Assembly (NCBI RefSeq): GCF_029760895.1
Contig: NZ_CP121679.1
Coordinates: 3,454,001-3,518,000 of the forward strand
DNA length: 64,000 nucleotides
From: Ancylobacter sp. WKF20
GTDB lineage: Bacteria; Pseudomonadota; Alphaproteobacteria; Rhizobiales; Xanthobacteraceae
Direction of reading: 5' to 3'
The position numbers and the translations under genes were made by a program. The notes below the pieces were generated by a model. The model made no database searches and had not been told where the DNA came from. It worked only from the letters and a program-made list of their open reading frames with translations. Positions within the stretch are counted from its first letter, which is position 1. Each line of letters opens with the position of its first letter. This document shows, piece by piece, positions 1-64,000 of this stretch.

Positions 1-214
1 CGAGTTCCTTGTCCGGGCCGCAGCCACCCGTCTGGCAGACGAATACCTTGGTGAAGGTGCAGTCAGCCGGCGGCGGCAGGTCGGGCACCACCGAGTCCGC
101 GGGCGCGCTGCTCGCCGGGGTCTCGGCCGCCGGGGCGGGGCTCTGCGCCAGCGCGGCGCCGCCACAAGCGAGCAGCGACAGGGCGGTGAAGGCGGCGAAT
201 GTGGCAGTGCGCAT
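1..214 (-). CDS. Small secreted or lipid-anchored protein, C-terminus off the window
   Basis: The gene is cut by the left edge; 71 codons are visible from an ATG at 214. The first ~23 residues form a signal sequence (hydrophobic stretch, then ALA-Q). It also contains LLAC, which could act as a lipobox, so signal peptidase I and II are both possible. After a Pro/Ala/Ser-rich linker the visible part ends in a Cys-containing segment (CQTGGCGP). I do not recognise the family. It follows the next secreted-protein gene on the same strand by about 40 bp, so the two may be co-transcribed. Confidence 0.6.
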   Translation of the reverse strand, partial: MRTATFAAFTALSLLACGGAALAQSPAPAAETPASSAPADSVVPDLPPPADCTFTKVFVCQTGGCGPDKEL

Positions 215-253
215 GGATCAAGGCCCTGTCGCGTCAGCGGAACGAGGAAAGTC

Positions 254-550
254 TCAGTAGACCGGCGTGCGGCAGGGCGGGTAAGGCGGCGCACCGCAAT
301 AGCCCGGACCATAGACCGGGGCGGGGCGGTACACCGGGGGCGGGGGCGGCGGCGGCGGATAGTAATAGCGCGGCGGCGGTGGCGGGCGGGTCGCGGCGGT
401 GAGGGCGGAGCCGAGGATGGCGCCGCCCACCAGCCCGCCGATGAAGGCGCCGGTATTGTTGGCATGGGCCGGCGGGGCCGCAACCACCAGCGCGGGCGCC
501 AGAACAGCCAGCGCCAAAGCGACTTTCACGAGCGGAGCAATCCTGACCAT
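254..550 (-). CDS. Small secreted glycine-zipper, Pro/Tyr-rich protein
   Basis: A 98-residue protein. Starting at the ATG at 550 places a GAGAGG ribosome-binding site just upstream and gives a clean N-terminal signal peptide (residues 1-29, ending AHA). The mature part begins with a Gly-x3-Gly zipper (GAFIGGLVGGAILGSAL), a motif of membrane-associating or oligomerising envelope proteins. It is followed by a tail made almost wholly of proline and tyrosine (PPPPPRYYYPPP type) with two cysteines. Such small envelope proteins are common in Hyphomicrobiales but have no assigned role. A longer in-frame start at 628 is possible but would bury the signal peptide. Confidence 0.6.
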   Translation of the reverse strand: MVRIAPLVKVALALAVLAPALVVAAPPAHANNTGAFIGGLVGGAILGSALTAATRPPPPPRYYYPPPPPPPPVYRPAPVYGPGYCGAPPYPPCRTPVY

Positions 551-697
551 GGCCGACCTCTCACAGAGTTGGCGGACTATCGCGCACCGCCTGATTCGGC
601 ACAAGCGTCCGTAACGGTAACCCGCCATGGCCGCTCAAGCCTCGCTGGCCTATGATCGCCGCCAACAGACCGCACTCGCAGCAAGGCACCACGGCAC

Positions 698-1618
698 ATG
701 ATCGACAGGTTGAACCGGCCAATAATCGAGGGGCACGAGGATCTCCACCTCATCCTCGACGCCGTTCCAACCCCGCTTTCCTGGGCGACGATGCCGGACG
801 GACGCATCCGCTTCGTCAACCGGGCCTTCACGAAGACCTTCGGCTATCACCAGGACGCCTTCGCCACGGTGGATGACTGGATTGATGTCGCCTACCCGGA
901 AGAGGAGAAACGCTGCCGGGCGCGGATGCGCTGGCGCGAGATCTGGAATCGGGCCCAGCACGGCACCACCGAGGTTCCGCCGGAAGAGATCGACGTCCTC
1001 TGCGCCGACGGCAAGACGCTTACCGTGCAGCATCGCGGCATCCTGCTGCACGAGGCGGGCGTCGCCATCGCCACCTTCGAGGACATCTCGGCGCGCAAGC
1101 TGGCGGAGGATGCGCTGCGGCGCATCGCCTTCGAGGATCCGCTCACCGGCCTGCCGAACCGGCGCGCGCTTCAGGCGCGCTGGACCGAGGCAATGGCGCG
1201 GCAGCCCACGGATCTCGCCCTGATGATACTCGATCTCGACCGCTTCAAGCCGGTGAACGACCGATTCGGTCACGAGATCGGCGACATGGTGCTCTCGATG
1301 GTGGCGCGGCGGCTGGAAGGCGCGACCGCGCCGGCTTTCGTGTGCCGGCTGGGCGGCGATGAGTTCGCCATCCTTATCGAGCATGAGGATGCGGCGGGCG
1401 AGGCCGAGCGGGTCTGCGCGGCGATCGCGGCCGCCTTTGCGTCCCCCTTCACGGTGGGCGAAGATACGACCCCGCTTGGTGCCGCCATCGGCATCAGCCA
1501 CTACCGGGCGGACGCCGACAACCTGTCCGACCTGCTCCGCCATGCCGACGAGGCGCTGTACAGGCTCAAGCGGGCCGGCCGCTCCGGCCATGAATGGTAC
1601 GCGCCGCAGCTCGTCTGA
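698..1618 (+). CDS. PAS-GGDEF protein, putative diguanylate cyclase
   Basis: A 306-residue soluble protein with a PAS sensor domain at about residues 15-135 and a GGDEF domain at about 140-303. The active-site motif GGDEF is intact at 219-223 and DPLTGLPNR at 147-155 marks the domain start, so synthesis of cyclic di-GMP from two GTP is expected. The product-inhibition I-site (RxxD five residues before GGDEF) is absent: the residues there are TAPA. The enzyme may therefore not be feedback-inhibited. There is no EAL domain and no membrane segment. No strong ribosome-binding site precedes the chosen ATG. It stands alone, with short secreted-protein genes on both sides. Confidence 0.85.
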   Translation: MIDRLNRPIIEGHEDLHLILDAVPTPLSWATMPDGRIRFVNRAFTKTFGYHQDAFATVDDWIDVAYPEEEKRCRARMRWREIWNRAQHGTTEVPPEEIDVLCADGKTLTVQHRGILLHEAGVAIATFEDISARKLAEDALRRIAFEDPLTGLPNRRALQARWTEAMARQPTDLALMILDLDRFKPVNDRFGHEIGDMVLSMVARRLEGATAPAFVCRLGGDEFAILIEHEDAAGEAERVCAAIAAAFASPFTVGEDTTPLGAAIGISHYRADADNLSDLLRHADEALYRLKRAGRSGHEWYAPQLV

Positions 1619-1732
1619 TCTCGGGTGTGATCTCCCCGCTGCACACGCCCGGTGGAACCGCGCGCCCACCTTCCACGTTGAGGCTGCGGTCGGCAGAACC
1701 GTCCCTTGGGGACGGTATGTTGGGAGTATGAT

Positions 1733-2104
1733 GTGGACAGACGTGGTTTTATGATGGGTCTGGCCGGCCTCGTCGGCGCCGGCGCGACCCTTGGCTTGGC
1801 CTTGACGCCCGCGCGGGCGACGCCGCTGAGCCAACTCAAGGATATCGAGGCCGGGGCCGCGCCGGCCGACGCGATCGGGCCCGACGCGGACATTCTCGAT
1901 GTCGTCGCCGAGGCGCCGGATGGCACCCCGATCGATCAGGCGCAGTGGGGTCCGCCTGGACCTCCCGGTCCCCCGCGGGGTCGCCCGCCCGGCCCGCCGC
2001 CGGGCTATTACCGCCGCCGTCGCCGGCGTCGCGAGCGGGTGTGCGGCTGGCGCCGTGACCGCTGGGGTCGCCGTTATCGCGACTGCTGGTATGTCTGGCG
2101 CTGA
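1733..2104 (+). CDS. Small Tat-exported protein with collagen-like and Arg/Trp-rich tail
   Basis: The 123-residue reading starts at a GTG at 1733 preceded by GGGAG. A TTG at 1706 is an alternative upstream start. Residues 2-4 (DRRGFMMG) followed by a hydrophobic stretch ending ARA look like a twin-arginine signal peptide. The mature protein has an acidic segment, then a PPGPPGPP-type collagen-like run, a block of seven arginines, and a C-terminus rich in Arg, Trp and Tyr with two Cys (CGWRRDRW and CWYVWR). The family function is not known to me. The strong positive charge suggests binding to nucleic acid, lipid A phosphates or another anionic surface (inference). A perfect terminator follows. 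Confidence 0.65.
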   Translation: MDRRGFMMGLAGLVGAGATLGLALTPARATPLSQLKDIEAGAAPADAIGPDADILDVVAEAPDGTPIDQAQWGPPGPPGPPRGRPPGPPPGYYRRRRRRRERVCGWRRDRWGRRYRDCWYVWR

Positions 2105-2129
2105 TCGCTAGGCTGACGGCCTGTTCACA

Positions 2130-2161
2130 AGGCGCGGATCGCTTCGGTCCGCGCCTTTTTT
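2130..2161 (+). terminator. Rho-independent terminator after the Tat-exported protein
   Basis: A perfect 9-bp stem (AGGCGCGGA at 2130-2138 pairing with TCCGCGCCT at 2148-2156) encloses a 9-base loop and runs straight into six T residues. It lies 26 bp after the stop codon of the Tat-exported protein gene. Confidence 0.9.
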
Positions 2162-2214
2162 GCGCGCGGGCGCATGGCTCTCACGGGCATCGAAGGCAGA
2201 TTGTCAGGGGGAGG

Positions 2215-2290
2215 TGGTGCCGCTTGTCAGACTCGAACTGACGACCTCCGCATTACGAATGCGATGCTCTACCAACTGAGCTAAAGCGGC
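2215..2290 (-). tRNA. tRNA-Thr (anticodon CGT)
   Basis: Read on the minus strand, this 76-nt segment folds as a complete cloverleaf. The 7-bp acceptor stem (GCCGCTT with AAGCGGC) is perfect, the D arm begins GCTCAGTTGGTAGAGC, the anticodon loop is TTCGTAA with anticodon CGT, and the T arm is GTCAGTTCGAGTCTGAC. The 3' CCA is encoded. It reads the threonine codon ACG. No adjacent integrase gene is present, so there is no sign that it is an island attachment site. Confidence 0.95.
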
Positions 2291-2426
2291 GCGCGGCTTC
2301 TGATAGCCGCGAAGCCCCGCTTTTTCAAGCGTCGTGGCGCAGAGCGGCCAGCTTCACTCCAGCCTTGTCGCCCGCAGCGGCGGCATGATGGGGAAAACCC
2401 CGCCGCCGGAAGCATCGCGGGAGGCC

Positions 2427-3425
2427 TCAACCCCAGGGCCGGCGTGGCGAGGAGCCCGACGAACGGCGCCCCCACGGTCCGCGCGCCGGGGTGCTGGGCT
2501 GCGCCCCGCCCCACGGGCCACCCGGCGCCGCAGGGGAGGACGCTGCGGCGGCAGCGGCCGGCGCGAAACCACCGCCGCCCATCTGCTGCGCCAGCGCCTG
2601 CAAGGCAGCGATGCGGTTCTCCGTCGCCGGATGGGTGGAGAACAGGTTGTCCATGCGCTCGCCCGAGAGCGGGTTGATGATGAACATGTGCGCGGTGGCC
2701 GGATTGTGCTCGGCCGGCATGTTCGGCACGCGGTGGGCGGCATTGGCGATCTTGGCGAGCGCCGAGGCGAGCCAGAGCGGCTGGCCGCAGATCTCCGCGC
2801 CGATCCGATCCGCCTCATATTCGCGCGAGCGCGACACCGCCATCTGCACCACCATCGCGGCGAGCGGGGCGAGGATCATCATGGCGATGGTGCCGATCAC
2901 GCCGAACGGGCTGTTATTGTTCTCGCGATTGCCGCCGAAGAACATGGCGAAGTTGGCGAGCATGGAGACGGCGCCGGCCAGCGTCGCGGTGATCGTCATG
3001 GTCAGCGTGTCGTAATGCTTGATGTGCGCCAGCTCATGCGCCATCACGCCCGCCACTTCCTCACGCGACAGCGCATCGAGCAGGCCGGTCGTCGCCGCCA
3101 CCGCGGCGTTTTGCGGGTTGCGGCCGGTGGCGAAGGCGTTGGGCTGCGGGTTGTCGATGATGTAGACGCGCGGCATGGGCAGCTGCGCCCGCGCCGCCAG
3201 CTCCTCCACCATGCCGTAGAACTCCGGCGCGTTGGTCCGGTCGACCTCGCGCGCGCCGTACATGGAGAGCACCATGCGGTCGGAATTCCAGTAGCTGAAG
3301 AGGTTCATGCCGGCGGCGACCACCAGCGCGATCATCATGCCGCCGCGCCCGCCGATCATGAAGCCGACGGCCATGAAGAGCGCGGTCATGCCGGCCAGCA
3401 GGATGGCGGTACGGAAATAGTTCAT
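2427..3425 (-). CDS. htpX: Membrane zinc metalloprotease HtpX
   Basis: HtpX (M48B family) is an inner-membrane endopeptidase that cooperates with FtsH to degrade damaged membrane proteins. The 332-residue protein has two N-terminal membrane spans (about 4-45), the zinc motif HELAH at 130-134, two further hydrophobic segments (about 142-200), and the downstream SREYEAD motif supplying the third zinc ligand. The C-terminal ~50 residues form an unusual Ala/Pro/Gly/Ser-rich tail ending RRPWG, longer than in E. coli HtpX. The family call is secure; whether the tail has a role is unknown. Confidence 0.95.
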
Positions 3426-3593
3426 CGGTTCCTCTCATGCGCCGCGCCGAAGCGGGACCGCCCCGCGCGACTTTCCCTATGAGGATGGGAAGCGATCATG
3501 GCGGACGCAAGATCGCGTGAGGGCGCGGGTGCCGCTGCGACAGGCGCGTCCCGATGCTTGACGCCTCCGGCCTCGCGATGGTTCCAATGGGTC

Positions 3594-3818
3594 ATGCCCG
3601 AGGACACAACCCCACCCCCTTCGCCGACCGCGTCACCCAGTGAAGCCGCGTCGCGCCGCCCGCTCTCCCCGGCCGCCGAGCGGGCGCTGGCGGAAGCGGC
3701 TGCCCGCCGCGCCGCGCAGGCGCCGCTCGATCTGCCGCGCGAGATCGACGGGCGCGAAGGGCCCGAGCCCGTGCGCTATGGCGACTGGGAGAACAAGGGC
3801 ATCGCCTCGGATTTCTGA
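3594..3818 (+). CDS. DUF1674 / SDHAF4-like protein, succinate dehydrogenase assembly factor
   Basis: A 74-residue protein when started at the ATG at 3594. An in-frame ATG at 3498 gives a longer, less likely product. The conserved DUF1674 signature is at the very C-terminus: EPVRYGDWENKGIASDF. The eukaryotic relative SDHAF4 binds flavinylated SdhA and promotes assembly of complex II, so a similar role is likely here. The N-terminal half is Pro/Ala/Ser-rich and probably disordered. It is divergent from htpX, as often seen in this order. Confidence 0.8.
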   Translation: MPEDTTPPPSPTASPSEAASRRPLSPAAERALAEAAARRAAQAPLDLPREIDGREGPEPVRYGDWENKGIASDF

Positions 3819-3851
3819 TGCGCCCCTTTCGACATGCCACCCCCGTCCTTT

Positions 3852-4024
3852 CGTCATCCCGGCCGAAGCGGAGCGCAGAGCCGGGATCGCGGGCCGAAGG
3901 CGCTCATCGAGCGCATCATCACCACCTGCACACCGTCATGGCCGGGCTTGACCCGGCCATCCACGTCTTGCCTCGCCGCGCCCTGCCAAAGTCGTGGATC
4001 CCCGGGTCAAGCCCGGGGATGACG
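3852..4024 (+). repeat. Patch of three palindromic intergenic repeats
   Basis: Three hairpin-forming elements lie in the 261-bp gap between the SDHAF4-like gene and arfB. Element A (3852-3889) begins CGTCATCCCGG and ends GCCGGGATCG. Element C (3934-3965) has ATGGCCGGG and CCCGGCCAT arms around CTTGA. Element B (3993-4024) has ATCCCCGGG and CCCGGGGAT arms around TCAAG. The same A, B and C elements recur in the 53.6-54.6 kb array. They resemble REP-type elements of Xanthobacteraceae and Bradyrhizobium chromosomes. They may also act as transcription terminators or RNA stabilisers between these convergent genes. Confidence 0.85.
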
Positions 4025-4079
4025 GCGTGAGGGTGGGAGCCGTGTGAAGAACGCGGCTCGCTAGGCCTCACGCCGGGGT

Positions 4080-4511
4080 TCAGTCGTCCCCGCCCATGCT
4101 GAGCTTGTCGCGCCGGCCAGCCTTGATGCCGGAGCGCTTGGCCTTGCCTTCCAGCCGGCGCAGCTTCGAGCCGAGCGTCGGGCGGGTTGGACGGCGGGTG
4201 ATCGGCACCACCGCCGCCTCGCGGATCATCTCCACCAGGCGGGCGACCGCGTCCTCGCGGTTGCGCTCCTGCGTGCGGAAGCGCTGGGCCACGATGATGA
4301 TCACCCCGTCATTGGTGAGCCGGCGGCCGGCGATGCGGGCGAGCCGCTCCTTCACCGCCTCCGGCAGCGAGCCGGAGTTGCGCATATCGAAGCGGAGCTG
4401 GACGGCGGTCGAGACCTTGTTGACGTTCTGCCCACCCGGCCCGGACGCGCGGATGAAGCTCTCCTCCAGCTCGGACTCGTCGAGCGAAATGCGGGGCGTG
4501 ACGGGGATCAT
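4080..4511 (-). CDS. arfB: Alternative ribosome-rescue peptidyl-tRNA hydrolase ArfB (YaeJ)
   Basis: ArfB hydrolyses peptidyl-tRNA on ribosomes stalled without a stop codon. The 143-residue protein has the catalytic GGQ motif at 26-28 in the context SGPGGQNVNK, as in class I release factors, but lacks the codon-recognition domains. The basic C-terminal tail (KLRRLEGKAKRSGIKAGRR) is the part that enters the empty mRNA channel in characterised homologues. Length and both motifs fit the family exactly. It lies downstream of the cNMP-binding protein on the same strand, 20 bp away. Confidence 0.95.
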   Translation of the reverse strand: MIPVTPRISLDESELEESFIRASGPGGQNVNKVSTAVQLRFDMRNSGSLPEAVKERLARIAGRRLTNDGVIIIVAQRFRTQERNREDAVARLVEMIREAAVVPITRRPTRPTLGSKLRRLEGKAKRSGIKAGRRDKLSMGGDD

Positions 4512-4531
4512 CGACCTGCAGCGCTCATCGC

Positions 4532-5023
4532 TCAGCGCGGCCGGCGGGGCGCCGGCTCCAGCGCGTCGAGCCGCCGGCGCACCGCGTCGAGTTCGGCCAG
4601 CGTGTCCTGCACCCGGTTGGTCAGCGCCTGCGTGAGCCGCACCGCGACATCGGGATAGCCCTCAATGGTGCGCATGAAGATGACGCGGGGAATGCGCAGC
4701 ACGGTCGAGGGCTCCACCGCCATCGCCGTCGCCGGCCGCTTGGTCTCGGTCAGCAGCGCCATCTCGCCGAGCAGCGCCCCGCGCCCGACCTGGATGGTCT
4801 GGCCGGGCCGCCGCGCCAGATTGGCGTCTTCCCGCGCCACACTCAGCGTGCCGCTCGCCACGACGAAGGCGGCTTCGGCGAACTGGCCCTCGCGAAACAG
4901 GATCTCGCCGCGGTTCAGCGGCCGGTTATCGGCGCTGATGGCAATCGCCCGCAAGGCATCGCGACCGAGCATGTTCAGCATCGGCACGGTCTCAAGCAGG
5001 GCGATGTCGTCCTCGATGGACAT
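4532..5023 (-). CDS. Cyclic-nucleotide-binding domain protein (stand-alone CRP-like sensor)
   Basis: A 163-residue protein with a single cNMP-binding beta-roll (about residues 10-130). A phosphate-binding cassette is visible as LGEMALLTETKRPATA, with the arginine that usually contacts the cyclic phosphate. A short helix with coiled-coil character follows (LAELDAVRRRLDALE), and there is no DNA-binding domain, so it cannot be a CRP/FNR regulator by itself. It lies immediately downstream of the CenR/OtpR-like regulator on the same strand. From memory, Brucella has a similar pairing of otpR with a gene annotated as a cAMP-dependent kinase regulatory subunit. It may tune that pathway (inference). 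Confidence 0.8.
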   Translation of the reverse strand: MSIEDDIALLETVPMLNMLGRDALRAIAISADNRPLNRGEILFREGQFAEAAFVVASGTLSVAREDANLARRPGQTIQVGRGALLGEMALLTETKRPATAMAVEPSTVLRIPRVIFMRTIEGYPDVAVRLTQALTNRVQDTLAELDAVRRRLDALEPAPRRPR

Positions 5024-5092
5024 GCGGGCGCGTTCGACTCCGGCCAGACGATGAACTCGGTCCGGCGCGGCGAATCGCTCCGCCGCCCCGGC

Positions 5093-5779
5093 TCACGGCA
5101 GCAATTTGTAGCCGCCCGCCTCCGTGGCGAGCAGGTTGGGGTGGGACGGATCCTTCTCGATCTTCTGCCGCAGGCGGTAGATGTGGGTTTCCAGCGTGTG
5201 CGTGGTCACGCCGGAATTGTAGCCCCACACTTCCTGCAGCAGAATCTCGCGCGCCACCGGCTTCTTCCCCGCGCGGTAGAGATAGCGCAGGATCGCCGTC
5301 TCCTTTTCCGTGAGGCGGATCTTGGAGTTGCGCTCCGTGACCAGCATCTTCGCGCCCGGCCGGAAGGTGTACGGGCCGATGGTGAAAACCGCGTCCTCGC
5401 TCGCCTCATGCGAGCGCATCTGGGCGCGGATGCGGGCGAGCAGCACGGCGAAGCGGAACGGCTTGGTGACGTAGTCGTTCGCCCCGGCTTCCAGCCCCAT
5501 GATGGTGTCGCTGTCGGTATCGTGGCCAGTCAGCATGATGACCGGCGCCTTGAAGCCGCCCTGGCGCATCTTGCGCACCGCTTCGCGCCCGTCCATGTCC
5601 GGCAGGCCGACATCCATCAGCACCAGATCAATGCGATTGGCCTCGACGGCAGTGATCGCACCCTGCGCGGTTTCCTCGGCAACGATCTCGAATTCGTCGT
5701 AGAGCGAGAGCTGTTCTACCAGCGCGTCCCGCAGATCCTTGTCGTCCTCGACCACCAGGACTCGATGCGCATTCGCCAT
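5093..5779 (-). CDS. cenR: OmpR-family response regulator, CenR/OtpR-like
   Basis: A 228-residue response regulator. The receiver domain (1-~118) has acidic residues at 11-13, the phospho-acceptor Asp56 (LMD), Thr84 and Lys106. A winged-helix DNA-binding domain (~130-228) follows, ending in the typical IYRLRQKIEKDP segment. The sequence features (MANA start, DTDSDTIMGLEAGANDYV, GPYTFRPG) match what I recall of alphaproteobacterial CenR/OtpR, which controls cell-envelope integrity. No histidine kinase is adjacent, consistent with CenK being encoded elsewhere. The neighbouring L,D-transpeptidase and cNMP-binding genes support an envelope role. Family confidence is high; the orthology is moderate. 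Confidence 0.75.
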   Translation of the reverse strand: MANAHRVLVVEDDKDLRDALVEQLSLYDEFEIVAEETAQGAITAVEANRIDLVLMDVGLPDMDGREAVRKMRQGGFKAPVIMLTGHDTDSDTIMGLEAGANDYVTKPFRFAVLLARIRAQMRSHEASEDAVFTIGPYTFRPGAKMLVTERNSKIRLTEKETAILRYLYRAGKKPVAREILLQEVWGYNSGVTTHTLETHIYRLRQKIEKDPSHPNLLATEAGGYKLLP

Positions 5780-5960
5780 GTCCGCTTCCCCGAACCTCTT
5801 GTTCGCGCCGCGCCGGCCGGCCAAGCTGGACCACACGGGCGGCGTCGGATGGATTGCCGTTCAGTCCCCGAGTAGGCAGGCCGGAGGCATTCGGCAAGAG
5901 TCGGTGGACCCCTGCCCGAGAGGGCAGCGGGCACGTGACGTGATCGTGAACGGAAATGGC

Positions 5961-6527
5961 GTGAATAAGAAGGCCCTTCGCCGCGAAAACCTGTCGAAAT
6001 CCACCTCGAAGACGCGGGTGATACGCGTCGTGCCCCGTCCGGGAGCCCCGACGCGCGGCTGGCTGCTCGTCGGCGCCATCCGGATACCGGTCGCGCTCGG
6101 ACGTAGCGGAATCCACGCGTTGAAGCGCGAGGGTGACGGCGTGACGCCCGCCGGCATCTGGCATGCGCGCGAAGTGCGCTACCGCGCCGATCACGGCGTG
6201 CGCCCCTCGACCGCCCTGCCCGTGCGGCGGACCCGTCCGGAGGATGGCTGGTGCGATGACCCCGCCGACGGGCGCTATAACCGCCCCGTGCGCCTTCCCT
6301 TCGCCGCCTCGCATGAGGAGATGTGGCGCCCCGACGGGCTCTATGACCTCGTCGTGGTGCTCGACCACAATGAGCGCCCGCGCAAGACGCGCGGCGGTTC
6401 GGCGGTGTTCCTGCATCTCGCCCGGCCGGGATTCGAGCCCACCGCCGGCTGCGTCGCCTTCCGACGCAAGGATCTGCGCTGGCTGCTGGCGCGGATCACC
6501 CCGCGCACCGCGATCAAGGTCGGCTGA
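5961..6527 (+). CDS. L,D-transpeptidase family protein (YkuD-like catalytic domain)
   Basis: About 188 residues from a GTG at 5961; GTG at 5946 is also possible and the true start is uncertain. The catalytic signature is HLARPGFEPTAGCVAF, with His152 and nucleophilic Cys164 (TxGC). This is the compact form of the L,D-transpeptidase fold found in Hyphomicrobiales. These enzymes form 3-3 peptidoglycan cross-links or attach proteins to peptidoglycan. No signal peptide is obvious, so export or localisation is unclear. It is transcribed divergently from the CenR-like regulator, which may control it (inference). Confidence 0.8.
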   Translation: MNKKALRRENLSKSTSKTRVIRVVPRPGAPTRGWLLVGAIRIPVALGRSGIHALKREGDGVTPAGIWHAREVRYRADHGVRPSTALPVRRTRPEDGWCDDPADGRYNRPVRLPFAASHEEMWRPDGLYDLVVVLDHNERPRKTRGGSAVFLHLARPGFEPTAGCVAFRRKDLRWLLARITPRTAIKVG

Positions 6528-6530
6528 GGC

Positions 6531-7211
6531 TCAGCGACCGCCGAAAATCGCGCTGCCCACCCGCACATGGGTAGCGCCCAGCATGATGGCGGTCTCGAAA
6601 TCCCCGCTCATCCCCATGGAGAGCATATCGACCCCGTTGCGCGCCGCGATCTTGGCGAGCAGGGCGAAATGCGGCGCGGCCGGCTCGTGGGCGGGCGGGA
6701 TGCACATCAGCCCGCTGACCGTGAGCCCATGCTCCTCCCGGCAAGCGGCGATGAAGGCATCCGCTTCCTGCGGGGGAATGCCGGCCTTTTGCGGCTCCTC
6801 GCCAGTGTTGACCTGCACCAGCAGGCGCGGGGCAGGCCCTTCCAGCCGCGCGATCTCCTTGGCGAGCGCCTGCGCCAGCGAGGGACGGTCCAGCGTGTGG
6901 ATCACGTCGAACAGGCCGAGCGCCTCGCGTACCTTGTTGGTCTGCAAGGGGCCGATGAGATGCAGCTCGATATCCGGCGTCGCCGCGCGCAGCGCCGGCC
7001 ACTTCCCCTTGGCCTCCTGCACGCGGTTCTCGCCGAACAGGCGCTGGCCGGCTTCCAGCGCGGGCGCCATATGCTCGGCGCCGAAGGTCTTGGAGACGGC
7101 GATCAGCTTCACGCTCTCCGGCGCCCGCCCGGCATCGGCGCAGGCCTGCGCGATCCGCGCCCGGACCTCGGCGAGCCGCGCCGTCACACCCGATGCCTGC
7201 CCGCTATCCAT
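6531..7211 (-). CDS. yggS: Pyridoxal-phosphate homeostasis protein (YggS/PLPBP family)
   Basis: A 226-residue PLP-binding TIM-barrel protein that keeps free PLP and its vitamers in balance. The PLP lysine lies in KLIAVSKTF, and the phosphate-binding region SMGMSGDFETAI and the C-terminal GATHVRVGSAIFG are intact. The ATG at 7211 is chosen because a strong GGGGAGGA site precedes it; an upstream in-frame ATG lacks such a site. Its end lies 3 bp from the end of the convergent L,D-transpeptidase gene. Confidence 0.95.
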   Translation of the reverse strand: MDSGQASGVTARLAEVRARIAQACADAGRAPESVKLIAVSKTFGAEHMAPALEAGQRLFGENRVQEAKGKWPALRAATPDIELHLIGPLQTNKVREALGLFDVIHTLDRPSLAQALAKEIARLEGPAPRLLVQVNTGEEPQKAGIPPQEADAFIAACREEHGLTVSGLMCIPPAHEPAAPHFALLAKIAARNGVDMLSMGMSGDFETAIMLGATHVRVGSAIFGGR

Positions 7212-7367
7212 GCTGTCCTCCCCGGCTGTCCGCCCGGAATGGGCAGCCGCGTCGCCCGTGTCAATACATACGCCGCCCGGCAAGACGAGCGGGCCTTCCT
7301 TGTCGCGGCGCGGTTGTCGCCCTAGATTCCCTTTATTCTCAGGCCCGACGCCGGACGTGACCTCATC

Positions 7368-9155
7368 GTGGACCAGCCACTGGACCGCGCCGCCTCCCCG
7401 GCGGAGCCGGTCTCCCTTGCATCACCTTCTGTAACCGCCACACCGGCGCGCCGGCGCACGCGCTCGGTAAGCCTGCGGCTGCGGCTCGCCGCCATCGCGC
7501 TGGGCGCCATGCTGCTGGTGATCGCCGAGCGCACGGTCAGCATCGTCCAGCTCCACGCCGACAACCTCGCCGCCGCCGAGGGGCGCGTGCTCGACATGCT
7601 GGACCGTGGCATGGCGCAGTACAACCAGACGCTCGCCTCGGCGCGGGCGGTGCTCGCCACCCTCTCCGCCGATCCCTGGCTGCTGCCGGTCGACCTGCGC
7701 CGCTCGACCGACGATGACCGGCCACAGGACAATCCCGGCTTTGGCGGACCGCAGGACTGCGCGCTGCTGGATCGCATCGTCCAGGTGGCGCCGATGCTTG
7801 AAGCACTGGCCATCGTCAATGGAAGCGGCATCGTCCGGTGCGCCACAAACCCCGGCGGGGTCGGGCTCGACGTGTCCGGCCGCAGCTATTACCGCCTCGC
7901 AAGCCAGGGGCTCTATTCGATCGAGGCGATCGAGCGCAACTATGTCATCGGCGCCCCGAGCGTGCTCGCCGCCCAGCCTGTCCATACGACGGACGGTTCG
8001 ATGGCCGGCATGTTTCTCGGCCGCGTCGGCATGAGCGAACTGTTTCCCCACAGCGTGCTCACCGATCTCGGCGTCGGCTCGCAGGCGATCGTGGTGAACC
8101 CGTCGGGCCGGGCCATGCTTACCTATCCCGACGAGGCGGCGCAGATCGGGGCGAACCTGATCGGCATGCCGGCGGTGGCGCGGGCTTTGTCCTCCACGCG
8201 CGGCACGCTGGTCGCCGATGGGCCGGACGGTGTGCGCCGCGTCTATGCCTATGCGCGGCTCGCCGAGACCAACATGCATCTTATCGTCGGCATGGATCAG
8301 GCGACCATCATGGGCCCGGTCGAACAGGCGACCTGGCGCGCCGGCCTCGCCATGCTGGCGGTGAGCACGCTCATGCTCATCAGCCTGTGGCTCGCCGGCT
8401 CGCATCTCATCGTCCGCCCGGTACAGGTGCTGGCCGAGCGGTTGATCCGCTTCGGCCGGGGCGAGCAGGACGAGACGCGCAGCGACACCCGCATCGTCGA
8501 GCTCCAGCCGCTGGTCACCGCCTTCGAGGCGATGAGCGGCGAACTCACCCGCCGCGAGGGCGCGCTGCGCAACGCCAACCGCCGGCTGAACTCGCTCGCC
8601 AGCCTCGATCCGCTGACCGGCATCGCCAACCGGCGCAGCTTCGACACGGTGTTCGCGCTGCAATGGAACGCGCAGCAGCCGCTGGCCATCCTGCTGATCG
8701 ACATCGACAGCTTCAAGTCCTTCAATGACCGCTACGGCCATCGCGAGGGCGATGGCTGCATCCGCGCCGTCGCGCAATTGCTGGCGGGCGGGGTGCGTGC
8801 CACCGATGTCGCGGCCCGCATCGGCGGCGAGGAATTCGCGGTGCTGATGCCCGGCAGCGGGCTGGCGGCGGCCAGTGATCTCGCCGAGCGGCTGCGCATG
8901 GCGGTGGAGAGCCTCGCCATCCCCCATGCCGGCCTGCCCGGCGGCTGGGTCACGGTAAGCGTCGGCGCGGCGGCCTGCACACCGGGAGCCGATCTCGCCC
9001 GCGCCGACCTGTTCGTCGCGGCGGACATGGCGCTCTATGAAGCCAAGCATGGTGGCCGCAACCGGGTGCGGCTGGCGGAGAAGGTCGAGCCCGGCATGGC
9101 GGCGCGCGCGCCCGGCAGCGCGCGGCGCGGCGGCGGACTTCGGCCGGGCAGCTGA
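7368..9155 (+). CDS. Membrane diguanylate cyclase with periplasmic Cache-like sensor
   Basis: A 595-residue protein with a GTG start. It has membrane spans at about 39-59 and 326-346, with a ~265-residue periplasmic double-Cache-like ligand domain between them. A HAMP-like linker follows, then a GGDEF domain (~405-570) with an intact GGEEF at 486-490. Unlike the PAS-GGDEF protein near 1 kb, it keeps the inhibitory I-site RATD (477-480), five residues before the active site. It should therefore make cyclic di-GMP in response to an external small molecule and be feedback-inhibited. The tail (~575-595) is Arg/Gly-rich and probably disordered. The gene stands alone just before leuS. Confidence 0.88.
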   Translation: MDQPLDRAASPAEPVSLASPSVTATPARRRTRSVSLRLRLAAIALGAMLLVIAERTVSIVQLHADNLAAAEGRVLDMLDRGMAQYNQTLASARAVLATLSADPWLLPVDLRRSTDDDRPQDNPGFGGPQDCALLDRIVQVAPMLEALAIVNGSGIVRCATNPGGVGLDVSGRSYYRLASQGLYSIEAIERNYVIGAPSVLAAQPVHTTDGSMAGMFLGRVGMSELFPHSVLTDLGVGSQAIVVNPSGRAMLTYPDEAAQIGANLIGMPAVARALSSTRGTLVADGPDGVRRVYAYARLAETNMHLIVGMDQATIMGPVEQATWRAGLAMLAVSTLMLISLWLAGSHLIVRPVQVLAERLIRFGRGEQDETRSDTRIVELQPLVTAFEAMSGELTRREGALRNANRRLNSLASLDPLTGIANRRSFDTVFALQWNAQQPLAILLIDIDSFKSFNDRYGHREGDGCIRAVAQLLAGGVRATDVAARIGGEEFAVLMPGSGLAAASDLAERLRMAVESLAIPHAGLPGGWVTVSVGAAACTPGADLARADLFVAADMALYEAKHGGRNRVRLAEKVEPGMAARAPGSARRGGGLRPGS

Positions 9156-9290
9156 CGCCCCGGGGCGCCTGACACGCCGGGCGGTTGACCCGGCGGCCCA
9201 GTTCGTGCCTAGTCCCCGGCCATCGGTTTCACGCCGATCCGCCCCTTTCCCGAGCCTGCGCCCCTAAAGCCTGCCCCATAGAAGCCGATC

Positions 9291-11903
9291 ATGAGCACCG
9301 AGCGTTACAATGCCCGCGAGGCCGAGCCCCGCTGGCAGAAGATCTGGGACGAACGCGGCATCTACCGCACCCGCAATGACGACCCGCGCCCCAAATATTA
9401 CGTGCTCGAGATGTTCCCCTACCCGTCGGGGCGCATCCATATCGGCCATGGCCGCAACTATGTGATGGGCGACGTGGTGGCCCGCTTCAAGCGGATGAAG
9501 GGCTTCAACGTCCTGCATCCCATGGGGTGGGACGCTTTCGGCCTGCCGGCGGAGAACGCCGCGATCGAGCGCAACACCCATCCGGGCAAGTGGACCTACG
9601 AGAACATCGCCACCATGCGCGAGCAGCTGAAGCTGCTCGGCCTGTCGCTCGACTGGTCGCGCGAGATCGCCACCTGCGATCCCGACTATTATGGCGAGCA
9701 GCAGCGCATCTTCCTTGAGTTCCTCAAGGGCGGCCATGTCTACCGCCGCGAGAGCGAGGTGAACTGGGATCCGGTCGACAACACCGTGCTCGCCAATGAG
9801 CAGGTGATCGACGGGCGCGGCTGGCGCTCGGGCGCGCTGGTCGAACGACGCAAGCTCGCCCAGTGGTTCTTCCGCATCTCCGACGCCGCCGAGGAACTGC
9901 TCGCCGGGCTCGACACGCTGGAGCGCTGGCCCGACAAGGTGCGCCTCATGCAGCGCAACTGGATCGGCCGCTCGGAAGGCCTGCATGTGCGCTTCGTCAT
10001 CGAGAACGCGCCGGAGGCTCTCCCGAAGGAGATCAAGGTCTACACGACCCGCCCGGACACGCTGTTCGGCGCCTCCTTCCTCGCCCTCTCGCCCGGCCAT
10101 CCGCTGACCGAACAGCTCGCCGCCGGCAATCCGGCGCTCGCTTCCTTCGTCGAGGAATGCCGGCGCGGCGGCACCTCGACCGCCGAGATCGAGACGCAGG
10201 AGAAGATGGGCTTCGACACCGGCCTCACTGTCGCTCACCCGCTGGGCGGGGCGCCGGTGCCGGTTTACGTCGCCAATTTCGTGCTGATGGAATACGGCAC
10301 CGGCGCCATTTTCGGCTGCCCGGCGCATGACCAGCGCGACCACGACTTCGCCCGCAAATATGGCCTGCCGATCACTCCGGTCGTGCTGCCGCCCGGCACC
10401 GACCCGGCGCAGTTCTCCGTGGCGGACGCGCCCTATGACGGCGACGGCACGCTGTTCAATTCCGGCTTCCTCGACGGCCTCTCGGTGCCCGAGGCGAAGG
10501 AGAAGGTGGCGCTGAAGCTGGAGAACCAGATTCTCGGCAATGCGCCGGTGGGCGAGCGCGCGGTGAATTACCGCCTGCGCGACTGGGGCATTTCGCGCCA
10601 GCGCTACTGGGGCTGCCCGATCCCGATCATCCATTGCGACAGCTGCGGCCCGGTGCCGGTGCCCGCCGACCAGCTTCCCGTGCGCCTGCCGGAGGATGTG
10701 ACCTTCGACCAGCCGGGCAACCCGCTGGACCGGCACCCGACCTGGAAGCATGTCGCCTGCCCGCATTGCGGCGAGCCGGCCCGGCGCGAGACGGACACGA
10801 TGGACACCTTCGTGGATTCGTCCTGGTACTTCGCCCGCTTCGCCGCCGAGCCCGGCACGGCGCCGCTCCAGAAGGGCGCGGCCGACCACTGGCTGCCGGT
10901 CGACCAGTATATTGGCGGCATCGAGCACGCGATCCTGCACTTGCTCTATTCCCGCTTCTTCGTGCGCACGCTGAAGAAGATCGGCCGGGTCTCCATCGAG
11001 GAACCGTTCGCCGGCCTGTTCACGCAGGGCATGATCGTCCACGAGACCTATAAGGACGGCGCCGGCAAGTGGCTGTTCCCCGAGGAGGTCGAGAAGCGGG
11101 CGGACGGCACGGCGGTGAAGGTCGGGACTGACGAGCCGGTCACGGTCGGCGCGCCCGAGAAGATGTCGAAGTCGAAGAAGAACGTGGTCCCGCCGGAGAT
11201 CGTCGCCGACACCTATGGCGTCGATTGCGCGCGCTGGTTCATGCTCTCCGACACCCCGCCCGAGCGCGATAGCGAATGGACCAGCGCCGGCATCGAGGGC
11301 GCCTGGCGCTTCGTGCAGCGCATCTGGCGCCTCGTCGGCGACGCGGTGGAGCTCGCCGAGGGCGTTCGCGAGGCCACGCCGGAAAGTTTCGGCACCGAAT
11401 CGGTAGATCTGCGCCGCGCATCTCACCGTCTGGCGGCGCAGGTCGAGGAAGACGTGGAGCGTCTGCGCTTCAACGTCGCCGTCGCCCGCGTGCACAGCTT
11501 CGCCAATGTGTTCGGCGATGCCATCGTCAGCGCCCGCAAGGGCGGCATCACCCCGGATCTCGGCTTCGCCCTGCGCGAGGCGGCGGAATTCCTGGTGGCG
11601 GTGGTCGCCCCAATGGTGCCGCATCTGGCGGAAGAATGCTGGACGGTGCTCGGCCGGGACGGTCTCGCCGCGACGGCCGGCTGGCCAGCGGTGGAGCCGG
11701 CCTTGCTGGTGGACGATACCGTTACGCTTCCGATTCAAATCAACGGCAAGCGTCGCGGGGAGATCACCGTGCCCAAGGACGCCGCGCCGGCCGAGGTCGA
11801 GAAGGCCGTGCTGGCGCTCGACCTTATCGCTCAAGCTCTCGACGGGCGCCCGCCGAAGCGTATCATCGTGGTTCCTCAGAGGATCGTGAATGTCGTCGCT
11901 TGA
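9291..11903 (+). CDS. leuS: Leucyl-tRNA synthetase
   Basis: An 870-residue class I aminoacyl-tRNA synthetase that charges tRNA-Leu. HIGH is at residues 50-53 and KMSKS at 624-628. Between them lies the CP1 editing domain (about 225-410) with the T-rich and [12 protein letters not shown] motifs. The C-terminal anticodon-binding and tail domains are complete, and the length is normal for alphaproteobacteria. It is the first gene of a leuS-lptE-holA set: its 3' end overlaps lptE by 14 bp, suggesting translational coupling. Confidence 0.98.
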
Positions 11904-12465
11904 CCGGACCCGCCTGCCCTCCCGCCGCCGCCTGCTGGGCCTTGCCTGCGCCGGGCTGCTCGCGCTTTCCACCGCCGGGTGCTTCCGGCCGATGTATGCC
12001 GAGGACACCGGCGACGGCAGCAAATTGTCCGACAAGTTCGGGCAGATCGAGATCGTGTTCGCGCCCGGCCGCGTCGGCAACGAGGTGCGCAACGACCTGA
12101 TCTTCGACCTGACCGGCGGTGCCGGCAACCCGGCCGGAGCGCCCTACCAGCTCATCCTCCAGGTCAATGACAGCTCGGTTGCGGCGGTGGTCGATCCCTA
12201 TACCGGCCTGCCGGAAGTCGAGCTGGTGTCGGTCGATGTCAACTGGCAGCTCATCGACACCACCAAGCCGGTGAAGGCGGGCGCCAAGCCCACGCCGGTG
12301 ACCACGGGCACCGCCTTCGGCAAGGCCTCGATCGATTCCGGCTACCAGCGCTTCGCCCGCGAGCGGGCCCTGCGCGACGCGCAGAACCGCGCCTCCCGCG
12401 TGGCGGCCGAGATGATCCGCGGCCAGCTCGCCTCCTACTTCATCGCCCCGCCGCCGAAGAGCTGA
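11890..12465 (+). CDS. lptE: LPS-assembly lipoprotein LptE
   Basis: LptE plugs the outer-membrane LptD barrel and helps insert lipopolysaccharide. This 191-residue protein has a basic N-terminus, a hydrophobic segment and a lipobox STAGC with the lipidated cysteine at 31, followed by the family-typical FRPMY. The remainder fits the alphaproteobacterial LptE family. It starts inside the end of leuS (14-bp overlap) and stops 4 bp before holA, which is the common leuS-lptE-holA order in Proteobacteria. Confidence 0.92.
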
Positions 12466-12469
12466 CCGG

Positions 12470-13495
12470 ATGGTTGCCGTCCGCCCGGCCGACGTCGAGG
12501 CGACGCTCTCGCGCATCGACACGGTGCGCCCGGTGCTGCTGCTGTTCGGGCCCGATAGCGGCCTGGTCCGCGAGCGCGCCCGCGCCTATCTCGCCAAGGC
12601 CATGGACGGCTCGACCGATCCGTTCGGCCTGATCCGGCTCGATGGCGACGAGATTTCCGGCGATCCCGGTCGGCTGGTGGATGAAGCCGGCACCGTGGCG
12701 CTGTTCGGCGGGCGGCGGGTGATCTCGCTGCGCGCTGGCAGCCGCAACATCGTCCCGGCCGTCGAGGCGCTGCTGGCGGCGCCGATTTCCGACGCCGTGG
12801 TGGTGATCGAGGCCGGCGATCTCAAGCGCGGCGCGGGCCTGCGTGCGCTGTGCGAAGGCTCGCCGCGCGCCAATGCCATCGTCTGCTACGCCGATAGCGA
12901 CCGCGACCTCTCCCGCCTCATCGACACCATGACGGCCGAGGCCAACATTCCCATCGACCGCGACGCCCGCGCCGAGCTGATGGGGCTGCTCGGCGGCGAC
13001 CGCATGGCCTCGCGCGGCGAGATTTCCAAGCTGCTGCTCTATGCCGCCGGCGAACCGCGCATCACCACCGAGCATGTGCGCGCCATTGTCGGCGACGCCT
13101 CGAGCCTTGCGCTGGACGAGATCGCCGACAGCGCCTTTGCCGGCCAGCCGGCGGAGATGAGCACGGCCTTCGCCAAGGCGACGCATGAGGGAATGCGAGC
13201 CGACATCATTCTCGGCTCCGTGTGCCGGGCCGGCCAGTCGCTGCATCAGATGCGGCTCTCCATCGAGCAGGGCGGCAGCCCGGAGCGCGCGGTCGAATCC
13301 GCCCGCCCGGCCATCCATTTCCGCCGCAAGCCGCTGGTCGAGAAGGCGCTGCGCAGCTGGACCGTGCCGCGCCTTGTCACCGCCCTGCTGTCGCTGGACG
13401 ATGCGCTGCTGGCCGCCCGCCGCCATGCCGGGCTTGGGCCATCCATCGCCGAGCGCGCGCTGTTGCAGCTCGCGACGCAGGCCCGCCGGGGCTAG
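12470..13495 (+). CDS. holA: DNA polymerase III delta subunit
   Basis: The delta subunit is the wrench of the clamp loader that opens the beta sliding clamp. The 341-residue protein fits the HolA family: an N-terminal AAA+-like domain (LLLFGPDSGLVRERA, a degenerate, non-ATP-binding P-loop region) and a C-terminal collar domain containing the RRKPLVEKALRSW segment. It follows lptE with a 4-bp gap and converges on parB. Confidence 0.95.
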   Translation: MVAVRPADVEATLSRIDTVRPVLLLFGPDSGLVRERARAYLAKAMDGSTDPFGLIRLDGDEISGDPGRLVDEAGTVALFGGRRVISLRAGSRNIVPAVEALLAAPISDAVVVIEAGDLKRGAGLRALCEGSPRANAIVCYADSDRDLSRLIDTMTAEANIPIDRDARAELMGLLGGDRMASRGEISKLLLYAAGEPRITTEHVRAIVGDASSLALDEIADSAFAGQPAEMSTAFAKATHEGMRADIILGSVCRAGQSLHQMRLSIEQGGSPERAVESARPAIHFRRKPLVEKALRSWTVPRLVTALLSLDDALLAARRHAGLGPSIAERALLQLATQARRG

Positions 13496-13519
13496 ACCCG
13501 GCCCTCAGCCCATAGCACG

Positions 13520-14437
13520 TCAGCCGTTCGCGAGGCGCCGGCAGACCTCGTCGAGCTGGTCGAGCGAGGCGTAGCGGATGCGGATTTCGCCCGCCTCGCC
13601 ATCATGGCGCAGCGTGACCTGGAGGCCGAGCTCGTCGGAGAGCCGGCGCTGCAGCGCCGCCGTATCGGCATCGAGTGCCGGGGGCGTGCGCGGCTTGCGC
13701 GTCGGCTTGCCGGCGGCTTCCGCCTTGGCCTCGTTCAGCTCCTGCGCCAGCGCCTCGATGGCGCGCACATTCATGCCGCGCTCGACGATCTCGCGCGCCA
13801 GCGTCTCCGGGTCGTCCTGCGTCAGCAGCGCGCGGGCATGGCCGGCGGAGAGGCGGCCATCGGCCAGATAGGCCTTCACGCTCTCCGGCAGGCGCAGGAG
13901 GCGCATCGTGTTGGCCACATGCGAGCGGCTCTTGCCGATCACCTTGGCGAGGTCGTTCTGCGAATAGCCGAACTGGTCGGCGAGCGACTGATAGCCTGCC
14001 GCCTCTTCCAGCGGGTTGAGGTCGGCGCGCTGGACGTTCTCGATGATGGCGATTTCCAGCGCCTGCCGGTCATCCACCTCGATGACGACGATCGGCACCT
14101 CGTGCAGGCCGGCGCGCTGCGAGGCGCGCCAGCGCCGCTCACCGGCGACGATCTCGTAATGCTCGCGATTGGCCGGATCGGCCCGCACCACGATGGGCTG
14201 GATGATGCCGCGCTCGCGGATCGAGGCGGCGAGATCCTCCAGATCCTCCTCGGCGAAGGTCCGGCGCGGGTTGTGCGGGTTCGGCTTGATGAAGGCGACC
14301 GGCACGCGCCGCGCGCCTCCCGCCGGCGCGGAACGGGCCCGCTCGCCGCCGAGATCGCTCATATCGGCCATATCGCCGATCAGGGCCGCAAGACCCCGCC
14401 CGAGCCGGTTGCGCCCGCCATCCTCGGCCATCGCCAT
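13520..14437 (-). CDS. parB: Chromosome-partitioning protein ParB
   Basis: ParB is a CTP-dependent clamp that loads at parS sites and spreads along DNA to build the segregation complex. The 305-residue protein has the conserved start LGRGLAALIG that contacts ParA, the CTP-binding motif GERRWRA at 99-105, a helix-turn-helix (LAKVIGKSRSHVANTMRLL, about 163-181) and a C-terminal dimerisation domain. It lies 12 bp downstream of parA. Four candidate parS sites are in this window. Confidence 0.98.
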   Translation of the reverse strand: MAMAEDGGRNRLGRGLAALIGDMADMSDLGGERARSAPAGGARRVPVAFIKPNPHNPRRTFAEEDLEDLAASIRERGIIQPIVVRADPANREHYEIVAGERRWRASQRAGLHEVPIVVIEVDDRQALEIAIIENVQRADLNPLEEAAGYQSLADQFGYSQNDLAKVIGKSRSHVANTMRLLRLPESVKAYLADGRLSAGHARALLTQDDPETLAREIVERGMNVRAIEALAQELNEAKAEAAGKPTRKPRTPPALDADTAALQRRLSDELGLQVTLRHDGEAGEIRIRYASLDQLDEVCRRLANG

Positions 14438-14449
14438 CGCCGCCTCCCC

Positions 14450-15307
14450 TTACGCCGCCGTCGCGCGCAGAGCGCGCTCGCGTTGAATTATTTCGGATGC
14501 GAGACGAAGATAGGCCTGCGACCCGACGCATTTGAGATCATAGAGCAGCACCGGCTTGCCATAGGACGGCGCCTCGGAGACCCGCACATTGCGCGGGATG
14601 ATCGTCTCATAGACCTTGTCGCCCATGAACTGGCGCACATCCTCCACCACCTGGTTGGAGAGGTTATTGCGCGCATCGAACATGGTCAGCACGATGCCGT
14701 GGATGGAAAGCCCCGGATTCAGCGTGGTGCGCACCTGCTCCACCGTCTTCAGCAGCTGCGACAGGCCCTCCAGCGCGAAGAACTCGCATTGCAGCGGCAC
14801 GAGGATCGCGTTCGCCGCCGCCATGGCGTTGACCGTGATGAGGTTCAGCGAGGGCGGGCAGTCGATCAGCACATAGCTGTAGGCGGGTTCGTTCCGCTCA
14901 CGAATCGAGTCGTCGTCGTTGAGCGTGCGAATGGCGTCGCGCAGCCGGAAGGCGCGGTCACGCCGGTCCGCCAGTTCCAGCTCGAGGCCGGAGAGATCCA
15001 TGGTCGAGGGCGCGATATGCAGGCGCGGCACCGCGGTTGGCAGCACCGCCTCGCGCAGGGAGGCGTCGCCGGTCAGCACGTCATAGGTCGAGACGCGGCG
15101 GCTGCGCCGGTCGATGCCAAGACCGGTCGAGGCGTTGCCCTGCGGGTCGAGATCGACCACCAGCACGCTCTCGCCGATGGCGGCGAGCGCCGTGCCGAGA
15201 TTGATGGCGGTCGTGGTCTTGCCCACCCCGCCCTTCTGGTTCGCGAGCGCGAGCACGCGCGGGTGCGCGCGCGGGACGGCGGGAACAAGCGGAATCTCGT
15301 CGGTCAT
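14450..15307 (-). CDS. parA: Chromosome-partitioning ATPase ParA (Soj)
   Basis: ParA forms the nucleoid-bound ATP gradient that pulls ParB-parS complexes apart after replication. The 285-residue protein has the deviant Walker A motif KGGVGKTTT (25-33) with the signature lysine, a Walker B segment (SYVLIDCPPS), and the C-terminal region of chromosomal ParA. The order rsmG-parA-parB is the standard alphaproteobacterial segregation cluster. Confidence 0.98.
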   Translation of the reverse strand: MTDEIPLVPAVPRAHPRVLALANQKGGVGKTTTAINLGTALAAIGESVLVVDLDPQGNASTGLGIDRRSRRVSTYDVLTGDASLREAVLPTAVPRLHIAPSTMDLSGLELELADRRDRAFRLRDAIRTLNDDDSIRERNEPAYSYVLIDCPPSLNLITVNAMAAANAILVPLQCEFFALEGLSQLLKTVEQVRTTLNPGLSIHGIVLTMFDARNNLSNQVVEDVRQFMGDKVYETIIPRNVRVSEAPSYGKPVLLYDLKCVGSQAYLRLASEIIQRERALRATAA

Positions 15308-15338
15308 GTCTGCGATCCCGGTGACGCGGCTTGAAAGG

Positions 15339-15992
15339 TCAATGCGTCGGCTTCAGCGGCTCGGCCGCCTCGACGATCACGATGCGCCCGCTTTTGTCGG
15401 TCAGGCTTTCTGTGATCTTAGCGTCGATTCTCCAAGATTTAGCTGACTCGGTCAATTCGTTATCAACATCTTGTCCCTTCAGGAACAGGCCGCGCGCGCC
15501 CTGTGCAAGGAAAGGGTGCGCCAGCTCCAGCAAACGCGGCAATGGCGCAAGCGCGCGGGCCGAAACGACCTCCACACCGGCGGCGATCTGCGGCGCGATC
15601 TGCTCGATGCGCGCCGGCAGCACCGTCGCCGGCAGCTCGGCAATGCGCGCCGCCTCGCGCAGGAAGGCCGCCTTGCGTGTGTCGCTCTCGACCAGGGTCA
15701 CATCCACCCCGTCGCGCTCGGCCAGAACGGCCGCAACGACGAGACCGGGAAAGCCGCCGCCGGAGCCGAGATCGACCCAGCGCCGAACCCCCTCACCCGC
15801 CAGCGGCACAAGCTGAAGCGAGTCGGCCACATGCCGCGTCCAGATCGTCGGCAGCGTCGCCGGGGCGATGAGGTTGATGGTGCGCTGCCACTTCTCCAGC
15901 AGCGCGACAATGGCGACGAGGCGGTCCTCTGTTTCACGTGAAACAGGGGTGAGGCGCAGGGCGCGGGCGCGGTCCGAATCGGTCGAGTTCAT
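15339..15992 (-). CDS. rsmG: 16S rRNA (guanine527-N7)-methyltransferase RsmG
   Basis: RsmG (GidB) methylates G527 of 16S rRNA using S-adenosylmethionine. The 217-residue protein has the SAM motif VDLGSGGGFPGL and the segment VSARALAPL that helps form the active site. The start at 15992 gives MNSTDSDRA; an in-frame ATG at 16019 is possible. A perfect 16-bp parS palindrome is embedded in the coding sequence at 15930-15945, encoding V-S-R-E-T. It lies between mnmG and parA on the same strand. Confidence 0.96.
   Translation of the reverse strand: MNSTDSDRARALRLTPVSRETEDRLVAIVALLEKWQRTINLIAPATLPTIWTRHVADSLQLVPLAGEGVRRWVDLGSGGGFPGLVVAAVLAERDGVDVTLVESDTRKAAFLREAARIAELPATVLPARIEQIAPQIAAGVEVVSARALAPLPRLLELAHPFLAQGARGLFLKGQDVDNELTESAKSWRIDAKITESLTDKSGRIVIVEAAEPLKPTH
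15930..15945. promoter_or_regulatory. parS site 1 (perfect consensus, inside rsmG)
   Basis: TGTTTCACGTGAAACA is a perfect 16-bp palindrome identical to the bacterial parS consensus (TGTTnCACGTGAAACA). It lies inside rsmG, 0.6 kb upstream of parA, and is the best-matching of the four sites in this window. ParB is expected to bind here. Confidence 0.95.
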
Positions 15993-16039
15993 GGCCCCAA
16001 CCCTAGCAGATACCGCCAAGATACGCTTGGACCCGCGCC

Positions 16040-17896
16040 TCAGCGGGCGCGGCGCGCATGGGCCGCCAGCAGCGCCAGCGCCGCCGGCGTCATGCCGTCA
16101 ATGCGGCTGGCGTGGCCAATGGTACGGGGCCGAATCGATTCCAGCTTGGCCTTGATCTCATTGGAGAGACCGCCCAGCGCGGCATAGTCCAGCTCCGGCA
16201 GCTCGGCCTGTTCCTCGCGGCGGAAGGCGGCGATGTCCGCTTCCTGCCGGTGGAGATAGACCGCGTATTTCGCGTCGATCTCCACCTGCTCGCCAATCGC
16301 CGCCGCCTCCCCCGCCGCCTCCGGCCAGATGCGGCAAATGTCGGCCCAAGCGATGGTCGGGTAGGACAGAAGATCGAAGGCGCTGCGCCGCTGACCGTCG
16401 CGGTTGAGGGAGAGGCCGTGCTTGTCCCCCTCCCCCGGTGTGATCGAGACCGAGCGCGCCCAATCGCGCACCCGCGCCAGCGCCGCCTGCTTCTCGGTGA
16501 AATGAGCCCGGCGCTCCGTGCCCACCAGCCCGAGCGTATCGCCCCGCGCGGTGAGCCGCTGGTCGGCATTGTCGGCCCGCAGCGACAGGCGGTATTCCGC
16601 GCGCGAGGTGAACATACGATAGGGCTCGCTTACGCCCCGCGTCACCAGATCGTCGATCATCACGCCGATATACGCCTCGGCCCGATCGAAGGTCACGCCA
16701 TCGAGACCCGAGGCGCGACGCGACGCATTGAGGCCAGCGACCAGCCCCTGCGCGGCGGCTTCCTCATAGCCGGTGGTCCCATTGATCTGCCCGGCGAGGA
16801 AAAGCCCCTGCGCCTTGCGAGTCTCCAGCGTCGGCTCCAGCTCGCGGGGGTCGACATGGTCATACTCGATGGCGTAGCCCGGCCGGACCATCACCACCTG
16901 CTCGAGGCCGGGAATGGTGGCGAGGATGGCGCGCTGCACCTCGGCCGGCAGCGAGGTGGAAATGCCGTTCGGGTAGACGGTGGGGTCGTCCAGCCCCTCC
17001 GGCTCCAGGAAGATCTGGTGTCCTTCCCGCTCGCCAAAGCGGACGATCTTGTCCTCGATGGACGGGCAGTAGCGCGGTCCGACGCTCTGGATGTTGCCGG
17101 AGTACATGGCCGAGCGGGCGATGTTGTCGCGGATCACCTGATGCGTCGCCGCCGTGGTGCGGGTGATGCCGCACGCCACTTGCGGGTTGGTGATGGCGCT
17201 CGTGAGCATCGAGAAAGGTTCGGCCGGGTCATCACCCGCCTGCATCTCCAGCGATGCCCAGTCGATGGTGCGCCCATCAAGGCGCGGCGGCGTGCCGGTC
17301 TTCAGCCGGCCGAGCGTCAGGCCGATCCGCGCCAGCGAGCCGGAGAGCCCGCGCGCCGGCGCCTCGCCCATCCGCCCGGCCGGGGTCTGCTCGTCGCCAA
17401 TATGGATGAGGCCATTGAGAAAGGTGCCGGTGGTGATGACGACGGCGCCCGCCGCGATGGCCCGGCCATCCGCCAAGACGAGGCCGGTGACGCGCGTGCC
17501 GTTGAGAGTCAGACTGTCCGCCTCCCCCTCCACCACGAATAGGTTCGGCTGCGAATCGATCGCCCGCTGCATCGCCTGGGCGTAAAGCTTGCGGTCGGCC
17601 TGGGCGCGCGGGCCGCGCACCGCCGGGCCCTTGCGTCGGTTCAGCACGCGGAACTGGATGCCGCCCTGATCGGCCACCCGGCCCATCAGCCCGTCCAGCG
17701 CATCGACCTCGCGCACGAGATGCCCCTTGCCGAGGCCGCCAATCGCCGGGTTGCAGGACATGGCGCCGATGGTGGCGCGGTTATGCGTGATGAGCGCCGT
17801 GCAGGCGCCCGCCCGCGCGGCGGCAGCGGCCGCCTCAGCACCGGCATGGCCACCACCAACGACCACGACATCAAAGGAAAGATCGGCCTCGCTCAT
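16040..17896 (-). CDS. mnmG: tRNA uridine 5-carboxymethylaminomethyl modification enzyme MnmG
   Basis: MnmG (GidA) with MnmE makes the cmnm5 modification at wobble U34 of certain tRNAs, using FAD, NADH and methylene-tetrahydrofolate. The 618-residue protein starts at the ATG at 17896 and has the FAD-binding motif [14 protein letters not shown] near residue 10, the CNPAIGG motif, and the conserved [13 protein letters not shown] region. An in-frame upstream ATG at 17971 would only add a non-conserved leader. Its partner mnmE lies 200 bp upstream on the same strand, with two parS sites between. Confidence 0.97.
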
Positions 17897-18003
17897 CGGG
17901 CATGGCTCACGCGGCAGGAAATGGGATGGCGCTAGAAGCCCTGCTTCGCCGGCCCCGTCAAGCGAGGGCACGCGGGGGACGGCCCCGCAAAAGCTGGGGA
18001 GGC

Positions 18004-18019
18004 TGATTCACGTGAAACA
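18004..18019. promoter_or_regulatory. parS site 2 (one mismatch)
   Basis: TGATTCACGTGAAACA differs from the parS consensus at one position (third base). It lies in the 200-bp gap between mnmE and mnmG, 48 bp from site 3. Confidence 0.8.
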
Positions 18020-18051
18020 TTTCGCTAACGAATCGTCCGGCGGCGCGCGCC

Positions 18052-18067
18052 TGTTTCACGTGAAACG
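18052..18067. promoter_or_regulatory. parS site 3 (one outer-base mismatch)
   Basis: TGTTTCACGTGAAACG keeps the full 14-bp core GTTTCACGTGAAAC and deviates only at the last base. It lies between mnmE and mnmG, about four and a half helical turns from site 2 (centre to centre), so two ParB clamps could load side by side. Confidence 0.88.
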
Positions 18068-18096
18068 GGGTCGACAGTCCGCCTCCGACGATCCCG

Positions 18097-19467
18097 TCAC
18101 TTGCCGATGCAGAACTCGCGGAACACCACGTCGAGCAGATCTTCCGTGCCGATGGCGCCGGTGATGCGGCCCAGCGCGCGGGCGGCAAGGCGCAGCTCCT
18201 CCGCCAGCAATTCCTCGCTGAGATCGTCCCAGCCCGCGAGCGCCAGATCGAGATGACCGAGCGCCTCCTGCGCGCCGGCGCGGTGCCGCTCGCGCACCAG
18301 CATGGGGTGCTCCGCCCCTTCCGCGCGCGCCGCGACGAAGGCGCTGAGGGCGGCGATGAGATCGGGGAGCCCCTCCCCCGTCGTCGCCGCGACGGTGAAG
18401 CTGCGCGCCGCCCAGTCGGGCGAGGCGAGCGGCGCTGGCGCGAGGTCGGCCTTGTTGGCGAGTAGCCAGCGCGCTGCGCCCTCGCCAGCGGGAGCATCGG
18501 GGATGTCGGTGGGCGCCGGCCCGTCCGTGGCATCATGCACCCAGAGAACGAGGTCGGCCTCACCGATGCGGGCGCGGGCGCGGCGAATGCCTTCCGCTTC
18601 CACCTTGCCGGTCGCCTCGCGCAGGCCGGCGGTGTCGAGCAGCGTGACCTTGTGGCCGGCGAGATCGAGCGCGACTTCCAGCACGTCGCGCGTGGTGCCG
18701 GGCTCATCGGAGACGATGGCGACATCGCGCGCCGCGAGCGCGTTCATCAGCGAGGACTTGCCGGCATTGGGACGCCCGGCGAGCGCGATCACCGCCCCCT
18801 CGCGCAGCAGCGCCCCGCGCCGATCCGCCAGGGCGGCGCGCAGTTCCCCCGCCAGCGCGACGATGGGCGGGTGGGCCAGGGCGCGGGTCTCGGCGGGAAC
18901 ATCGGCCTCGTCCGAGAAGTCGATGCCGGCCTCGACCAGCGCCATGGCCTGGATGAGCTGGCGCCGCCACGCCTCGACCCGCGCGCCGAGATGACCAAAG
19001 GCATGGGCGAGCGCGAGCCGGCGCTGGCCTTCCGTCTCCGCCGCGATGAGGTCGGCGAGGCCCTCGGCGCTGGCAAGGTCCATCCGCCCATTGAGGAAGG
19101 CGCGCCGGGTGAACTCGCCCGCTTCCGCCGGCCGCAGGCCTGGCAAGGCGAAGAGCGCGCCGAGCACGGCGGCGATTACCGCCCTCCCGCCATGGATCTG
19201 CAGCTCCGCCATGTCCTCGCCGGTGGCGCTGCGCGGGCCAGGGAACCAGAGGGCCAGCCCCTCATCCAGACGTTCGCCGCTGACCGGATCGCGCAGGATG
19301 GCGAGGCTGGCGCGGCGTGGCTCCGGCAGGCGGCCGCACAGCGCGCGCACCGCCTCCCCTGCCAAAGGGCCTGAGAGGCGGATCACCGCCACCGCGCCGC
19401 CCGTGCCCGAGGACACGGCGGCGATGGTGTCGCGCGCGAGACTGTCGCCTTCGATTCCGCTTTTCAC
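18097..19467 (-). CDS. mnmE: tRNA modification GTPase MnmE (TrmE)
   Basis: MnmE is the GTPase partner of MnmG in wobble-uridine modification. The 456-residue protein (GTG start) has the N-terminal folate-binding domain (~1-120), a helical domain, the inserted G domain with P-loop GRPNAGKS (231-238) and DTAGLRE switch II, and the invariant C-terminal CIGK containing the catalytic Cys. The length is normal. It is divergent from the YyaL-type gene, sharing a 73-bp promoter region. Confidence 0.97.
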   Translation of the reverse strand: MKSGIEGDSLARDTIAAVSSGTGGAVAVIRLSGPLAGEAVRALCGRLPEPRRASLAILRDPVSGERLDEGLALWFPGPRSATGEDMAELQIHGGRAVIAAVLGALFALPGLRPAEAGEFTRRAFLNGRMDLASAEGLADLIAAETEGQRRLALAHAFGHLGARVEAWRRQLIQAMALVEAGIDFSDEADVPAETRALAHPPIVALAGELRAALADRRGALLREGAVIALAGRPNAGKSSLMNALAARDVAIVSDEPGTTRDVLEVALDLAGHKVTLLDTAGLREATGKVEAEGIRRARARIGEADLVLWVHDATDGPAPTDIPDAPAGEGAARWLLANKADLAPAPLASPDWAARSFTVAATTGEGLPDLIAALSAFVAARAEGAEHPMLVRERHRAGAQEALGHLDLALAGWDDLSEELLAEELRLAARALGRITGAIGTEDLLDVVFREFCIGK

Positions 19468-19540
19468 TGTCTCGCTCCCACGCTACGCCCTATCTCTCTC
19501 ACACAAACGCGAACCGAAGCGCCGCCGCCGGAGACCGCCC

Positions 19541-21559
<2,019 letters not shown>

Positions 21560-21890
21560 CGGCCGAGCCTTGAGCATTTGCGGCGGGCATCAGGGATCGC
21601 GCGCCGCCAATTCTTCCACGGAAGGGCGGGACAAGAGGCACCGACGCGATCAGAGCGTGCGCGCGCAGCCTGTGCGCGACCTTGTGAGCACCTTGTGGGT
21701 AGGCCTGTGGATAAGTTGGGGAGAAATCGGCCCCATCCTACTCAACGGCTCAGAATTGACCGCTGGCGGGCATCTCGCCTTTTGCGAAGGATGTATCGGA
21801 CGACCCCGCAAATGGGCGTCCTGAGTCAATTCTGAAGGTCATCATTTCGGAACCGAAACACCTACTTAGGGGCGTTACGGACCGCTCGTT
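21560..21890. other. 331-bp gene-free gap with a perfect DnaA box and an inverted-repeat element
   Basis: No credible gene is present. TGTGGATAA at 21706-21714 is a perfect reverse DnaA box (TTATCCACA), with a weaker TGTGGGTAG at 21694. A short, more AT-rich segment at 21825-21865 separates this gap from the minus-strand membrane-protein gene. The inverted-repeat element inside the gap is listed separately. Because hemE is 3.5 kb away, I regard this as a possible secondary DnaA-binding locus rather than the origin. Confidence 0.5.
21750..21835. repeat. 86-bp element bounded by 11-bp perfect inverted repeats
   Basis: TCAGAATTGAC at 21750-21760 is perfectly inverted as GTCAATTCTGA at 21825-21835, with 64 bp between. 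Similarity weakly continues inward. The arms are more AT-rich than the surroundings. There is no coding potential inside. It could be a miniature transposable element, a structured RNA or a dimeric regulator target. I do not recognise it and only one copy is visible in this window. Confidence 0.5.
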
Positions 21891-22370
21891 TCAACCAAAG
21901 CGCGAACCGGGACGGCGCGGGCGCTCTTCCTTCCGCGTGAAGCGGATATTGGCGAACATCAGCGGCACCACCAGCAGCAGCGCGCCGGCAAGGTCCGCCT
22001 CGAGAATATAGAGGACGCCCAGCTCCTCGCGCACCGCCGGGCCGATGACGGGATCGGCGAAGTCGGCGATGAGGCTGGAGATGAACAGCGCCGATGGGAC
22101 CCAGATCGCCAGCGGCAGCCACCAGCGCCGGCAGGCCATCACCCAGCTCAGTGCGGCAGCGCCGATCACCAGAAGCCACAGCACGGGCACGGGAGGCTCG
22201 CGCTCGGCCATGCCGGCCAGCGCGATGGAGGGCGCCGCGAGCCAGAACGTCGCGGCCAGCGCAAGGCTCGCCGCGACGGAGCCATGGGAGAGGGTGGGAC
22301 AAAGCCGAGAGGGCAGCCGGTGCTGCCGAAGCCGCATGCCGCGAAGCCCGCTCATCAAATCCCCCTCCAT
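21891..22370 (-). CDS. Hypothetical four-span membrane protein
   Basis: 159 residues with four predicted hydrophobic spans (about 32-53, 61-80, 84-104 and 123-141) and a basic C-terminal tail (RFTRKEERPRRPGSRFG). The first ~28 residues are Arg/His-rich, and an alternative ATG at 22355 shortens them. I do not recognise a family. It lies downstream of rho on the same strand after a hairpin, so it may be a separate unit. The alternative frame covering the same DNA gives an arginine-rich, non-membrane product and is judged a shadow. Confidence 0.55.
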   Translation of the reverse strand: MEGDLMSGLRGMRLRQHRLPSRLCPTLSHGSVAASLALAATFWLAAPSIALAGMAEREPPVPVLWLLVIGAAALSWVMACRRWWLPLAIWVPSALFISSLIADFADPVIGPAVREELGVLYILEADLAGALLLVVPLMFANIRFTRKEERPRRPGSRFG

Positions 22371-22396
22371 CCTTCCGCCCGTTGCCGGGCCGGAAG

Positions 22397-22414
22397 ACGG
22401 GGCCCCCGCCCCGT
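22397..22414 (-). terminator. Possible hairpin at the end of rho
   Basis: A perfect 7-bp stem (ACGGGGC pairing with GCCCCGT) with a 4-base loop overlaps the last base of the rho stop codon. No T-run follows on the minus strand, so it may be an RNA-stabilising hairpin rather than an intrinsic terminator. Confidence 0.35.
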
Positions 22415-23679
22415 CAGGTGTTCATGGAATCGAAGAAGTCGCCATTGGTCTTGGTCTGGCGCAGCTTGTCCAAGAGGAACTCGATGGCATCGACCGTGCC
22501 CATCGGGTTCAGGATACGCCGCAGGACGTACATCTTCTTCAGAACGTCCGCCGGCACAAGCAGTTCTTCCTTGCGGGTGCCCGAACGGGTGATGTCGATC
22601 GCCGGGAAGACGCGCTTGTCGGACACCTTGCGGTCGAGAATGACCTCGGAATTGCCGGTGCCCTTGAACTCTTCGAAGATCACCTCGTCCATGCGCGAGC
22701 CGGTATCGACCAGCGCCGTGGCGATGATGGTGAGCGAGCCACCTTCTTCGATGTTGCGCGCCGCGCCGAAGAAGCGCTTGGGGCGCTGCAGGGCGTTGGC
22801 GTCGACACCGCCGGTCAGCACCTTGCCCGAGGACGGCACGACCGTGTTGTAGGCGCGGCCGAGACGGGTGATGGAGTCGAGTAGGATCACGACGTCGCGC
22901 TTGTGCTCGACGAGGCGCTTGGCCTTCTCGATGACCATTTCCGCGACCTGGACGTGGCGGGCGGCCGGTTCGTCGAAGGTGGAGGAGACCACCTCGCCCT
23001 TCACCGAGCGCTGCATGTCGGTCACTTCCTCCGGCCGCTCGTCGATGAGCAGCACGATGAGGTAGCAATCGGGATGGTTGGTGGTGATCGACTGGGCGAT
23101 GTTCTGCAAGAGAACCGTCTTACCCGTGCGCGGCGGCGCGACGATGAGCGCGCGCTGGCCTTTGCCGATCGGCGCCACGACATCGATGATGCGGGCGGAG
23201 AAATCCTTGCGCGTCGGATCCTCGATTTCGAGCTTGAAACGCTCGTCGGGATAGAGCGGCGTCAGATTGTCGAAATTGATCTTGTGGCGGATGTTCTCAG
23301 GGTCTTCGAAATTGATCGTGTTGACCTTGAGCAGCGCGAAATAGCGCTCGCCATCCTTGGGGCCGCGGATCTGGCCCTCGACCGTGTCACCGGTGCGCAG
23401 GCCGAAGCGGCGGATCTGGCTCGGCGAGACATAGATGTCATCGGGACCGGGCAGATAATTGGCGTCCGGCGAGCGCAGGAAGGCGAAGCCGTCGGAGAGG
23501 ATCTCGACGACGCCCTCGCCAATGATGTCCGTCTCGCGGGCGGCAAGCTGCTTGAGGATGGCGAACATCAGCTCCTGCTTGCGCAGCGTGCTGGCGTTCT
23601 CGACCTCGAGCTCCTCCGCAAAAGCGAGAAGTTCGGCCGGATTTTTGGACTTGAGGTCCTGGAGCTTCATTTCCCCCAT
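22414..23679 (-). CDS. rho: Transcription termination factor Rho
   Basis: Rho is the hexameric RNA helicase that ends transcription at rut sites. The 421-residue protein has the N-terminal helical and cold-shock-type RNA-binding domains ([22 protein letters not shown]), the Walker A motif APPRTGKT (181-188), the Walker B region [11 protein letters not shown] and the Q-loop/R-loop segments. The chosen ATG at 23679 gives [10 protein letters not shown]; the second Met also fits the family start. A 249-bp leader upstream holds a small CCCCG/CGGGG hairpin; Rho autoregulates through its leader in E. coli. Confidence 0.98.
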
Positions 23680-23928
23680 GGGAAAAGGCCTCGGAAGTTG
23701 GATTGACCCCGGCAAAGGCGGAAGACACTGGCCGGGATAAAGCAGGAAAGGAAGGCGCTGGTCCGTGGACGCGGCCGGCAATGAGCCGGCCTCTCATCCG
23801 ATACCCCGTCCGGCATCGGGGAGATACCGGTCAGTAATGGAGCATCAGCCAGCTTAGCGGAAGCGAGGGGCACCATAGGCAAAGCGGCGATTCGGTGCAA
23901 CCCCCGCACGAGGACGGCAGAAGCGCGC

Positions 23929-24354
23929 TCAAAAAGGCTTAACGATGACCAGAATGACGATGCCGATCATCAATAGCGTCGGCACCTCGTTGGCGATGCG
24001 GAAATAGCGCCCGGCCTTTGTGTTGCGATCCTCGGCGAAATCGCGCACCCAGCCCACGCAGCGCCCGTGAAACGCGCTCATCGCCAGCACCAGCGCGAAT
24101 TTCGCGTGCATCCACGGCGCGACATACCAGCCGCCCGCCCAGACCAGATAAAGCCCGGCGAGCCAGGTGACGATCATGGCGGGGTTCATGATCGCCTTGA
24201 GCAGGCGCCGCTCCATGATCTTGAAGGTCTCGGACTGCACCGAGCCGGGCGCCGCGTCGCAGTGATAGACCATGAGGCGCGGCAAATAGAACAGCCCGGC
24301 CATCCAGGAGATGACCGCCATCACATGCAGCGCCTTGATCCAGTCATAGGCCAT
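23929..24354 (-). CDS. hemJ: Protoporphyrinogen IX oxidase HemJ
   Basis: HemJ oxidises protoporphyrinogen IX to protoporphyrin IX, the penultimate haem step, in most alphaproteobacteria that lack HemG/HemY. The 141-residue protein has four membrane spans and the conserved N-terminal IKALHVMAVISWMAGLFYLP with His10, a proposed haem ligand, and EVPTLLMIGIVILVIVKPF at the end. It lies 42 bp downstream of hemE on the same strand, so two haem genes are probably co-transcribed. Confidence 0.92.
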   Translation of the reverse strand: MAYDWIKALHVMAVISWMAGLFYLPRLMVYHCDAAPGSVQSETFKIMERRLLKAIMNPAMIVTWLAGLYLVWAGGWYVAPWMHAKFALVLAMSAFHGRCVGWVRDFAEDRNTKAGRYFRIANEVPTLLMIGIVILVIVKPF

Positions 24355-24396
24355 AGCGCCACCCCCTCACCCGGGCATCTCTCAGCCGCGCAATCT

Positions 24397-25425
24397 TCAA
24401 CCGCGTAGACGTCGGATCATCTGCTCGACATGGGCAATCGGCGTTTCCGGCCGGATACCGTGCCCCAGATTGAAAATATGCGCCGCGCCGCGAAAATCCG
24501 CCATCAGCGTGTCGATGGCCCGGTCGAGCGCCGCCCCGCCGGCGATCAGCGCCAGCGGGTCGAGATTGCCCTGAAGGGCGAAGCGCCCGCCGAGGGCTCC
24601 GCGCACCGCCCGCCGGTCCGCCGTCCAGTCGAGCCCGACGCCGTTCACCCCGCTCGCCAGCGCCATCGAGGTGAGCCCGGCCTGCGTCGCGCCCTTCGGG
24701 AAGGCGATGATGCGGGCTTCGGGAATTTCTGCTCTCACTGCACTGACAATCCGCCTGATCGGCCTGACTGACCACTGCTCAAACGCTTCCGGATCGAGCA
24801 CCCCAGCCCAGGAATCGAAGATCTGGACCGCGTCCACCCCGGCCCGGAACTGGCCGATGAGATAGGTCGCGGACGCCTCCACCAGCTTGTCGATCAGCGC
24901 CGCGAAGAAGGCGGGATCGCGCATGGAGGCAAGGCGCGCGGGGGCCTGATCGGGCGTTCCCCGGCCCGCGATCATATAGGTCGCGAGCGTCCAGGGGGCG
25001 CCGCAGAAGCCGAGCAGCGTCGTCTCATCGGGCAGCCGAGCGCGGATTTCAGTGACCGCCTCATAGACCCGGTCGATCTTCGAGGCGTCGAGCTCAGTGC
25101 TCAAAGCATTGAGTTCATTGAGGTTCGTCACGGTGCTCAGCCGCGGGCCTTCGCCCTGCTCGAAGGTGAGGTCGCAGCCCAACGCGTGCGGGACGACGAG
25201 AATATCGGAAAACAGGATCGCCGCGTCGAAGCCGAAGCGGCGAATCGGCTGGAGCGTCACCTCGATCGCATGCTCGGGCGTGTAGCAGAGGGTGAGGAAA
25301 TCGCCGGCGGTTGCCCGCACCGCCCGGTACTCCGGCAGATAGCGTCCAGCCTGGCGCATCATCCAGATCGGCGTGCGGCTGGCGACATGACCGTCCAGCA
25401 CCGCTTTCACCACCCGCTCAGCCAT
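24397..25425 (-). CDS. hemE: Uroporphyrinogen decarboxylase
   Basis: HemE removes four carboxyl groups from uroporphyrinogen III to give coproporphyrinogen III. The 342-residue protein contains the conserved [16 protein letters not shown] motif near residue 20, the [13 protein letters not shown] region and the catalytic Asp in [12 protein letters not shown]. It is the leftmost gene transcribed away from the proposed replication origin, a position conserved in alphaproteobacteria. Confidence 0.98.
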
Positions 25426-25747
25426 TCTGTCCCCTGCCCTTCTGACTTAAGGAATCTTATTTAAATGAGAGTCGTAGGTGTTTAGGCGTGGGCATTAGAC
25501 GCGTTCCGGGCTCGCCACAACAAGCCCCCAGCCAAGCTCTCAGACAGGCCGCGGCCGCGTTGGACAAACGCTTTCCGATTCAAGAGCTTGCGCGGCTGCG
25601 GCAGATTATCCCCATAACTCAGGAAGACGACCTTGATTTGACTCACAGGCGGCGCGGCTGTGGACGGAAACGAGCGTCGTCAACAGGCCGGGGCTTGCTA
25701 ACGTCAGCAACCCATGGCTTGTTCCCAGCCTATGCACAGCCCTGTGG
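25426..25747. other. Proposed chromosomal replication origin (oriC)
   Basis: A 322-bp gene-free stretch between hemE (minus) and the PPSR gene (plus, the RP001 homologue), the location of the origin in Caulobacter and Rickettsia. Near-consensus DnaA boxes with one mismatch are TTATCCCCA (25606-25614), CTATGCACA (25730-25738) and TGTGGATGA (25743-25751, running into the next gene); TGTGGACGG at 25659 is weaker. An AT-rich segment at 25447-25466 could be the unwinding element. Four GANTC sites (25452, 25469, 25577, 25640) suit CcrM-dependent control. Genes on both sides point mostly away from it, and the parABS locus is close. Confidence 0.82.
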
Positions 25748-26617
25748 ATGAATGGTGTGACTGATCCGGGCCGTCAGGCGGAAAGCTATTACCACCTGCA
25801 CCTCGTCTCGGATTCCACCGGCGAGACGCTGATCAGCGTCGGTCGTGCGGCGGCGGCGCAGTACAGCGTGAAGCCGATCGAGCACATCTACCCGCTCGTG
25901 CGCACCCACCGGCAGCTCGACAAGGCTATTCAGGCGATTGAGGAATTCCCCGGCATCGTGCTCTACACGCTGACCGACCCGGAACTGCGCAATCGGCTGA
26001 AAATCTACTGTCAGAACAATGGCGTGCCGGTTCTCTCCGTTCTCGCCCCGGTGGTCCGGCTGTTCCAGGCCTATCTCGGCGGCGTGCCCGAGCCGCGCGT
26101 CGGCGGCCAGCACCAGCTCGATGGCGAGTATTTCCGCCGCATCGACGCGATGAACTTCACCGTCATGCATGACGACGGCCAGCACACGGACGGGCTTGAA
26201 GCCGCCGATGTCGTGCTGCTCGGCATCTCCCGCTCGTCCAAGACACCGACCAGCATCTATCTCGCCAATCGTGGCATCAAGACCGCCAATATCCCGCTGG
26301 TGCCGAACATTCCGATTCCGCCGGGACTTCCCCATCTCAAGCGGCCGCTGGTGGTGGGCCTCGTCGCCAGCGCGGAACGCGTGGTGGAGATCCGCCGCAA
26401 CCGACTGCTCGGGCTTAATGCCACGTCGTCGTCGCAGGATTCCTATGTGGACCGCGATGCCGTGGCCGAGGAGATCGCCTTTTCTCGCCGTCTCTGCGCC
26501 CGACATGGCTGGCCCGTGATCGACGTAACGCGCCGCTCCATCGAAGAAACGGCCGCCGCCATTATCGGGCTGCTGCAGGAACATCGTCGCAAGAGCTCTG
26601 AGGCCACAGGTGCCTGA
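25748..26617 (+). CDS. Pyruvate phosphate dikinase / PEP synthase regulatory protein (DUF299)
   Basis: A bifunctional serine/threonine kinase and pyrophosphorylase that inactivates PPDK or PEP synthase by ADP-dependent phosphorylation and reactivates it by phosphorolysis. The 289-residue protein has the family P-loop GISRSSKT (159-166) and the opening YYHLHLVSDSTGET. It is the homologue of the first gene right of the Caulobacter origin. Its start codon overlaps a DnaA-like box. The target enzyme gene is not in this window, so PPDK versus PEP synthase cannot be decided. Confidence 0.93.
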   Translation: MNGVTDPGRQAESYYHLHLVSDSTGETLISVGRAAAAQYSVKPIEHIYPLVRTHRQLDKAIQAIEEFPGIVLYTLTDPELRNRLKIYCQNNGVPVLSVLAPVVRLFQAYLGGVPEPRVGGQHQLDGEYFRRIDAMNFTVMHDDGQHTDGLEAADVVLLGISRSSKTPTSIYLANRGIKTANIPLVPNIPIPPGLPHLKRPLVVGLVASAERVVEIRRNRLLGLNATSSSQDSYVDRDAVAEEIAFSRRLCARHGWPVIDVTRRSIEETAAAIIGLLQEHRRKSSEATGA

Positions 26618-27242
26618 TTTGACGTTGGAAAATCCGCTCTGGCAGGGCGCCGCCCCGCTCATCCTCGCCTCCAAGAGCACCGCGCGCCGCGCTCTTCTCA
26701 CCGCCGCCAGGCTTCCGCATGAAGCGTTCACGGTTGCCGTGGATGAGCGCGCGCTTGAGGATGCCGCGGTCCGCACGGGTGCCGATCCTGCCGAGGTGGC
26801 TGTGCAGCTGGCCCGCGCCAAGGCACTGGCCGGCAGCGCGTTTCTGCCCGGACGGCTGGTGATCGGCGCCGATCAAACGCTGGCGCTGGGGATCGAGGCA
26901 TTTCACAAGGCGCCGGACATGGCGGCCGCCCGCCGCCAATTGGCGCGGCTGGCCGGCAACACCCATAGTCTGCACGCCGCCGTCGCGGTGGCAAAGGACG
27001 GTGACGTGCTGTTCGAGACGGTTCAGTCGGCCCATCTCACCATGCGCGCCTTGAGTGATGCAACGCTCGATGCCTATCTCGCGGCCGCAGGTGACGCGGT
27101 GCTATCGAGCGTGGGCGGTTATCAGCTCGAGGGTCTCGGCATCCATCTGTTCGAGCGCATCGAGGGCGATCATTCCGTCATTCTCGGCCTGCCGCTGCTG
27201 CCGCTTCTTGCCTTTCTGCGTTCCCGTGGAGACCTGCTGTGA
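26610..27242 (+). CDS. maf: Maf-family nucleotide pyrophosphatase
   Basis: Maf proteins hydrolyse non-canonical or modified nucleoside triphosphates such as dTTP/UTP or m7GTP. The 210-residue protein (GTG start) has the signature LILASKSTARRALL and the catalytic acidic motif VIGADQTL. It overlaps the preceding gene by 8 bp and aroE by 4 bp, so it belongs to a tightly packed origin-proximal operon. Confidence 0.93.
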   Translation: MPDLTLENPLWQGAAPLILASKSTARRALLTAARLPHEAFTVAVDERALEDAAVRTGADPAEVAVQLARAKALAGSAFLPGRLVIGADQTLALGIEAFHKAPDMAAARRQLARLAGNTHSLHAAVAVAKDGDVLFETVQSAHLTMRALSDATLDAYLAAAGDAVLSSVGGYQLEGLGIHLFERIEGDHSVILGLPLLPLLAFLRSRGDLL

Positions 27243-28084
27243 CCCGCCGCGCGGCCATTATCGGCCATCCCGTCGCCCATTCCCGCTCGCCGCTGATCCA
27301 CGGCTACTGGTTGGCGCAGCACGGGATTGACGGCGAGTATGGGCGGTGTGACGTCGCGCCTGACGCCATTGACGGGTTTCTCGCGGATTTCGCCGCGAGC
27401 GGGCTCATCGGTGCCAATGTCACCGTGCCGCACAAGGAAGCGGCCTTCCGCGCCGCCGCGGAACTTGATTCCGTCGCCGCCGCGCTCGGCGCGGTCAACA
27501 CGCTCTGGCTCGAGAATGGCCGCCTGCATGGCGCCAACACCGACGTGCCGGGCTTTCTCGCCAATCTCGATGCCGCCGAGCCGGACTGGGCGCGGGCACT
27601 CGGGGAGGCCGTCGTTCTCGGTGCCGGCGGCGCCTCACGTGCTGTCGTCTACGGCCTGCTTGAGCGCGGCATCGATCGGGTCGTGGTGGCAAACCGCACG
27701 CTAGCGCGGGCGCAGGCTCTGCGCGACCAGTTCGGCCCGCGCGTGCTTCCGGTGGAATGGCGCGACCTTGCCGGCCGGCTCAATGGCTGCCGTTTGCTCG
27801 TCAACACCACCTCGCTCGGCATGAAGGGCCAGCCGCCGCTCGACATCGACCTCTCCGCGCTGTCGCCCGATGCCGTGGTCACCGATATCGTCTATGTGCC
27901 TCTGGAGACACCACTTCTCGCCGTCGCCAAGGCGCGCGGATTGAAGACGGTGGACGGGCTCGGCATGCTGCTGCACCAGGCCGTGCCCGGCTTCGAGCGC
28001 TGGTTCGGTGTGCGCCCGGAGGTGACGGCCGAGCTGCGCGCACTCGCCATTGCCGACCTCGCCGCCAAGGGTCAGTTGCGATGA
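27239..28084 (+). CDS. aroE: Shikimate dehydrogenase
   Basis: AroE reduces 3-dehydroshikimate to shikimate with NADPH in aromatic amino acid synthesis. The 281-residue protein has the substrate motif [10 protein letters not shown], catalytic Lys66 in NVTVPHKEA, Asp in GANTDVPGF, and the nucleotide-binding GAGGASRAV. It begins with a GTG that overlaps the maf stop, and overlaps coaE by 4 bp. Confidence 0.97.
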
Positions 28085-28692
28085 GCGCCAAGGGTCCGTT
28101 CCGCCTGGGTCTCACCGGCTCCATCGGCATGGGCAAGACCACGACGGCTGCCTTCTTCCGCGAGTTTGGCGTTCCCGTGCACGACGCGGATGCCGCGGTT
28201 CATGCGCTCTATGGCGCGGAAGGCGTCGCCCCCGTCGAGGCGGCTTTTCCCGGCGTGACGGTGGATGGGCGGATCGACCGCGCCCTGCTGGGCGCCCGCG
28301 TTCTCGGCGACGACGCGGCCATGCACCGGCTGGAAGCCATCGTTCACCCGCTGGTGCGCGCCCGCGAGGCGGCTTTTCTCAGCGAGGCGGCGCAGGCCGG
28401 CGCTCGTCTCGCCGTGCTCGACATTCCCCTGTTGTTCGAAACCGGCGCGCGGGAGCGGACCGACGCGGTTCTCGTCGTCACCGCGCCGGAAGCTGTGCAG
28501 CGCGCCCGCGTGATGGCACGCCCGGACATGACAGAGGAGAAATTTGCGTCGATCCTGAAGCGGCAGATGCCGGATGCGGAGAAGCGGCGCCGGGCCGATT
28601 ATCTGCTCGACACCGGCCCCGGCCTCGACCATGCCCGCGCCGAAGTCGCGGCGCTGATCGCGCGCCTGAGCGAAGGAGACCACCTTGCGTGA
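28081..28692 (+). CDS. coaE: Dephospho-CoA kinase
   Basis: CoaE phosphorylates dephospho-CoA at the 3' ribose hydroxyl, the last step of CoA synthesis. The 203-residue protein has the P-loop GSIGMGKT (13-20), the DADAAVH segment and the [10 protein letters not shown] motif of the family. It starts at the ATG overlapping the aroE stop; reading the frame further upstream would only duplicate aroE. It overlaps dnaQ by 8 bp. Confidence 0.97.
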
Positions 28693-29401
28693 GATCGTTC
28701 TCGATACCGAGACCACCGGCCTCAACCCGCTGACGGGCGACCGTCTGGTCGAGATCGGCTGTGTGGAGATCTACAACCGCATCCCGACGGGGCAGGTCTA
28801 TCATGTCTATCTGAACCCGCAGCGGGACATGCCGATCGAGGCGTTCAACGTCCATGGGCTGTCGTCGGAGTTTCTGTCCGACAAGCCGCTCTTCGCCGAT
28901 GTGGTGGACGAGTTCCTGGCTTTTATCGCGGACGCGCCGCTGGTCATTCACAACGCGGCGTTCGATATCGGCTTCATCAACGCCGAACTCGCCAAGGTCG
29001 GGCGCCCGCCGATCAGTTTCGACCGGGTTATCGACACGCTGATGCTCGCGCGCCGGCGCCATCCCGGCGCATCGAACCGCCTCGACGACCTGATGTCGCG
29101 CTATGGCATCGACGGCTCGCGCCGCACCAAGCATGGCGCTCTGCTCGATTCTGAGCTTCTGGCGGATGTTTATGCGGAGCTGTGCGGGGGCCGGCAGACC
29201 GCGCTCGGCCTCACCGTGGCGGAAACCCGCGAAGAGACCACCGAACTCGTCATCGGCGCCCCGCGGGAGCGTCCGCGCCCTCTGCCCGCCCGCCTCGATC
29301 CGGCACAGGTGGCGGCGCATGCGGCCTTCGTGGCGAGCCTGGGCGATGCGGCGATCTGGAAGGATTACGCGGCCGGCAGCGATTCCGCCCCGGCCGCGTG
29401 A
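28685..29401 (+). CDS. dnaQ: DNA polymerase III epsilon subunit (proofreading exonuclease)
   Basis: DnaQ is the 3'-5' exonuclease that proofreads for the replicative polymerase. The 238-residue protein uses a TTG start overlapping coaE. It has the DEDDh motifs: LDTET (Asp7, Glu9), [11 protein letters not shown], and the final His/Asp in [15 protein letters not shown]. The C-terminal ~60 residues resemble the segment that binds the polymerase alpha subunit. It converges on secB. Confidence 0.96.
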
Positions 29402-29408
29402 ATCGACG

Positions 29409-29876
29409 TCAGGAGGCGAGCACGCCGCTCGGCTGCTGCTTGGCCATGCGCTGACGGTAGAGGGTCACGAAGTCGACCGGGTCGATCATCAGCGGGGGGA
29501 AGCCGCCATTGCGCACCGTGTCGGCGACGATCTGCCGCGCGAAGGGAAACAGCATGCGCGGGCATTCGATCATGATGAAGGGGTGGATGGTCTCCTGCGC
29601 CACGTTCTGAGCGCGGAAGATGCCGGCATAGGCGAGTTCGAGCGCGAACAGCGTCTTGCCCTTCAGCTCGGCCTTGGCTTCGATCTTCAGCTCGACCTCG
29701 AACTCCGAACCCTCGCGCACGGGCTTGGCGTCCACCTTGATCTGGATGCCGATCTGCGGCTGGCCGCCCACCGCCAGCGATTCCGGCGCGCCCGGGTTCT
29801 CGAAGGAGAGATCCTTCGTATACTGGGTCAGCACCTGCAGGGTCGGCATCGATACGGCGTTTTCGGTCTCGGCCAT
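29409..29876 (-). CDS. secB: Protein-export chaperone SecB
   Basis: SecB holds precursor proteins unfolded and hands them to SecA. The 155-residue protein (start at the ATG at 29876) has the SecB core, with [11 protein letters not shown] and the C-terminal [26 protein letters not shown] regions intact. An in-frame ATG at 29909 would only add an Arg-rich leader. It converges on dnaQ with 7 bp between. Confidence 0.97.
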
Positions 29877-30249
29877 CAGGAATCTCCGTGTCGCCGGCGG
29901 GAGGCGCATCGCCGGCCAATGTGCCGCGCGGCCGGTCGTGCCGCCGCATCGGTCTTAGGTAAAGGGCGCGTGTCGCTAACACGGTTGCCGCGTGCTCACA
30001 AGGCGAGCGAAGGCCGGGGACCAGCAGGGTTGGCGCGCTGCCCGCGCTTCGACTAGTCTAGGCGCGCATGTCGACAAAAGACCGTGTTCGCGGTGGAATG
30101 GATGACCTTGCGGCATCCGCAACACTGGCGAAATCGGTTGGACGTCGTACATAGACGGGAACGGGCAAGGCGCTGATGCGCCGGGCCAACTTCACTCCGG
30201 AGCCCGCCGGCCTCCCGCCGGTGCAGCGAAATCAACGGCGGCGTGTAAC
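29877..30249. other. 373-bp gap between secB and the TimA-like gene
   Basis: No gene is supported here. Many Hyphomicrobiales carry fxsA in this position, but I find no FxsA-like reading frame. The region must contain the divergent promoters for secB and the timA-mltA-smr-xre operon; I see no confident sigma-70 boxes. A short GCGGCATCCGC palindrome lies near 30111. Confidence 0.5.
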
Positions 30250-30972
30250 GTGTTCGACATCTATACGATCATCTTCCTGGCCCTCGCCGTGTTCATTTTC
30301 ATACGGCTGCGCAGCGTGCTGGGACAGAGGACCGGGCGCGAACGGCCGCCCTACGACCCCTATTCGCGCCGCGACCCCGCCAAGGCGCCCGCGGGCGCCT
30401 CCGACAAGATCGTCAATTTTCCCGGCACGGCCGAGCCGGCCAATGTGCCGGAGCCGGTCGAGCCCGAGGAAGCACCGAGCTCCCCGCGCCGCTGGGCCGG
30501 GGTGGCCGAGCTTGGTTCGGCGGTCGCCAATGGTCTCGACGCCATCGCCGCGCAGGAGCGCGGCTTCGATGTGCAGCACTTCCTGACCGGCGCGCGCGCG
30601 GCCTATGAGATGATCGTGGTCTCCTTCGCCCAGGGTGATCGCGGCACGCTGAAGGAGCTTCTGGCGCGCGAGGTCTATGACGGATTCGCCGCGGCCATCC
30701 AGGAGCGCGAGCAGCGCGGCGAGAAGATGGAGACGCAGTTCGTCGGCATCGAAAAGGCCGAGATCATCGAGGCGAGCGTGAAGGGCCGCACCGCCCAGAT
30801 CACCGTGCGCTTCCTCTCCCAGCTCATCTCGGCGACGCGCGACCGCGCCGGCACGGTGATCGACGGCGATGCCGAGCTGGTGGCGGATGTCACCGATGTA
30901 TGGACCTTCGCCCGCGATCTCGGCGCGCGCGATCCCAACTGGAAGCTGGTCGCCACCGAAGCCGCTTCGTGA
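30250..30972 (+). CDS. Tim44-like / TimA-family inner-membrane protein
   Basis: A 240-residue protein (GTG start) with one N-terminal membrane span in MFDIYTIIFLALAVFIFIRL, a Pro/Glu-rich linker (~30-85), and a Tim44-like C-terminal domain (~90-238, with FDVQHFLTGARAAYEMIVVSFAQGD). Mitochondrial Tim44 tethers Hsp70 to the import channel. The bacterial TimA relatives are membrane-anchored adaptors of unclear role. It heads a packed operon with mltA, smr and an XRE gene, just downstream of secB, as in related genomes. Confidence 0.85.
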   Translation: MFDIYTIIFLALAVFIFIRLRSVLGQRTGRERPPYDPYSRRDPAKAPAGASDKIVNFPGTAEPANVPEPVEPEEAPSSPRRWAGVAELGSAVANGLDAIAAQERGFDVQHFLTGARAAYEMIVVSFAQGDRGTLKELLAREVYDGFAAAIQEREQRGEKMETQFVGIEKAEIIEASVKGRTAQITVRFLSQLISATRDRAGTVIDGDAELVADVTDVWTFARDLGARDPNWKLVATEAAS

Positions 30973-30984
30973 GAAGATGGTCGC

Positions 30985-32262
30985 GTGCGTGCGACCCTTC
31001 CGGCCTTCACCCTTCTTCTGGCGCTGATTGCCGCCCTGCTGTCCTTTCCCGGAAAGGCTCGGGCGGCGTCGAGCGTTGACGCGCCGCCGGCGCTCTTCCC
31101 TCAAGCCGTGCTGGAGCCCGTCACCTTCGCCGCGATTCCCGGCTGGGACGCCGATCCCGTCGCGCCGGCCTTCACCGCCTTCCGCCAGAGCTGCGGGATG
31201 ATCCGCAAGACGACGGAAGGCGCGGCGCCGGCCCGGCCGGTGTTTCTGGCGCTGCGGGCGACCTGCGCCCGCGCGCTGCGGCTCCCGCCGCATCCGCGCG
31301 AGCACACGGCCCGCGCCTTCTTCCGCCGGGAATTCGTGCCCTTCCGCATCGCCCCGCTGGAGCAGCCGCAGGGCTTCCTTACCGGCTATTACGAGCCTGA
31401 GGTCGAGGGTTCGCGCACGCAGACGGCGGACTATGCGACGCCGCTCTACCGTCGCCCGCCCGATCTCATCGTGGAAGCTCCCCCCAAGGACGGCGCGCCG
31501 GCCAACAAGGGCAAGGCCTTTCGCCGCGACGCGGACGGCACGCTCGTGCCCTATCACGACCGCGGCGCGATCGAGGACGGGGCGTTGGCGGGAAAAGGGC
31601 TGGAAGTCGCCTGGATCAAAGACCCCGCCGACGCCTTCTTCGCCCATATACAGGGCTCGGTGCGGGTGAAGCTGCCGGATGGAGCCGTGCTCCGGCTGAA
31701 TTATGACGGCCATAACGGCCAGCCCTACACGCCGGTCGGCCGGCTGCTCATCGAGCGTAATCTCGTGCCGCGCGAGAAGATGTCCATGGACGCCATCCGC
31801 GCCTATATAGCCGCGCACCCGGAGGAGGGGCGCGAGCTGATGCGGCAGAACCGGTCCTATGTCTTCTTCCGCGAGGCGACCGAGCTGAAGCCGGGCGATG
31901 GCGCGGTCGGCGCCCAGGGGCTGCCGCTCACGGCGGGACGTTCCATCGCGGTCGACCGCAACATTCATGTCTATGGCACGCCCTTCTTCATCGCCGCCGA
32001 CCTCCCGACGGGCCCTGACGGGCAGATCGAGCCGTTCCGCCACCTGATGGTCGCGCAGGACACCGGTTCCGCCATCATCGGCCCGGCGCGGGCGGACATC
32101 TTCTTCGGGGCGGGCAAGGAGGCCGGCAGGATCGCTGGGCGCATCCAGCATCCCGGGCAATTCGTCATCCTGCTGCCGCGCGCGCTCGATCCCACACGCA
32201 TGAAGGTGCCGCGTCCCAAGCCCCGCCCGGCCATCCCGCAGACCGCGACGGTCGCGCCATGA
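30985..32262 (+). CDS. mltA: Membrane-bound lytic murein transglycosylase A
   Basis: MltA cleaves peptidoglycan glycan strands to 1,6-anhydro products. The 425-residue protein has an N-terminal signal peptide (residues 1-~27, ending ARA) but no clear lipobox. The family motif GFLTGYYEPEVEG, the catalytic-domain segment GQPYTPVGRLL and the C-terminal 3D domain AQDTGSAIIGPARADIF are present. The start is GTG. It overlaps smr by 4 bp. The role in wall remodelling fits other envelope genes in the window. Confidence 0.93.
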   Translation: MRATLPAFTLLLALIAALLSFPGKARAASSVDAPPALFPQAVLEPVTFAAIPGWDADPVAPAFTAFRQSCGMIRKTTEGAAPARPVFLALRATCARALRLPPHPREHTARAFFRREFVPFRIAPLEQPQGFLTGYYEPEVEGSRTQTADYATPLYRRPPDLIVEAPPKDGAPANKGKAFRRDADGTLVPYHDRGAIEDGALAGKGLEVAWIKDPADAFFAHIQGSVRVKLPDGAVLRLNYDGHNGQPYTPVGRLLIERNLVPREKMSMDAIRAYIAAHPEEGRELMRQNRSYVFFREATELKPGDGAVGAQGLPLTAGRSIAVDRNIHVYGTPFFIAADLPTGPDGQIEPFRHLMVAQDTGSAIIGPARADIFFGAGKEAGRIAGRIQHPGQFVILLPRALDPTRMKVPRPKPRPAIPQTATVAP

Positions 32263-32909
32263 GCCGCAAGAAGACCGGAAGCCCGCCATCCGGCGGCGCC
32301 ACTGCCGAGCCTGACGCGGCGCCGCCGCTGCGCCCGCGCCGCCGGCGGGGTCTACGCCCGGAGGAGCAGGCGCTGTGGGAGCATGTCGCGCGCTCGGTCA
32401 ATCCGCTGCGCCCGAAACTGCCCGTCGTCGTGCCGGAGGCGCTGCCCGCGCCGGTGATGCCGGAGCCGGAACTCGCGCCGCCACCAGCCCGCAAACCCGC
32501 TTCCGCGCCGGCCTACCGCCCGAGCCCACCCGCTCCGCCGCCGATCACGCCCCTCGCGCCGCTCGAACCCAAACTGCGCCGCCGTCTTGGACGCGGCGCG
32601 GAGGTCGATGCGCGGCTCGATCTGCACGGTCTCACCCAGGCGGCCGCCCATGGCCGGCTCATCAGCTTCCTGCGCGGGGCGCAGCTCTCCGGCCACGCAC
32701 TGGTGCTCGTCATCACCGGCAAGGGCGACGGCATGCATGTGCTGGCGGGCGAGGGGGGACGCGGCGTGCTGCGCCGGCTGGTGCCGCAATGGCTGGCGGC
32801 GCCGGAGCTGCGCGGCGTGGTGCTCGGCTTCGAGACCGCGGCGCGCGGCCATGGCGGGGAAGGCGCACTTTACGTGCGCGTGCGCCGGGCGCGGGAGGGA
32901 CGGCGATGA
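32259..32909 (+). CDS. Smr domain protein
   Basis: A 216-residue protein with a long Pro/Arg-rich disordered N-terminal half and a C-terminal Smr domain (~115-216). The Smr motifs are LDLHGLTQAAAHGRL (DxHG) and VITGKGDGM followed by GVLRRLVPQWL. Small MutS-related domains are nucleases that cleave collided-ribosome mRNA or branched DNA. It sits between mltA and an XRE gene with 4-bp overlaps on both sides; that context is conserved in Hyphomicrobiales but does not reveal its substrate. Confidence 0.88.
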   Translation: MSRKKTGSPPSGGATAEPDAAPPLRPRRRRGLRPEEQALWEHVARSVNPLRPKLPVVVPEALPAPVMPEPELAPPPARKPASAPAYRPSPPAPPPITPLAPLEPKLRRRLGRGAEVDARLDLHGLTQAAAHGRLISFLRGAQLSGHALVLVITGKGDGMHVLAGEGGRGVLRRLVPQWLAAPELRGVVLGFETAARGHGGEGALYVRVRRAREGRR

Positions 32910-33271
32910 CCCCTTTCGGCCGCCGTATGCGGGAGATGCGCGCCGAGCGCGGCGTGACGCTGTCGCAGATGGCGCAGGCGATCGGCGTCTCGGCCGCCTA
33001 TCTCTCCGCGCTCGAGCATGGCAAGCGCGGCCAGCCGACCTTCATGATGCTTCAGCGCATCATGGCCTATTTCAACGTGATCTGGGACGAAGCGGAGGCG
33101 CTGCGCCTGCTGGCGGACATCTCCGATCCGCGCGTCGTGGTCGACACGTCCGGCCTCTCGCCGGAAGCGACGGAACTGGCCAATCTGTTGGCCCGCGAAA
33201 TCGCTACCTTGCCACCGGAGGCAGTGGCGGAACTCCTCGGCCGGCTGAAGATCCTCAGCCGGCCGGGCTGA
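32906..33271 (+). CDS. XRE-family helix-turn-helix regulator
   Basis: A 121-residue DNA-binding protein. The HTH lies at about 10-65 (VTLSQMAQAIGVSAAYLSALEHGKRG) and the rest is helical. The start at 32906 overlaps the smr stop by 4 bp. It closes the timA-mltA-smr-xre operon, suggesting it may regulate that operon; its target is unknown. A parS site lies 11 bp after its stop codon. Confidence 0.85.
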   Translation: MTPFGRRMREMRAERGVTLSQMAQAIGVSAAYLSALEHGKRGQPTFMMLQRIMAYFNVIWDEAEALRLLADISDPRVVVDTSGLSPEATELANLLAREIATLPPEAVAELLGRLKILSRPG

Positions 33272-33282
33272 TGGGCTCACCC

Positions 33283-33298
33283 CGTTTCACGTGAAACG
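33283..33298. promoter_or_regulatory. parS site 4 (14-bp core, right of oriC)
   Basis: CGTTTCACGTGAAACG keeps the complete 14-bp parS core with both outer bases changed symmetrically, so it is still a perfect palindrome. It lies between the convergent ends of the XRE gene and hslU, about 7.7 kb to the right of the proposed oriC, opposite the three sites on the left. Confidence 0.82.
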
Positions 33299-33340
33299 GG
33301 TGCTCGGTTAACCGCCGTTACGCTTCCGAATCGACGTGCG

Positions 33341-34651
33341 TCAGAGGATGTAGCGGCTGAGATCGGCATTGCCGGCGAGGTCTGCGACGCGCTCGCGCAC
33401 ATAGGCGCCGTCAACCGTCACGGATTCCCCGGACTTGTCCGGAGCGTTGAACGATAGCTCGTCCAGCACCCGCTCGATCACCGTCTGAAGCCGCCGTGCG
33501 CCGATATTCTCGACCGTCGAATTCACCTGCACCGCGACATCGGCGATGGCCTCGACCGCGTCCTCGGTGATGGTGAGGGTTACGCCTTCCGTGCTCATCA
33601 GCGCCACGGACTGCTTGACGAGGCTCGCCTCGGTCTCGGTGAGGATGCGCTTGAAGTCCTCGCGGCTCAGCGCTTCCAGCTCGACCCGGATCGGCAGGCG
33701 ACCCTGAAGCTCGGGGAGAAGGTCCGACGGCTTCGATACATGGAACGCGCCCGAGGCGATGAACAGGATGTGGTCAGTCTTCACCGGGCCGTGCTTGGTC
33801 GAGACGGTCGTACCCTCGATCAGCGGCAGCAGGTCGCGCTGCACGCCCTCGCGCGAGACATCCGCCCCGCCGCGCCGTTCGGAGCCGGCGATCTTGTCGA
33901 TTTCGTCGAGGAAGACGATGCCGTTTTCCTCCACCGTGCGGATCGCTTCCTGCACGATGGCGTCCTGGTCGATCAGCTTGTCGGCCTCTTCCGACAGCAG
34001 CAGCGGATGAGCGTCGCGCACGGTGACGCGGCGCGGCTTGGAGCGCCCGCCAAAGGCCTTGCCGAGCATGTCGCCAATGGAGATGGCGCCCATCTGCGCG
34101 CCGGGCATGCCGGGGATCTCGAACATCGGCATGCCCTGACCGCCGCCGGAGGCGATCTCGACCTCGATCTCCTTGTCGTCCATCAGCCCGTCGCGCAGCT
34201 TCTTGCGGAAGCTCTCGCGCGTGCCGGGCGAGGCGGTGGCGCCGACCAGCGCGTCGAGCACCCGCTCCTCGGCGGCCAGATGCGCCTTGGCCTCGACACC
34301 CTTGCGCCGCACCTCGCGCACCAGGCCGATGCCGATCTCGACGAGATCGCGGATGATCTGCTCGACGTCGCGGCCGACATAGCCGACCTCGGTGAACTTC
34401 GTCGCCTCGACCTTGAGGAAGGGCGCCCCCGCGAGCTTGGCGAGGCGGCGGGAAATCTCCGTCTTGCCGACCCCGGTGGGGCCGATCATCAGGATGTTCT
34501 TCGGCATCACCTCCTCGCGCAGATGGCCTTCCAGCTGCTGGCGGCGCCAGCGGTTGCGCAGGGCGATGGCGACGGCGCGCTTCGCCTTGTGCTGGCCGAC
34601 AATGTAGCGGTCGAGCTCGGAGACGATTTCACGGGGGGAGAAACTGGTCAT
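33341..34651 (-). CDS. hslU: ATP-dependent protease ATPase subunit HslU
   Basis: HslU is the AAA+ unfoldase that feeds HslV. The 436-residue protein has Walker A GPTGVGKT (57-64), the intermediate I domain (~110-240), the Walker B motif [10 protein letters not shown] and the C-terminal ISR segment ending LSRYIL that inserts into HslV. It lies 47 bp downstream of hslV in the same operon. Confidence 0.98.
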
Positions 34652-34698
34652 GACGTCCGGTCTTGTGAGGGATCGTGCGTGAAGGAGGCCTTCGCGCT

Positions 34699-35247
34699 CT
34701 AGCCGATGGTTTCCACCACCAGATTGCCGTTAGTGTAGATGCAGATCTCGGCGGCGATGCCGAGGCTCTTGCGCACGATAGCTTCCGGCTCCTGCCCGCT
34801 GTCGGCGAGCGCCCGCGCGGCGGCGAGCGCAAAGCCGCCGCCCGAGCCGATGGCGGCGATGCCGTTCTCCGGCTCCAGCACGTCGCCGGTTCCGGTCAGC
34901 ACCAGCGTGATGTTGGCATCCGCGACGATCATCATCGCTTCCAGACGGCGCAGATAGCGGTCGGTGCGCCAGTCCTTGGCGAGCTCGACCGCGGCGCGCT
35001 GGAGCTGGCCGGGATACTGCTCGAGCTTGGCTTCCAGCCGCTCGAACAGGGTGAAGGCATCCGCCGTCGCGCCGGCAAAGCCACCGATCACGTCACCCTT
35101 GCCGAGGCGGCGGACCTTGCGCGCATTCGACTTCATCACCGTGTTGCCGAGCGTCACCTGCCCATCGCCGCCAATGGCAACGCGCCCGCCGGAGCGGACG
35201 GAGACGATGGTGGTGCCGTAGATCGTGTCGGGAGAATGGGTCGTCAT
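34699..35247 (-). CDS. hslV: ATP-dependent protease proteolytic subunit HslV
   Basis: HslV is the bacterial proteasome-like threonine protease. In this 182-residue protein an 11-residue leader precedes the catalytic Thr12 (GTTIVSVR), which becomes the N-terminus after self-processing. [22 protein letters not shown] contains the active-site lysine. The length is normal. It heads the hslVU operon. Confidence 0.97.
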
Positions 35248-35324
35248 GCGGGGCTCCGATCGAGAGCCCTTACTTAGTCAGCCCCCGCCGGATCGCAACA
35301 ACCGTTATCGCGCGCTGGCTCCTG

Positions 35325-35360
35325 CCATTCCCGCGTCAGGCCATTCCCGCGTCAGGCCAT
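35325..35360. repeat. 16-bp tandem duplication at the end of the MFS gene
   Basis: CCATTCCCGCGTCAGG occurs twice in a row (35325-35340 and 35341-35356), followed by CCAT. On the minus strand the second copy contains the last codons and the stop of the MFS gene (Met-Ala-stop), so the first copy is a duplicate of the gene end. Confidence 0.85.
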
Positions 35361-36548
35361 GCGCGCACGCAGGGCGGGAAGCAGCCCGGCGAGGATCAGC
35401 AGCCCGGCCAGCGCGAGAAAGGTGTCTGGTGGCAAAAGGCTGAGCAGGCTGGTCAGAAGGCCGGCCAGGAACACCGAGAGCGCCACGCCGGCATTGGCGA
35501 CACCGAGCGCCCAGCCGCGCTCGCTCTCGTCCACCGCTGAGGAGATCGCCGCCATCAGCGTGATATAGGCGATGATGTTGCCCATGGCGGCGGTAAAGGC
35601 GAGCGCGACCTGCGCCCAGGCGGGCAGAGGCAGGGCGGTGGCGGCGACCAGCAGGCCGCAGCCGGCGAGGCCCAGCAGCGCGACGGGCCGGTCGCTGCCG
35701 AGCGCCGCCCGCAGCGGCGCGAACAGCTTCGCCGAGGTCAGCGCCGCGCCAAGCCCGATAGCCGCCGAGAACAGGCCGAGGTCGAAGGTCGAGAAGCCGT
35801 AGGACCGCTGCATCTCGATAAGGATGAAGGTGTAGTAGATGAGATAGCCGAACTGGAACAGCAGGAAGGCCGTGCCCGGCGCGATCACCGCCGGCCGTGC
35901 CACGATCCGCGCCAGCAGGCGAAAAGGCTGCTTCCAGTCCAGCCTCAACGGCCGCCGGGCCTGATCGGCGGCGAAGTCGGCGCCGCGCAGCAAGGCGAGC
36001 GTGAGCAGGCACAGGGCAAGCGCCAGCATCAGCGGCAGGCGGAAGCTCCAATGGCCGAGAATGCCGCCGAGCGCCGGGCCGGCCACCATGCCGAGCGTGC
36101 TCACCAGCACCACCTGCGCCATGGCCGCGCTGCGCTGGTCCTCCGGCGCGGCATCGACCACCGAGGCCTGGGCGATCGGCGCGGTGCCGGCCATCAGCCC
36201 GCAGCCGAGCCGCCCGAGGAAGAACAGCCAGAGATGCCCGGTCTCCAGTGCCGCCCACATCAGGCCGTAGCCGGCGGCGAGACCGCTCATGCAGATCATC
36301 AAAGTGCGCCGCCGTCCCAGAGCGTCGGACAGATCGCCAAGCAGAGACGCGCCGAAGAACATGCCCACCGGGAACAGCGCGAAGGCCAGCGACAGCAGAA
36401 GGTCGCGCGTTGGTTCGGGATAGGCCTGCGCCACCCATCCGCCGGCGAACAGTGCAACGATCAGCGGATACATCAGCCCGAACGAGAAGATGTCGATGAA
36501 CACGGCAAGAAAGAGCGGAGCGCGGGCACGCAGCGCGGCAACGTCCAT
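35352..36548 (-). CDS. Major facilitator superfamily transporter (TCR/Tet-like)
   Basis: A 398-residue inner-membrane carrier with about 12 hydrophobic spans. The motif A region GDLSDALGRRRTLMI (GxLaDrxGrkx type) lies between spans 2 and 3, which places it in the drug:H+ antiporter-like MFS group. The substrate is unknown. The ATG at 36548 is chosen because the upstream reading lacks membrane character. It is upstream of hslV on the same strand but separated by a 104-bp gap, so it is probably its own unit. Confidence 0.85.
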   Translation of the reverse strand: MDVAALRARAPLFLAVFIDIFSFGLMYPLIVALFAGGWVAQAYPEPTRDLLLSLAFALFPVGMFFGASLLGDLSDALGRRRTLMICMSGLAAGYGLMWAALETGHLWLFFLGRLGCGLMAGTAPIAQASVVDAAPEDQRSAAMAQVVLVSTLGMVAGPALGGILGHWSFRLPLMLALALCLLTLALLRGADFAADQARRPLRLDWKQPFRLLARIVARPAVIAPGTAFLLFQFGYLIYYTFILIEMQRSYGFSTFDLGLFSAAIGLGAALTSAKLFAPLRAALGSDRPVALLGLAGCGLLVAATALPLPAWAQVALAFTAAMGNIIAYITLMAAISSAVDESERGWALGVANAGVALSVFLAGLLTSLLSLLPPDTFLALAGLLILAGLLPALRARMA

Positions 36549-36709
36549 ATCGAGACCGAGATGAGCTGGATGGTGATCGTTCCGCGGGGACTGTGTCGCA
36601 AAGCCCGGTCGCGTGCTAGGCCGGGCTCGCAATTTACCCCGCGATAGCCCGCCGATGTGGCGCCGCTACGGCTTAGCTGCTAAGACGCCGGCTCTTTCGG
36701 AGCCCCATC

Positions 36710-37303
36710 ATGCGTCAGGCCAGCATCACCCGCGCCACCAAGGAAACGCAGATCCGCCTCGCCGTCGATCTCGACGGCACTGGCAAGGCATCTGTGGCCA
36801 CCGGCGTCGGCTTCTTCGATCACATGCTGGACCTGCTCGCCCGCCATTCGCGCATCGACATGCAGATCGAGGCGACGGGGGATCTTCATATCGACTTCCA
36901 CCACACAGTGGAGGATGTCGGCATCGCCCTTGGCCAGGCAGTGCGTCAGGCACTCGGCGACATGCGCGGCATCACGCGCTACGCCAGCCTGCACCTGCCG
37001 ATGGACGAGACGCTGACCCGCGTCGCGCTCGACATTTCCGGCCGACCCTACCTCGTCTTCCGCACCGAATTCGCGGTGGCGAAGATCGGCGAGTTCGACA
37101 CCGAGCTGGTGCGCGAGTTCTTCCAGGCTTTCGCCATCAATGCGGGTCTGACCCTGCATGTCGAGACGCTCTATGGCTCGAACGCGCACCACATCGCCGA
37201 GAGCTGCTTCAAGGGGCTGGCGCGCGCGCTGCGCATGGCCGTGGCGATCGATCCGGCGGCGGCGGGGGAAATCCCCTCGACCAAGGGCAGCCTCGGAGGC
37301 TGA
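36710..37303 (+). CDS. hisB: Imidazoleglycerol-phosphate dehydratase
   Basis: HisB dehydrates imidazole glycerol phosphate, the sixth step of histidine synthesis. The 197-residue monofunctional enzyme has the metal-binding motifs [25 protein letters not shown] and [14 protein letters not shown]. It starts the gene run hisB-DUF2628-hisH-hisA-hisF-hisE, with only 2 bp to the next gene. Confidence 0.98.
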
Positions 37304-37305
37304 GC

Positions 37306-37788
37306 ATGGCAGTCTGGACGGTTTTCGAGCCGGAAGAGCTTGAGGAAGCCCGCACCGGCGACTGGGCGGAGGCGGTGGTCTTCGTGCCCGAGCGCTTCGC
37401 CTGGAGCGCGCTGCTGCTCGCCCCGCTCGTGCTGCTGCGGCACGGTCTCTGGCTGGCGCTGATCGGTTATGTCGCGATCCAGGCGGCCCTTGGCGCCGCT
37501 CTGCATGTCCTCGATGTCGATGACGGGCTGGCGCTGCTCATCATCGTCAATCTCGCCGTCGCCGTGCTGCTGCCGGGCCTGCGCCGGGCCAAGCTGCTCC
37601 GCACCGGCCATGAGGAGGTCGGCGCCGTGGTCGCGCCGAATTTTGAAGCGGCCGAGCAGCGCTATTTCGCCGCTCGCATGGGCAGCGCTTCCACCCTCTC
37701 TGCCACGTTCCTGCCGCGCCGGACGGACCCGCCCTCCCGCGCCGACCGGGCGCCCATTCTTGGACTTTTCCCGGAGGCAAGCCGTTGA
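37306..37788 (+). CDS. DUF2628 membrane protein in the his operon
   Basis: A 160-residue protein starting at the ATG at 37306. It has two to three hydrophobic spans (about 31-55, 58-74 and 77-94) and a soluble C-terminal part. I recognise it as DUF2628-like; its function is unknown. It sits between hisB (2-bp gap) and hisH (1-bp overlap), so it is surely co-expressed with histidine enzymes. That position is conserved in many Hyphomicrobiales, but no catalytic role is known. Confidence 0.75.
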
Positions 37789-38447
37789 TGCCGCCCGCCC
37801 CCGTCGCTCTGATCGATTATGGATCGGGCAATCTGCACTCCGCCGCCAAGGCGCTGGAACGCGCCGCCCGTGAGAGCGGCAGCAACGCGACCGTGCTGGT
37901 GACCGCCGACCCGGACGTGATCCGCACCGCTGACCGCATCGTGCTGCCCGGCGTCGGCGCCTATGCCGATTGCCGGCGTGGGCTCGATCATGTGCCGGGG
38001 CTTGTCGAGGCGCTGAGCGAAGCGGTGATCGACAAAGGGCGCCCCTTCCTCGGGATCTGCGTCGGCCTCCAGCTCATGGCCTCGCGTGGTCATGAGCATG
38101 GGGTGACGGAGGGGCTCGGCTGGATCGAGGGCGATGTGGTGAAGATCACCCCAGCCGATCCCGCGCTGAAGATCCCGCATATGGGCTGGAACTCACTCGA
38201 GCTCGCCCGGCCCCATCCCATCCTGGCGGGCATCCCGACCGGGCCGCAGGGGCTCGACGCCTATTTCGTCCACTCCTACCACCTCACCGTGGCGCGACCG
38301 GACGACCTCATCGCCACCAGCGACTATGCCGGCAAGATCACCGCGGTGGTCGGCCGTGACAACATCGCCGGCACGCAGTTCCATCCCGAGAAGAGCCAGC
38401 GCCTCGGCCTCGCCCTTCTCGCCAATTTCCTGAAGTGGGCGCCGTGA
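37788..38447 (+). CDS. hisH: Imidazole glycerol phosphate synthase, glutaminase subunit
   Basis: HisH releases ammonia from glutamine for HisF. The 219-residue protein has the catalytic triad Cys91 (FLGICVGLQ), His199 and Glu201 (TQFHPEKS). The ATG at 37788 with a GGAGG site upstream is chosen over an adjacent TTG at 37785. Its stop overlaps the hisA start, implying coupled translation. Confidence 0.97.
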
Positions 38448-39178
38448 TCCTCTTTCCCGCCATCGATCTCAAGGACGGCAAGTGCGTGCGCCTGCAGCAG
38501 GGCGACATGGCGCGCGCCACCATCTTCAACCATGACCCCGCCCAGCAGGCGGCGCAGTTCGAGGAGCAGGGGTTCCGCTACCTGCATATCGTCGATCTCG
38601 ACGGTGCCTTCGCCGGCAAGGCGGTGAACGCGCAGGCGGTGGAGCGCATCCTCGAGACCATCGCCATGCCGGTGCAGCTCGGCGGCGGCATCCGTGATCT
38701 CGCGGCGGTGGAAGGCTGGCTGTCCAAGGGTATCACCCGCGTGATCCTCGGCACCGCCGCCGTCCGCGACCCGGCTTTCGTGAAGGAGGCCGCCCGCCTC
38801 TATCCCGGCCGCGTCGCCGTGGGCCTCGACGCCAAGGACGGGCGCGTCGCGGTGGAAGGCTGGGCCGAGACCTCCGACCTCACCGCGCTGGAACTCGCCC
38901 AGCGTTTCGAGGATGCCGGCGTCACCGCGATCATCTACACCGACATCGCCCGCGATGGCCTGCTCAAGGGCCTCAACCTCGACGCCACCATCGCGCTGGC
39001 CGATGCCATCTCCATTCCCGTCATCGCCTCGGGCGGCCTCGCCTCGCTGGACGATGTGAAGGCGCTGCTGGAGCCGCGGGCACACAAGCTCGAGGGCGCC
39101 ATCACCGGCCGTGCGCTCTATGATGGACGGCTCGATCCCAGCGCCGCGCTGGCGCTGGTGGCGGGGCTGCCGGCATGA
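38444..39178 (+). CDS. hisA: Phosphoribosylformimino-AICAR phosphate isomerase
   Basis: HisA is a TIM barrel that isomerises ProFAR to PRFAR. The 244-residue protein begins [17 protein letters not shown] with catalytic Asp8 and has the second aspartate in YTDIARDG. The start is the GTG at 38444 overlapping hisH; an in-frame GTG further upstream is less likely. hisF lies directly downstream. Confidence 0.97.
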
Positions 39179-39204
39179 GCGACGCAAGGTCCAGCGGGGA
39201 TTCC

Positions 39205-39999
39205 ATGCTCAAGGTTCGCGTCATCCCCTGCCTCGACGTGAAGGACGGGCGCGTCGTCAAGGGCGTGAAATTCGTCGATCTGCGTGACGCCGGCGATCCT
39301 GTCGAGGCCGCCAAGGCCTATGACGCGGCGGGCGCGGATGAACTCTGTTTCCTCGACATCACCGCAAGCGTCGAGGCGCGCAGCACGCTGATCGACGTGG
39401 TGAGCCGCACCGCCGAGCAGTGCTTCATGCCCCTCACCGTCGGCGGCGGCGTGCGCACGGTGGAGGATATCCGCGCGCTGCTCAACGCCGGCGCCGACAA
39501 GGTGTCGATCAACACGGCCGCCGTGAACCGGCGCGACTTCGTGCGCGAGGCGGCGGAGAAGTTCGGCGAGCAGTGCATCGTTGTCGCCATCGACGCGAAG
39601 AAGGTGTCGGCCGAGGGCGAGCTCGACCGTTGGGAGATCTTCACCCATGGCGGGCGCAACCGCACCGGTATCGACGCGGTGGAGTACGCGAAGGAAGTCG
39701 TCGCGCTCGGCGCTGGCGAAATTCTCCTCACCTCCATGGACCGCGACGGCACCGGCGAGGGCTTCGACCTGAAGCTCACCCGCGCCATCTCCGATGCCGT
39801 GCCGGTCCCGGTGATCGCCTCCGGCGGCGTCGGCACGCTCGACCATCTCGTTGACGGCATCCGCGAGGGCGGGGCGTCGGCCGTGCTCGCCGCCTCCATC
39901 TTCCATTTCGGCACCTTCACCATTGGTGCCGCCAAGCAGCGCCTGGCGCAGGCCGGCCTGCCGGTCCGCGATGCCGCGGGTTCCGAGGGTGAGCCATGA
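39205..39999 (+). CDS. hisF: Imidazole glycerol phosphate synthase, cyclase subunit
   Basis: HisF combines PRFAR with ammonia to give IGP and AICAR. From the ATG at 39205 (GGGGA site upstream) the protein is 264 residues and begins [20 protein letters not shown] with catalytic Asp11; the second Asp lies in [10 protein letters not shown]. An ATG at 39175 overlapping hisA would add ten residues ([10 protein letters not shown]) and cannot be excluded. It overlaps hisE by 4 bp. Confidence 0.95.
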
Positions 40000-40331
40000 C
40001 CGAGACGAGCCCGCGCGTGAGCCTTGAAGACCTCGCCGCCATCGTCGCGCAGCGCGCGGCGGCATCGACGGAAACGTCCTATACGCGCTCCCTTCTCGCC
40101 AAGGGCGTCGCCAAATGCGCGCAGAAGCTTGGCGAGGAAGCGGTCGAGACCGCGTTGGCGGCGGTATCCGACGATACCAAAGCCGTCGTTTCCGAAGCGG
40201 CGGATCTTCTCTATCATCTCGCCGTTCTCTTGCAGGCGCGCGGCGTGCCACTGGACGACGTTTATGCGGAATTGGGTCGCCGGACCGGCCAGTCCGGGCT
40301 GGAGGAGAAAGCCTCCCGCCCGAAGGGCTGA
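39996..40331 (+). CDS. hisE: Phosphoribosyl-ATP pyrophosphatase
   Basis: HisE hydrolyses phosphoribosyl-ATP in the second step of histidine synthesis. The 111-residue protein has the all-alpha MazG-like fold signature [16 protein letters not shown] and [16 protein letters not shown]. It is monofunctional (no HisI fused), as usual in alphaproteobacteria. It ends the his gene run; coaA follows after 132 bp. Confidence 0.96.
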
Positions 40332-40463
40332 CGGCATCATGCTGGCGGCAGCGGGCGTTTCGTCCGTCGGCCGACGCGGTATCACCGGCCGCTTGTTTCT
40401 GGTATACGGTCCACCAACGCCCGGCGGCCAAAATGTCCGGGTGAACGACCGGGAAACGCGCCA

Positions 40464-41423
40464 ATGGACATGAAGCTCGACGAGGGGGGCCTGTCCCCCT
40501 TCCGCAATTTTTCGCGTGCCGAATGGGCAGCGCTACGCGCCGACACGCCCCAGCCGCTGAAGCCCGAGGAAATCGCCCGGCTTCAGGGCCTCAATGACCG
40601 GCTGTCGATCGCCGAGATCGAGGAAATCTACCTGCCGCTCTCGCGCCTGCTGTCCATGTATGTGGGCGCCGCGCAGAAGCTGTTCCGCGCCATGCAGAAG
40701 TTCCTCGGCCCGGAAGAGAACGGCAAGATGCCCTATATCATCGGCGTCGCCGGTTCGGTCGCGGTGGGCAAGTCCACTACCTCCCGCGTGCTGCAGGCGC
40801 TGCTGGCGCGCTGGCCGAACACGCCGAAGGTCGCCCTCGTCACCACCGACGGTTTCCTTCTGCCCAATGCCGTCCTCCAGGAAGAGGGGCTGATGGGCCG
40901 TAAGGGCTTTCCCGAAAGCTACGACCTGCCGGCGCTGCTGCACTTCCTGTCGGACATCAAGGCGGGCCGGCGTCCCGTGCGTGCGCCGCTCTACAGCCAC
41001 TTCCACTATGACGTGAAGCCCAATGAGATGGTCGAGGTCGACCAGCCGGACATCCTCATCGTCGAGGGGCTGAACGTGTTGCAGACCAGCCGCCCGCCGA
41101 AGGATGGCAAGGGCATCCCCTTCGTCTCCGATTTCTTCGACTTCAAGATCTATATCGACGCCGACGAGGCGATCCTCGAACGCTGGTATGTCCAGCGCTT
41201 CATGCGGCTGCGCGAGACCGCCTTTCGCGACCCGGCGGCCTATTTCCACCGCTATGCCGGGATTTCGGACGCCGAGGCCGATGCGACGGCGCGCGGCATC
41301 TGGCGCACCATCAATCTGGTGAACCTGCGCGACAACATCCTGCCGACCCGCCAGCGCGCCGATCTCATCCTGCGCAAGGGCGGCGACCATGAGGTCGAAG
41401 CGGTCGCGCTGAGGAAGCTCTAG
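40464..41423 (+). CDS. coaA: Pantothenate kinase, type I
   Basis: CoaA phosphorylates pantothenate, the first committed step of CoA synthesis. The 319-residue protein has the P-loop GSVAVGKS (97-104), the [10 protein letters not shown] segment and VEGLNVLQ, all typical of type I PanK. Its position directly after hisE is common in Hyphomicrobiales. It ends 1 bp before alkB. Together with coaE this gives two CoA-pathway genes in the window. Confidence 0.97.
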
Positions 41424-41424
41424 C

Positions 41425-42069
41425 GTGGCGGTGCCGGTCGAAATCGCACCGGGCTGCCTGTGGTGGTCCGGCTGGCTCGACCGGCCCGGTCAGGAAGCGC
41501 TGGCGGAGGAGCTGCGGGAGCTGCTTGTCCGGGCGCCGCTGTTCACCCCCCGCATGCCGCGTACCGGGACGCCCTTTTCGGTGCGGATGTCCAATTGCGG
41601 GCCGCTCGGCTGGGTCTCGGACGAGACCGGCTATCGCTACCAGCCGACGCATCCCGAGACCTCTGAGCCCTGGCCGGCGATGCCGGATGTGCTCACCCGC
41701 GCCTGGGCGGAGCTGGCCGGTACGGCGCTCGCGCCCGAGGCCTGCCTGATCAACTGGTACGCCCCCGGCGCCCGCATGGGGCTGCACCAGGATCGCGATG
41801 AGCGCGAGTTTACCGCGCCGGTGCTGTCGCTCTCGCTGGGGGATACGGCGGTGTTCCGCATTGGCGGCACATCGCGCAAGGAGGCGACGCGCTCCATCCG
41901 CCTCGAATCGGGCGACGCTTTGGTTCTCGCCGGGCCGAGCCGCCTCGCCTTTCACGGTATTGATCGGGTTATCGCCGGCACGTCGACGCTGCTGAAGCAG
42001 CCCGGCCGGATCAATCTGACGTTACGGCGCGTGAATCCCGGCGATGCCGGCGAAATTCCGCCGCCTTGA
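41425..42069 (+). CDS. alkB: AlkB-type Fe(II)/2-oxoglutarate nucleic-acid demethylase
   Basis: AlkB oxidatively removes methyl groups from 1-methyladenine and 3-methylcytosine. The 214-residue protein (GTG start) has the iron ligands His121 and Asp123 (HQD) and His177 (FHGIDR), and the 2-oxoglutarate-binding Arg195 and Arg201 in RINLTLR. The substrate-contact segment NWYAPGARMGLHQD matches E. coli AlkB. No ada gene is adjacent, so regulation by the Ada response is not evident here. Confidence 0.94.
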   Translation: MAVPVEIAPGCLWWSGWLDRPGQEALAEELRELLVRAPLFTPRMPRTGTPFSVRMSNCGPLGWVSDETGYRYQPTHPETSEPWPAMPDVLTRAWAELAGTALAPEACLINWYAPGARMGLHQDRDEREFTAPVLSLSLGDTAVFRIGGTSRKEATRSIRLESGDALVLAGPSRLAFHGIDRVIAGTSTLLKQPGRINLTLRRVNPGDAGEIPPP

Positions 42070-42177
42070 CGCTGGAACAGGGATAAAAGCAACGTCATCC
42101 TCCCCACCCTTGCCGGCCCCGTCCTTTCTGGGGCCGCGATCGGGCGGTCCGAGCCGCCATCAGCCGAAGGATACCGA

Positions 42178-43140
42178 ATGCGCCGTCTGCTCTGCGCCCT
42201 TGCCGGAAGCCTGTTGCTTCTTTTCGCCCCCGTCGCGGCCATGGCTCAGGTCGTGTTTCCCAATCAGGGTCTGATCGGCATCGCCCCACCTCCCGGCATG
42301 AGCGAGATTCCCGGTGTGGCCGGCCTTGAGGACCGCGAGGCCAAGGCGGCGATCCTGATGCTCGAAATGCCTCCGGCCGCCTATGCCGACATCATACGGA
42401 CCTTCGAGCCCGAGGCCTTGCAGAGCAAGGGGGTGACCATTGAGCAGCGCAAGGACGTAGCGTTGCCCGGCGGCGAGAAGGGTCTGCTGCTCGTCGGTTT
42501 CCAGAGCGTCGGGCCGGTGGCGCTGAAGAAGTGGATCCTGCTCGTTGGGGGCAAGGATCTCACCGCCATGGTGACGGTGCAGTTCCCCGAAACGGCCTCC
42601 GCCAAATATCCCGACGCGGTGATCGAGGCGGCGCTGAAGACTGTGACCCTGCGCGTTCCCCCGAGCCAGGAGGAGCTTCTGGCCCGCTTGCCTTTCACCA
42701 TCGGCGATCTTGAGGGCTATCGCGTGCTCAAGGTGCTCGGTGGCACCGCCGTGCTGCTCGCAAAGGTCAAGGGCGGCGAGGGCGCCGACAGCAAGGCCGT
42801 GGACGTTGCCGGCCAGCCCTTCTTCATCATTTCCGCTGTGCGCGGCGAGATCCGCGAGGACGACCGCGAGAGCCTCGCCAAGCGGGCGATCTCGTCAGTG
42901 CCGGGCGTGAAGGAATTGCGGGTGGAGCGCGGTGGGCCGCTGCGTATTGGCGGCCAGCCCGGTTTTGAGCTCGTGGGCAAGGCGCTCGACCAGCAGTCGG
43001 GCAAGCCGGTGAAGGTGGCGCAATGGCTGCGGTTCGGCCGCACCGGCTATCTGCGCATGGTGGGCGTGGCCCCGGAGGCCATGTTCGGCAGCGAGTTCGA
43101 TGCCATGCGCGCCCTGCGCGACGGCATCGAACTGCGCTGA
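42178..43140 (+). CDS. Conserved secreted protein of unknown function
   Basis: A 320-residue protein with a clear signal peptide (1-~23, ending AMAQ). The mature part seems to consist of two related alpha/beta units, each with a segment of the type VVFPNQGLIGIAPPPGM or FTIGDLEGYRVLKVLGG. I do not recognise a catalytic motif. It probably acts in the periplasm. It stands alone after alkB and converges on grpE with 7 bp between. Confidence 0.7.
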   Translation: MRRLLCALAGSLLLLFAPVAAMAQVVFPNQGLIGIAPPPGMSEIPGVAGLEDREAKAAILMLEMPPAAYADIIRTFEPEALQSKGVTIEQRKDVALPGGEKGLLLVGFQSVGPVALKKWILLVGGKDLTAMVTVQFPETASAKYPDAVIEAALKTVTLRVPPSQEELLARLPFTIGDLEGYRVLKVLGGTAVLLAKVKGGEGADSKAVDVAGQPFFIISAVRGEIREDDRESLAKRAISSVPGVKELRVERGGPLRIGGQPGFELVGKALDQQSGKPVKVAQWLRFGRTGYLRMVGVAPEAMFGSEFDAMRALRDGIELR

Positions 43141-43147
43141 TCGGCTA

Positions 43148-43756
43148 TCAGCCTTCGCTGGCGGGGGCGGCCTTCGGGCCGCCCTTGGCCACGCCGACCA
43201 TGGCCGGGCGCAGCACGCGCCCGCCGATCGTGTAGCCGGGCTGCACCACCTGCACGACTGTGCCCGAGGGCACGTCCGGGTTCGGCACTTCGAACATGGC
43301 CTGATGCAGATTCGGGTCGAACTTCGTACCCTCCGCCTCGATGCGGGCGACGCCATGCTTTGTGAGGGCATGGTTGAGGGCGCGGGAGGTCAGCTCGATG
43401 CCGTCGAGCAGGGTCTTCAGCGTGCCGTCCGCCTGCTCGCGGGCCTGCGGATCGATGGCGCCGAGCGCGCGCTCGAAATCATCCGCCACGTTCAGCAGGT
43501 CGCGGGCAAAGCCGGTGATGCCATAGACCTTGGCGTCGGCGACCTCGCGCTCGGCGCGGCGGCGCACATTGTCGGCCTCGGCGAAGGCGCGCAGGAACTT
43601 GTCCTTCAGGCTCGCGACCTCGCCTTCAAGGCGCTCATTTTCGGCTGCGAGCTGGGCGGCGATATCTTCCGGCGCACCCGGCGCGTCGCTCGCCTCGGGA
43701 GGAACGCTCGCCAGGGTCTCGGGCTGTTCCGCCGGATTGCGGGTGTCTTCGCTCAT
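43148..43756 (-). CDS. grpE: Nucleotide exchange factor GrpE
   Basis: GrpE exchanges ADP for ATP on DnaK. The 202-residue protein has an acidic disordered N-terminus, a long coiled coil (about 35-90, [20 protein letters not shown]) and the C-terminal beta domain with [18 protein letters not shown]. The start at 43756 is preferred; further upstream the frame is not GrpE-like. It lies 79 bp downstream of hrcA on the same strand. I see no CIRCE element in this gap. Confidence 0.97.
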
Positions 43757-43835
43757 CGGTACCTCGTCGGAAATGTCGGGCGGGCGCAGACAGGCGCCAT
43801 CGTCGCCCGCCATATCGGGTTCCGGGCCGCAAAAA

Positions 43836-44936
43836 TCAAGCCGCGTCAAACCCCGAACGGCTGAGCACGCGACCCACCACCCGCGCGGTAAAGTCCACCA
43901 TCGGGACGATCCGGGCATAGTTGAGCCGCGTCGGGCCGATGACGCCGAGCACGCCGAGCACACGGCCCTGCCCGTCGCGATAGGGGGCGACGATGGTGGA
44001 GGAGCCGGAGAGCGAGAACAGCTTATTCTCCGAGCCGATGAAGATGCGTAGGCCCTGCGCCTCCTCAGCCCGGCCGAGCAGATCAACCACCTCCTGCTTG
44101 GATTCGAGGTCGTCGAACAGCAGCCGGATGCGTTCCAGATCCTCGATCGCCCTGAGATCGTGCAGCAGACGGGTCTGGCCGCGCACGATGAGCTGCCGGT
44201 CGGCCCGGTCGCCGCCGGACCAGCTCGCGAGCCCCGTTTCCACCAGGCGCGCGGTGAGCTCGTCGAGCTCGGCGCGCCGGGCGGCGAGGGTGCGCTCCAC
44301 TTCGCTGCGCAGCTCGGCGAGGGTGCGCCCGCGGGTGCGGGCGTTGAGGAAGTTCGTCGCCTCGACCAGCGCCGAGGAAGGCAGGCCGGCGGGCAGGGGC
44401 ACCAGGCGGTTCTCGACCTCGCCGTCTTCCGACACCAGGATCAGCAGCGCCCGCGCCGGATCGAGTGGCACGAACTCGATATGCTTCAGCCGCCCGTCGC
44501 TCTTGGTGCTGGTCACCACGCCGGCGCCGCGGGTGAGGCCGGAGAGCAGGTTCGAGGCTTCCGCCAGCACCCCGTCCACCGTCTGTCCCTGCGCCGCCGC
44601 GCGCACCTGTGTCTCGATCGAGTTGCGCTCCTCCTCGGAGACGTCGCCGATCTCGAGCAGTGCATCGACGAAGAAGCGCAGCCCCAGCTCGGTCGGCAGG
44701 CGCCCGGCGCTGGTGTGGGGGGCGTAGATGAGCCCGGCCGCTTCCAGATCCGCCATGACATTGCGCACCGAGGCCGGCGACAGCGTCATCGGAATGAGGC
44801 GCGAAATGTTGCGCGAGCCCGCCGGCTCGCCGGTGGCGAGATAGGTCTCGACGATCTGGCGGAAGATCTCCCGCGAGCGCTCGTCGAGACGGGCGAGCTG
44901 CGGGGCGGAAGCGGAGAGCAGGGAATCGAGGGCCAT
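43836..44936 (-). CDS. hrcA: Heat-inducible transcription repressor HrcA
   Basis: HrcA represses groE and dnaK-type operons at the CIRCE inverted repeat and is itself stabilised by GroEL. The 366-residue protein has an N-terminal winged helix (about 10-80), a GAF-like core and the C-terminal segment [25 protein letters not shown]. The ATG at 44936 is chosen. The hrcA-grpE pairing is typical for the order. No TTAGCACTC-type CIRCE sequence is visible upstream here. Confidence 0.96.
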
Positions 44937-45084
44937 CACGCTGCCTGTTGAGAGATGCGGACACCATATTTCGGCAATCGGGGCCGGCATTCAAGGCGCC
45001 GGGCCTAGATGGTTGGAGGGGCGGTCATTGCGCGGCCTGTTCCGCCCCCGTAAAAGGGCGCCACAACGCCAAGGAGAGTTTCCC

Positions 45085-45798
45085 ATGCGCCCTTCCCGCC
45101 GCTCGTCCGACGAGATGCGTGCCGTCAGCTTCGAGCGCGGCGTGCTGCGTCACGCGGAAGGCTCCTGCCTCGTGAAGTTCGGCGAGACCCATGTGCTGGT
45201 CGCCGCGACGCTGGAAGAGCGCCTGCCGCCCTGGCTGAAGGGGCAGGGTCGTGGCTGGGTGACGGCCGAATACGGAATGCTGCCGCGCGCCACCCATGAC
45301 CGCACCCGCCGCGAAGCCGCGACCGGAAAGCAGTCTGGCCGCACGCAGGAGATCCAGCGCCTGATTGGCCGCTCGCTGCGCGCCGTGGTGGACCTCGAAA
45401 AGCTCGGCGAGCGCCAGATCACCGTCGATTGCGACGTGATCCAGGCCGATGGCGGCACCCGCACCGCCTCCATCACCGGCGCGTGGATCGCGCTGCATGA
45501 TTGCCTGAGCTGGATGAAGTCGCGCAGCATGATCCCGACCATTCCGCTGCGCGATCATGTGGCGGCGGTGTCCTGCGGCATCGTCGATGGCGATCCGCGC
45601 CTCGATCTCGACTATGCCGAGGATTCGCAGGCCGATACGGACGTGAATTTCGTGATGACCGGCACCGGCGGCTTCGTCGAGGTGCAGGGCACGGCCGAGA
45701 AGACCCCCTTCACGGAAGACGAGTTCAACGCCATGCTCGGCCTCGCCCGCAAGGGCATCGGCAAGCTCGTGGACCTGCAGAAGCTGGCGGTCGCCTGA
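45085..45798 (+). CDS. rph: Ribonuclease PH
   Basis: RNase PH trims the 3' ends of tRNA precursors by phosphorolysis. The 237-residue protein has [18 protein letters not shown], the [17 protein letters not shown] motif and the phosphate-binding [13 protein letters not shown] segment. The ATG at 45085 with an AAGGAGAG site is convincing. It is divergent from hrcA and is followed within 2 bp by rdgB. Confidence 0.97.
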
Positions 45799-45800
45799 CC

Positions 45801-46451
45801 ATGGAACCCCGTCCCCGTCGCCTCACCGGCCGCGTCGTCATCGCCACGCATAATTCCGGCAAGCTGGAAGAGATGCGCGGCCTGCTCGCGCCCTATGGCA
45901 TCGAGTGCGTCTCGGCCGGCGATCTCAACCTGCCGGAGCCGGATGAGACGGGCCTCACCTTCGCGGAGAACGCGCGGATCAAGGCGATCTCCGCCACCAA
46001 GGCGACCGGGCTGCCCGCCTTCGCCGATGATTCCGGCCTGTGTGTCGATGCCCTCGGCGGCGCGCCCGGCCTTTACACCGCCCGCTGGGCGGGGCCGGAA
46101 AAGGACTTCTACGCGGCGATGAGCCGGGTCGAGGACGAGCTGCGGGACGCCGGCGCCAACCTGCCGGATATGCGGCGCGCCTATTTCATCTCGGCCCTTT
46201 GCCTCGCCTGGCCCGACGGGCATGTCGAGGATTTCGAGGGCGTGGTCGAGGGCACGCTGGTCTGGCCGCCGCGCGGGCCCGCCGGCTTCGGCTATGACCC
46301 GATGTTCCAGCCGGACGGCCATGACCGCACCTTCGGCGAGATGAGCGGCGCCGAGAAGCATGGCCTGCCGCCGCTCGGCCGGGGCCTGTCGCACCGCGCC
46401 CGTGCCTTCATCTCGCTCGCCAAGGCCTGCCTCGGGGCGACGTTTGACTGA
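45801..46451 (+). CDS. rdgB: RdgB/HAM1 XTP/dITP pyrophosphatase
   Basis: RdgB removes ITP, dITP and XTP from the nucleotide pool. The 216-residue protein has [11 protein letters not shown], the catalytic region [10 protein letters not shown] and [22 protein letters not shown], and the final [11 protein letters not shown]. It follows rph by 2 bp and overlaps hemW by 8 bp, making a three-gene unit conserved in alphaproteobacteria. Confidence 0.96.
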
Positions 46452-47619
46452 GACCGGGCAATCGCCGCCGCCGGTCGATCCCGGCTTCGGCGTCTATGTG
46501 CATTGGCCGTTCTGCAAGGCCAAATGCCCGTATTGCGACTTCAATTCGCATGTGCGCCATGCCCCGCCCGATCAGGCGCGCTTCGTCGCCGCCTTTCGCG
46601 CGGAGATCGCCCATATGCGCGCGGCGACCGGCCAGCGCCGCACGCAGAGCGTGTTCTTCGGCGGTGGCACGCCCTCGCTGATGGAGCCGTCGACCGTCGA
46701 GGCGATCCTTGCCGCCATCGATGCTGCCTGGCCGCTCGATGCGCGGGCCGAGGTGACGCTTGAGGCGAACCCGACCAGCGTCGAGGCCGGGCGTTTCCGA
46801 GGCTACCGCGCGGCGGGCGTCAACCGCGTCTCGCTGGGGGTGCAGGCGCTGGACGATACCTCACTCAAGGCGCTCGGCCGGATGCACACGGCGGATGAGG
46901 CGCTCAAGGCGGTGGCGGTGGCCCGCGCCGCCTTCGAGCGTGTCTCGTTCGATCTCATCTATGCCCGCCCGAACCAGACGCCGGAGGCGTGGAGCGCGGA
47001 ACTCCGCCGCGCCATCAATGAGGGCTGCGAGCATCTCTCGCTCTATCAGCTCACCATCGAGGAGGGCACGCCCTTCGCCGCCCTTCATGCCGCCGGCAAG
47101 CTGACCATTCCCGATGGCGATCTCGCCCGCGCCTTGTGGGACGCGACGCAGGAGACCACCACGGCCGCGGGGCTGCCGGCCTATGAGATTTCCAACCACG
47201 CCCGCCCGGGCGCGGAGAGCCGGCACAATCTGCTCTATTGGCGCTATGGCGAATATGCCGGTGTCGGCCCCGGCGCTCATGGCCGGCTCGACACGCCGGA
47301 GGGTCGGCTCGCCACCTCCACCCTGCGCGGCCCCGAGGACTGGGCGGCGCGTGTCGAGGCACAGGGCCATGCCATCGTCAGCGAAGAGGCATTGTCCTTG
47401 CCCGAGCAGGCGGATGAATTGCTGCTGATGGGGCTTCGGCTCAAGGAAGGCATCGACCGCCAGCGCTATGCGCGCCTCGCCGGGCGCGACCTCGATCCCG
47501 CCCGCATCGCGGCGCTGGTCGAGGAGGGCATGGTCGAGGAAATGCCGGGCGACCGGCTGCGCGTGACGCCGCTCGGCTTTCCCGTGCTCGACGCCATCGT
47601 CGCCGATCTCGCGGCGTGA
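46444..47619 (+). CDS. hemW: Radical SAM haem chaperone HemW
   Basis: HemW binds haem and an iron-sulfur cluster and is proposed to insert haem into cytochromes; it lacks the coproporphyrinogen-dehydrogenating activity of HemN. The 391-residue protein starts at a TTG overlapping rdgB. It has the CxxxCxxC motif Cys24, Cys28, Cys31 ([11 protein letters not shown]), as in HemW rather than HemN. The [10 protein letters not shown] and C-terminal wing regions are present. No other haem gene is adjacent. Confidence 0.93.
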
Positions 47620-47642
47620 GGCCGACTTAGCCCGGTGACGTC

Positions 47643-48893
47643 TCAGCTCGCCTGCGCGAAGCTGCGTGGGGCCGGGCTGACGATCTGGGTGGTACCGCCG
47701 CCGATCTGCATCACCGCGAGGCCGCGCTGGTTGGTGCCGTCGGCGCGGAAGCGGAAGATGCCGTCCACGCCGGTGAAGCCCGAGGGGTTCTGGATCGCCG
47801 TATCGGTGATGCCCGCCTCGCCCTGCGACGCGACCAGCGCCGCCATGAGCGAGACCGCGTCATGCGCCAGCGTCGCCGTGCGCACCGGCTCGCGGCCATA
47901 GCGCGCCTGATAGCGCTGGGAAAAGGCGCGGAAGCCGGCCGGGTCCGGCGCGGCGAAGATGCCGCCCGCGAGCGAGGGCGCGGCGAAGAGCTTGCGGTCG
48001 TCCCACAGGCCGGTGCCGATGAGCTGCTTGCCGGAGAGGTTCACCCCGGCCGCGTCGAGCGCCTGGATTATCTGCGGCACGGCGTCCGCCGCATCGGGAA
48101 GGAACAGCGCGTCGGCCTGCGCCGCCGAGCCGGCGAGCCGCCGGGCGGCTTCCGCATAGCCATTGCCGCCGGTGGCGTAACGCTCCAGCCCGATCACCCG
48201 CCCGCCGACCACCGGAACGGTCTCGCGGAAGGCGGCCTCGACCACCGAGCCATAGGCGTTGTCCGGCACGAGGCCGGCGAAGCTGCGCCGGCCGGTGGAG
48301 GCGGCGTAGCGCACGGCGCGGTCGACATCGGTCTGCGGCAGGAAGCTCAGCAGATAGACGCCCTGCGTCGCCACATTGGTGTCGGTGGAGAAGCCGACCA
48401 GCGGCACGCCGCGCTGGCGCGCCACCTGCCCGGCGGCGGCGACGGTGTGGGCGAAGACCGGACCGATGATGGCACGGGCGCCCTCGTCGATCGCCTGCTG
48501 CGCTGCGGCCTGTGCGCCCGGGCCGGTGCCGCCATCATCCTTGACGATGAGCTGGATATTGGCGCCGGTGAATTCGGCGATGGCCATTTCCGCCGCGTTG
48601 CGCAGCGACTGCGCGGCCACGGCCGCATTGCCGCTGGCGCCGAGTGGCAGGATGAGGCCGATCTTGGTGGTGCCAGTGCCCAGCACATTGGCCGGAAGCG
48701 GCGGCGCGGCCGGCTCCACCGGAGCCAGGCTTGCCTGCGGCGGCGCCGTATCGCGCATCGAGCCGCAACCGGCGAGGACGGCGCTGGCCGCGCCGAGAAG
48801 GACGGCGCGCCGGCTGGTGCCCCGGGTGAAAAGGCCGCCGCGGCGCCCTGTGCTCTCGTCCTGCATGCCTGTGCTGTGCCCGGCCCTGCTCAT
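47643..48893 (-). CDS. LpoA-like / Leu-Ile-Val-binding-fold lipoprotein (penicillin-binding protein activator)
   Basis: A 416-residue protein. A Tat-like or Sec signal (GTSRRAVLLGAASAVLAGC) ends in a lipobox with Cys43 counted from 48893, or Cys34 if the ATG at 48866 is used. The mature part is a type I periplasmic-binding fold (TTKIGLILPLG, GPVFAHTVAAAGQVAR, DADAVPQ-like segments). In Hyphomicrobiales this family is annotated as penicillin-binding-protein activator (LpoA) by homology, but it may instead bind a ligand. The gene lies divergent from rsmI, as lpoA does in enterobacteria, which supports the LpoA reading. Confidence 0.82.
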   Translation of the reverse strand: MSRAGHSTGMQDESTGRRGGLFTRGTSRRAVLLGAASAVLAGCGSMRDTAPPQASLAPVEPAAPPLPANVLGTGTTKIGLILPLGASGNAAVAAQSLRNAAEMAIAEFTGANIQLIVKDDGGTGPGAQAAAQQAIDEGARAIIGPVFAHTVAAAGQVARQRGVPLVGFSTDTNVATQGVYLLSFLPQTDVDRAVRYAASTGRRSFAGLVPDNAYGSVVEAAFRETVPVVGGRVIGLERYATGGNGYAEAARRLAGSAAQADALFLPDAADAVPQIIQALDAAGVNLSGKQLIGTGLWDDRKLFAAPSLAGGIFAAPDPAGFRAFSQRYQARYGREPVRTATLAHDAVSLMAALVASQGEAGITDTAIQNPSGFTGVDGIFRFRADGTNQRGLAVMQIGGGTTQIVSPAPRSFAQAS

Positions 48894-49060
48894 GGCCCGC
48901 CTGATGCGGCCCGTGCGCTGTTGTAAGGCGAGGGGCGCTTGCCTGTCACCTCATGCGGGCCGGCGCGGGAATCAAATGGCGACATATCCACCCTCCGCAC
49001 CGGCGAAAAACCGCCACGCCCTTGCTTTTCCGCCGGGAAGGCCGGCTCTACACTCCCCGC

Positions 49061-49963
<903 letters not shown>

Positions 49964-49964
49964 G

Positions 49965-50330
49965 GTGGCCTCACCGGCCCGACAGGCGGCTTTCGCGCGC
50001 GGCATGGCCGCCGAGGCAGCGGCGGCCAGCCTATTGGAAGCTCAAGGTTTTTCCGTTGTTGCGCGGCGGGTGAAAACGGCGCGCGGGGAGATCGACCTGA
50101 TCGTCCGCCGCCACGATCTCCTCGTCTTCGTCGAGGTGAAAGCCCGCCGCACGCTGGCGGGCGCGGCGGAGTCGCTGCTCGCGCGCCAGCGCCGGCGTAT
50201 CGCCGGTGCGGCGGAGATTTTCCTCGCCGACCATCCCGAATTCGCCGGCTTCGACATGCGGCTGGACGTCGTGCTGGTGGCGCCCGGCCGGCCGCCGGAA
50301 CATATCGCCGGCGCCTTCGAGGCGGAGTGA
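49965..50330 (+). CDS. yraN: YraN (UPF0102) endonuclease-fold protein
   Basis: A 121-residue protein from a GTG at 49965, 1 bp after rsmI; an ATG at 49929 inside rsmI is also in frame. It has the restriction-endonuclease-like core TARGEIDLIVRRHDLLVFVEVKAR, with the D-x-n-E-x-K type residues of PD-(D/E)XK nucleases. YraN sits beside lpoA, rsmI and diaA in E. coli, and its substrate is unknown. The core is complete. Confidence 0.88.
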   Translation: MASPARQAAFARGMAAEAAAASLLEAQGFSVVARRVKTARGEIDLIVRRHDLLVFVEVKARRTLAGAAESLLARQRRRIAGAAEIFLADHPEFAGFDMRLDVVLVAPGRPPEHIAGAFEAE

Positions 50331-50434
50331 CCCGGCCCTCCCGTGCCTGCAATGCCGTGGCGCATCGTCCCGCGAGGGGCTACATCAGGAGCCGACCCGG
50401 CGCCACGCGCCCTTGATCCTGAAGCGGATTTTCC

Positions 50435-51376
50435 ATGAGCTTGAACGTCGCCATCCAGACGGACCCGATCGACCGCCTCAACATCGCCGGCGATTCCGGC
50501 TTCGCGCTGATGCTGGAAGCGCAGGCGCGCGGCCATCGCCTCGCCTATTACACCACCGACCGCCTCGCCATGCGCGACGGCGTGCCCTTCGCGACGGTGA
50601 ACCCGGTGGAGGTGCGCGATGTGAAGGGCGACCATTTCACCCTTGGCGAGGCTGAGCGGGTGCCGCTCGACAGCTTCGACGTGATCCTGATGCGGCAGGA
50701 TCCGCCCTTCGACCTCAACTACATCACCGCCACCCATATGCTGGAGCGGGTGCATCCGCGCACGCTGGTGGTGAACGACCCCGCCCATGTGCGCAACGCG
50801 CCGGAAAAGATCTTCGTCACCGAATTCCCGGACCTGATGCCGCCGACGCTGATCACGCGCGATCTCAATGAAATCAAGGCTTTCCGCGAGGAGTTCGGCG
50901 ATATCGTCGCCAAGCCGCTCTATGGCCATGGCGGTTCCTCGGTGTTCCGCCTCACCCGCGACGACCTGAATTTCGGCTCGCTCTACGACATGTTCGCGCA
51001 GGTCTTCCGCGAGCCCTGGGTGATTCAGCAGTTTCTTCCGGCGGTTAGCGCCGGCGACAAGCGCATCATCCTGATCGACGGCGTGTTCGCCGGGGCGGTG
51101 AACCGGGTGCCGAGCGCGGGCGACCTGCGCTCCAATATGGTGCGCGGCGGCGCGGCGAAGGAGACGGACCTTACCCCCCGCGAGCGCGAGATCTGCGAGC
51201 GGCTCGGCCCCTCGCTGCGGGAAAAAGGCTTGCTGCTCACGGGGATAGACGTGATCGGCGGCTATCTCACCGAGATCAACGTGACCGCCCCGACCGGGCT
51301 GCGCGCCATTGAGCGGCTGGGTGGCGGCAACCTCGCGGCCAAGGTGTGGGACGCGATCGAGGCCCGGCGCGGCTGA
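50435..51376 (+). CDS. gshB: Glutathione synthetase
   Basis: GshB joins gamma-glutamylcysteine and glycine with ATP. The 313-residue ATP-grasp enzyme has [18 protein letters not shown], the [14 protein letters not shown] glycine-rich loop and [20 protein letters not shown]. The length matches the family. It is 104 bp downstream of yraN and ends at a strong hairpin. Confidence 0.97.
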
Positions 51377-51385
51377 CAAACAAAA

Positions 51386-51422
51386 CGGCCGGCCGCGGGG
51401 TTTTTCCCCTCGGCCGGCCGTG
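51386..51422. terminator. Long hairpin between convergent gshB and DUF1150 genes
   Basis: A stem built of CGGCCGGCCG plus GGGG on the left pairs with CCCC plus CGGCCGGCCG on the right, around a T-rich loop (GTTTTT). The overall arms are perfect except for one base. There is no external T-run, but the length and position between two convergent genes suggest bidirectional termination. Confidence 0.7.
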
Positions 51423-51488
51423 GATTGTCAGTGCAGTCGGGTGGACGATCAGGCCGATGAGGCCGATCCGTCCAGCTCAACTGACCGA

Positions 51489-51773
51489 TCAGTGCAGGCT
51501 CAGCGTTACCAGCTCGTTCTGCTGCGCGGAGGCGATCGCCGCCTCGCGGCTGTCGGTCAGCATGATCGGCGTGCCGTCGGCGGCATTCAGCGTGTAGAGC
51601 TGCAGCCCCGGCGCGAGGCGCGCCTGCGGAAACATCTCCGCCGCCTGTTCCGAACGGATGGGTTTCACATAGGCGATATGCCCGTCGCCGAGATTGGCGA
51701 AGGCTTCGGGGGACAGCGCCCCGGCCATGGCCTCGCCAACCGAGGCCGCATCAATCTGGAAGTCATTGGTCAT
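51489..51773 (-). CDS. DUF1150 protein next to Hsp20
   Basis: A 94-residue protein (ATG at 51773 with AAGGAG site). It contains IAYVKPIRSEQAAEMFPQARLAPG and YTLNAADGTPIMLTDSREAA, a pattern found in DUF1150 proteins of alphaproteobacteria. The function is unknown. It is 47 bp downstream of the hsp20 gene on the same strand, the normal position for this family, so a heat-shock-related role is a reasonable guess. Confidence 0.8.
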   Translation of the reverse strand: MTNDFQIDAASVGEAMAGALSPEAFANLGDGHIAYVKPIRSEQAAEMFPQARLAPGLQLYTLNAADGTPIMLTDSREAAIASAQQNELVTLSLH

Positions 51774-51820
51774 GGTCCGCGACTCCTTTCGTAGCTGTCG
51801 AGACCGGATTTCGGGCACCC

Positions 51821-52243
51821 TCACTCGTCGGTCGCTATGGTGATACGTCGGACGACGCGTTCCGGTTCCGGTCGGACGAGATCGACCGACAGGAGACCGT
51901 TCTTCAGCTCGGCGCCGAGAACCCGCATGCCATCGGCCAGCACGAAGGTGCGCTGGAACTGGCGGGCGGCGATGCCGCGATGAAGATAGACACGCTCGGT
52001 CTCGTCGACCTGGCGGCCGCGGATCACGAGTTCCTTCTCCTCGACGGTGACGTCGAGCTGCTCGCGGGTGAAACCGGCGACGGCCAGCGTGATGCGCAGG
52101 CGGTCCGGCTCCCCGGTGAGGCAGACCCGCTCCACATTATAGGGCGGATAGCCGTCCGAGCCTTTCATGACGCGGTCGAGCGCCCGCTCGACCTCATCAA
52201 AGCCGAGCAGGAAGGGGCTCGACAGCGAGGGAATACGCGACAT
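51821..52243 (-). CDS. Small heat-shock protein Hsp20 (IbpA/HspD type)
   Basis: A 140-residue alpha-crystallin-domain chaperone that holds denatured proteins. It starts MSRIPSLSSPFLLGFDEVERALDR and has the YPPYNVER motif, the alpha-crystallin domain (~40-125) with REQLDVTVEEKELVIRGR, and LKNGLLSVDL. The C-terminal I-x-I is replaced by VVRRITIATDE. No ROSE thermometer could be confirmed in the 172-bp upstream region. Confidence 0.92.
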   Translation of the reverse strand: MSRIPSLSSPFLLGFDEVERALDRVMKGSDGYPPYNVERVCLTGEPDRLRITLAVAGFTREQLDVTVEEKELVIRGRQVDETERVYLHRGIAARQFQRTFVLADGMRVLGAELKNGLLSVDLVRPEPERVVRRITIATDE

Positions 52244-52415
52244 GCTCCCAAAGTCCTTGTCTGAAGCGACTTTGCGTGATGGGACCCGGTGACGGCGTCC
52301 CGTTGCGCTCAGATATGGGAGAGGGCGGCGTGGCGCGCAAGATCATTGGCGCCGGGCCTGCGCGAAAAGGCCGCGCGCGATGCATCGCCGGCGGGATCGC
52401 CGATCCGTCCGCCGT

Positions 52416-53507
52416 TCAGGCGGCGTGGCGCTCGCCATTGACGCCGAAATGATCGAGATAGCGCGGGCTGATGCGCTCGACCGGCAGCACGATCAGCACA
52501 TCCGTCGTGCCGAACTGGTGATCGACCACGGCGCCGCGGCCGATCTGCGCGCCGAGCCGCAGATAGCCCTTGATGAGCGGCGGCAGTTCGTTCAGCGCCG
52601 CCTTGGCGTCGAGCCCCTCGACCGGCACGAGGTCCATGCGCGCGGCGTGGCGGGGCAGGGCGTCGGCCGACCATTCCGGATCGACCGGGGCGAAATGATG
52701 CAGGAAGGCGAGCGGGCGGGCGAGCGCCGCCGGATTAGTGCCTTCCAGGCTGGCGCAGCCGAACATCACATCAATGCCGTGCTGGCGGACATAGGCCCAG
52801 ATGCCGTGCCAGAGCAGCTCCACTGTGCGCTTGGTGCGGTAGGGGCGCAGCACGCAGGAGCGGCCGAGCTCCAGGAAGCGCCGGCCGGGATGGCGGGCGA
52901 GCAGCGGGGCGATGTCGAACTCGCCCGCCGTGTAGAAGCCGCCATGGCGCTGGGCGATCTCCTGCCGCAGCAGCCGGTAGGTGCCGACCACGCGCGGCAC
53001 GGCGCGGCCGCGCACCATGCGGCAATTGTCATGGTCGAGCACCAGAAGGTGGTCGCAAATGGCGTCGAACGCGTCGACATCGCGCCGGGCGAGGCGGGCG
53101 GCGGCGGCGGGGATCGCCGACATCTCCTCATAGAACACCTCGTAGCGCAGGCGCTGGGCGCGGCGCACATCGGCCGCCGTCACCGCGAGGCGCACTTCCA
53201 GCGCGCCGATGCGCCCGAGCACCACCGGCCCGCCGGGCGAGCGGCTCTCGCGGTGGCGCAGGCCCGAATAGGAACGCAGCGCCGGCATGAAGCGGGAGGG
53301 GTCGAGCGCCGCCGGCACGAGGCGCAGCGGGGCGGGGGTCGACGGGGTGGAGGTTGAAGCGGCACGAGCGGGGCGCAGCGGCCGCAGCAGCGCCGGGGCG
53401 AGCACGGAGGGGCGGAGGAAAGCGGGCTTCAGCAGCGCCCGCAGGACCGAGGCGGCGGTGGCAGGCGCCGTTTCGACAGTCGCGTCGGCCAGCATCTCGG
53501 TCATCAC
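52416..53507 (-). CDS. olsB: L-ornithine N-alpha-acyltransferase OlsB
   Basis: OlsB transfers a 3-hydroxyacyl group from ACP to ornithine, the first step to phosphorus-free ornithine lipids. The 363-residue protein has a poorly conserved Ala/Pro-rich N-terminal ~90 residues and an acyltransferase domain with RLRYEVFYEEM, DHLLVLDHD, GTYRLLRQE, FYTAGEFDIAPL and LELGRSCVLRPYR. The partner olsA is not in the window. The function assignment rests on family motifs; the family also contains hemolysin-like acyltransferases. Confidence 0.85.
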   Translation of the reverse strand: MMTEMLADATVETAPATAASVLRALLKPAFLRPSVLAPALLRPLRPARAASTSTPSTPAPLRLVPAALDPSRFMPALRSYSGLRHRESRSPGGPVVLGRIGALEVRLAVTAADVRRAQRLRYEVFYEEMSAIPAAAARLARRDVDAFDAICDHLLVLDHDNCRMVRGRAVPRVVGTYRLLRQEIAQRHGGFYTAGEFDIAPLLARHPGRRFLELGRSCVLRPYRTKRTVELLWHGIWAYVRQHGIDVMFGCASLEGTNPAALARPLAFLHHFAPVDPEWSADALPRHAARMDLVPVEGLDAKAALNELPPLIKGYLRLGAQIGRGAVVDHQFGTTDVLIVLPVERISPRYLDHFGVNGERHAA

Positions 53508-54679
53508 AATCCCCCGGCTCCGGTCGATTATATCGATCCCCCGAGAAGAATCACATCTCTAGGACGCGCATGTGACAGGCGGCGGGCGTGGCGGGTCGGC
53601 CTGGCACCGTCCGCCCCGGGCCATTCCCGCCAGATGTCCGCCGCCTCCCCCTCCGCAGGCGTCATCCCGGCCGGAGCGAAGCGGAGAGCCGGGATCGTCG
53701 GGGGGCTTTCGCGGCGCGCGATCCCGGCTCGGCCTTCGGCCGTCCGGGATGACGTTTGAGTTTCAGTACGCCGTCATCCCCGGGCTTGACCCGGGGATCC
53801 ACGTCTTTGGCGGCGTGCGGCGGCGGGGAGTCGTGGATGGCCGGGTCAAGCCCGGCCATGACGTCGTTAGGGTTGGGCGCCGCGTGGCTTGTCCGGGAAA
53901 CGGTTTGGCCGCGCCCTTCTGCCGCGCCCGGCACGACGCAGGCCGTCGAGCTACCCCCTCCGCAGGCAGTCATCCCGGCCGCAGCGAAGCGGAGAGCCGG
54001 GATCGTTGGGGCATAGGTGGGGCACGATTCTGGCTCGGCGCGCGATCCCGTACCTGCGAGCGATCCCGGCTCGGCCGTTGGCCGTCCGGGATGACGTTGA
54101 CCTTCAGCACGCCGTCATCCCCGGGCTTGACCCGGGGATCCACGTCTTTGGCGGCGTGCGGCGGGGAGTCGTGGATGGCCGGGTCAAGCCCGGCCATGAC
54201 GTCGTTAGGGTGGGCGCCGCGTGGCTTGTCCGGGAAACGGTTTGGCCGCGCCCTTCTGCCGCGACCGGCACGATGCTGGCCGGCCATGTGCCTCTGCCGC
54301 GCCCGGCAGGACGCAGGCCGTCGAGCTACCCGTCCGCAGGTCGTCATCCCGGCCGGAGCGAAGCGGAGAGCCGGGATCGTTCGGGGGCTTCGGCGGGACA
54401 CGATCCCGGCTCGGCGCGCGATCCCGTACCTGCGAGCGATCCCGGCTCGGCCGTTGGCCGTCCGGGATGACGCCTTTGCCCCTCACGCGTCCCTCCACAT
54501 TCGCGCCCGTCATCCCCGGGCTTAACCCGGGGATCCACGTCTTTTCGATGCGTGCGGCGGCCGGGAGTCGTGGATGGCCGGGTCAAGCCCGGCCATGACG
54601 TCGTTAAGGTGTGTCGCGACCTCCGCTTTCTCGAAGCGTGGGTGCCACAACCCCGTCGGTTCGCCAGCCCCCCGCCCCC
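53508..54679. other. 1.17-kb region without a gene, largely palindromic repeats
   Basis: No credible gene is seen; the open frames here are arginine/proline-rich artefacts of the repeats. The first ~150 bp contain the olsB promoter region and unique sequence. From 53660 to 54600 the DNA is a repeat array, described as its own entry. The last ~80 bp before the comM stop codon are unique. Confidence 0.85.
53660..54600 (+). repeat. Tandem array of three composite palindromic-repeat units
   Basis: Hairpin elements A (CGTCATCCCGG...GCCGGGATCG) occur at 53660-53697, 53969-54005 and 54342-54379. Elements B (ATCCCCGGG/CCCGGGGAT arms) lie at 53772-53803, 54113-54144 and 54508-54539. Elements C (ATGGCCGGG/CCCGGCCAT arms) lie at 53832-53863, 54170-54201 and 54569-54600. 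Units 1 and 2 repeat as a ~340-bp direct duplication, including the unique spacer CGTGGCTTGTCCGGGAAACG. Unit 3 is partly rearranged: its B element carries TTAAC for TTGAC, and the spacer is replaced. Extra GATCCCGGCTCGGCC hairpins lie between A and B. Confidence 0.9.
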
Positions 54680-56212
54680 TCACGCCGCCGCGGCGGCGCG
54701 GTCGGCGGCGGAGCGGTAGGCGAGGGCTTCGGCGATCTGGGTGCGCCCGACGCTCTCGGCGCCGGCGAGGTCGGCCAGCGTGCGGGCGACGCGCAGCACG
54801 CGGTGATAGCCGCGCGCCGAGAGCCGCATCAGCCGGGCGGCGTCCGCCAGCAAAGCCGCGCCCGCCTCGTCCGGGGCGGCGATCTCCTCGAGGATCGGCC
54901 CGCTCGCCTCGGCATTGGTCGACAGGTCCGGGCGGCCGAGCGCGCGGAAGCGGGCGCGCTGGGCCTGCCGCGCCGCGCTCACGCGGGCGGCGACCGCCGC
55001 GCTCGGCTCGGAAGGGCCCGGCCGCACCAGATCAATCGCCGCCACGGCGGGCACGTCGAGATGCAGGTCGATGCGGTCGAGGAAGGGGCCGGAGAGCCGG
55101 TCCTGATACTCGCTGGCGCAGCGCGGCCCGCGCCGGCAGGTATGGCCGGGCTCGCCCGCGCGCCCGCAGCGGCAGGGATTCATCGCGGCGATGAGCTGGA
55201 AGCGGGCGGGATAGGCGATGCGGTGATTGGCGCGGGCGATCACCGCCTCGCCGGTCTCCAGCGGCTGGCGCAGCGAATCCAGCACGACGGGGGCGAATTC
55301 CGGCAGCTCGTCGAGGAACAGCACGCCATTATGGGCAAGCGAGACCTCGCCCGGCCGCGCCCGCATGCCGCCGCCCACCATGGCGGCCATGCTGGCGGAA
55401 TGATGCGGGGCGCGGAACGGGCGGCGATTGGTGAGCGCGCCGCCCTGCAGGGCGCCGGCCACCGAGGCGATCATCGAGACCTCCAGCAGCTCGGCCGGGC
55501 CGAGCGGGGGCAGGATGGAGGGCAGGCGCTGCGCCAGCATCGACTTGCCGGCGCCCGGCGGGCCGCAGAGCAGGAGATTGTGCCGGCCGGCGGCGGCGAT
55601 CTCGAGCGCCCGCTTGGCGGTTTCCTGCCCCTTCACCTCGGCGAGGTCCGGCAGCGCGGCGTTGCCGCCCTCAAGCCGGGGCTCGGGCCGGCCGAGCAGC
55701 TGGCGGCCGCTGAAATGATTGACCAGCTGCATGAGCGAGGCCGGCGCCAGCACCGGCATGTCCGGGCTCGCCCAGGCGGCTTCCGCCCCGCAGGCTTCCG
55801 GGCAGATGAGGCCGTGGCCGCGCGCATTGGCGCCGATGGCGGCGGGCAGCACGCCGGCGACCGGGGCGATGCGGCCATCGAGCGCGAGCTCGCCGACCAC
55901 GGTAAAGCCGTCCAGCGCGTCGGTGCCGATGGCGCCGATGGCGGCCATGAGGCCGAGCGCGATGGGCAGGTCGTAATGGCTGCCTTCCTTCGGCAAGTCG
56001 GCTGGGGCGAGGTTCACCGTGATGCGCCGGGCGGGCAGGGCGAGGCCCGAGGCGATGAGCGCGGCGCGCACCCGCTCCTTGGCTTCGGTCACTGCCTTGT
56101 CGGCCAGACCGACCAGATTAAAGGCCGGCAGGCCGGGGCTCACCTGAACTTGAACATCGACCGGGCGCGCCTCGACGCCTTCGAAAGCCACCGTCGCCAC
56201 GCGCTGGACCAT
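54680..56212 (-). CDS. comM: YifB/ComM-family Mg-chelatase-like AAA+ ATPase
   Basis: ComM is a hexameric helicase that promotes branch migration during natural transformation; in most species the role is unclear. The 510-residue protein (start at the ATG at 56212) has an N-terminal Lon-like domain (~1-165), Walker A GPPGAGKS (217-224), the Walker B region NGVLFLDELPEF and the four-cysteine segment MNPCRCGRAGEPGHTCRRGPRC. The C-terminus ends in an Ala-rich run. It is monocistronic. Confidence 0.93.
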   Translation of the reverse strand: MVQRVATVAFEGVEARPVDVQVQVSPGLPAFNLVGLADKAVTEAKERVRAALIASGLALPARRITVNLAPADLPKEGSHYDLPIALGLMAAIGAIGTDALDGFTVVGELALDGRIAPVAGVLPAAIGANARGHGLICPEACGAEAAWASPDMPVLAPASLMQLVNHFSGRQLLGRPEPRLEGGNAALPDLAEVKGQETAKRALEIAAAGRHNLLLCGPPGAGKSMLAQRLPSILPPLGPAELLEVSMIASVAGALQGGALTNRRPFRAPHHSASMAAMVGGGMRARPGEVSLAHNGVLFLDELPEFAPVVLDSLRQPLETGEAVIARANHRIAYPARFQLIAAMNPCRCGRAGEPGHTCRRGPRCASEYQDRLSGPFLDRIDLHLDVPAVAAIDLVRPGPSEPSAAVAARVSAARQAQRARFRALGRPDLSTNAEASGPILEEIAAPDEAGAALLADAARLMRLSARGYHRVLRVARTLADLAGAESVGRTQIAEALAYRSAADRAAAAA

Positions 56213-56339
56213 GCCGCGCCCCCGTCGCCCTTGCGCCGTTTTGAGGCGCCCCAAGGGAAATCTAGCGGTTTTACCCTACCGGTCAAGAACATTTAGGGAA
56301 CACGTTATGGCGCCCATGAGGCGGGTGCGGCGTGTGATC

Positions 56340-56373
56340 GTGCCTTAGTGATAGAAAAATTCTATCAAGGCAC
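56340..56373. promoter_or_regulatory. Candidate operator of the fds operon (nested palindrome)
   Basis: TGATAGAA at 56349-56356 and TTCTATCA at 56360-56367 form a perfect inverted repeat with a 3-base centre. Outside it, GTGCCT (56340-56345) and AGGCAC (56368-56373) extend the symmetry with a 3-base bulge. The inner motif ATAG-N7-CTAT is the form typical of LysR-family regulators. A related GGAAAATTCTA sequence lies at 56421. It sits 78 bp before the fdsG start, so it could control the operon. Confidence 0.6.
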
Positions 56374-56450
56374 GGAACACCCGAATTGATTTCGTTTCAA
56401 CGACATAGGAATGTCTGTTTGGAAAATTCTAAAAGAAGGCCCGGGAGAAG

Positions 56451-56924
56451 ATGCCGCATTACGAACCCTGGAGCGAGGAGCGCGCCCGCACGGTGATCGA
56501 GGAGTTCTCGCACCTCGAAGGTCCCCTCATGCCCATGCTTCATGCGGTGCAGGAGACGTTTGGCCATGTGCCGGACGCCATCGTGCCCATGCTCGCCGAG
56601 AAGCTCAACGTCTCGCGCGCCGAAGTGCACGGCGTCGTGACGTTCTACCATGATTTCCGCCATGAGCCGGCCGGTCGCCACGTGCTGAAGATCTGCCGCG
56701 CCGAGGCGTGCCAGGCCGCCGGCGGCGACGCGCTCACCGCCCATGCCGAGCACAAGCTCGGCTGCAAGCTCGGCGAGACCACGGCCGATGGCCGCGTCAC
56801 CGTCGAGCCCATCTATTGCCTCGGCCTGTGCGCCACGGCTCCCTCGGCCATGCTGGACGGCAAGATCGTCGCGCGGCTGAACGAGCGCCGGCTCGATGCC
56901 CTGATCCTGGAGGCGCAGTCGTGA
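56451..56924 (+). CDS. fdsG: NAD-dependent formate dehydrogenase, gamma subunit
   Basis: The NuoE-like subunit of the soluble molybdenum formate dehydrogenase. The 157-residue protein has a thioredoxin-like fold binding one [2Fe-2S] cluster through Cys82, Cys87, Cys123 and Cys127 (CRAEAC and CLGLC), and the VHGVVTFYHDFR helix region. It opens the fdsGBACD operon. The GGGAG site is close to the ATG. It overlaps fdsB by 4 bp. Confidence 0.95.
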   Translation: MPHYEPWSEERARTVIEEFSHLEGPLMPMLHAVQETFGHVPDAIVPMLAEKLNVSRAEVHGVVTFYHDFRHEPAGRHVLKICRAEACQAAGGDALTAHAEHKLGCKLGETTADGRVTVEPIYCLGLCATAPSAMLDGKIVARLNERRLDALILEAQS

Positions 56925-58477
56925 CCCTTCGCATCTACGTTCCCAAGGACGCCTGCGCCATCGCCTGCGGCGCCGACGAGGTGGTCGAGGCCATCCAGGC
57001 CGCGGCGCTCGCCCGCCGCCAGCCGGTCGAGATAATCCGCAATGGCTCGCGCGGCATGCTGTGGCTGGAGCCGCTGGTCGAGGTGGTGACCCCGGAAGGC
57101 CGCATCGGCTACGGCCCGGTCGGCGCCGAGGATGTCGAGAGCCTGTTCGCCGCCGGCTTCCAGGAAGGCGGCGCGCATGCGCTGCGCATCGGCAAGCCGG
57201 AAGAGCACCCCTTCATGGCCAAGCAGACGCGCCTCACCTTCGCGCGCTGCGGCATCATCGACCCGGCCTCCTACAGCGATTACCGCGCCCATGGCGGCTA
57301 TAAGGGCCTCGAGCGCGCTCTGGCCCTCGGCCCGGTGGAGATCATCGAGGAAGTCAAGAAGTCGGGCCTGCGCGGGCGCGGCGGCGCGGGCTTTCCGACC
57401 GCCATCAAGTGGAAGACCGTGGCGGACGCCAAGGCCGACCGCAAGTACATCGTCTGCAACGCCGACGAGGGCGATTCCGGCACCTTCGCCGACCGCATGA
57501 TCATGGAAGGCGACCCCTTCGAGCTGATCGAGGGCATGACAATCGCCGGCATCGCGGTGGGCGCCACCAAGGGCTATGTCTACACCCGCTCGGAATATCC
57601 CCACGCCATCTGGGCGATGGAGAAGGCGATCGCCGCCGCCCGCGCCCATGGCATGCTCGGCGTGAACATCGCCGGCTCGCAGTACAGCTTCGACATGGAA
57701 GTGCGCATGGGCGCCGGCGCCTATGTGTGCGGCGAGGAGACGGCGCTGCTCGACAGCCTGGAAGGCAAGCGCGGCACGGTGCGCGCCAAGCCCCCGCTGC
57801 CGGCGCATAAGGGCCTGTTCCAGAAGCCGACCGTCATCAACAACGTGCTCTCGCTGACCGCCGTGCCGCATATCCTGGCCGATGGCGGCGAGTTCTACGC
57901 CAATTTCGGCATGGGCCGCTCGCGCGGCACGATGCCGATCCAGATCGCCGGCAACATCAAGTATGGCGGCCTGTTCGAGACCGCCTTCGGCATTCCGCTC
58001 GGCGAGCTGATCAACGACATCGGCGGCGGCACCGCGACCGGCAAGCCGGTCAAGGCGGCGCAGGTCGGTGGCCCGCTCGGCGCCTATGTGCCGACCTGGC
58101 AGTTCGACCTGCCCTTCGATTACGAGGCCTTCGCCGCGAAGGACGCGCTGATCGGCCATGGCGGCATCGTCGTGTTCGACGAGGATGCCGACATGAAGAA
58201 GATGGCGCGCTTCGCCATGGAGTTCTGCTCCGTGGAGAGCTGCGGCAAGTGCACCCCCTGCCGCATCGGCTCGACGCGCGGCGTCGAACTGATGGACCGC
58301 ATCATTGCCGGCGAGCGCGTCGAGGCCAACCTCGCGACGCTCACCGATCTCTGCCAGACCATGAAGCTTGGATCGCTTTGCGCCCTTGGCGGGTTTACCC
58401 CGTATCCGGTGCTGAGCGCGATGACCCATTTCCCCGAGGAATTTGGCGCCCCGCGCCGCCTCGAAGCCGCTGAATGA
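56921..58477 (+). CDS. fdsB: NAD-dependent formate dehydrogenase, beta subunit
   Basis: The NuoF-like, FMN- and NAD-binding subunit that passes electrons to NAD+. The 518-residue protein starts at a GTG overlapping fdsG. It has an N-terminal thioredoxin-like domain (~1-110) with no cluster ligands, the FMN motif GRGGAGFPTAIKW, the NAD-binding region GAGAYVCGEETALLDSLEG, and the [4Fe-4S] motif ESCGKCTPCRIGSTRG. It overlaps the alpha gene region by 4 bp if the upstream ATG is used. Confidence 0.96.
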   Translation: MTLRIYVPKDACAIACGADEVVEAIQAAALARRQPVEIIRNGSRGMLWLEPLVEVVTPEGRIGYGPVGAEDVESLFAAGFQEGGAHALRIGKPEEHPFMAKQTRLTFARCGIIDPASYSDYRAHGGYKGLERALALGPVEIIEEVKKSGLRGRGGAGFPTAIKWKTVADAKADRKYIVCNADEGDSGTFADRMIMEGDPFELIEGMTIAGIAVGATKGYVYTRSEYPHAIWAMEKAIAAARAHGMLGVNIAGSQYSFDMEVRMGAGAYVCGEETALLDSLEGKRGTVRAKPPLPAHKGLFQKPTVINNVLSLTAVPHILADGGEFYANFGMGRSRGTMPIQIAGNIKYGGLFETAFGIPLGELINDIGGGTATGKPVKAAQVGGPLGAYVPTWQFDLPFDYEAFAAKDALIGHGGIVVFDEDADMKKMARFAMEFCSVESCGKCTPCRIGSTRGVELMDRIIAGERVEANLATLTDLCQTMKLGSLCALGGFTPYPVLSAMTHFPEEFGAPRRLEAAE

Positions 58478-58488
58478 GGACGCTGCAC

Positions 58489-61344
58489 ATGTCACTCGTC
58501 CATGAGATCGACTACGGTACGCCCGCCCCCAAGACCGACAAGATGGTCACGCTGACCATTGACGGGATGGAAGTGACGGTGCCGGAAGGCACCTCCATCA
58601 TGCGCGCGGCGATGGAAATGGGGACGCAGATCCCCAAGCTCTGCGCCACCGACTCGCTGGAGGCCTTCGGCTCCTGCCGCCTCTGCCTGATCGAGATCGA
58701 GGGCCGCAACGGCACCCCGGCCTCCTGCACCACGCCGGTGGCGCCGGGCATCAAGGTCCACACCCAGACCCCGCGCCTCGCGCAGCTGCGCAAGGGCGTG
58801 ATGGAGCTGTACATCTCCGACCACCCGCTGGACTGCCTGACCTGCGCCGCCAATGGCGACTGCGAGCTGCAGGACATGGCCGGCGCGGTCGGCCTGCGCG
58901 AGGTGCGCTACGGCATGGAGGGCAAGAACCACTTCGCCCCCACCTCCGAGCTCGTCATGCCGAAGGACGAGTCGAACCCGTACTTCACCTATGACCCGGC
59001 CAAGTGCATCGTCTGCAATCGCTGCGTGCGCGCCTGCGAGGAAGTTCAGGGCACCTTCGCGCTGACCATTTCCGGCCGTGGCTTCGACAGCCGCGTGTCG
59101 CCCGGCCAGTCGGAAGCGTTCCTCACCTCCGAGTGCGTGTCCTGCGGCGCCTGCGTGCAGGCCTGCCCGACCGCCACCCTCTCCGAGAAGCGCCTGATCG
59201 ATATCGGCACGCCCGAGCATTCGGTGGTGACGACCTGCGCCTATTGCGGCGTCGGCTGCACCTTCAAGGCGGAAATGCGCGGCCAGGAAGTGGTCCGCAT
59301 GGTGCCCTGGAAGGACGGCAAGGCCAATCGCGGCCATAGCTGCGTCAAGGGCCGCTTCGCCTGGGGTTACGCGACCCATCAGGACCGCATCCTGAAGCCG
59401 ATGATCCGCGCCAAGGTCACCGACCCGTGGCGTGAAGTCTCGTGGGAAGAGGCGATCTCCCACACCGCCTCCGAGCTGAAGCGCATCCAGGACGCCTATG
59501 GCCGCAAGTCGGTCGGCGGCATCACCTCCTCGCGCTGCACCAATGAGGAAGCCTATCTCGTCCAGAAGATCATCCGCGCCGGCTTCGGCACCAACAATGT
59601 CGACACCTGCGCCCGCGTCTGCCACTCGCCGACCGGCTATGGCCTGAATCAGGCGTTCGGCACCTCGGCAGGCACGCAGGACTTCGACTCGGTCGAGGAT
59701 TCCGACGTCATCCTCGTGATCGGCGCCAACCCGACCGACGGCCACCCGGTGTTCGGCTCGCGCATGAAGAAGCGCCTGCGCCAGGGTGCCAAGCTGATCG
59801 TCGTCGATCCGCGCCGCATCGACCTGGTGCGCTCGCCCCACATCACCGCCGACTTCCACCTGCCGCTGCAGCCGGGCACCAACGTCGCCGTCGTCACCTC
59901 GCTCGCCCATGTCGTGGTGACCGAGGGCCTGGTGAACGAGGAATATGTCCGCCAGTTCTGCGACTGGGAGGAATTCCAGGATTGGGCCGAGTTCGTCGCC
60001 GACAAGCGCCACTCGCCCGAGGAAGTCGAGAAGCTCTCCGGCGTTCCGGCCGAGCTGATCCGCGGCGCGGCCCGGCTCTACGCCACCGGCGGCAATGCGG
60101 CGATCTATTACGGCCTCGGCGTCACCGAGCACTCGCAGGGCTCGACCACCGTCATGGCCATCGCGAACCTCGCCATGGCGACCGGCAATATCGGCCGTCG
60201 CGGCGTCGGCGTGAACCCGCTGCGCGGCCAGAACAACGTGCAGGGCTCGTGCGACATGGGCTCGTTCCCGCATGAGCTGCCGGGCTACCGCCACATCTCC
60301 GACGACGCGACCCGCGCCACCTTCGAGGCGATGTGGGGCCGTCCGCTCGACGCCGAGCCGGGCCTGCGCATCCCGAACATGCTGGACGCCGCCGTCGACG
60401 GCACCTTCAAGGCGATCTACATCCAGGGCGAGGACATCCTCCAGTCCGACCCGGACACCCACCACGTCGCCTCGGGCCTCGCGGCCATGGAGCTGGTGAT
60501 CGTGCAGGACCTGTTCCTGAACGAGACCGCCAACTACGCCCATGTCTTCCTGCCGGGCTGCACCTTCCTCGAGAAGGACGGCACCTTCACCAATGCCGAG
60601 CGCCGCATCCAGCTCGTGCGCAAGGTGATGGCGCCGAAGAATGGCTATGGCGACTGGGAAGTGACGCAGATGCTGGCCAAGGCCATCGGCCTTGACTGGA
60701 ACTACACCCATCCCTCGCAGATCATGGACGAGATCGCCGCGCTGACCCCGACCTTCGCCGGTGTCTCCTTCAAGCGCCTCGACGAGATGGGCTCGGTCCA
60801 GTGGCCGTGCAACGACGCCAACCCCGAGGGCATGCCGATCATGCACATCAACGGGTTCGCGCGCGGCAAGGGCAAGTTCGTCGTCACCGAATATGTGCCG
60901 ACCGACGAGCGCACCGGCGCCCGCTTCCCGCTGCTGCTCACCACGGGCCGCATCCTCAGCCACTACAATGTCGGCGCGCAGACCCGCCGCACGGAGAACG
61001 TGGCGTGGCACCCGGAAGACGTGCTGGAAATCCACCCGCACGATGCCGAGCAGCGCGGCGTGCGCCAGGGCGACTGGGTCCGCATCGACAGCCGTGCCGG
61101 TGGCACCACGCTGCGCGCGGAGATCACCGACCGCGTGGCGCCGGGCGTCGTCTACACCACCTTCCACCACCCGACGACGCAGGCCAACGTCGTGACCACG
61201 GACTTCTCGGACTGGGCGACCAACTGCCCCGAGTTCAAGGTCACCGCCGTGCAGATCTCGCGCTCGAACGGGCCGTCCGAGTGGCAGGAGGATTACGACG
61301 CCTTCGCCCGCCAGAGCCGCCGCATCGCCGTCGCGGCGGAGTGA
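58489..61344 (+). CDS. fdsA: NAD-dependent formate dehydrogenase, catalytic alpha subunit
   Basis: The catalytic subunit oxidises formate to CO2 at a bis-molybdopterin guanine dinucleotide molybdenum centre. From the ATG at 58489 it has 951 residues; an ATG at 58474 adds five. Cys52, 63, 66 and 80 hold a [2Fe-2S] cluster. His112 with Cys116, 119 and 125 hold an N5-type [4Fe-4S] cluster. CIVCNRC and CVSCGAC hold two more, and CAYCGVGC with Cys285 a fifth. The metal ligand is Cys378 in ARVCHSPTGYG, so it is a cysteine (not selenocysteine) enzyme with His379 next to it. The C-terminal molybdopterin domains are complete. Confidence 0.97.
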   Translation: MSLVHEIDYGTPAPKTDKMVTLTIDGMEVTVPEGTSIMRAAMEMGTQIPKLCATDSLEAFGSCRLCLIEIEGRNGTPASCTTPVAPGIKVHTQTPRLAQLRKGVMELYISDHPLDCLTCAANGDCELQDMAGAVGLREVRYGMEGKNHFAPTSELVMPKDESNPYFTYDPAKCIVCNRCVRACEEVQGTFALTISGRGFDSRVSPGQSEAFLTSECVSCGACVQACPTATLSEKRLIDIGTPEHSVVTTCAYCGVGCTFKAEMRGQEVVRMVPWKDGKANRGHSCVKGRFAWGYATHQDRILKPMIRAKVTDPWREVSWEEAISHTASELKRIQDAYGRKSVGGITSSRCTNEEAYLVQKIIRAGFGTNNVDTCARVCHSPTGYGLNQAFGTSAGTQDFDSVEDSDVILVIGANPTDGHPVFGSRMKKRLRQGAKLIVVDPRRIDLVRSPHITADFHLPLQPGTNVAVVTSLAHVVVTEGLVNEEYVRQFCDWEEFQDWAEFVADKRHSPEEVEKLSGVPAELIRGAARLYATGGNAAIYYGLGVTEHSQGSTTVMAIANLAMATGNIGRRGVGVNPLRGQNNVQGSCDMGSFPHELPGYRHISDDATRATFEAMWGRPLDAEPGLRIPNMLDAAVDGTFKAIYIQGEDILQSDPDTHHVASGLAAMELVIVQDLFLNETANYAHVFLPGCTFLEKDGTFTNAERRIQLVRKVMAPKNGYGDWEVTQMLAKAIGLDWNYTHPSQIMDEIAALTPTFAGVSFKRLDEMGSVQWPCNDANPEGMPIMHINGFARGKGKFVVTEYVPTDERTGARFPLLLTTGRILSHYNVGAQTRRTENVAWHPEDVLEIHPHDAEQRGVRQGDWVRIDSRAGGTTLRAEITDRVAPGVVYTTFHHPTTQANVVTTDFSDWATNCPEFKVTAVQISRSNGPSEWQEDYDAFARQSRRIAVAAE

Positions 61345-61357
61345 GCGGGATCCGGTC

Positions 61358-62206
61358 ATGATCCCGCCGGTCCTGCGCGTTTCCCGCCTCGCCTGCGGCC
61401 CCCAGGGGGCGCAGGAAGGGGAACGCGCGATACCGGAGGAGACCCCGGTCGCCATCGTCCATAACGGCTCCACCTATGCCGTGATGATGGCGACGCCGGC
61501 CGACATCGAGGATTTCGGCTACGGCTTCAGCCTCACCGAGGGCGTCATCGACGACCTCGGTGATGTCGATTCCATCGAGACGCTGGAATTCGACGAGGCC
61601 GATGGCGCGGTTGGCATCGAGGTGCGCCTCTGGCTCAACGACGAGCGGGCGCGCCAGATGGTGGCGCGCCGCCGGCAGATTGCCGGCCCCACCGGCTGCG
61701 GCCTGTGCGGCGTGGAGAGCCTCGAACTGGCGGTGAGGCCGGCGCGCCTGGTGACCGCGGATCGGCGGTTCACGGCGAAGGAGATTTCCCGCGCCATCGC
61801 GGCGCTGCCGCCGGCGCAGGTGCTGAACCGGCAGACGCGGGCGGTTCATGCGGCGGCCTTCTGGCAGCCGGAGGACGGGCTGGTCGCGGTGCGCGAGGAT
61901 GTCGGGCGCCACAACGCGCTCGACAAGCTGGTCGGCCATCTGGTCCGGCAGGGGCGTGACGCCAGCGCGGGCATCGTGCTGCTGACCAGCCGCGTGTCGA
62001 TCGAGATGGTGCAGAAGACCGCCAGGCTCGGGGCGGGCGTGCTGGTGGCGGTCTCCGCCCCGACCGCGCTCGCCGTGCGCACGGCGGAGAAGGCCGGCAT
62101 CACGCTCGCGGCAATCGCCCGCGACGACGGATTTGAAGTGTTTACCCACCCCCATCGCATCGCGGTCGGCGGGGCAGAACAGGAGCGTATCGCCCATGTC
62201 GGCTAA
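61358..62206 (+). CDS. fdhD: Formate dehydrogenase sulfurtransferase FdhD (FdsC)
   Basis: FdhD/FdsC binds the molybdenum cofactor and passes sulfur from a cysteine desulfurase to it, which activates formate dehydrogenase. The 282-residue protein has the persulfide-carrying motif CGLCG with Cys114 and Cys117, and the conserved EDVGRHNALDKLVG. It follows fdsA by 13 bp. In the Ralstonia and Rhodobacter fds operons this gene is called fdsC and lies in the same position. Its end overlaps the fdsD start. Confidence 0.95.
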   Translation: MIPPVLRVSRLACGPQGAQEGERAIPEETPVAIVHNGSTYAVMMATPADIEDFGYGFSLTEGVIDDLGDVDSIETLEFDEADGAVGIEVRLWLNDERARQMVARRRQIAGPTGCGLCGVESLELAVRPARLVTADRRFTAKEISRAIAALPPAQVLNRQTRAVHAAAFWQPEDGLVAVREDVGRHNALDKLVGHLVRQGRDASAGIVLLTSRVSIEMVQKTARLGAGVLVAVSAPTALAVRTAEKAGITLAAIARDDGFEVFTHPHRIAVGGAEQERIAHVG

Positions 62207-62486
62207 TACGATGGAACGTCTCGTCTACATGGCGAACCAGATCGGCAAGTTCTTCGAGGTGCAGAAGCACGACCGGGCGGTGCCCGGCATCGCCAAGCAC
62301 ATCAAGGATTTCTGGGACCCGCGCATGCGCGCCCGGATGGAAGACCATCTGGCGGCGGGTGGCGAGGGGCTCTCCCCGCTGGTGTTCGAGGCGCTGAAGA
62401 CGCTGCCGCCGGTGAGCCGCGACACGATTCCGGCCGCGCACCCGACGCAGGACGTCCCCGGTCCGACCGCGCACGCCCATCACTGA
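62196..62486 (+). CDS. fdsD: Formate dehydrogenase, small delta subunit FdsD
   Basis: A 96-residue protein starting at the ATG at 62196 with an AGGAGCG site, overlapping fdhD by 11 bp. The core MERLVYMANQIGKFFEVQKHD and HIKDFWDPRMRARM segment is the FdsD signature. The C-terminus is Pro/His-rich. FdsD is needed for stable assembly of the FDH complex. It is the last gene of the operon. Confidence 0.93.
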   Translation: MSANTMERLVYMANQIGKFFEVQKHDRAVPGIAKHIKDFWDPRMRARMEDHLAAGGEGLSPLVFEALKTLPPVSRDTIPAAHPTQDVPGPTAHAHH

Positions 62487-62518
62487 GTCGCGCCTCCTAT
62501 ATAGATCCCCGAATCCAG

Positions 62519-62539
62519 CGCCCGGCCCCGTGCCGGGCG
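62519..62539 (+). terminator. Possible hairpin after the fds operon
   Basis: A perfect 8-bp stem (CGCCCGGC with GCCGGGCG) with a 5-base loop lies 32 bp after fdsD. It is followed by TTGTCG rather than a T-run, so it may be an RNA-stabilising hairpin or a Rho-assisted terminator. Confidence 0.5.
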
Positions 62540-62760
62540 TTGTCGTATCGGTAACCGGCGACCGTCGCGCTGCCGGCCGCTATCGGCTTCGCCCGCCGCT
62601 GGCGCCGGGATGTTGGCGCCGGGATTTCCCTGCCGCGCGAAAGATGCTCCCATGAAGGGCGCGCGATTGAGGTGAAGCCTTCCGAAAGCACCATGCTTCT
62701 GCCATCCGGCGGCGGCATGGCTGGTCCGTTGGGTGGGGCGGCGCGGCGGGAGCGGCTTGG

Positions 62761-64000
62761 ATGCACGGTGAAGGCCAGGGTTTTCTGATCGGGGCGCTGA
62801 TCTTTCTCGCCACCGCCGTCGTCGCCGTGCCGATCGCCAAGCGCCTCGGCCTGTCGCCCATCGTCGGTTACCTGATCGCCGGCGTCGCCATCGGCCCCTC
62901 GGGCCTCGGCGCCTTCCACGACCCCGAGCGGATCCTCACCGTGGCCGAAGTCGGCGTGGTGCTGCTGCTCTTCGTCATCGGGCTGGAACTGCAGGTCAGC
63001 CGGCTGCTCGCCATGCGCAAGGCGATCTTCGGCGTCGGCGCGGCGCAGCTCGTCTTCACCGGCATCGCCATCGCCTTCCTCACCCGCTTCGGCGGCGACG
63101 GCTTTGACTGGCGGGCCGCGGTGGTCGCCGGCCTCTCGCTCGCGCTCTCGGCGACGACGATCGCGCTGCAATTGCTGGAGGACAAGGGCGGCCTCGCCCA
63201 GCCCTATGGCCAGCGCACCTTCGCGGTGCTGCTGTTCCAGGATATGGCGGTGGTGCCGCTCATCGCCTTCATGCCGCTGCTCACCCCCGGCGACCATGAG
63301 GCGCAGAGCTTCACCCAGTCGGTCGGCCATGTGCTGGTGGTGATCGCGGCGATCGCCATCGTCATCGGCACCGGGCGCTATCTGCTCACCCCGCTGTTCC
63401 GCATCCTCGCCCGCTCCGGCGCGCGCGAGGTGATGACGGCGGCGGCGCTGCTGGTCGTGCTCGGCGCGGGCGCGCTGATGGCCTCGGTCGGCATGTCCAT
63501 GGCGATGGGCGCCTTCCTCGCCGGCGTCATGCTCTCCGAATCGAGCTTCCGCCATGAGCTGGAGGCCAATGTCGACGCCTTTCGCGGACTGCTGGTGGCG
63601 CTGTTCTTCATGGGCGTGGGCATGTCGATGAATCTCGACGTGGTTCTCGCCAATGCCCCGCTGCTGATCATCGGCACGCTGCTGGTCACGCTGGTGAAGG
63701 CGGTGTCGGTCTGGACGGTGTTCCGCGTCTCCGAGGGCTCCGAGGCCGACGCGGTGCGCTCGGCGACGCTGCTCACCCCGGCGGGCGAGTTCTCCTTCGT
63801 GCTGTTCCCGCTGGCGCTCGGGCTCGGGCTCATCACCGCCCGGCAGGGCGACATGCTCGCCGCCTGCGCCGCCATGACCATGCTGCTCGGCCCGCCCGTG
63901 GCGATGATCGGCGAGCGCCTCGCCCAGCGCATCGAAGCGCGCCAGCGCCATGACGAGCCGCCGGAGGCGGATTTCAGCGAGGCGCACGGCTCGGTGCTGG
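62761..64000 (+). CDS. Kef/CPA2-type cation:proton antiporter, C-terminus off the window
   Basis: 413 residues are visible from the ATG at 62761 (GGGAG upstream). It opens GALIFLATAVVAVPIAKRLG and has the CPA2 fold with ~12-13 hydrophobic spans, LLLFVIGLELQ, the FQDMAVVPLIAF motif with the exchange-site aspartate, and a second block TPAGEFSFVLFPLALG. This pattern is characteristic of glutathione-regulated potassium efflux systems KefB/KefC. The cytosolic TrkA-N domain would follow beyond the edge. gshB lies in the same window but not adjacent. Confidence 0.9.
   Translation, partial: MHGEGQGFLIGALIFLATAVVAVPIAKRLGLSPIVGYLIAGVAIGPSGLGAFHDPERILTVAEVGVVLLLFVIGLELQVSRLLAMRKAIFGVGAAQLVFTGIAIAFLTRFGGDGFDWRAAVVAGLSLALSATTIALQLLEDKGGLAQPYGQRTFAVLLFQDMAVVPLIAFMPLLTPGDHEAQSFTQSVGHVLVVIAAIAIVIGTGRYLLTPLFRILARSGAREVMTAAALLVVLGAGALMASVGMSMAMGAFLAGVMLSESSFRHELEANVDAFRGLLVALFFMGVGMSMNLDVVLANAPLLIIGTLLVTLVKAVSVWTVFRVSEGSEADAVRSATLLTPAGEFSFVLFPLALGLGLITARQGDMLAACAAMTMLLGPPVAMIGERLAQRIEARQRHDEPPEADFSEAHGSVL

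What the first reader, a model, noticed from the sequence alone, without database searches (positions are those of the whole stretch)
25426..25747. Chromosomal origin located between hemE and the DUF299 (RP001) gene
Gene order hemE - gap - DUF299 - maf - aroE - coaE - dnaQ - secB reproduces the origin region of Caulobacter and Rickettsia. The gap has three one-mismatch DnaA boxes, an AT-rich patch, and four GANTC sites in about 190 bp, far above what a high-GC genome gives by chance. No DnaA box in the gap is a perfect TTATCCACA, which is itself worth noting: binding may depend on weak boxes.
Basis: partly seen in the sequence, partly recalled or inferred. Interest (0 to 1): 0.72.

Follow-up and report, generated by a model that had tools for sequence, protein, structure and literature searches.

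The report
Standard hemE-linked chromosome replication origin
The gap next to hemE is very probably where this bacterium starts copying its chromosome, as in well-studied relatives, so the find is ordinary; a second conserved site for the starter protein DnaA about 4 kb away is the less expected part.

Summary
The window is from an Ancylobacter-group chromosome. hemE - 322-bp gap - DUF299 is confirmed and kept in 78 of 80 named loci, as at the mapped Caulobacter origin (PMC1914354, passages). The gap has an AT-rich block at a fixed place in 25 of 25 congeners, DnaA-box-like sites above shuffles, four GANTC sites and flanking parS sites. Oligomer asymmetry turns at window 26-38 kb; plain GC skew has its minimum 90 kb away.

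Corrections: two boxes, not three, are one mismatch from TTATCCACA. Lack of a perfect box is usual (2 of 78 gaps have one, or 6 counting boxes just inside DUF299). GANTC enrichment is real but modest (P 0.0155).

Unexpected: one of three perfect DnaA boxes in the genome lies 3.7 kb left of the gap, in a noncoding element found in 19 of 19 Ancylobacter-group loci and 0 of 53 others. It is more likely an accessory DnaA site than the origin.

The parts
25426..25747 (.). putative chromosomal origin (oriC), hemE-DUF299 intergenic gap
   Evidence: aligned in 25 genomes of the genus; hemE and DUF299 adjacent in 78 of 80 named loci
25445..25484 (.). AT-rich block, candidate unwinding element (30% GC)
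   Evidence: lowest 40-bp GC of the gap lies at -296 to -312 from DUF299 in 25 of 25 genomes
25606..25614 (+). DnaA-box-like TTATCCCCA (TTATCCACG in 14 of 25 congeners)
25730..25738 (+). DnaA-box-like CTATGCACA, one half of an inverted pair
25743..25751 (-). DnaA-box-like TCATCCACA, overlaps the DUF299 start; other half of the inverted pair
25659..25667 (-). very weak box-like site (CCGTCCACA, 3 mismatches by eye) with a conserved TGTGGA core
   Evidence: alignment
25578..25590 (+). possible IHF site (ATTCAAGAGCTTG, one mismatch)
   Evidence: 10 of 25 genomes have a one-mismatch hit in the gap against 0.04 expected per gap; 0 of 25 meet the other consensus tried
25452..25456 (.). GANTC (GAATC)
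   Evidence: at this position only in the window and L072
25469..25473 (.). GANTC (GAGTC), at -279/-278 also in many congeners
25577..25581 (.). GANTC (GATTC)
25640..25644 (.). GANTC (GACTC)
24397..25425 (-). hemE
   Evidence: Pfam URO-D
25748..26617 (+). DUF299/COG1806 (RP001 homologue), kinase/pyrophosphorylase
   Evidence: Pfam PF03618
14450..15307 (-). parA
   Evidence: Pfam AAA_31/CbiA
13520..14437 (-). parB
   Evidence: Pfam ParB_N, HTH_ParB
15930..15945 (.). parS, perfect
18004..18019 (.). parS, one mismatch
18052..18067 (.). parS, perfect 14-bp core
33283..33298 (.). parS, perfect 14-bp core, on the other side of the gap
21691..21860 (.). second conserved noncoding element ('gap B'), candidate accessory DnaA site
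   Evidence: model R1 match in the window; 19 of 19 Ancylobacter-group loci, 0 of 53 others
21706..21714 (-). perfect DnaA box TTATCCACA, one of three in the genome
   Evidence: perfect in 18 of 25 and within one mismatch in 24 of 25 genomes of the genus
21694..21702 (-). second, weaker box 12 bp away (CTACCCACA)
   Evidence: box at -12 within two mismatches in 14 of 25 genomes
21823..21827 (.). GANTC (GAGTC) invariant in the element
   Evidence: 24 of 24 aligned sequences; L095 was not in this alignment

Best explanation
The 25426-25747 gap is the DnaA-dependent chromosomal origin (oriC), of the alphaproteobacterial hemE/COG1806 type. Inferred mechanism: DnaA binds cooperatively to a few weak boxes (TTATCCCCA; the inverted pair CTATGCACA / TCATCCACA at the DUF299 start; a weaker TGTGGA site between), possibly helped by IHF bending at 25578, and melts the AT-rich block beside hemE, where helicase is loaded and forks leave both ways. 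GANTC sites would become hemimethylated when the forks pass and be remethylated late by CcrM. ParB at the flanking parS sites would segregate the region. Shown here: gene context, conserved sequence blocks, box and GANTC enrichment, parS positions, strand-asymmetry turn, and dnaA, CcrM-type and GcrA genes. Inferred: DnaA binding, melting, firing, and any role of methylation.
For: hemE and DUF299 flank the gap in 30 of 30 loci fetched (38 of 41 genomes searched had a DUF299 match) and in 78 of 80 named loci. Conserved blocks in 25 genomes. AT-rich minimum at -296 to -312 in 25 of 25. Boxes above shuffles. GANTC above local density in 30 loci, 83 against 22.5, and above gap shuffles in 59 non-Ancylobacter gaps, 224 against 119. 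Four of the five parS-like sites of the genome lie in this window, on both sides of the gap. Oligomer asymmetry trained on 34 stretches outside the region has its minimum at window 26.0 kb (k=8) or 37-38 kb (k=3, 5, 6, 7). The GGGCAGGG support interval, 3479500-3499000, takes in part of the gap. The opposite GGGNAGGG switch is at 1.319 Mb. Caulobacter and Rickettsia precedent (PMC1914354, passages).
Against: Plain cumulative GC skew over 300 kb has its minimum at 3.570 Mb. The GGGNAGGG change point over the same 300 kb fits best at the far edge, with a support interval of 3498000-3639500 that excludes the gap; GGGCAGGG fits best at 3498000, 18 kb right of the gap. Arm-wide GC skew is only +0.010 and -0.010. 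No CtrA site in the window's gap. GANTC counts vary from 0 to 5 among congeners. The best DnaA box of the region lies outside the gap. Nothing was measured in cells.
Confidence: 0.91

Rival explanations
1. The real origin, or its DnaA-loading half, is gap B (21691-21860), and the hemE gap is only a regulatory region or the second half of a split origin.
For: Perfect DnaA box, one of three in the genome. In G014 and G015 the only perfect box found in the genome is the one in gap B. Invariant GANTC in 24 of 24. The lowest-GC stretch lies 112-155 bases past the box in 22 of 25 genomes. Strand asymmetry cannot separate sites 4 kb apart.
Against: Only 6 of 25 genomes reach 35% GC or less in 40 bp near the box (range 17.5-47.5%; 40% in the window), a level that 25 of 25 hemE gaps reach. 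No IHF-like hit (0 of 25). Absent from 53 of 53 non-Ancylobacter loci, four of them too short to show it, whereas the hemE gap carries origin features across the order.
Confidence: 0.07
2. Gap B is an origin-proximal DnaA-binding control site of the datA/DARS kind, or a titration site, that tunes initiation at the hemE gap.
For: Convergent intergenic place (YyaL-type gene + / orf159 -), no coding signal, DnaA box within one mismatch in 24 of 25, a second box 12 bp away within two mismatches in 14 of 25, 3.9-4.4 kb from the DUF299 start. E. coli datA is also a short intergenic box cluster near oriC (PMC10380432, passages).
Against: No IHF-like site, which minimal datA has. No functional data. 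Part of the element, without the boxes, also follows YyaL in other genera of the family, so some of the conservation has another cause.
Confidence: 0.35
3. Gap B is a DnaA- and methylation-responsive promoter for an unannotated small RNA, comparable in place to Caulobacter CcnA.
For: Conserved blocks with inverted repeats and a GANTC. The window's own 140 nt folds with z -2.1. CcnA shows that an ncRNA can sit at an alphaproteobacterial origin (PMC8959179, passages).
Against: No supported consensus fold (15 pairs, one with a compensatory change, energy -0.22 kcal/mol). Fold z-scores of six members range from -3.2 to +0.2. No Rfam match up to E 5.
Confidence: 0.25

Closest known systems
Caulobacter crescentus Cori (hemE / COG1806)
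   Same: Same flanking genes, an AT-rich region, DnaA sites of only moderate or very weak affinity (PMC1914354, PMC4468827, PMC8959179, passages)
   Different: No CtrA site in the window's gap, where Cori has five (PMC1914354)
Rickettsia prowazekii origin (hemE / RP001)
   Same: Same flanking genes, gap of similar size (384 bp; PMC1914354, table passage)
   Different: 82.6% AT there; 42% AT here (gap GC 0.58)
hemE-DUF299 gaps of other, mostly Hyphomicrobiales, genomes
   Same: 78 of 80 named loci keep the arrangement; GANTC and box enrichment shared
   Different: Box positions and spellings differ between genera
E. coli datA / DARS (for gap B only)
   Same: Short noncoding DnaA-box element outside oriC
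   Different: No IHF-like site; genus-restricted; function untested

Membership tests
alphaproteobacterial hemE/COG1806 chromosomal origin | gap lies between hemE and COG1806 (DUF299) | tested here: met
alphaproteobacterial hemE/COG1806 chromosomal origin | several DnaA boxes above chance | tested here: met
   two within one mismatch of TTATCCACA, P 0.001; three for TTATNCACA, 0 of 2000 shuffles
alphaproteobacterial hemE/COG1806 chromosomal origin | AT content above the genome average, with an AT-rich block | tested here: met
   gap GC 0.58 against 0.66 in the 8-kb locus and 0.686 in the window; block fixed in 25 of 25
alphaproteobacterial hemE/COG1806 chromosomal origin | IHF site | tested here: inconclusive
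   one-mismatch hit at 25578; 0 of 25 with the consensus quoted in PMC1914354
alphaproteobacterial hemE/COG1806 chromosomal origin | CtrA sites TTAA-N7-TTAA (variable in the type: absent in Ehrlichia ruminantium per PMC1914354) | tested here: not met
   none in the window's gap even with two mismatches; 2 of 25 genomes (L094, L095) have a perfect one
alphaproteobacterial hemE/COG1806 chromosomal origin | replication strand asymmetry turns here | tested here: met
   oligomer minimum at window 26-38 kb, i.e. within about 12 kb; but the plain GC-skew minimum is 90 kb off and the GGGNAGGG interval excludes the gap
alphaproteobacterial hemE/COG1806 chromosomal origin | replication starts here in cells; DnaA binds | not testable with these tools
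   needs marker-frequency sequencing, ChIP, plasmid assay
E. coli-type datA (gap B) | DnaA boxes in a short noncoding locus near oriC | tested here: met
E. coli-type datA (gap B) | IHF site among the boxes | tested here: not met
   0 of 25
CcnA-like ncRNA (gap B) | conserved RNA structure or match to a known family | tested here: not met
   transcription itself not testable

The most novel reading that the evidence does not exclude
The Ancylobacter group keeps its strongest DnaA-binding site outside the origin: gap B, about 4 kb from a weak-box oriC, is a genus-specific DnaA control element (loading, titration or nucleotide-switch site) under GANTC-methylation control, a new kind of origin-proximal initiation regulator in Alphaproteobacteria.
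Probability: 0.22. Interest if true: 0.55.

Novelty: new member of a known kind. Interest (0 to 1): 0.27.

Why it matters
It gives the likely origin of an Ancylobacter-group chromosome whose contig starts about 31 kb from dnaA and about 1.15 Mb from this gap, so replichore-based analyses should be anchored here. It also shows that weak-box origins and GANTC clustering in this gap are widespread in the order, and it points to one specific extra DnaA site that can be tested.

Tried and rejected
Plain GC skew as a locator: too weak. GGGNAGGG change point in 300 kb: best fit at the edge, interval excluding the gap. The same motif is sharp at the terminus (17 of 17 on one strand, then 26 of 27 on the other, around 1319070). 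I did not recognise a dif site by eye there and did not search for one.

Gap B as a small protein: the translated end looked conserved by eye, but codon positions are about equally variable (entropy 0.96, 0.87, 0.90 in 21 genomes) and upstream stops disagree (L091 and L092 were dropped before the count, L093 had no anchor, L095 was not given). Gap B as a structured RNA: no support. Model hits outside the family (L224, L225) lie beside a yggS-like gene (named by recall) and match only part of the model: taken as chance or shared hairpins. Gap B lacking any consistent AT-rich place: I first wrote this, and on recount it is wrong. The place is fairly constant (22 of 25) but weak; the odds of the gap B origin rival were raised from 0.05 to 0.07, and of the main reading lowered from 0.92 to 0.91.

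The first alignment of the gap was wrong because loci on the minus strand had not been turned; redone. The YyaL query, whose hit ends set cut points, was translated in a shifted frame; no conclusion rests on it, and in-frame queries were used.

Stretches: 34 of 40 sampled stretches trained the oligomer score. Dropped were L045 and L063 (low-GC islands) and L047, L048, L066, L067 (inside the tested region). For k=8, 29 of 34 had the right sign when held out; other k were not cross-validated. One search counted 38 of the 40 by arm (L047 and L048 left out). In one search, 72 of 80 named loci were searched (left out: L157, L158, L173, L177, L178, L185, L189, L193). L138, not counted as adjacent because its contig ends 191 bases before DUF299, has a perfect DnaA box there.

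Literature: seen as search listings and as passages of PMC1914354, PMC8959179, PMC3794950, PMC4468827, PMC11514494, PMC3667746, PMC10380432. No title listed there treats an Ancylobacter origin or gap B, but each listing showed only 10 to 25 rows, so this is weak evidence of absence. Labels such as dnaQ, YyaL, mnmE, yggS, the parS consensus and the use of GGGNAGGG as an orienting motif are recalled.

Full report
What is there. The window is G000:C1:3454001-3518000 of a single 4,630,237-base contig. The closest named relatives are Ancylobacter species. The 322-bp gap 25426-25747 lies between hemE (-) and a DUF299/COG1806 gene (+), followed by maf, aroE, coaE, a DnaQ-type exonuclease and secB (-). 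Farther left lie rho, mnmE, mnmG, rsmG (named from the sequence by recall), parA and parB. The best DnaA_C domain match is at about 31 kb of the contig, some 1.18 Mb from the gap if the contig is circular.

Is the observation above chance? In dinucleotide shuffles of the gap, four GANTC sites occur with P 0.0155, two one-mismatch boxes with P 0.001, and three TTATNCACA-like boxes in 0 of 2000 shuffles. Against local density GANTC has P 0.003. GANTC is depleted about threefold in the whole window (96 against 288), so the gap is an island of relief. Over 30 homologous gaps there are 83 GANTC sites against 22.5 expected from density. In 19 Ancylobacter-group gaps there are 40 against 21.4 from shuffles, and in 59 other gaps 224 against 119. 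The enrichment is therefore widespread and about twofold once base composition is allowed for. Single congeners have from 0 to 5 sites. One-mismatch boxes number 33 against 0.6 and 72 against 4.1 in the same two sets.

Conservation of the gap. Alignment of 25 gaps of the genus shows four conserved parts: an AT-rich block by hemE, a box spelled TTATCCACG in 14 of 25 (TTATCCCCA here), a TGTGGA core, and the inverted pair TATGCACAG-cc-CTGTGGATGA at the DUF299 start. The AT minimum is at -296 to -312 in 25 of 25, with 27.5-35% GC. In 78 of 80 named loci (the best 80 of 351 candidates) hemE and DUF299 flank such a gap. The exceptions are L138 (contig end) and L139 (no hemE match). Only L181 and L190 have a perfect box inside the gap. 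L175, L178, L180 and L185 have one that starts 8 bases inside the DUF299 start as extrapolated from the alignment, and L138 has one in its truncated gap. Of five loci from other families in the first set, L099 has a perfect box in the gap. The missing perfect box is therefore usual. In Caulobacter, boxes of moderate and very weak affinity are the rule, and raising their affinity can reduce replication (PMC4468827, passages).

Position on the chromosome. Forty 20-kb stretches were sampled. GC skew is only +0.010 and -0.010 on the two arms (20 and 18 stretches), but GGGNAGGG is strongly biased: 62 to 11 against 16 to 68. An oligomer score trained on 34 of these stretches reaches its minimum at window 26.0 kb for k=8 and at 37-38 kb for k=3, 5, 6 and 7. 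The GGGCAGGG change point has a support interval of 3479500-3499000, which takes in part of the gap, and a best value of 3498000. Against this, the plain cumulative GC-skew minimum over 300 kb is at 3.570 Mb, and GGGNAGGG fits best at the edge, with an interval (3498000-3639500) that excludes the gap. So asymmetry puts the origin in or near this window but does not single out the gap. The opposite GGGNAGGG switch is sharp at 1.319 Mb, giving replichores of about 2.47 and 2.16 Mb. Four of the five parS-like sites of the genome (up to one mismatch) lie in the window, three to the left and one to the right of the gap.

Regulators. A CcrM-type RAMA domain and GcrA are encoded, so GANTC methylation is plausible. 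There is no CtrA site in the window's gap. Eighteen of 25 genomes have a site of the form TTCATACTT-NN-TTAA (one mismatch to TTAA-N7-TTAA) at the hemE edge, and L094 and L095 have a perfect one farther in. A possible IHF site at 25578 is weak evidence.

The second site. Perfect TTATCCACA occurs three times in the genome and 90 times in 30 genomes of the genus, 1 to 6 each. One of the window genome's three is at 21706, in a convergent intergenic region 3.7 kb left of the gap. In 25 genomes the site is perfect in 18 and within one mismatch in 24. In G014 and G015 it is the only perfect box found in the genome. A sequence model of the element finds 19 of 19 Ancylobacter-group loci and 0 of 53 others, four of which are too short to reach the place. 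In a draw of 149 family genomes, seven of the genus matched at E below 1e-32 and the next best was 4e-10; in 199 genomes of the order, the best match outside the family was 2e-5. Five weaker family matches lie behind YyaL and match only the part without the DnaA boxes. The element has no coding signal, no supported RNA fold and no IHF-like hit. Its lowest-GC stretch lies 112-155 bases past the box in 22 of 25 genomes, but only 6 of 25 reach 35% GC or less. The best reading is an accessory DnaA site; datA- or DARS-like control is the leading guess, with promoter use as alternative.

Verdict. The origin call is supported and ordinary: a new member of the hemE/COG1806 type described for Caulobacter and Rickettsia (PMC1914354, passages). 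Firing, DnaA binding and any methylation effect remain inferred.

Noticed in passing
window 21691-21860: Noncoding element with a perfect DnaA box and invariant GAGTC, restricted to the Ancylobacter group; see rivals.
   Followed up: yes
L115 6069-6086 (G000:C1 about 1319070): GGGNAGGG switches strand sharply (17 of 17, then 26 of 27), marking the likely replication terminus; no dif site was recognised by eye.
   Followed up: partly
L094, L095 (hemE-DUF299 gap, about -192): Perfect CtrA-type site TTAA-N7-TTAA in two genomes of the genus only; the other 23, the window among them, lack it, which suggests gain or loss of CtrA control of the origin within the genus.
   Followed up: no
whole genome G000: TTATCCACA occurs 3 times while the same letters reversed occur 26 times, and the imbalance has the same direction in 30 of 30 genomes of the genus; selection against strong DnaA boxes or codon context could explain it.
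   Followed up: no
L063 and L045 (G000:C1 2662000-2681999 and 3009000-3028999): Two 20-kb samples of 41% and 43% GC in a genome of about 68% GC: possible mobile islands.
   Followed up: no
window 21891-22370 (-): Conserved 159-aa ORF without Pfam match between rho and gap B, found in 24 of 25 genomes of the genus; the one without it (L095) also lacks the gap B box.
   Followed up: no
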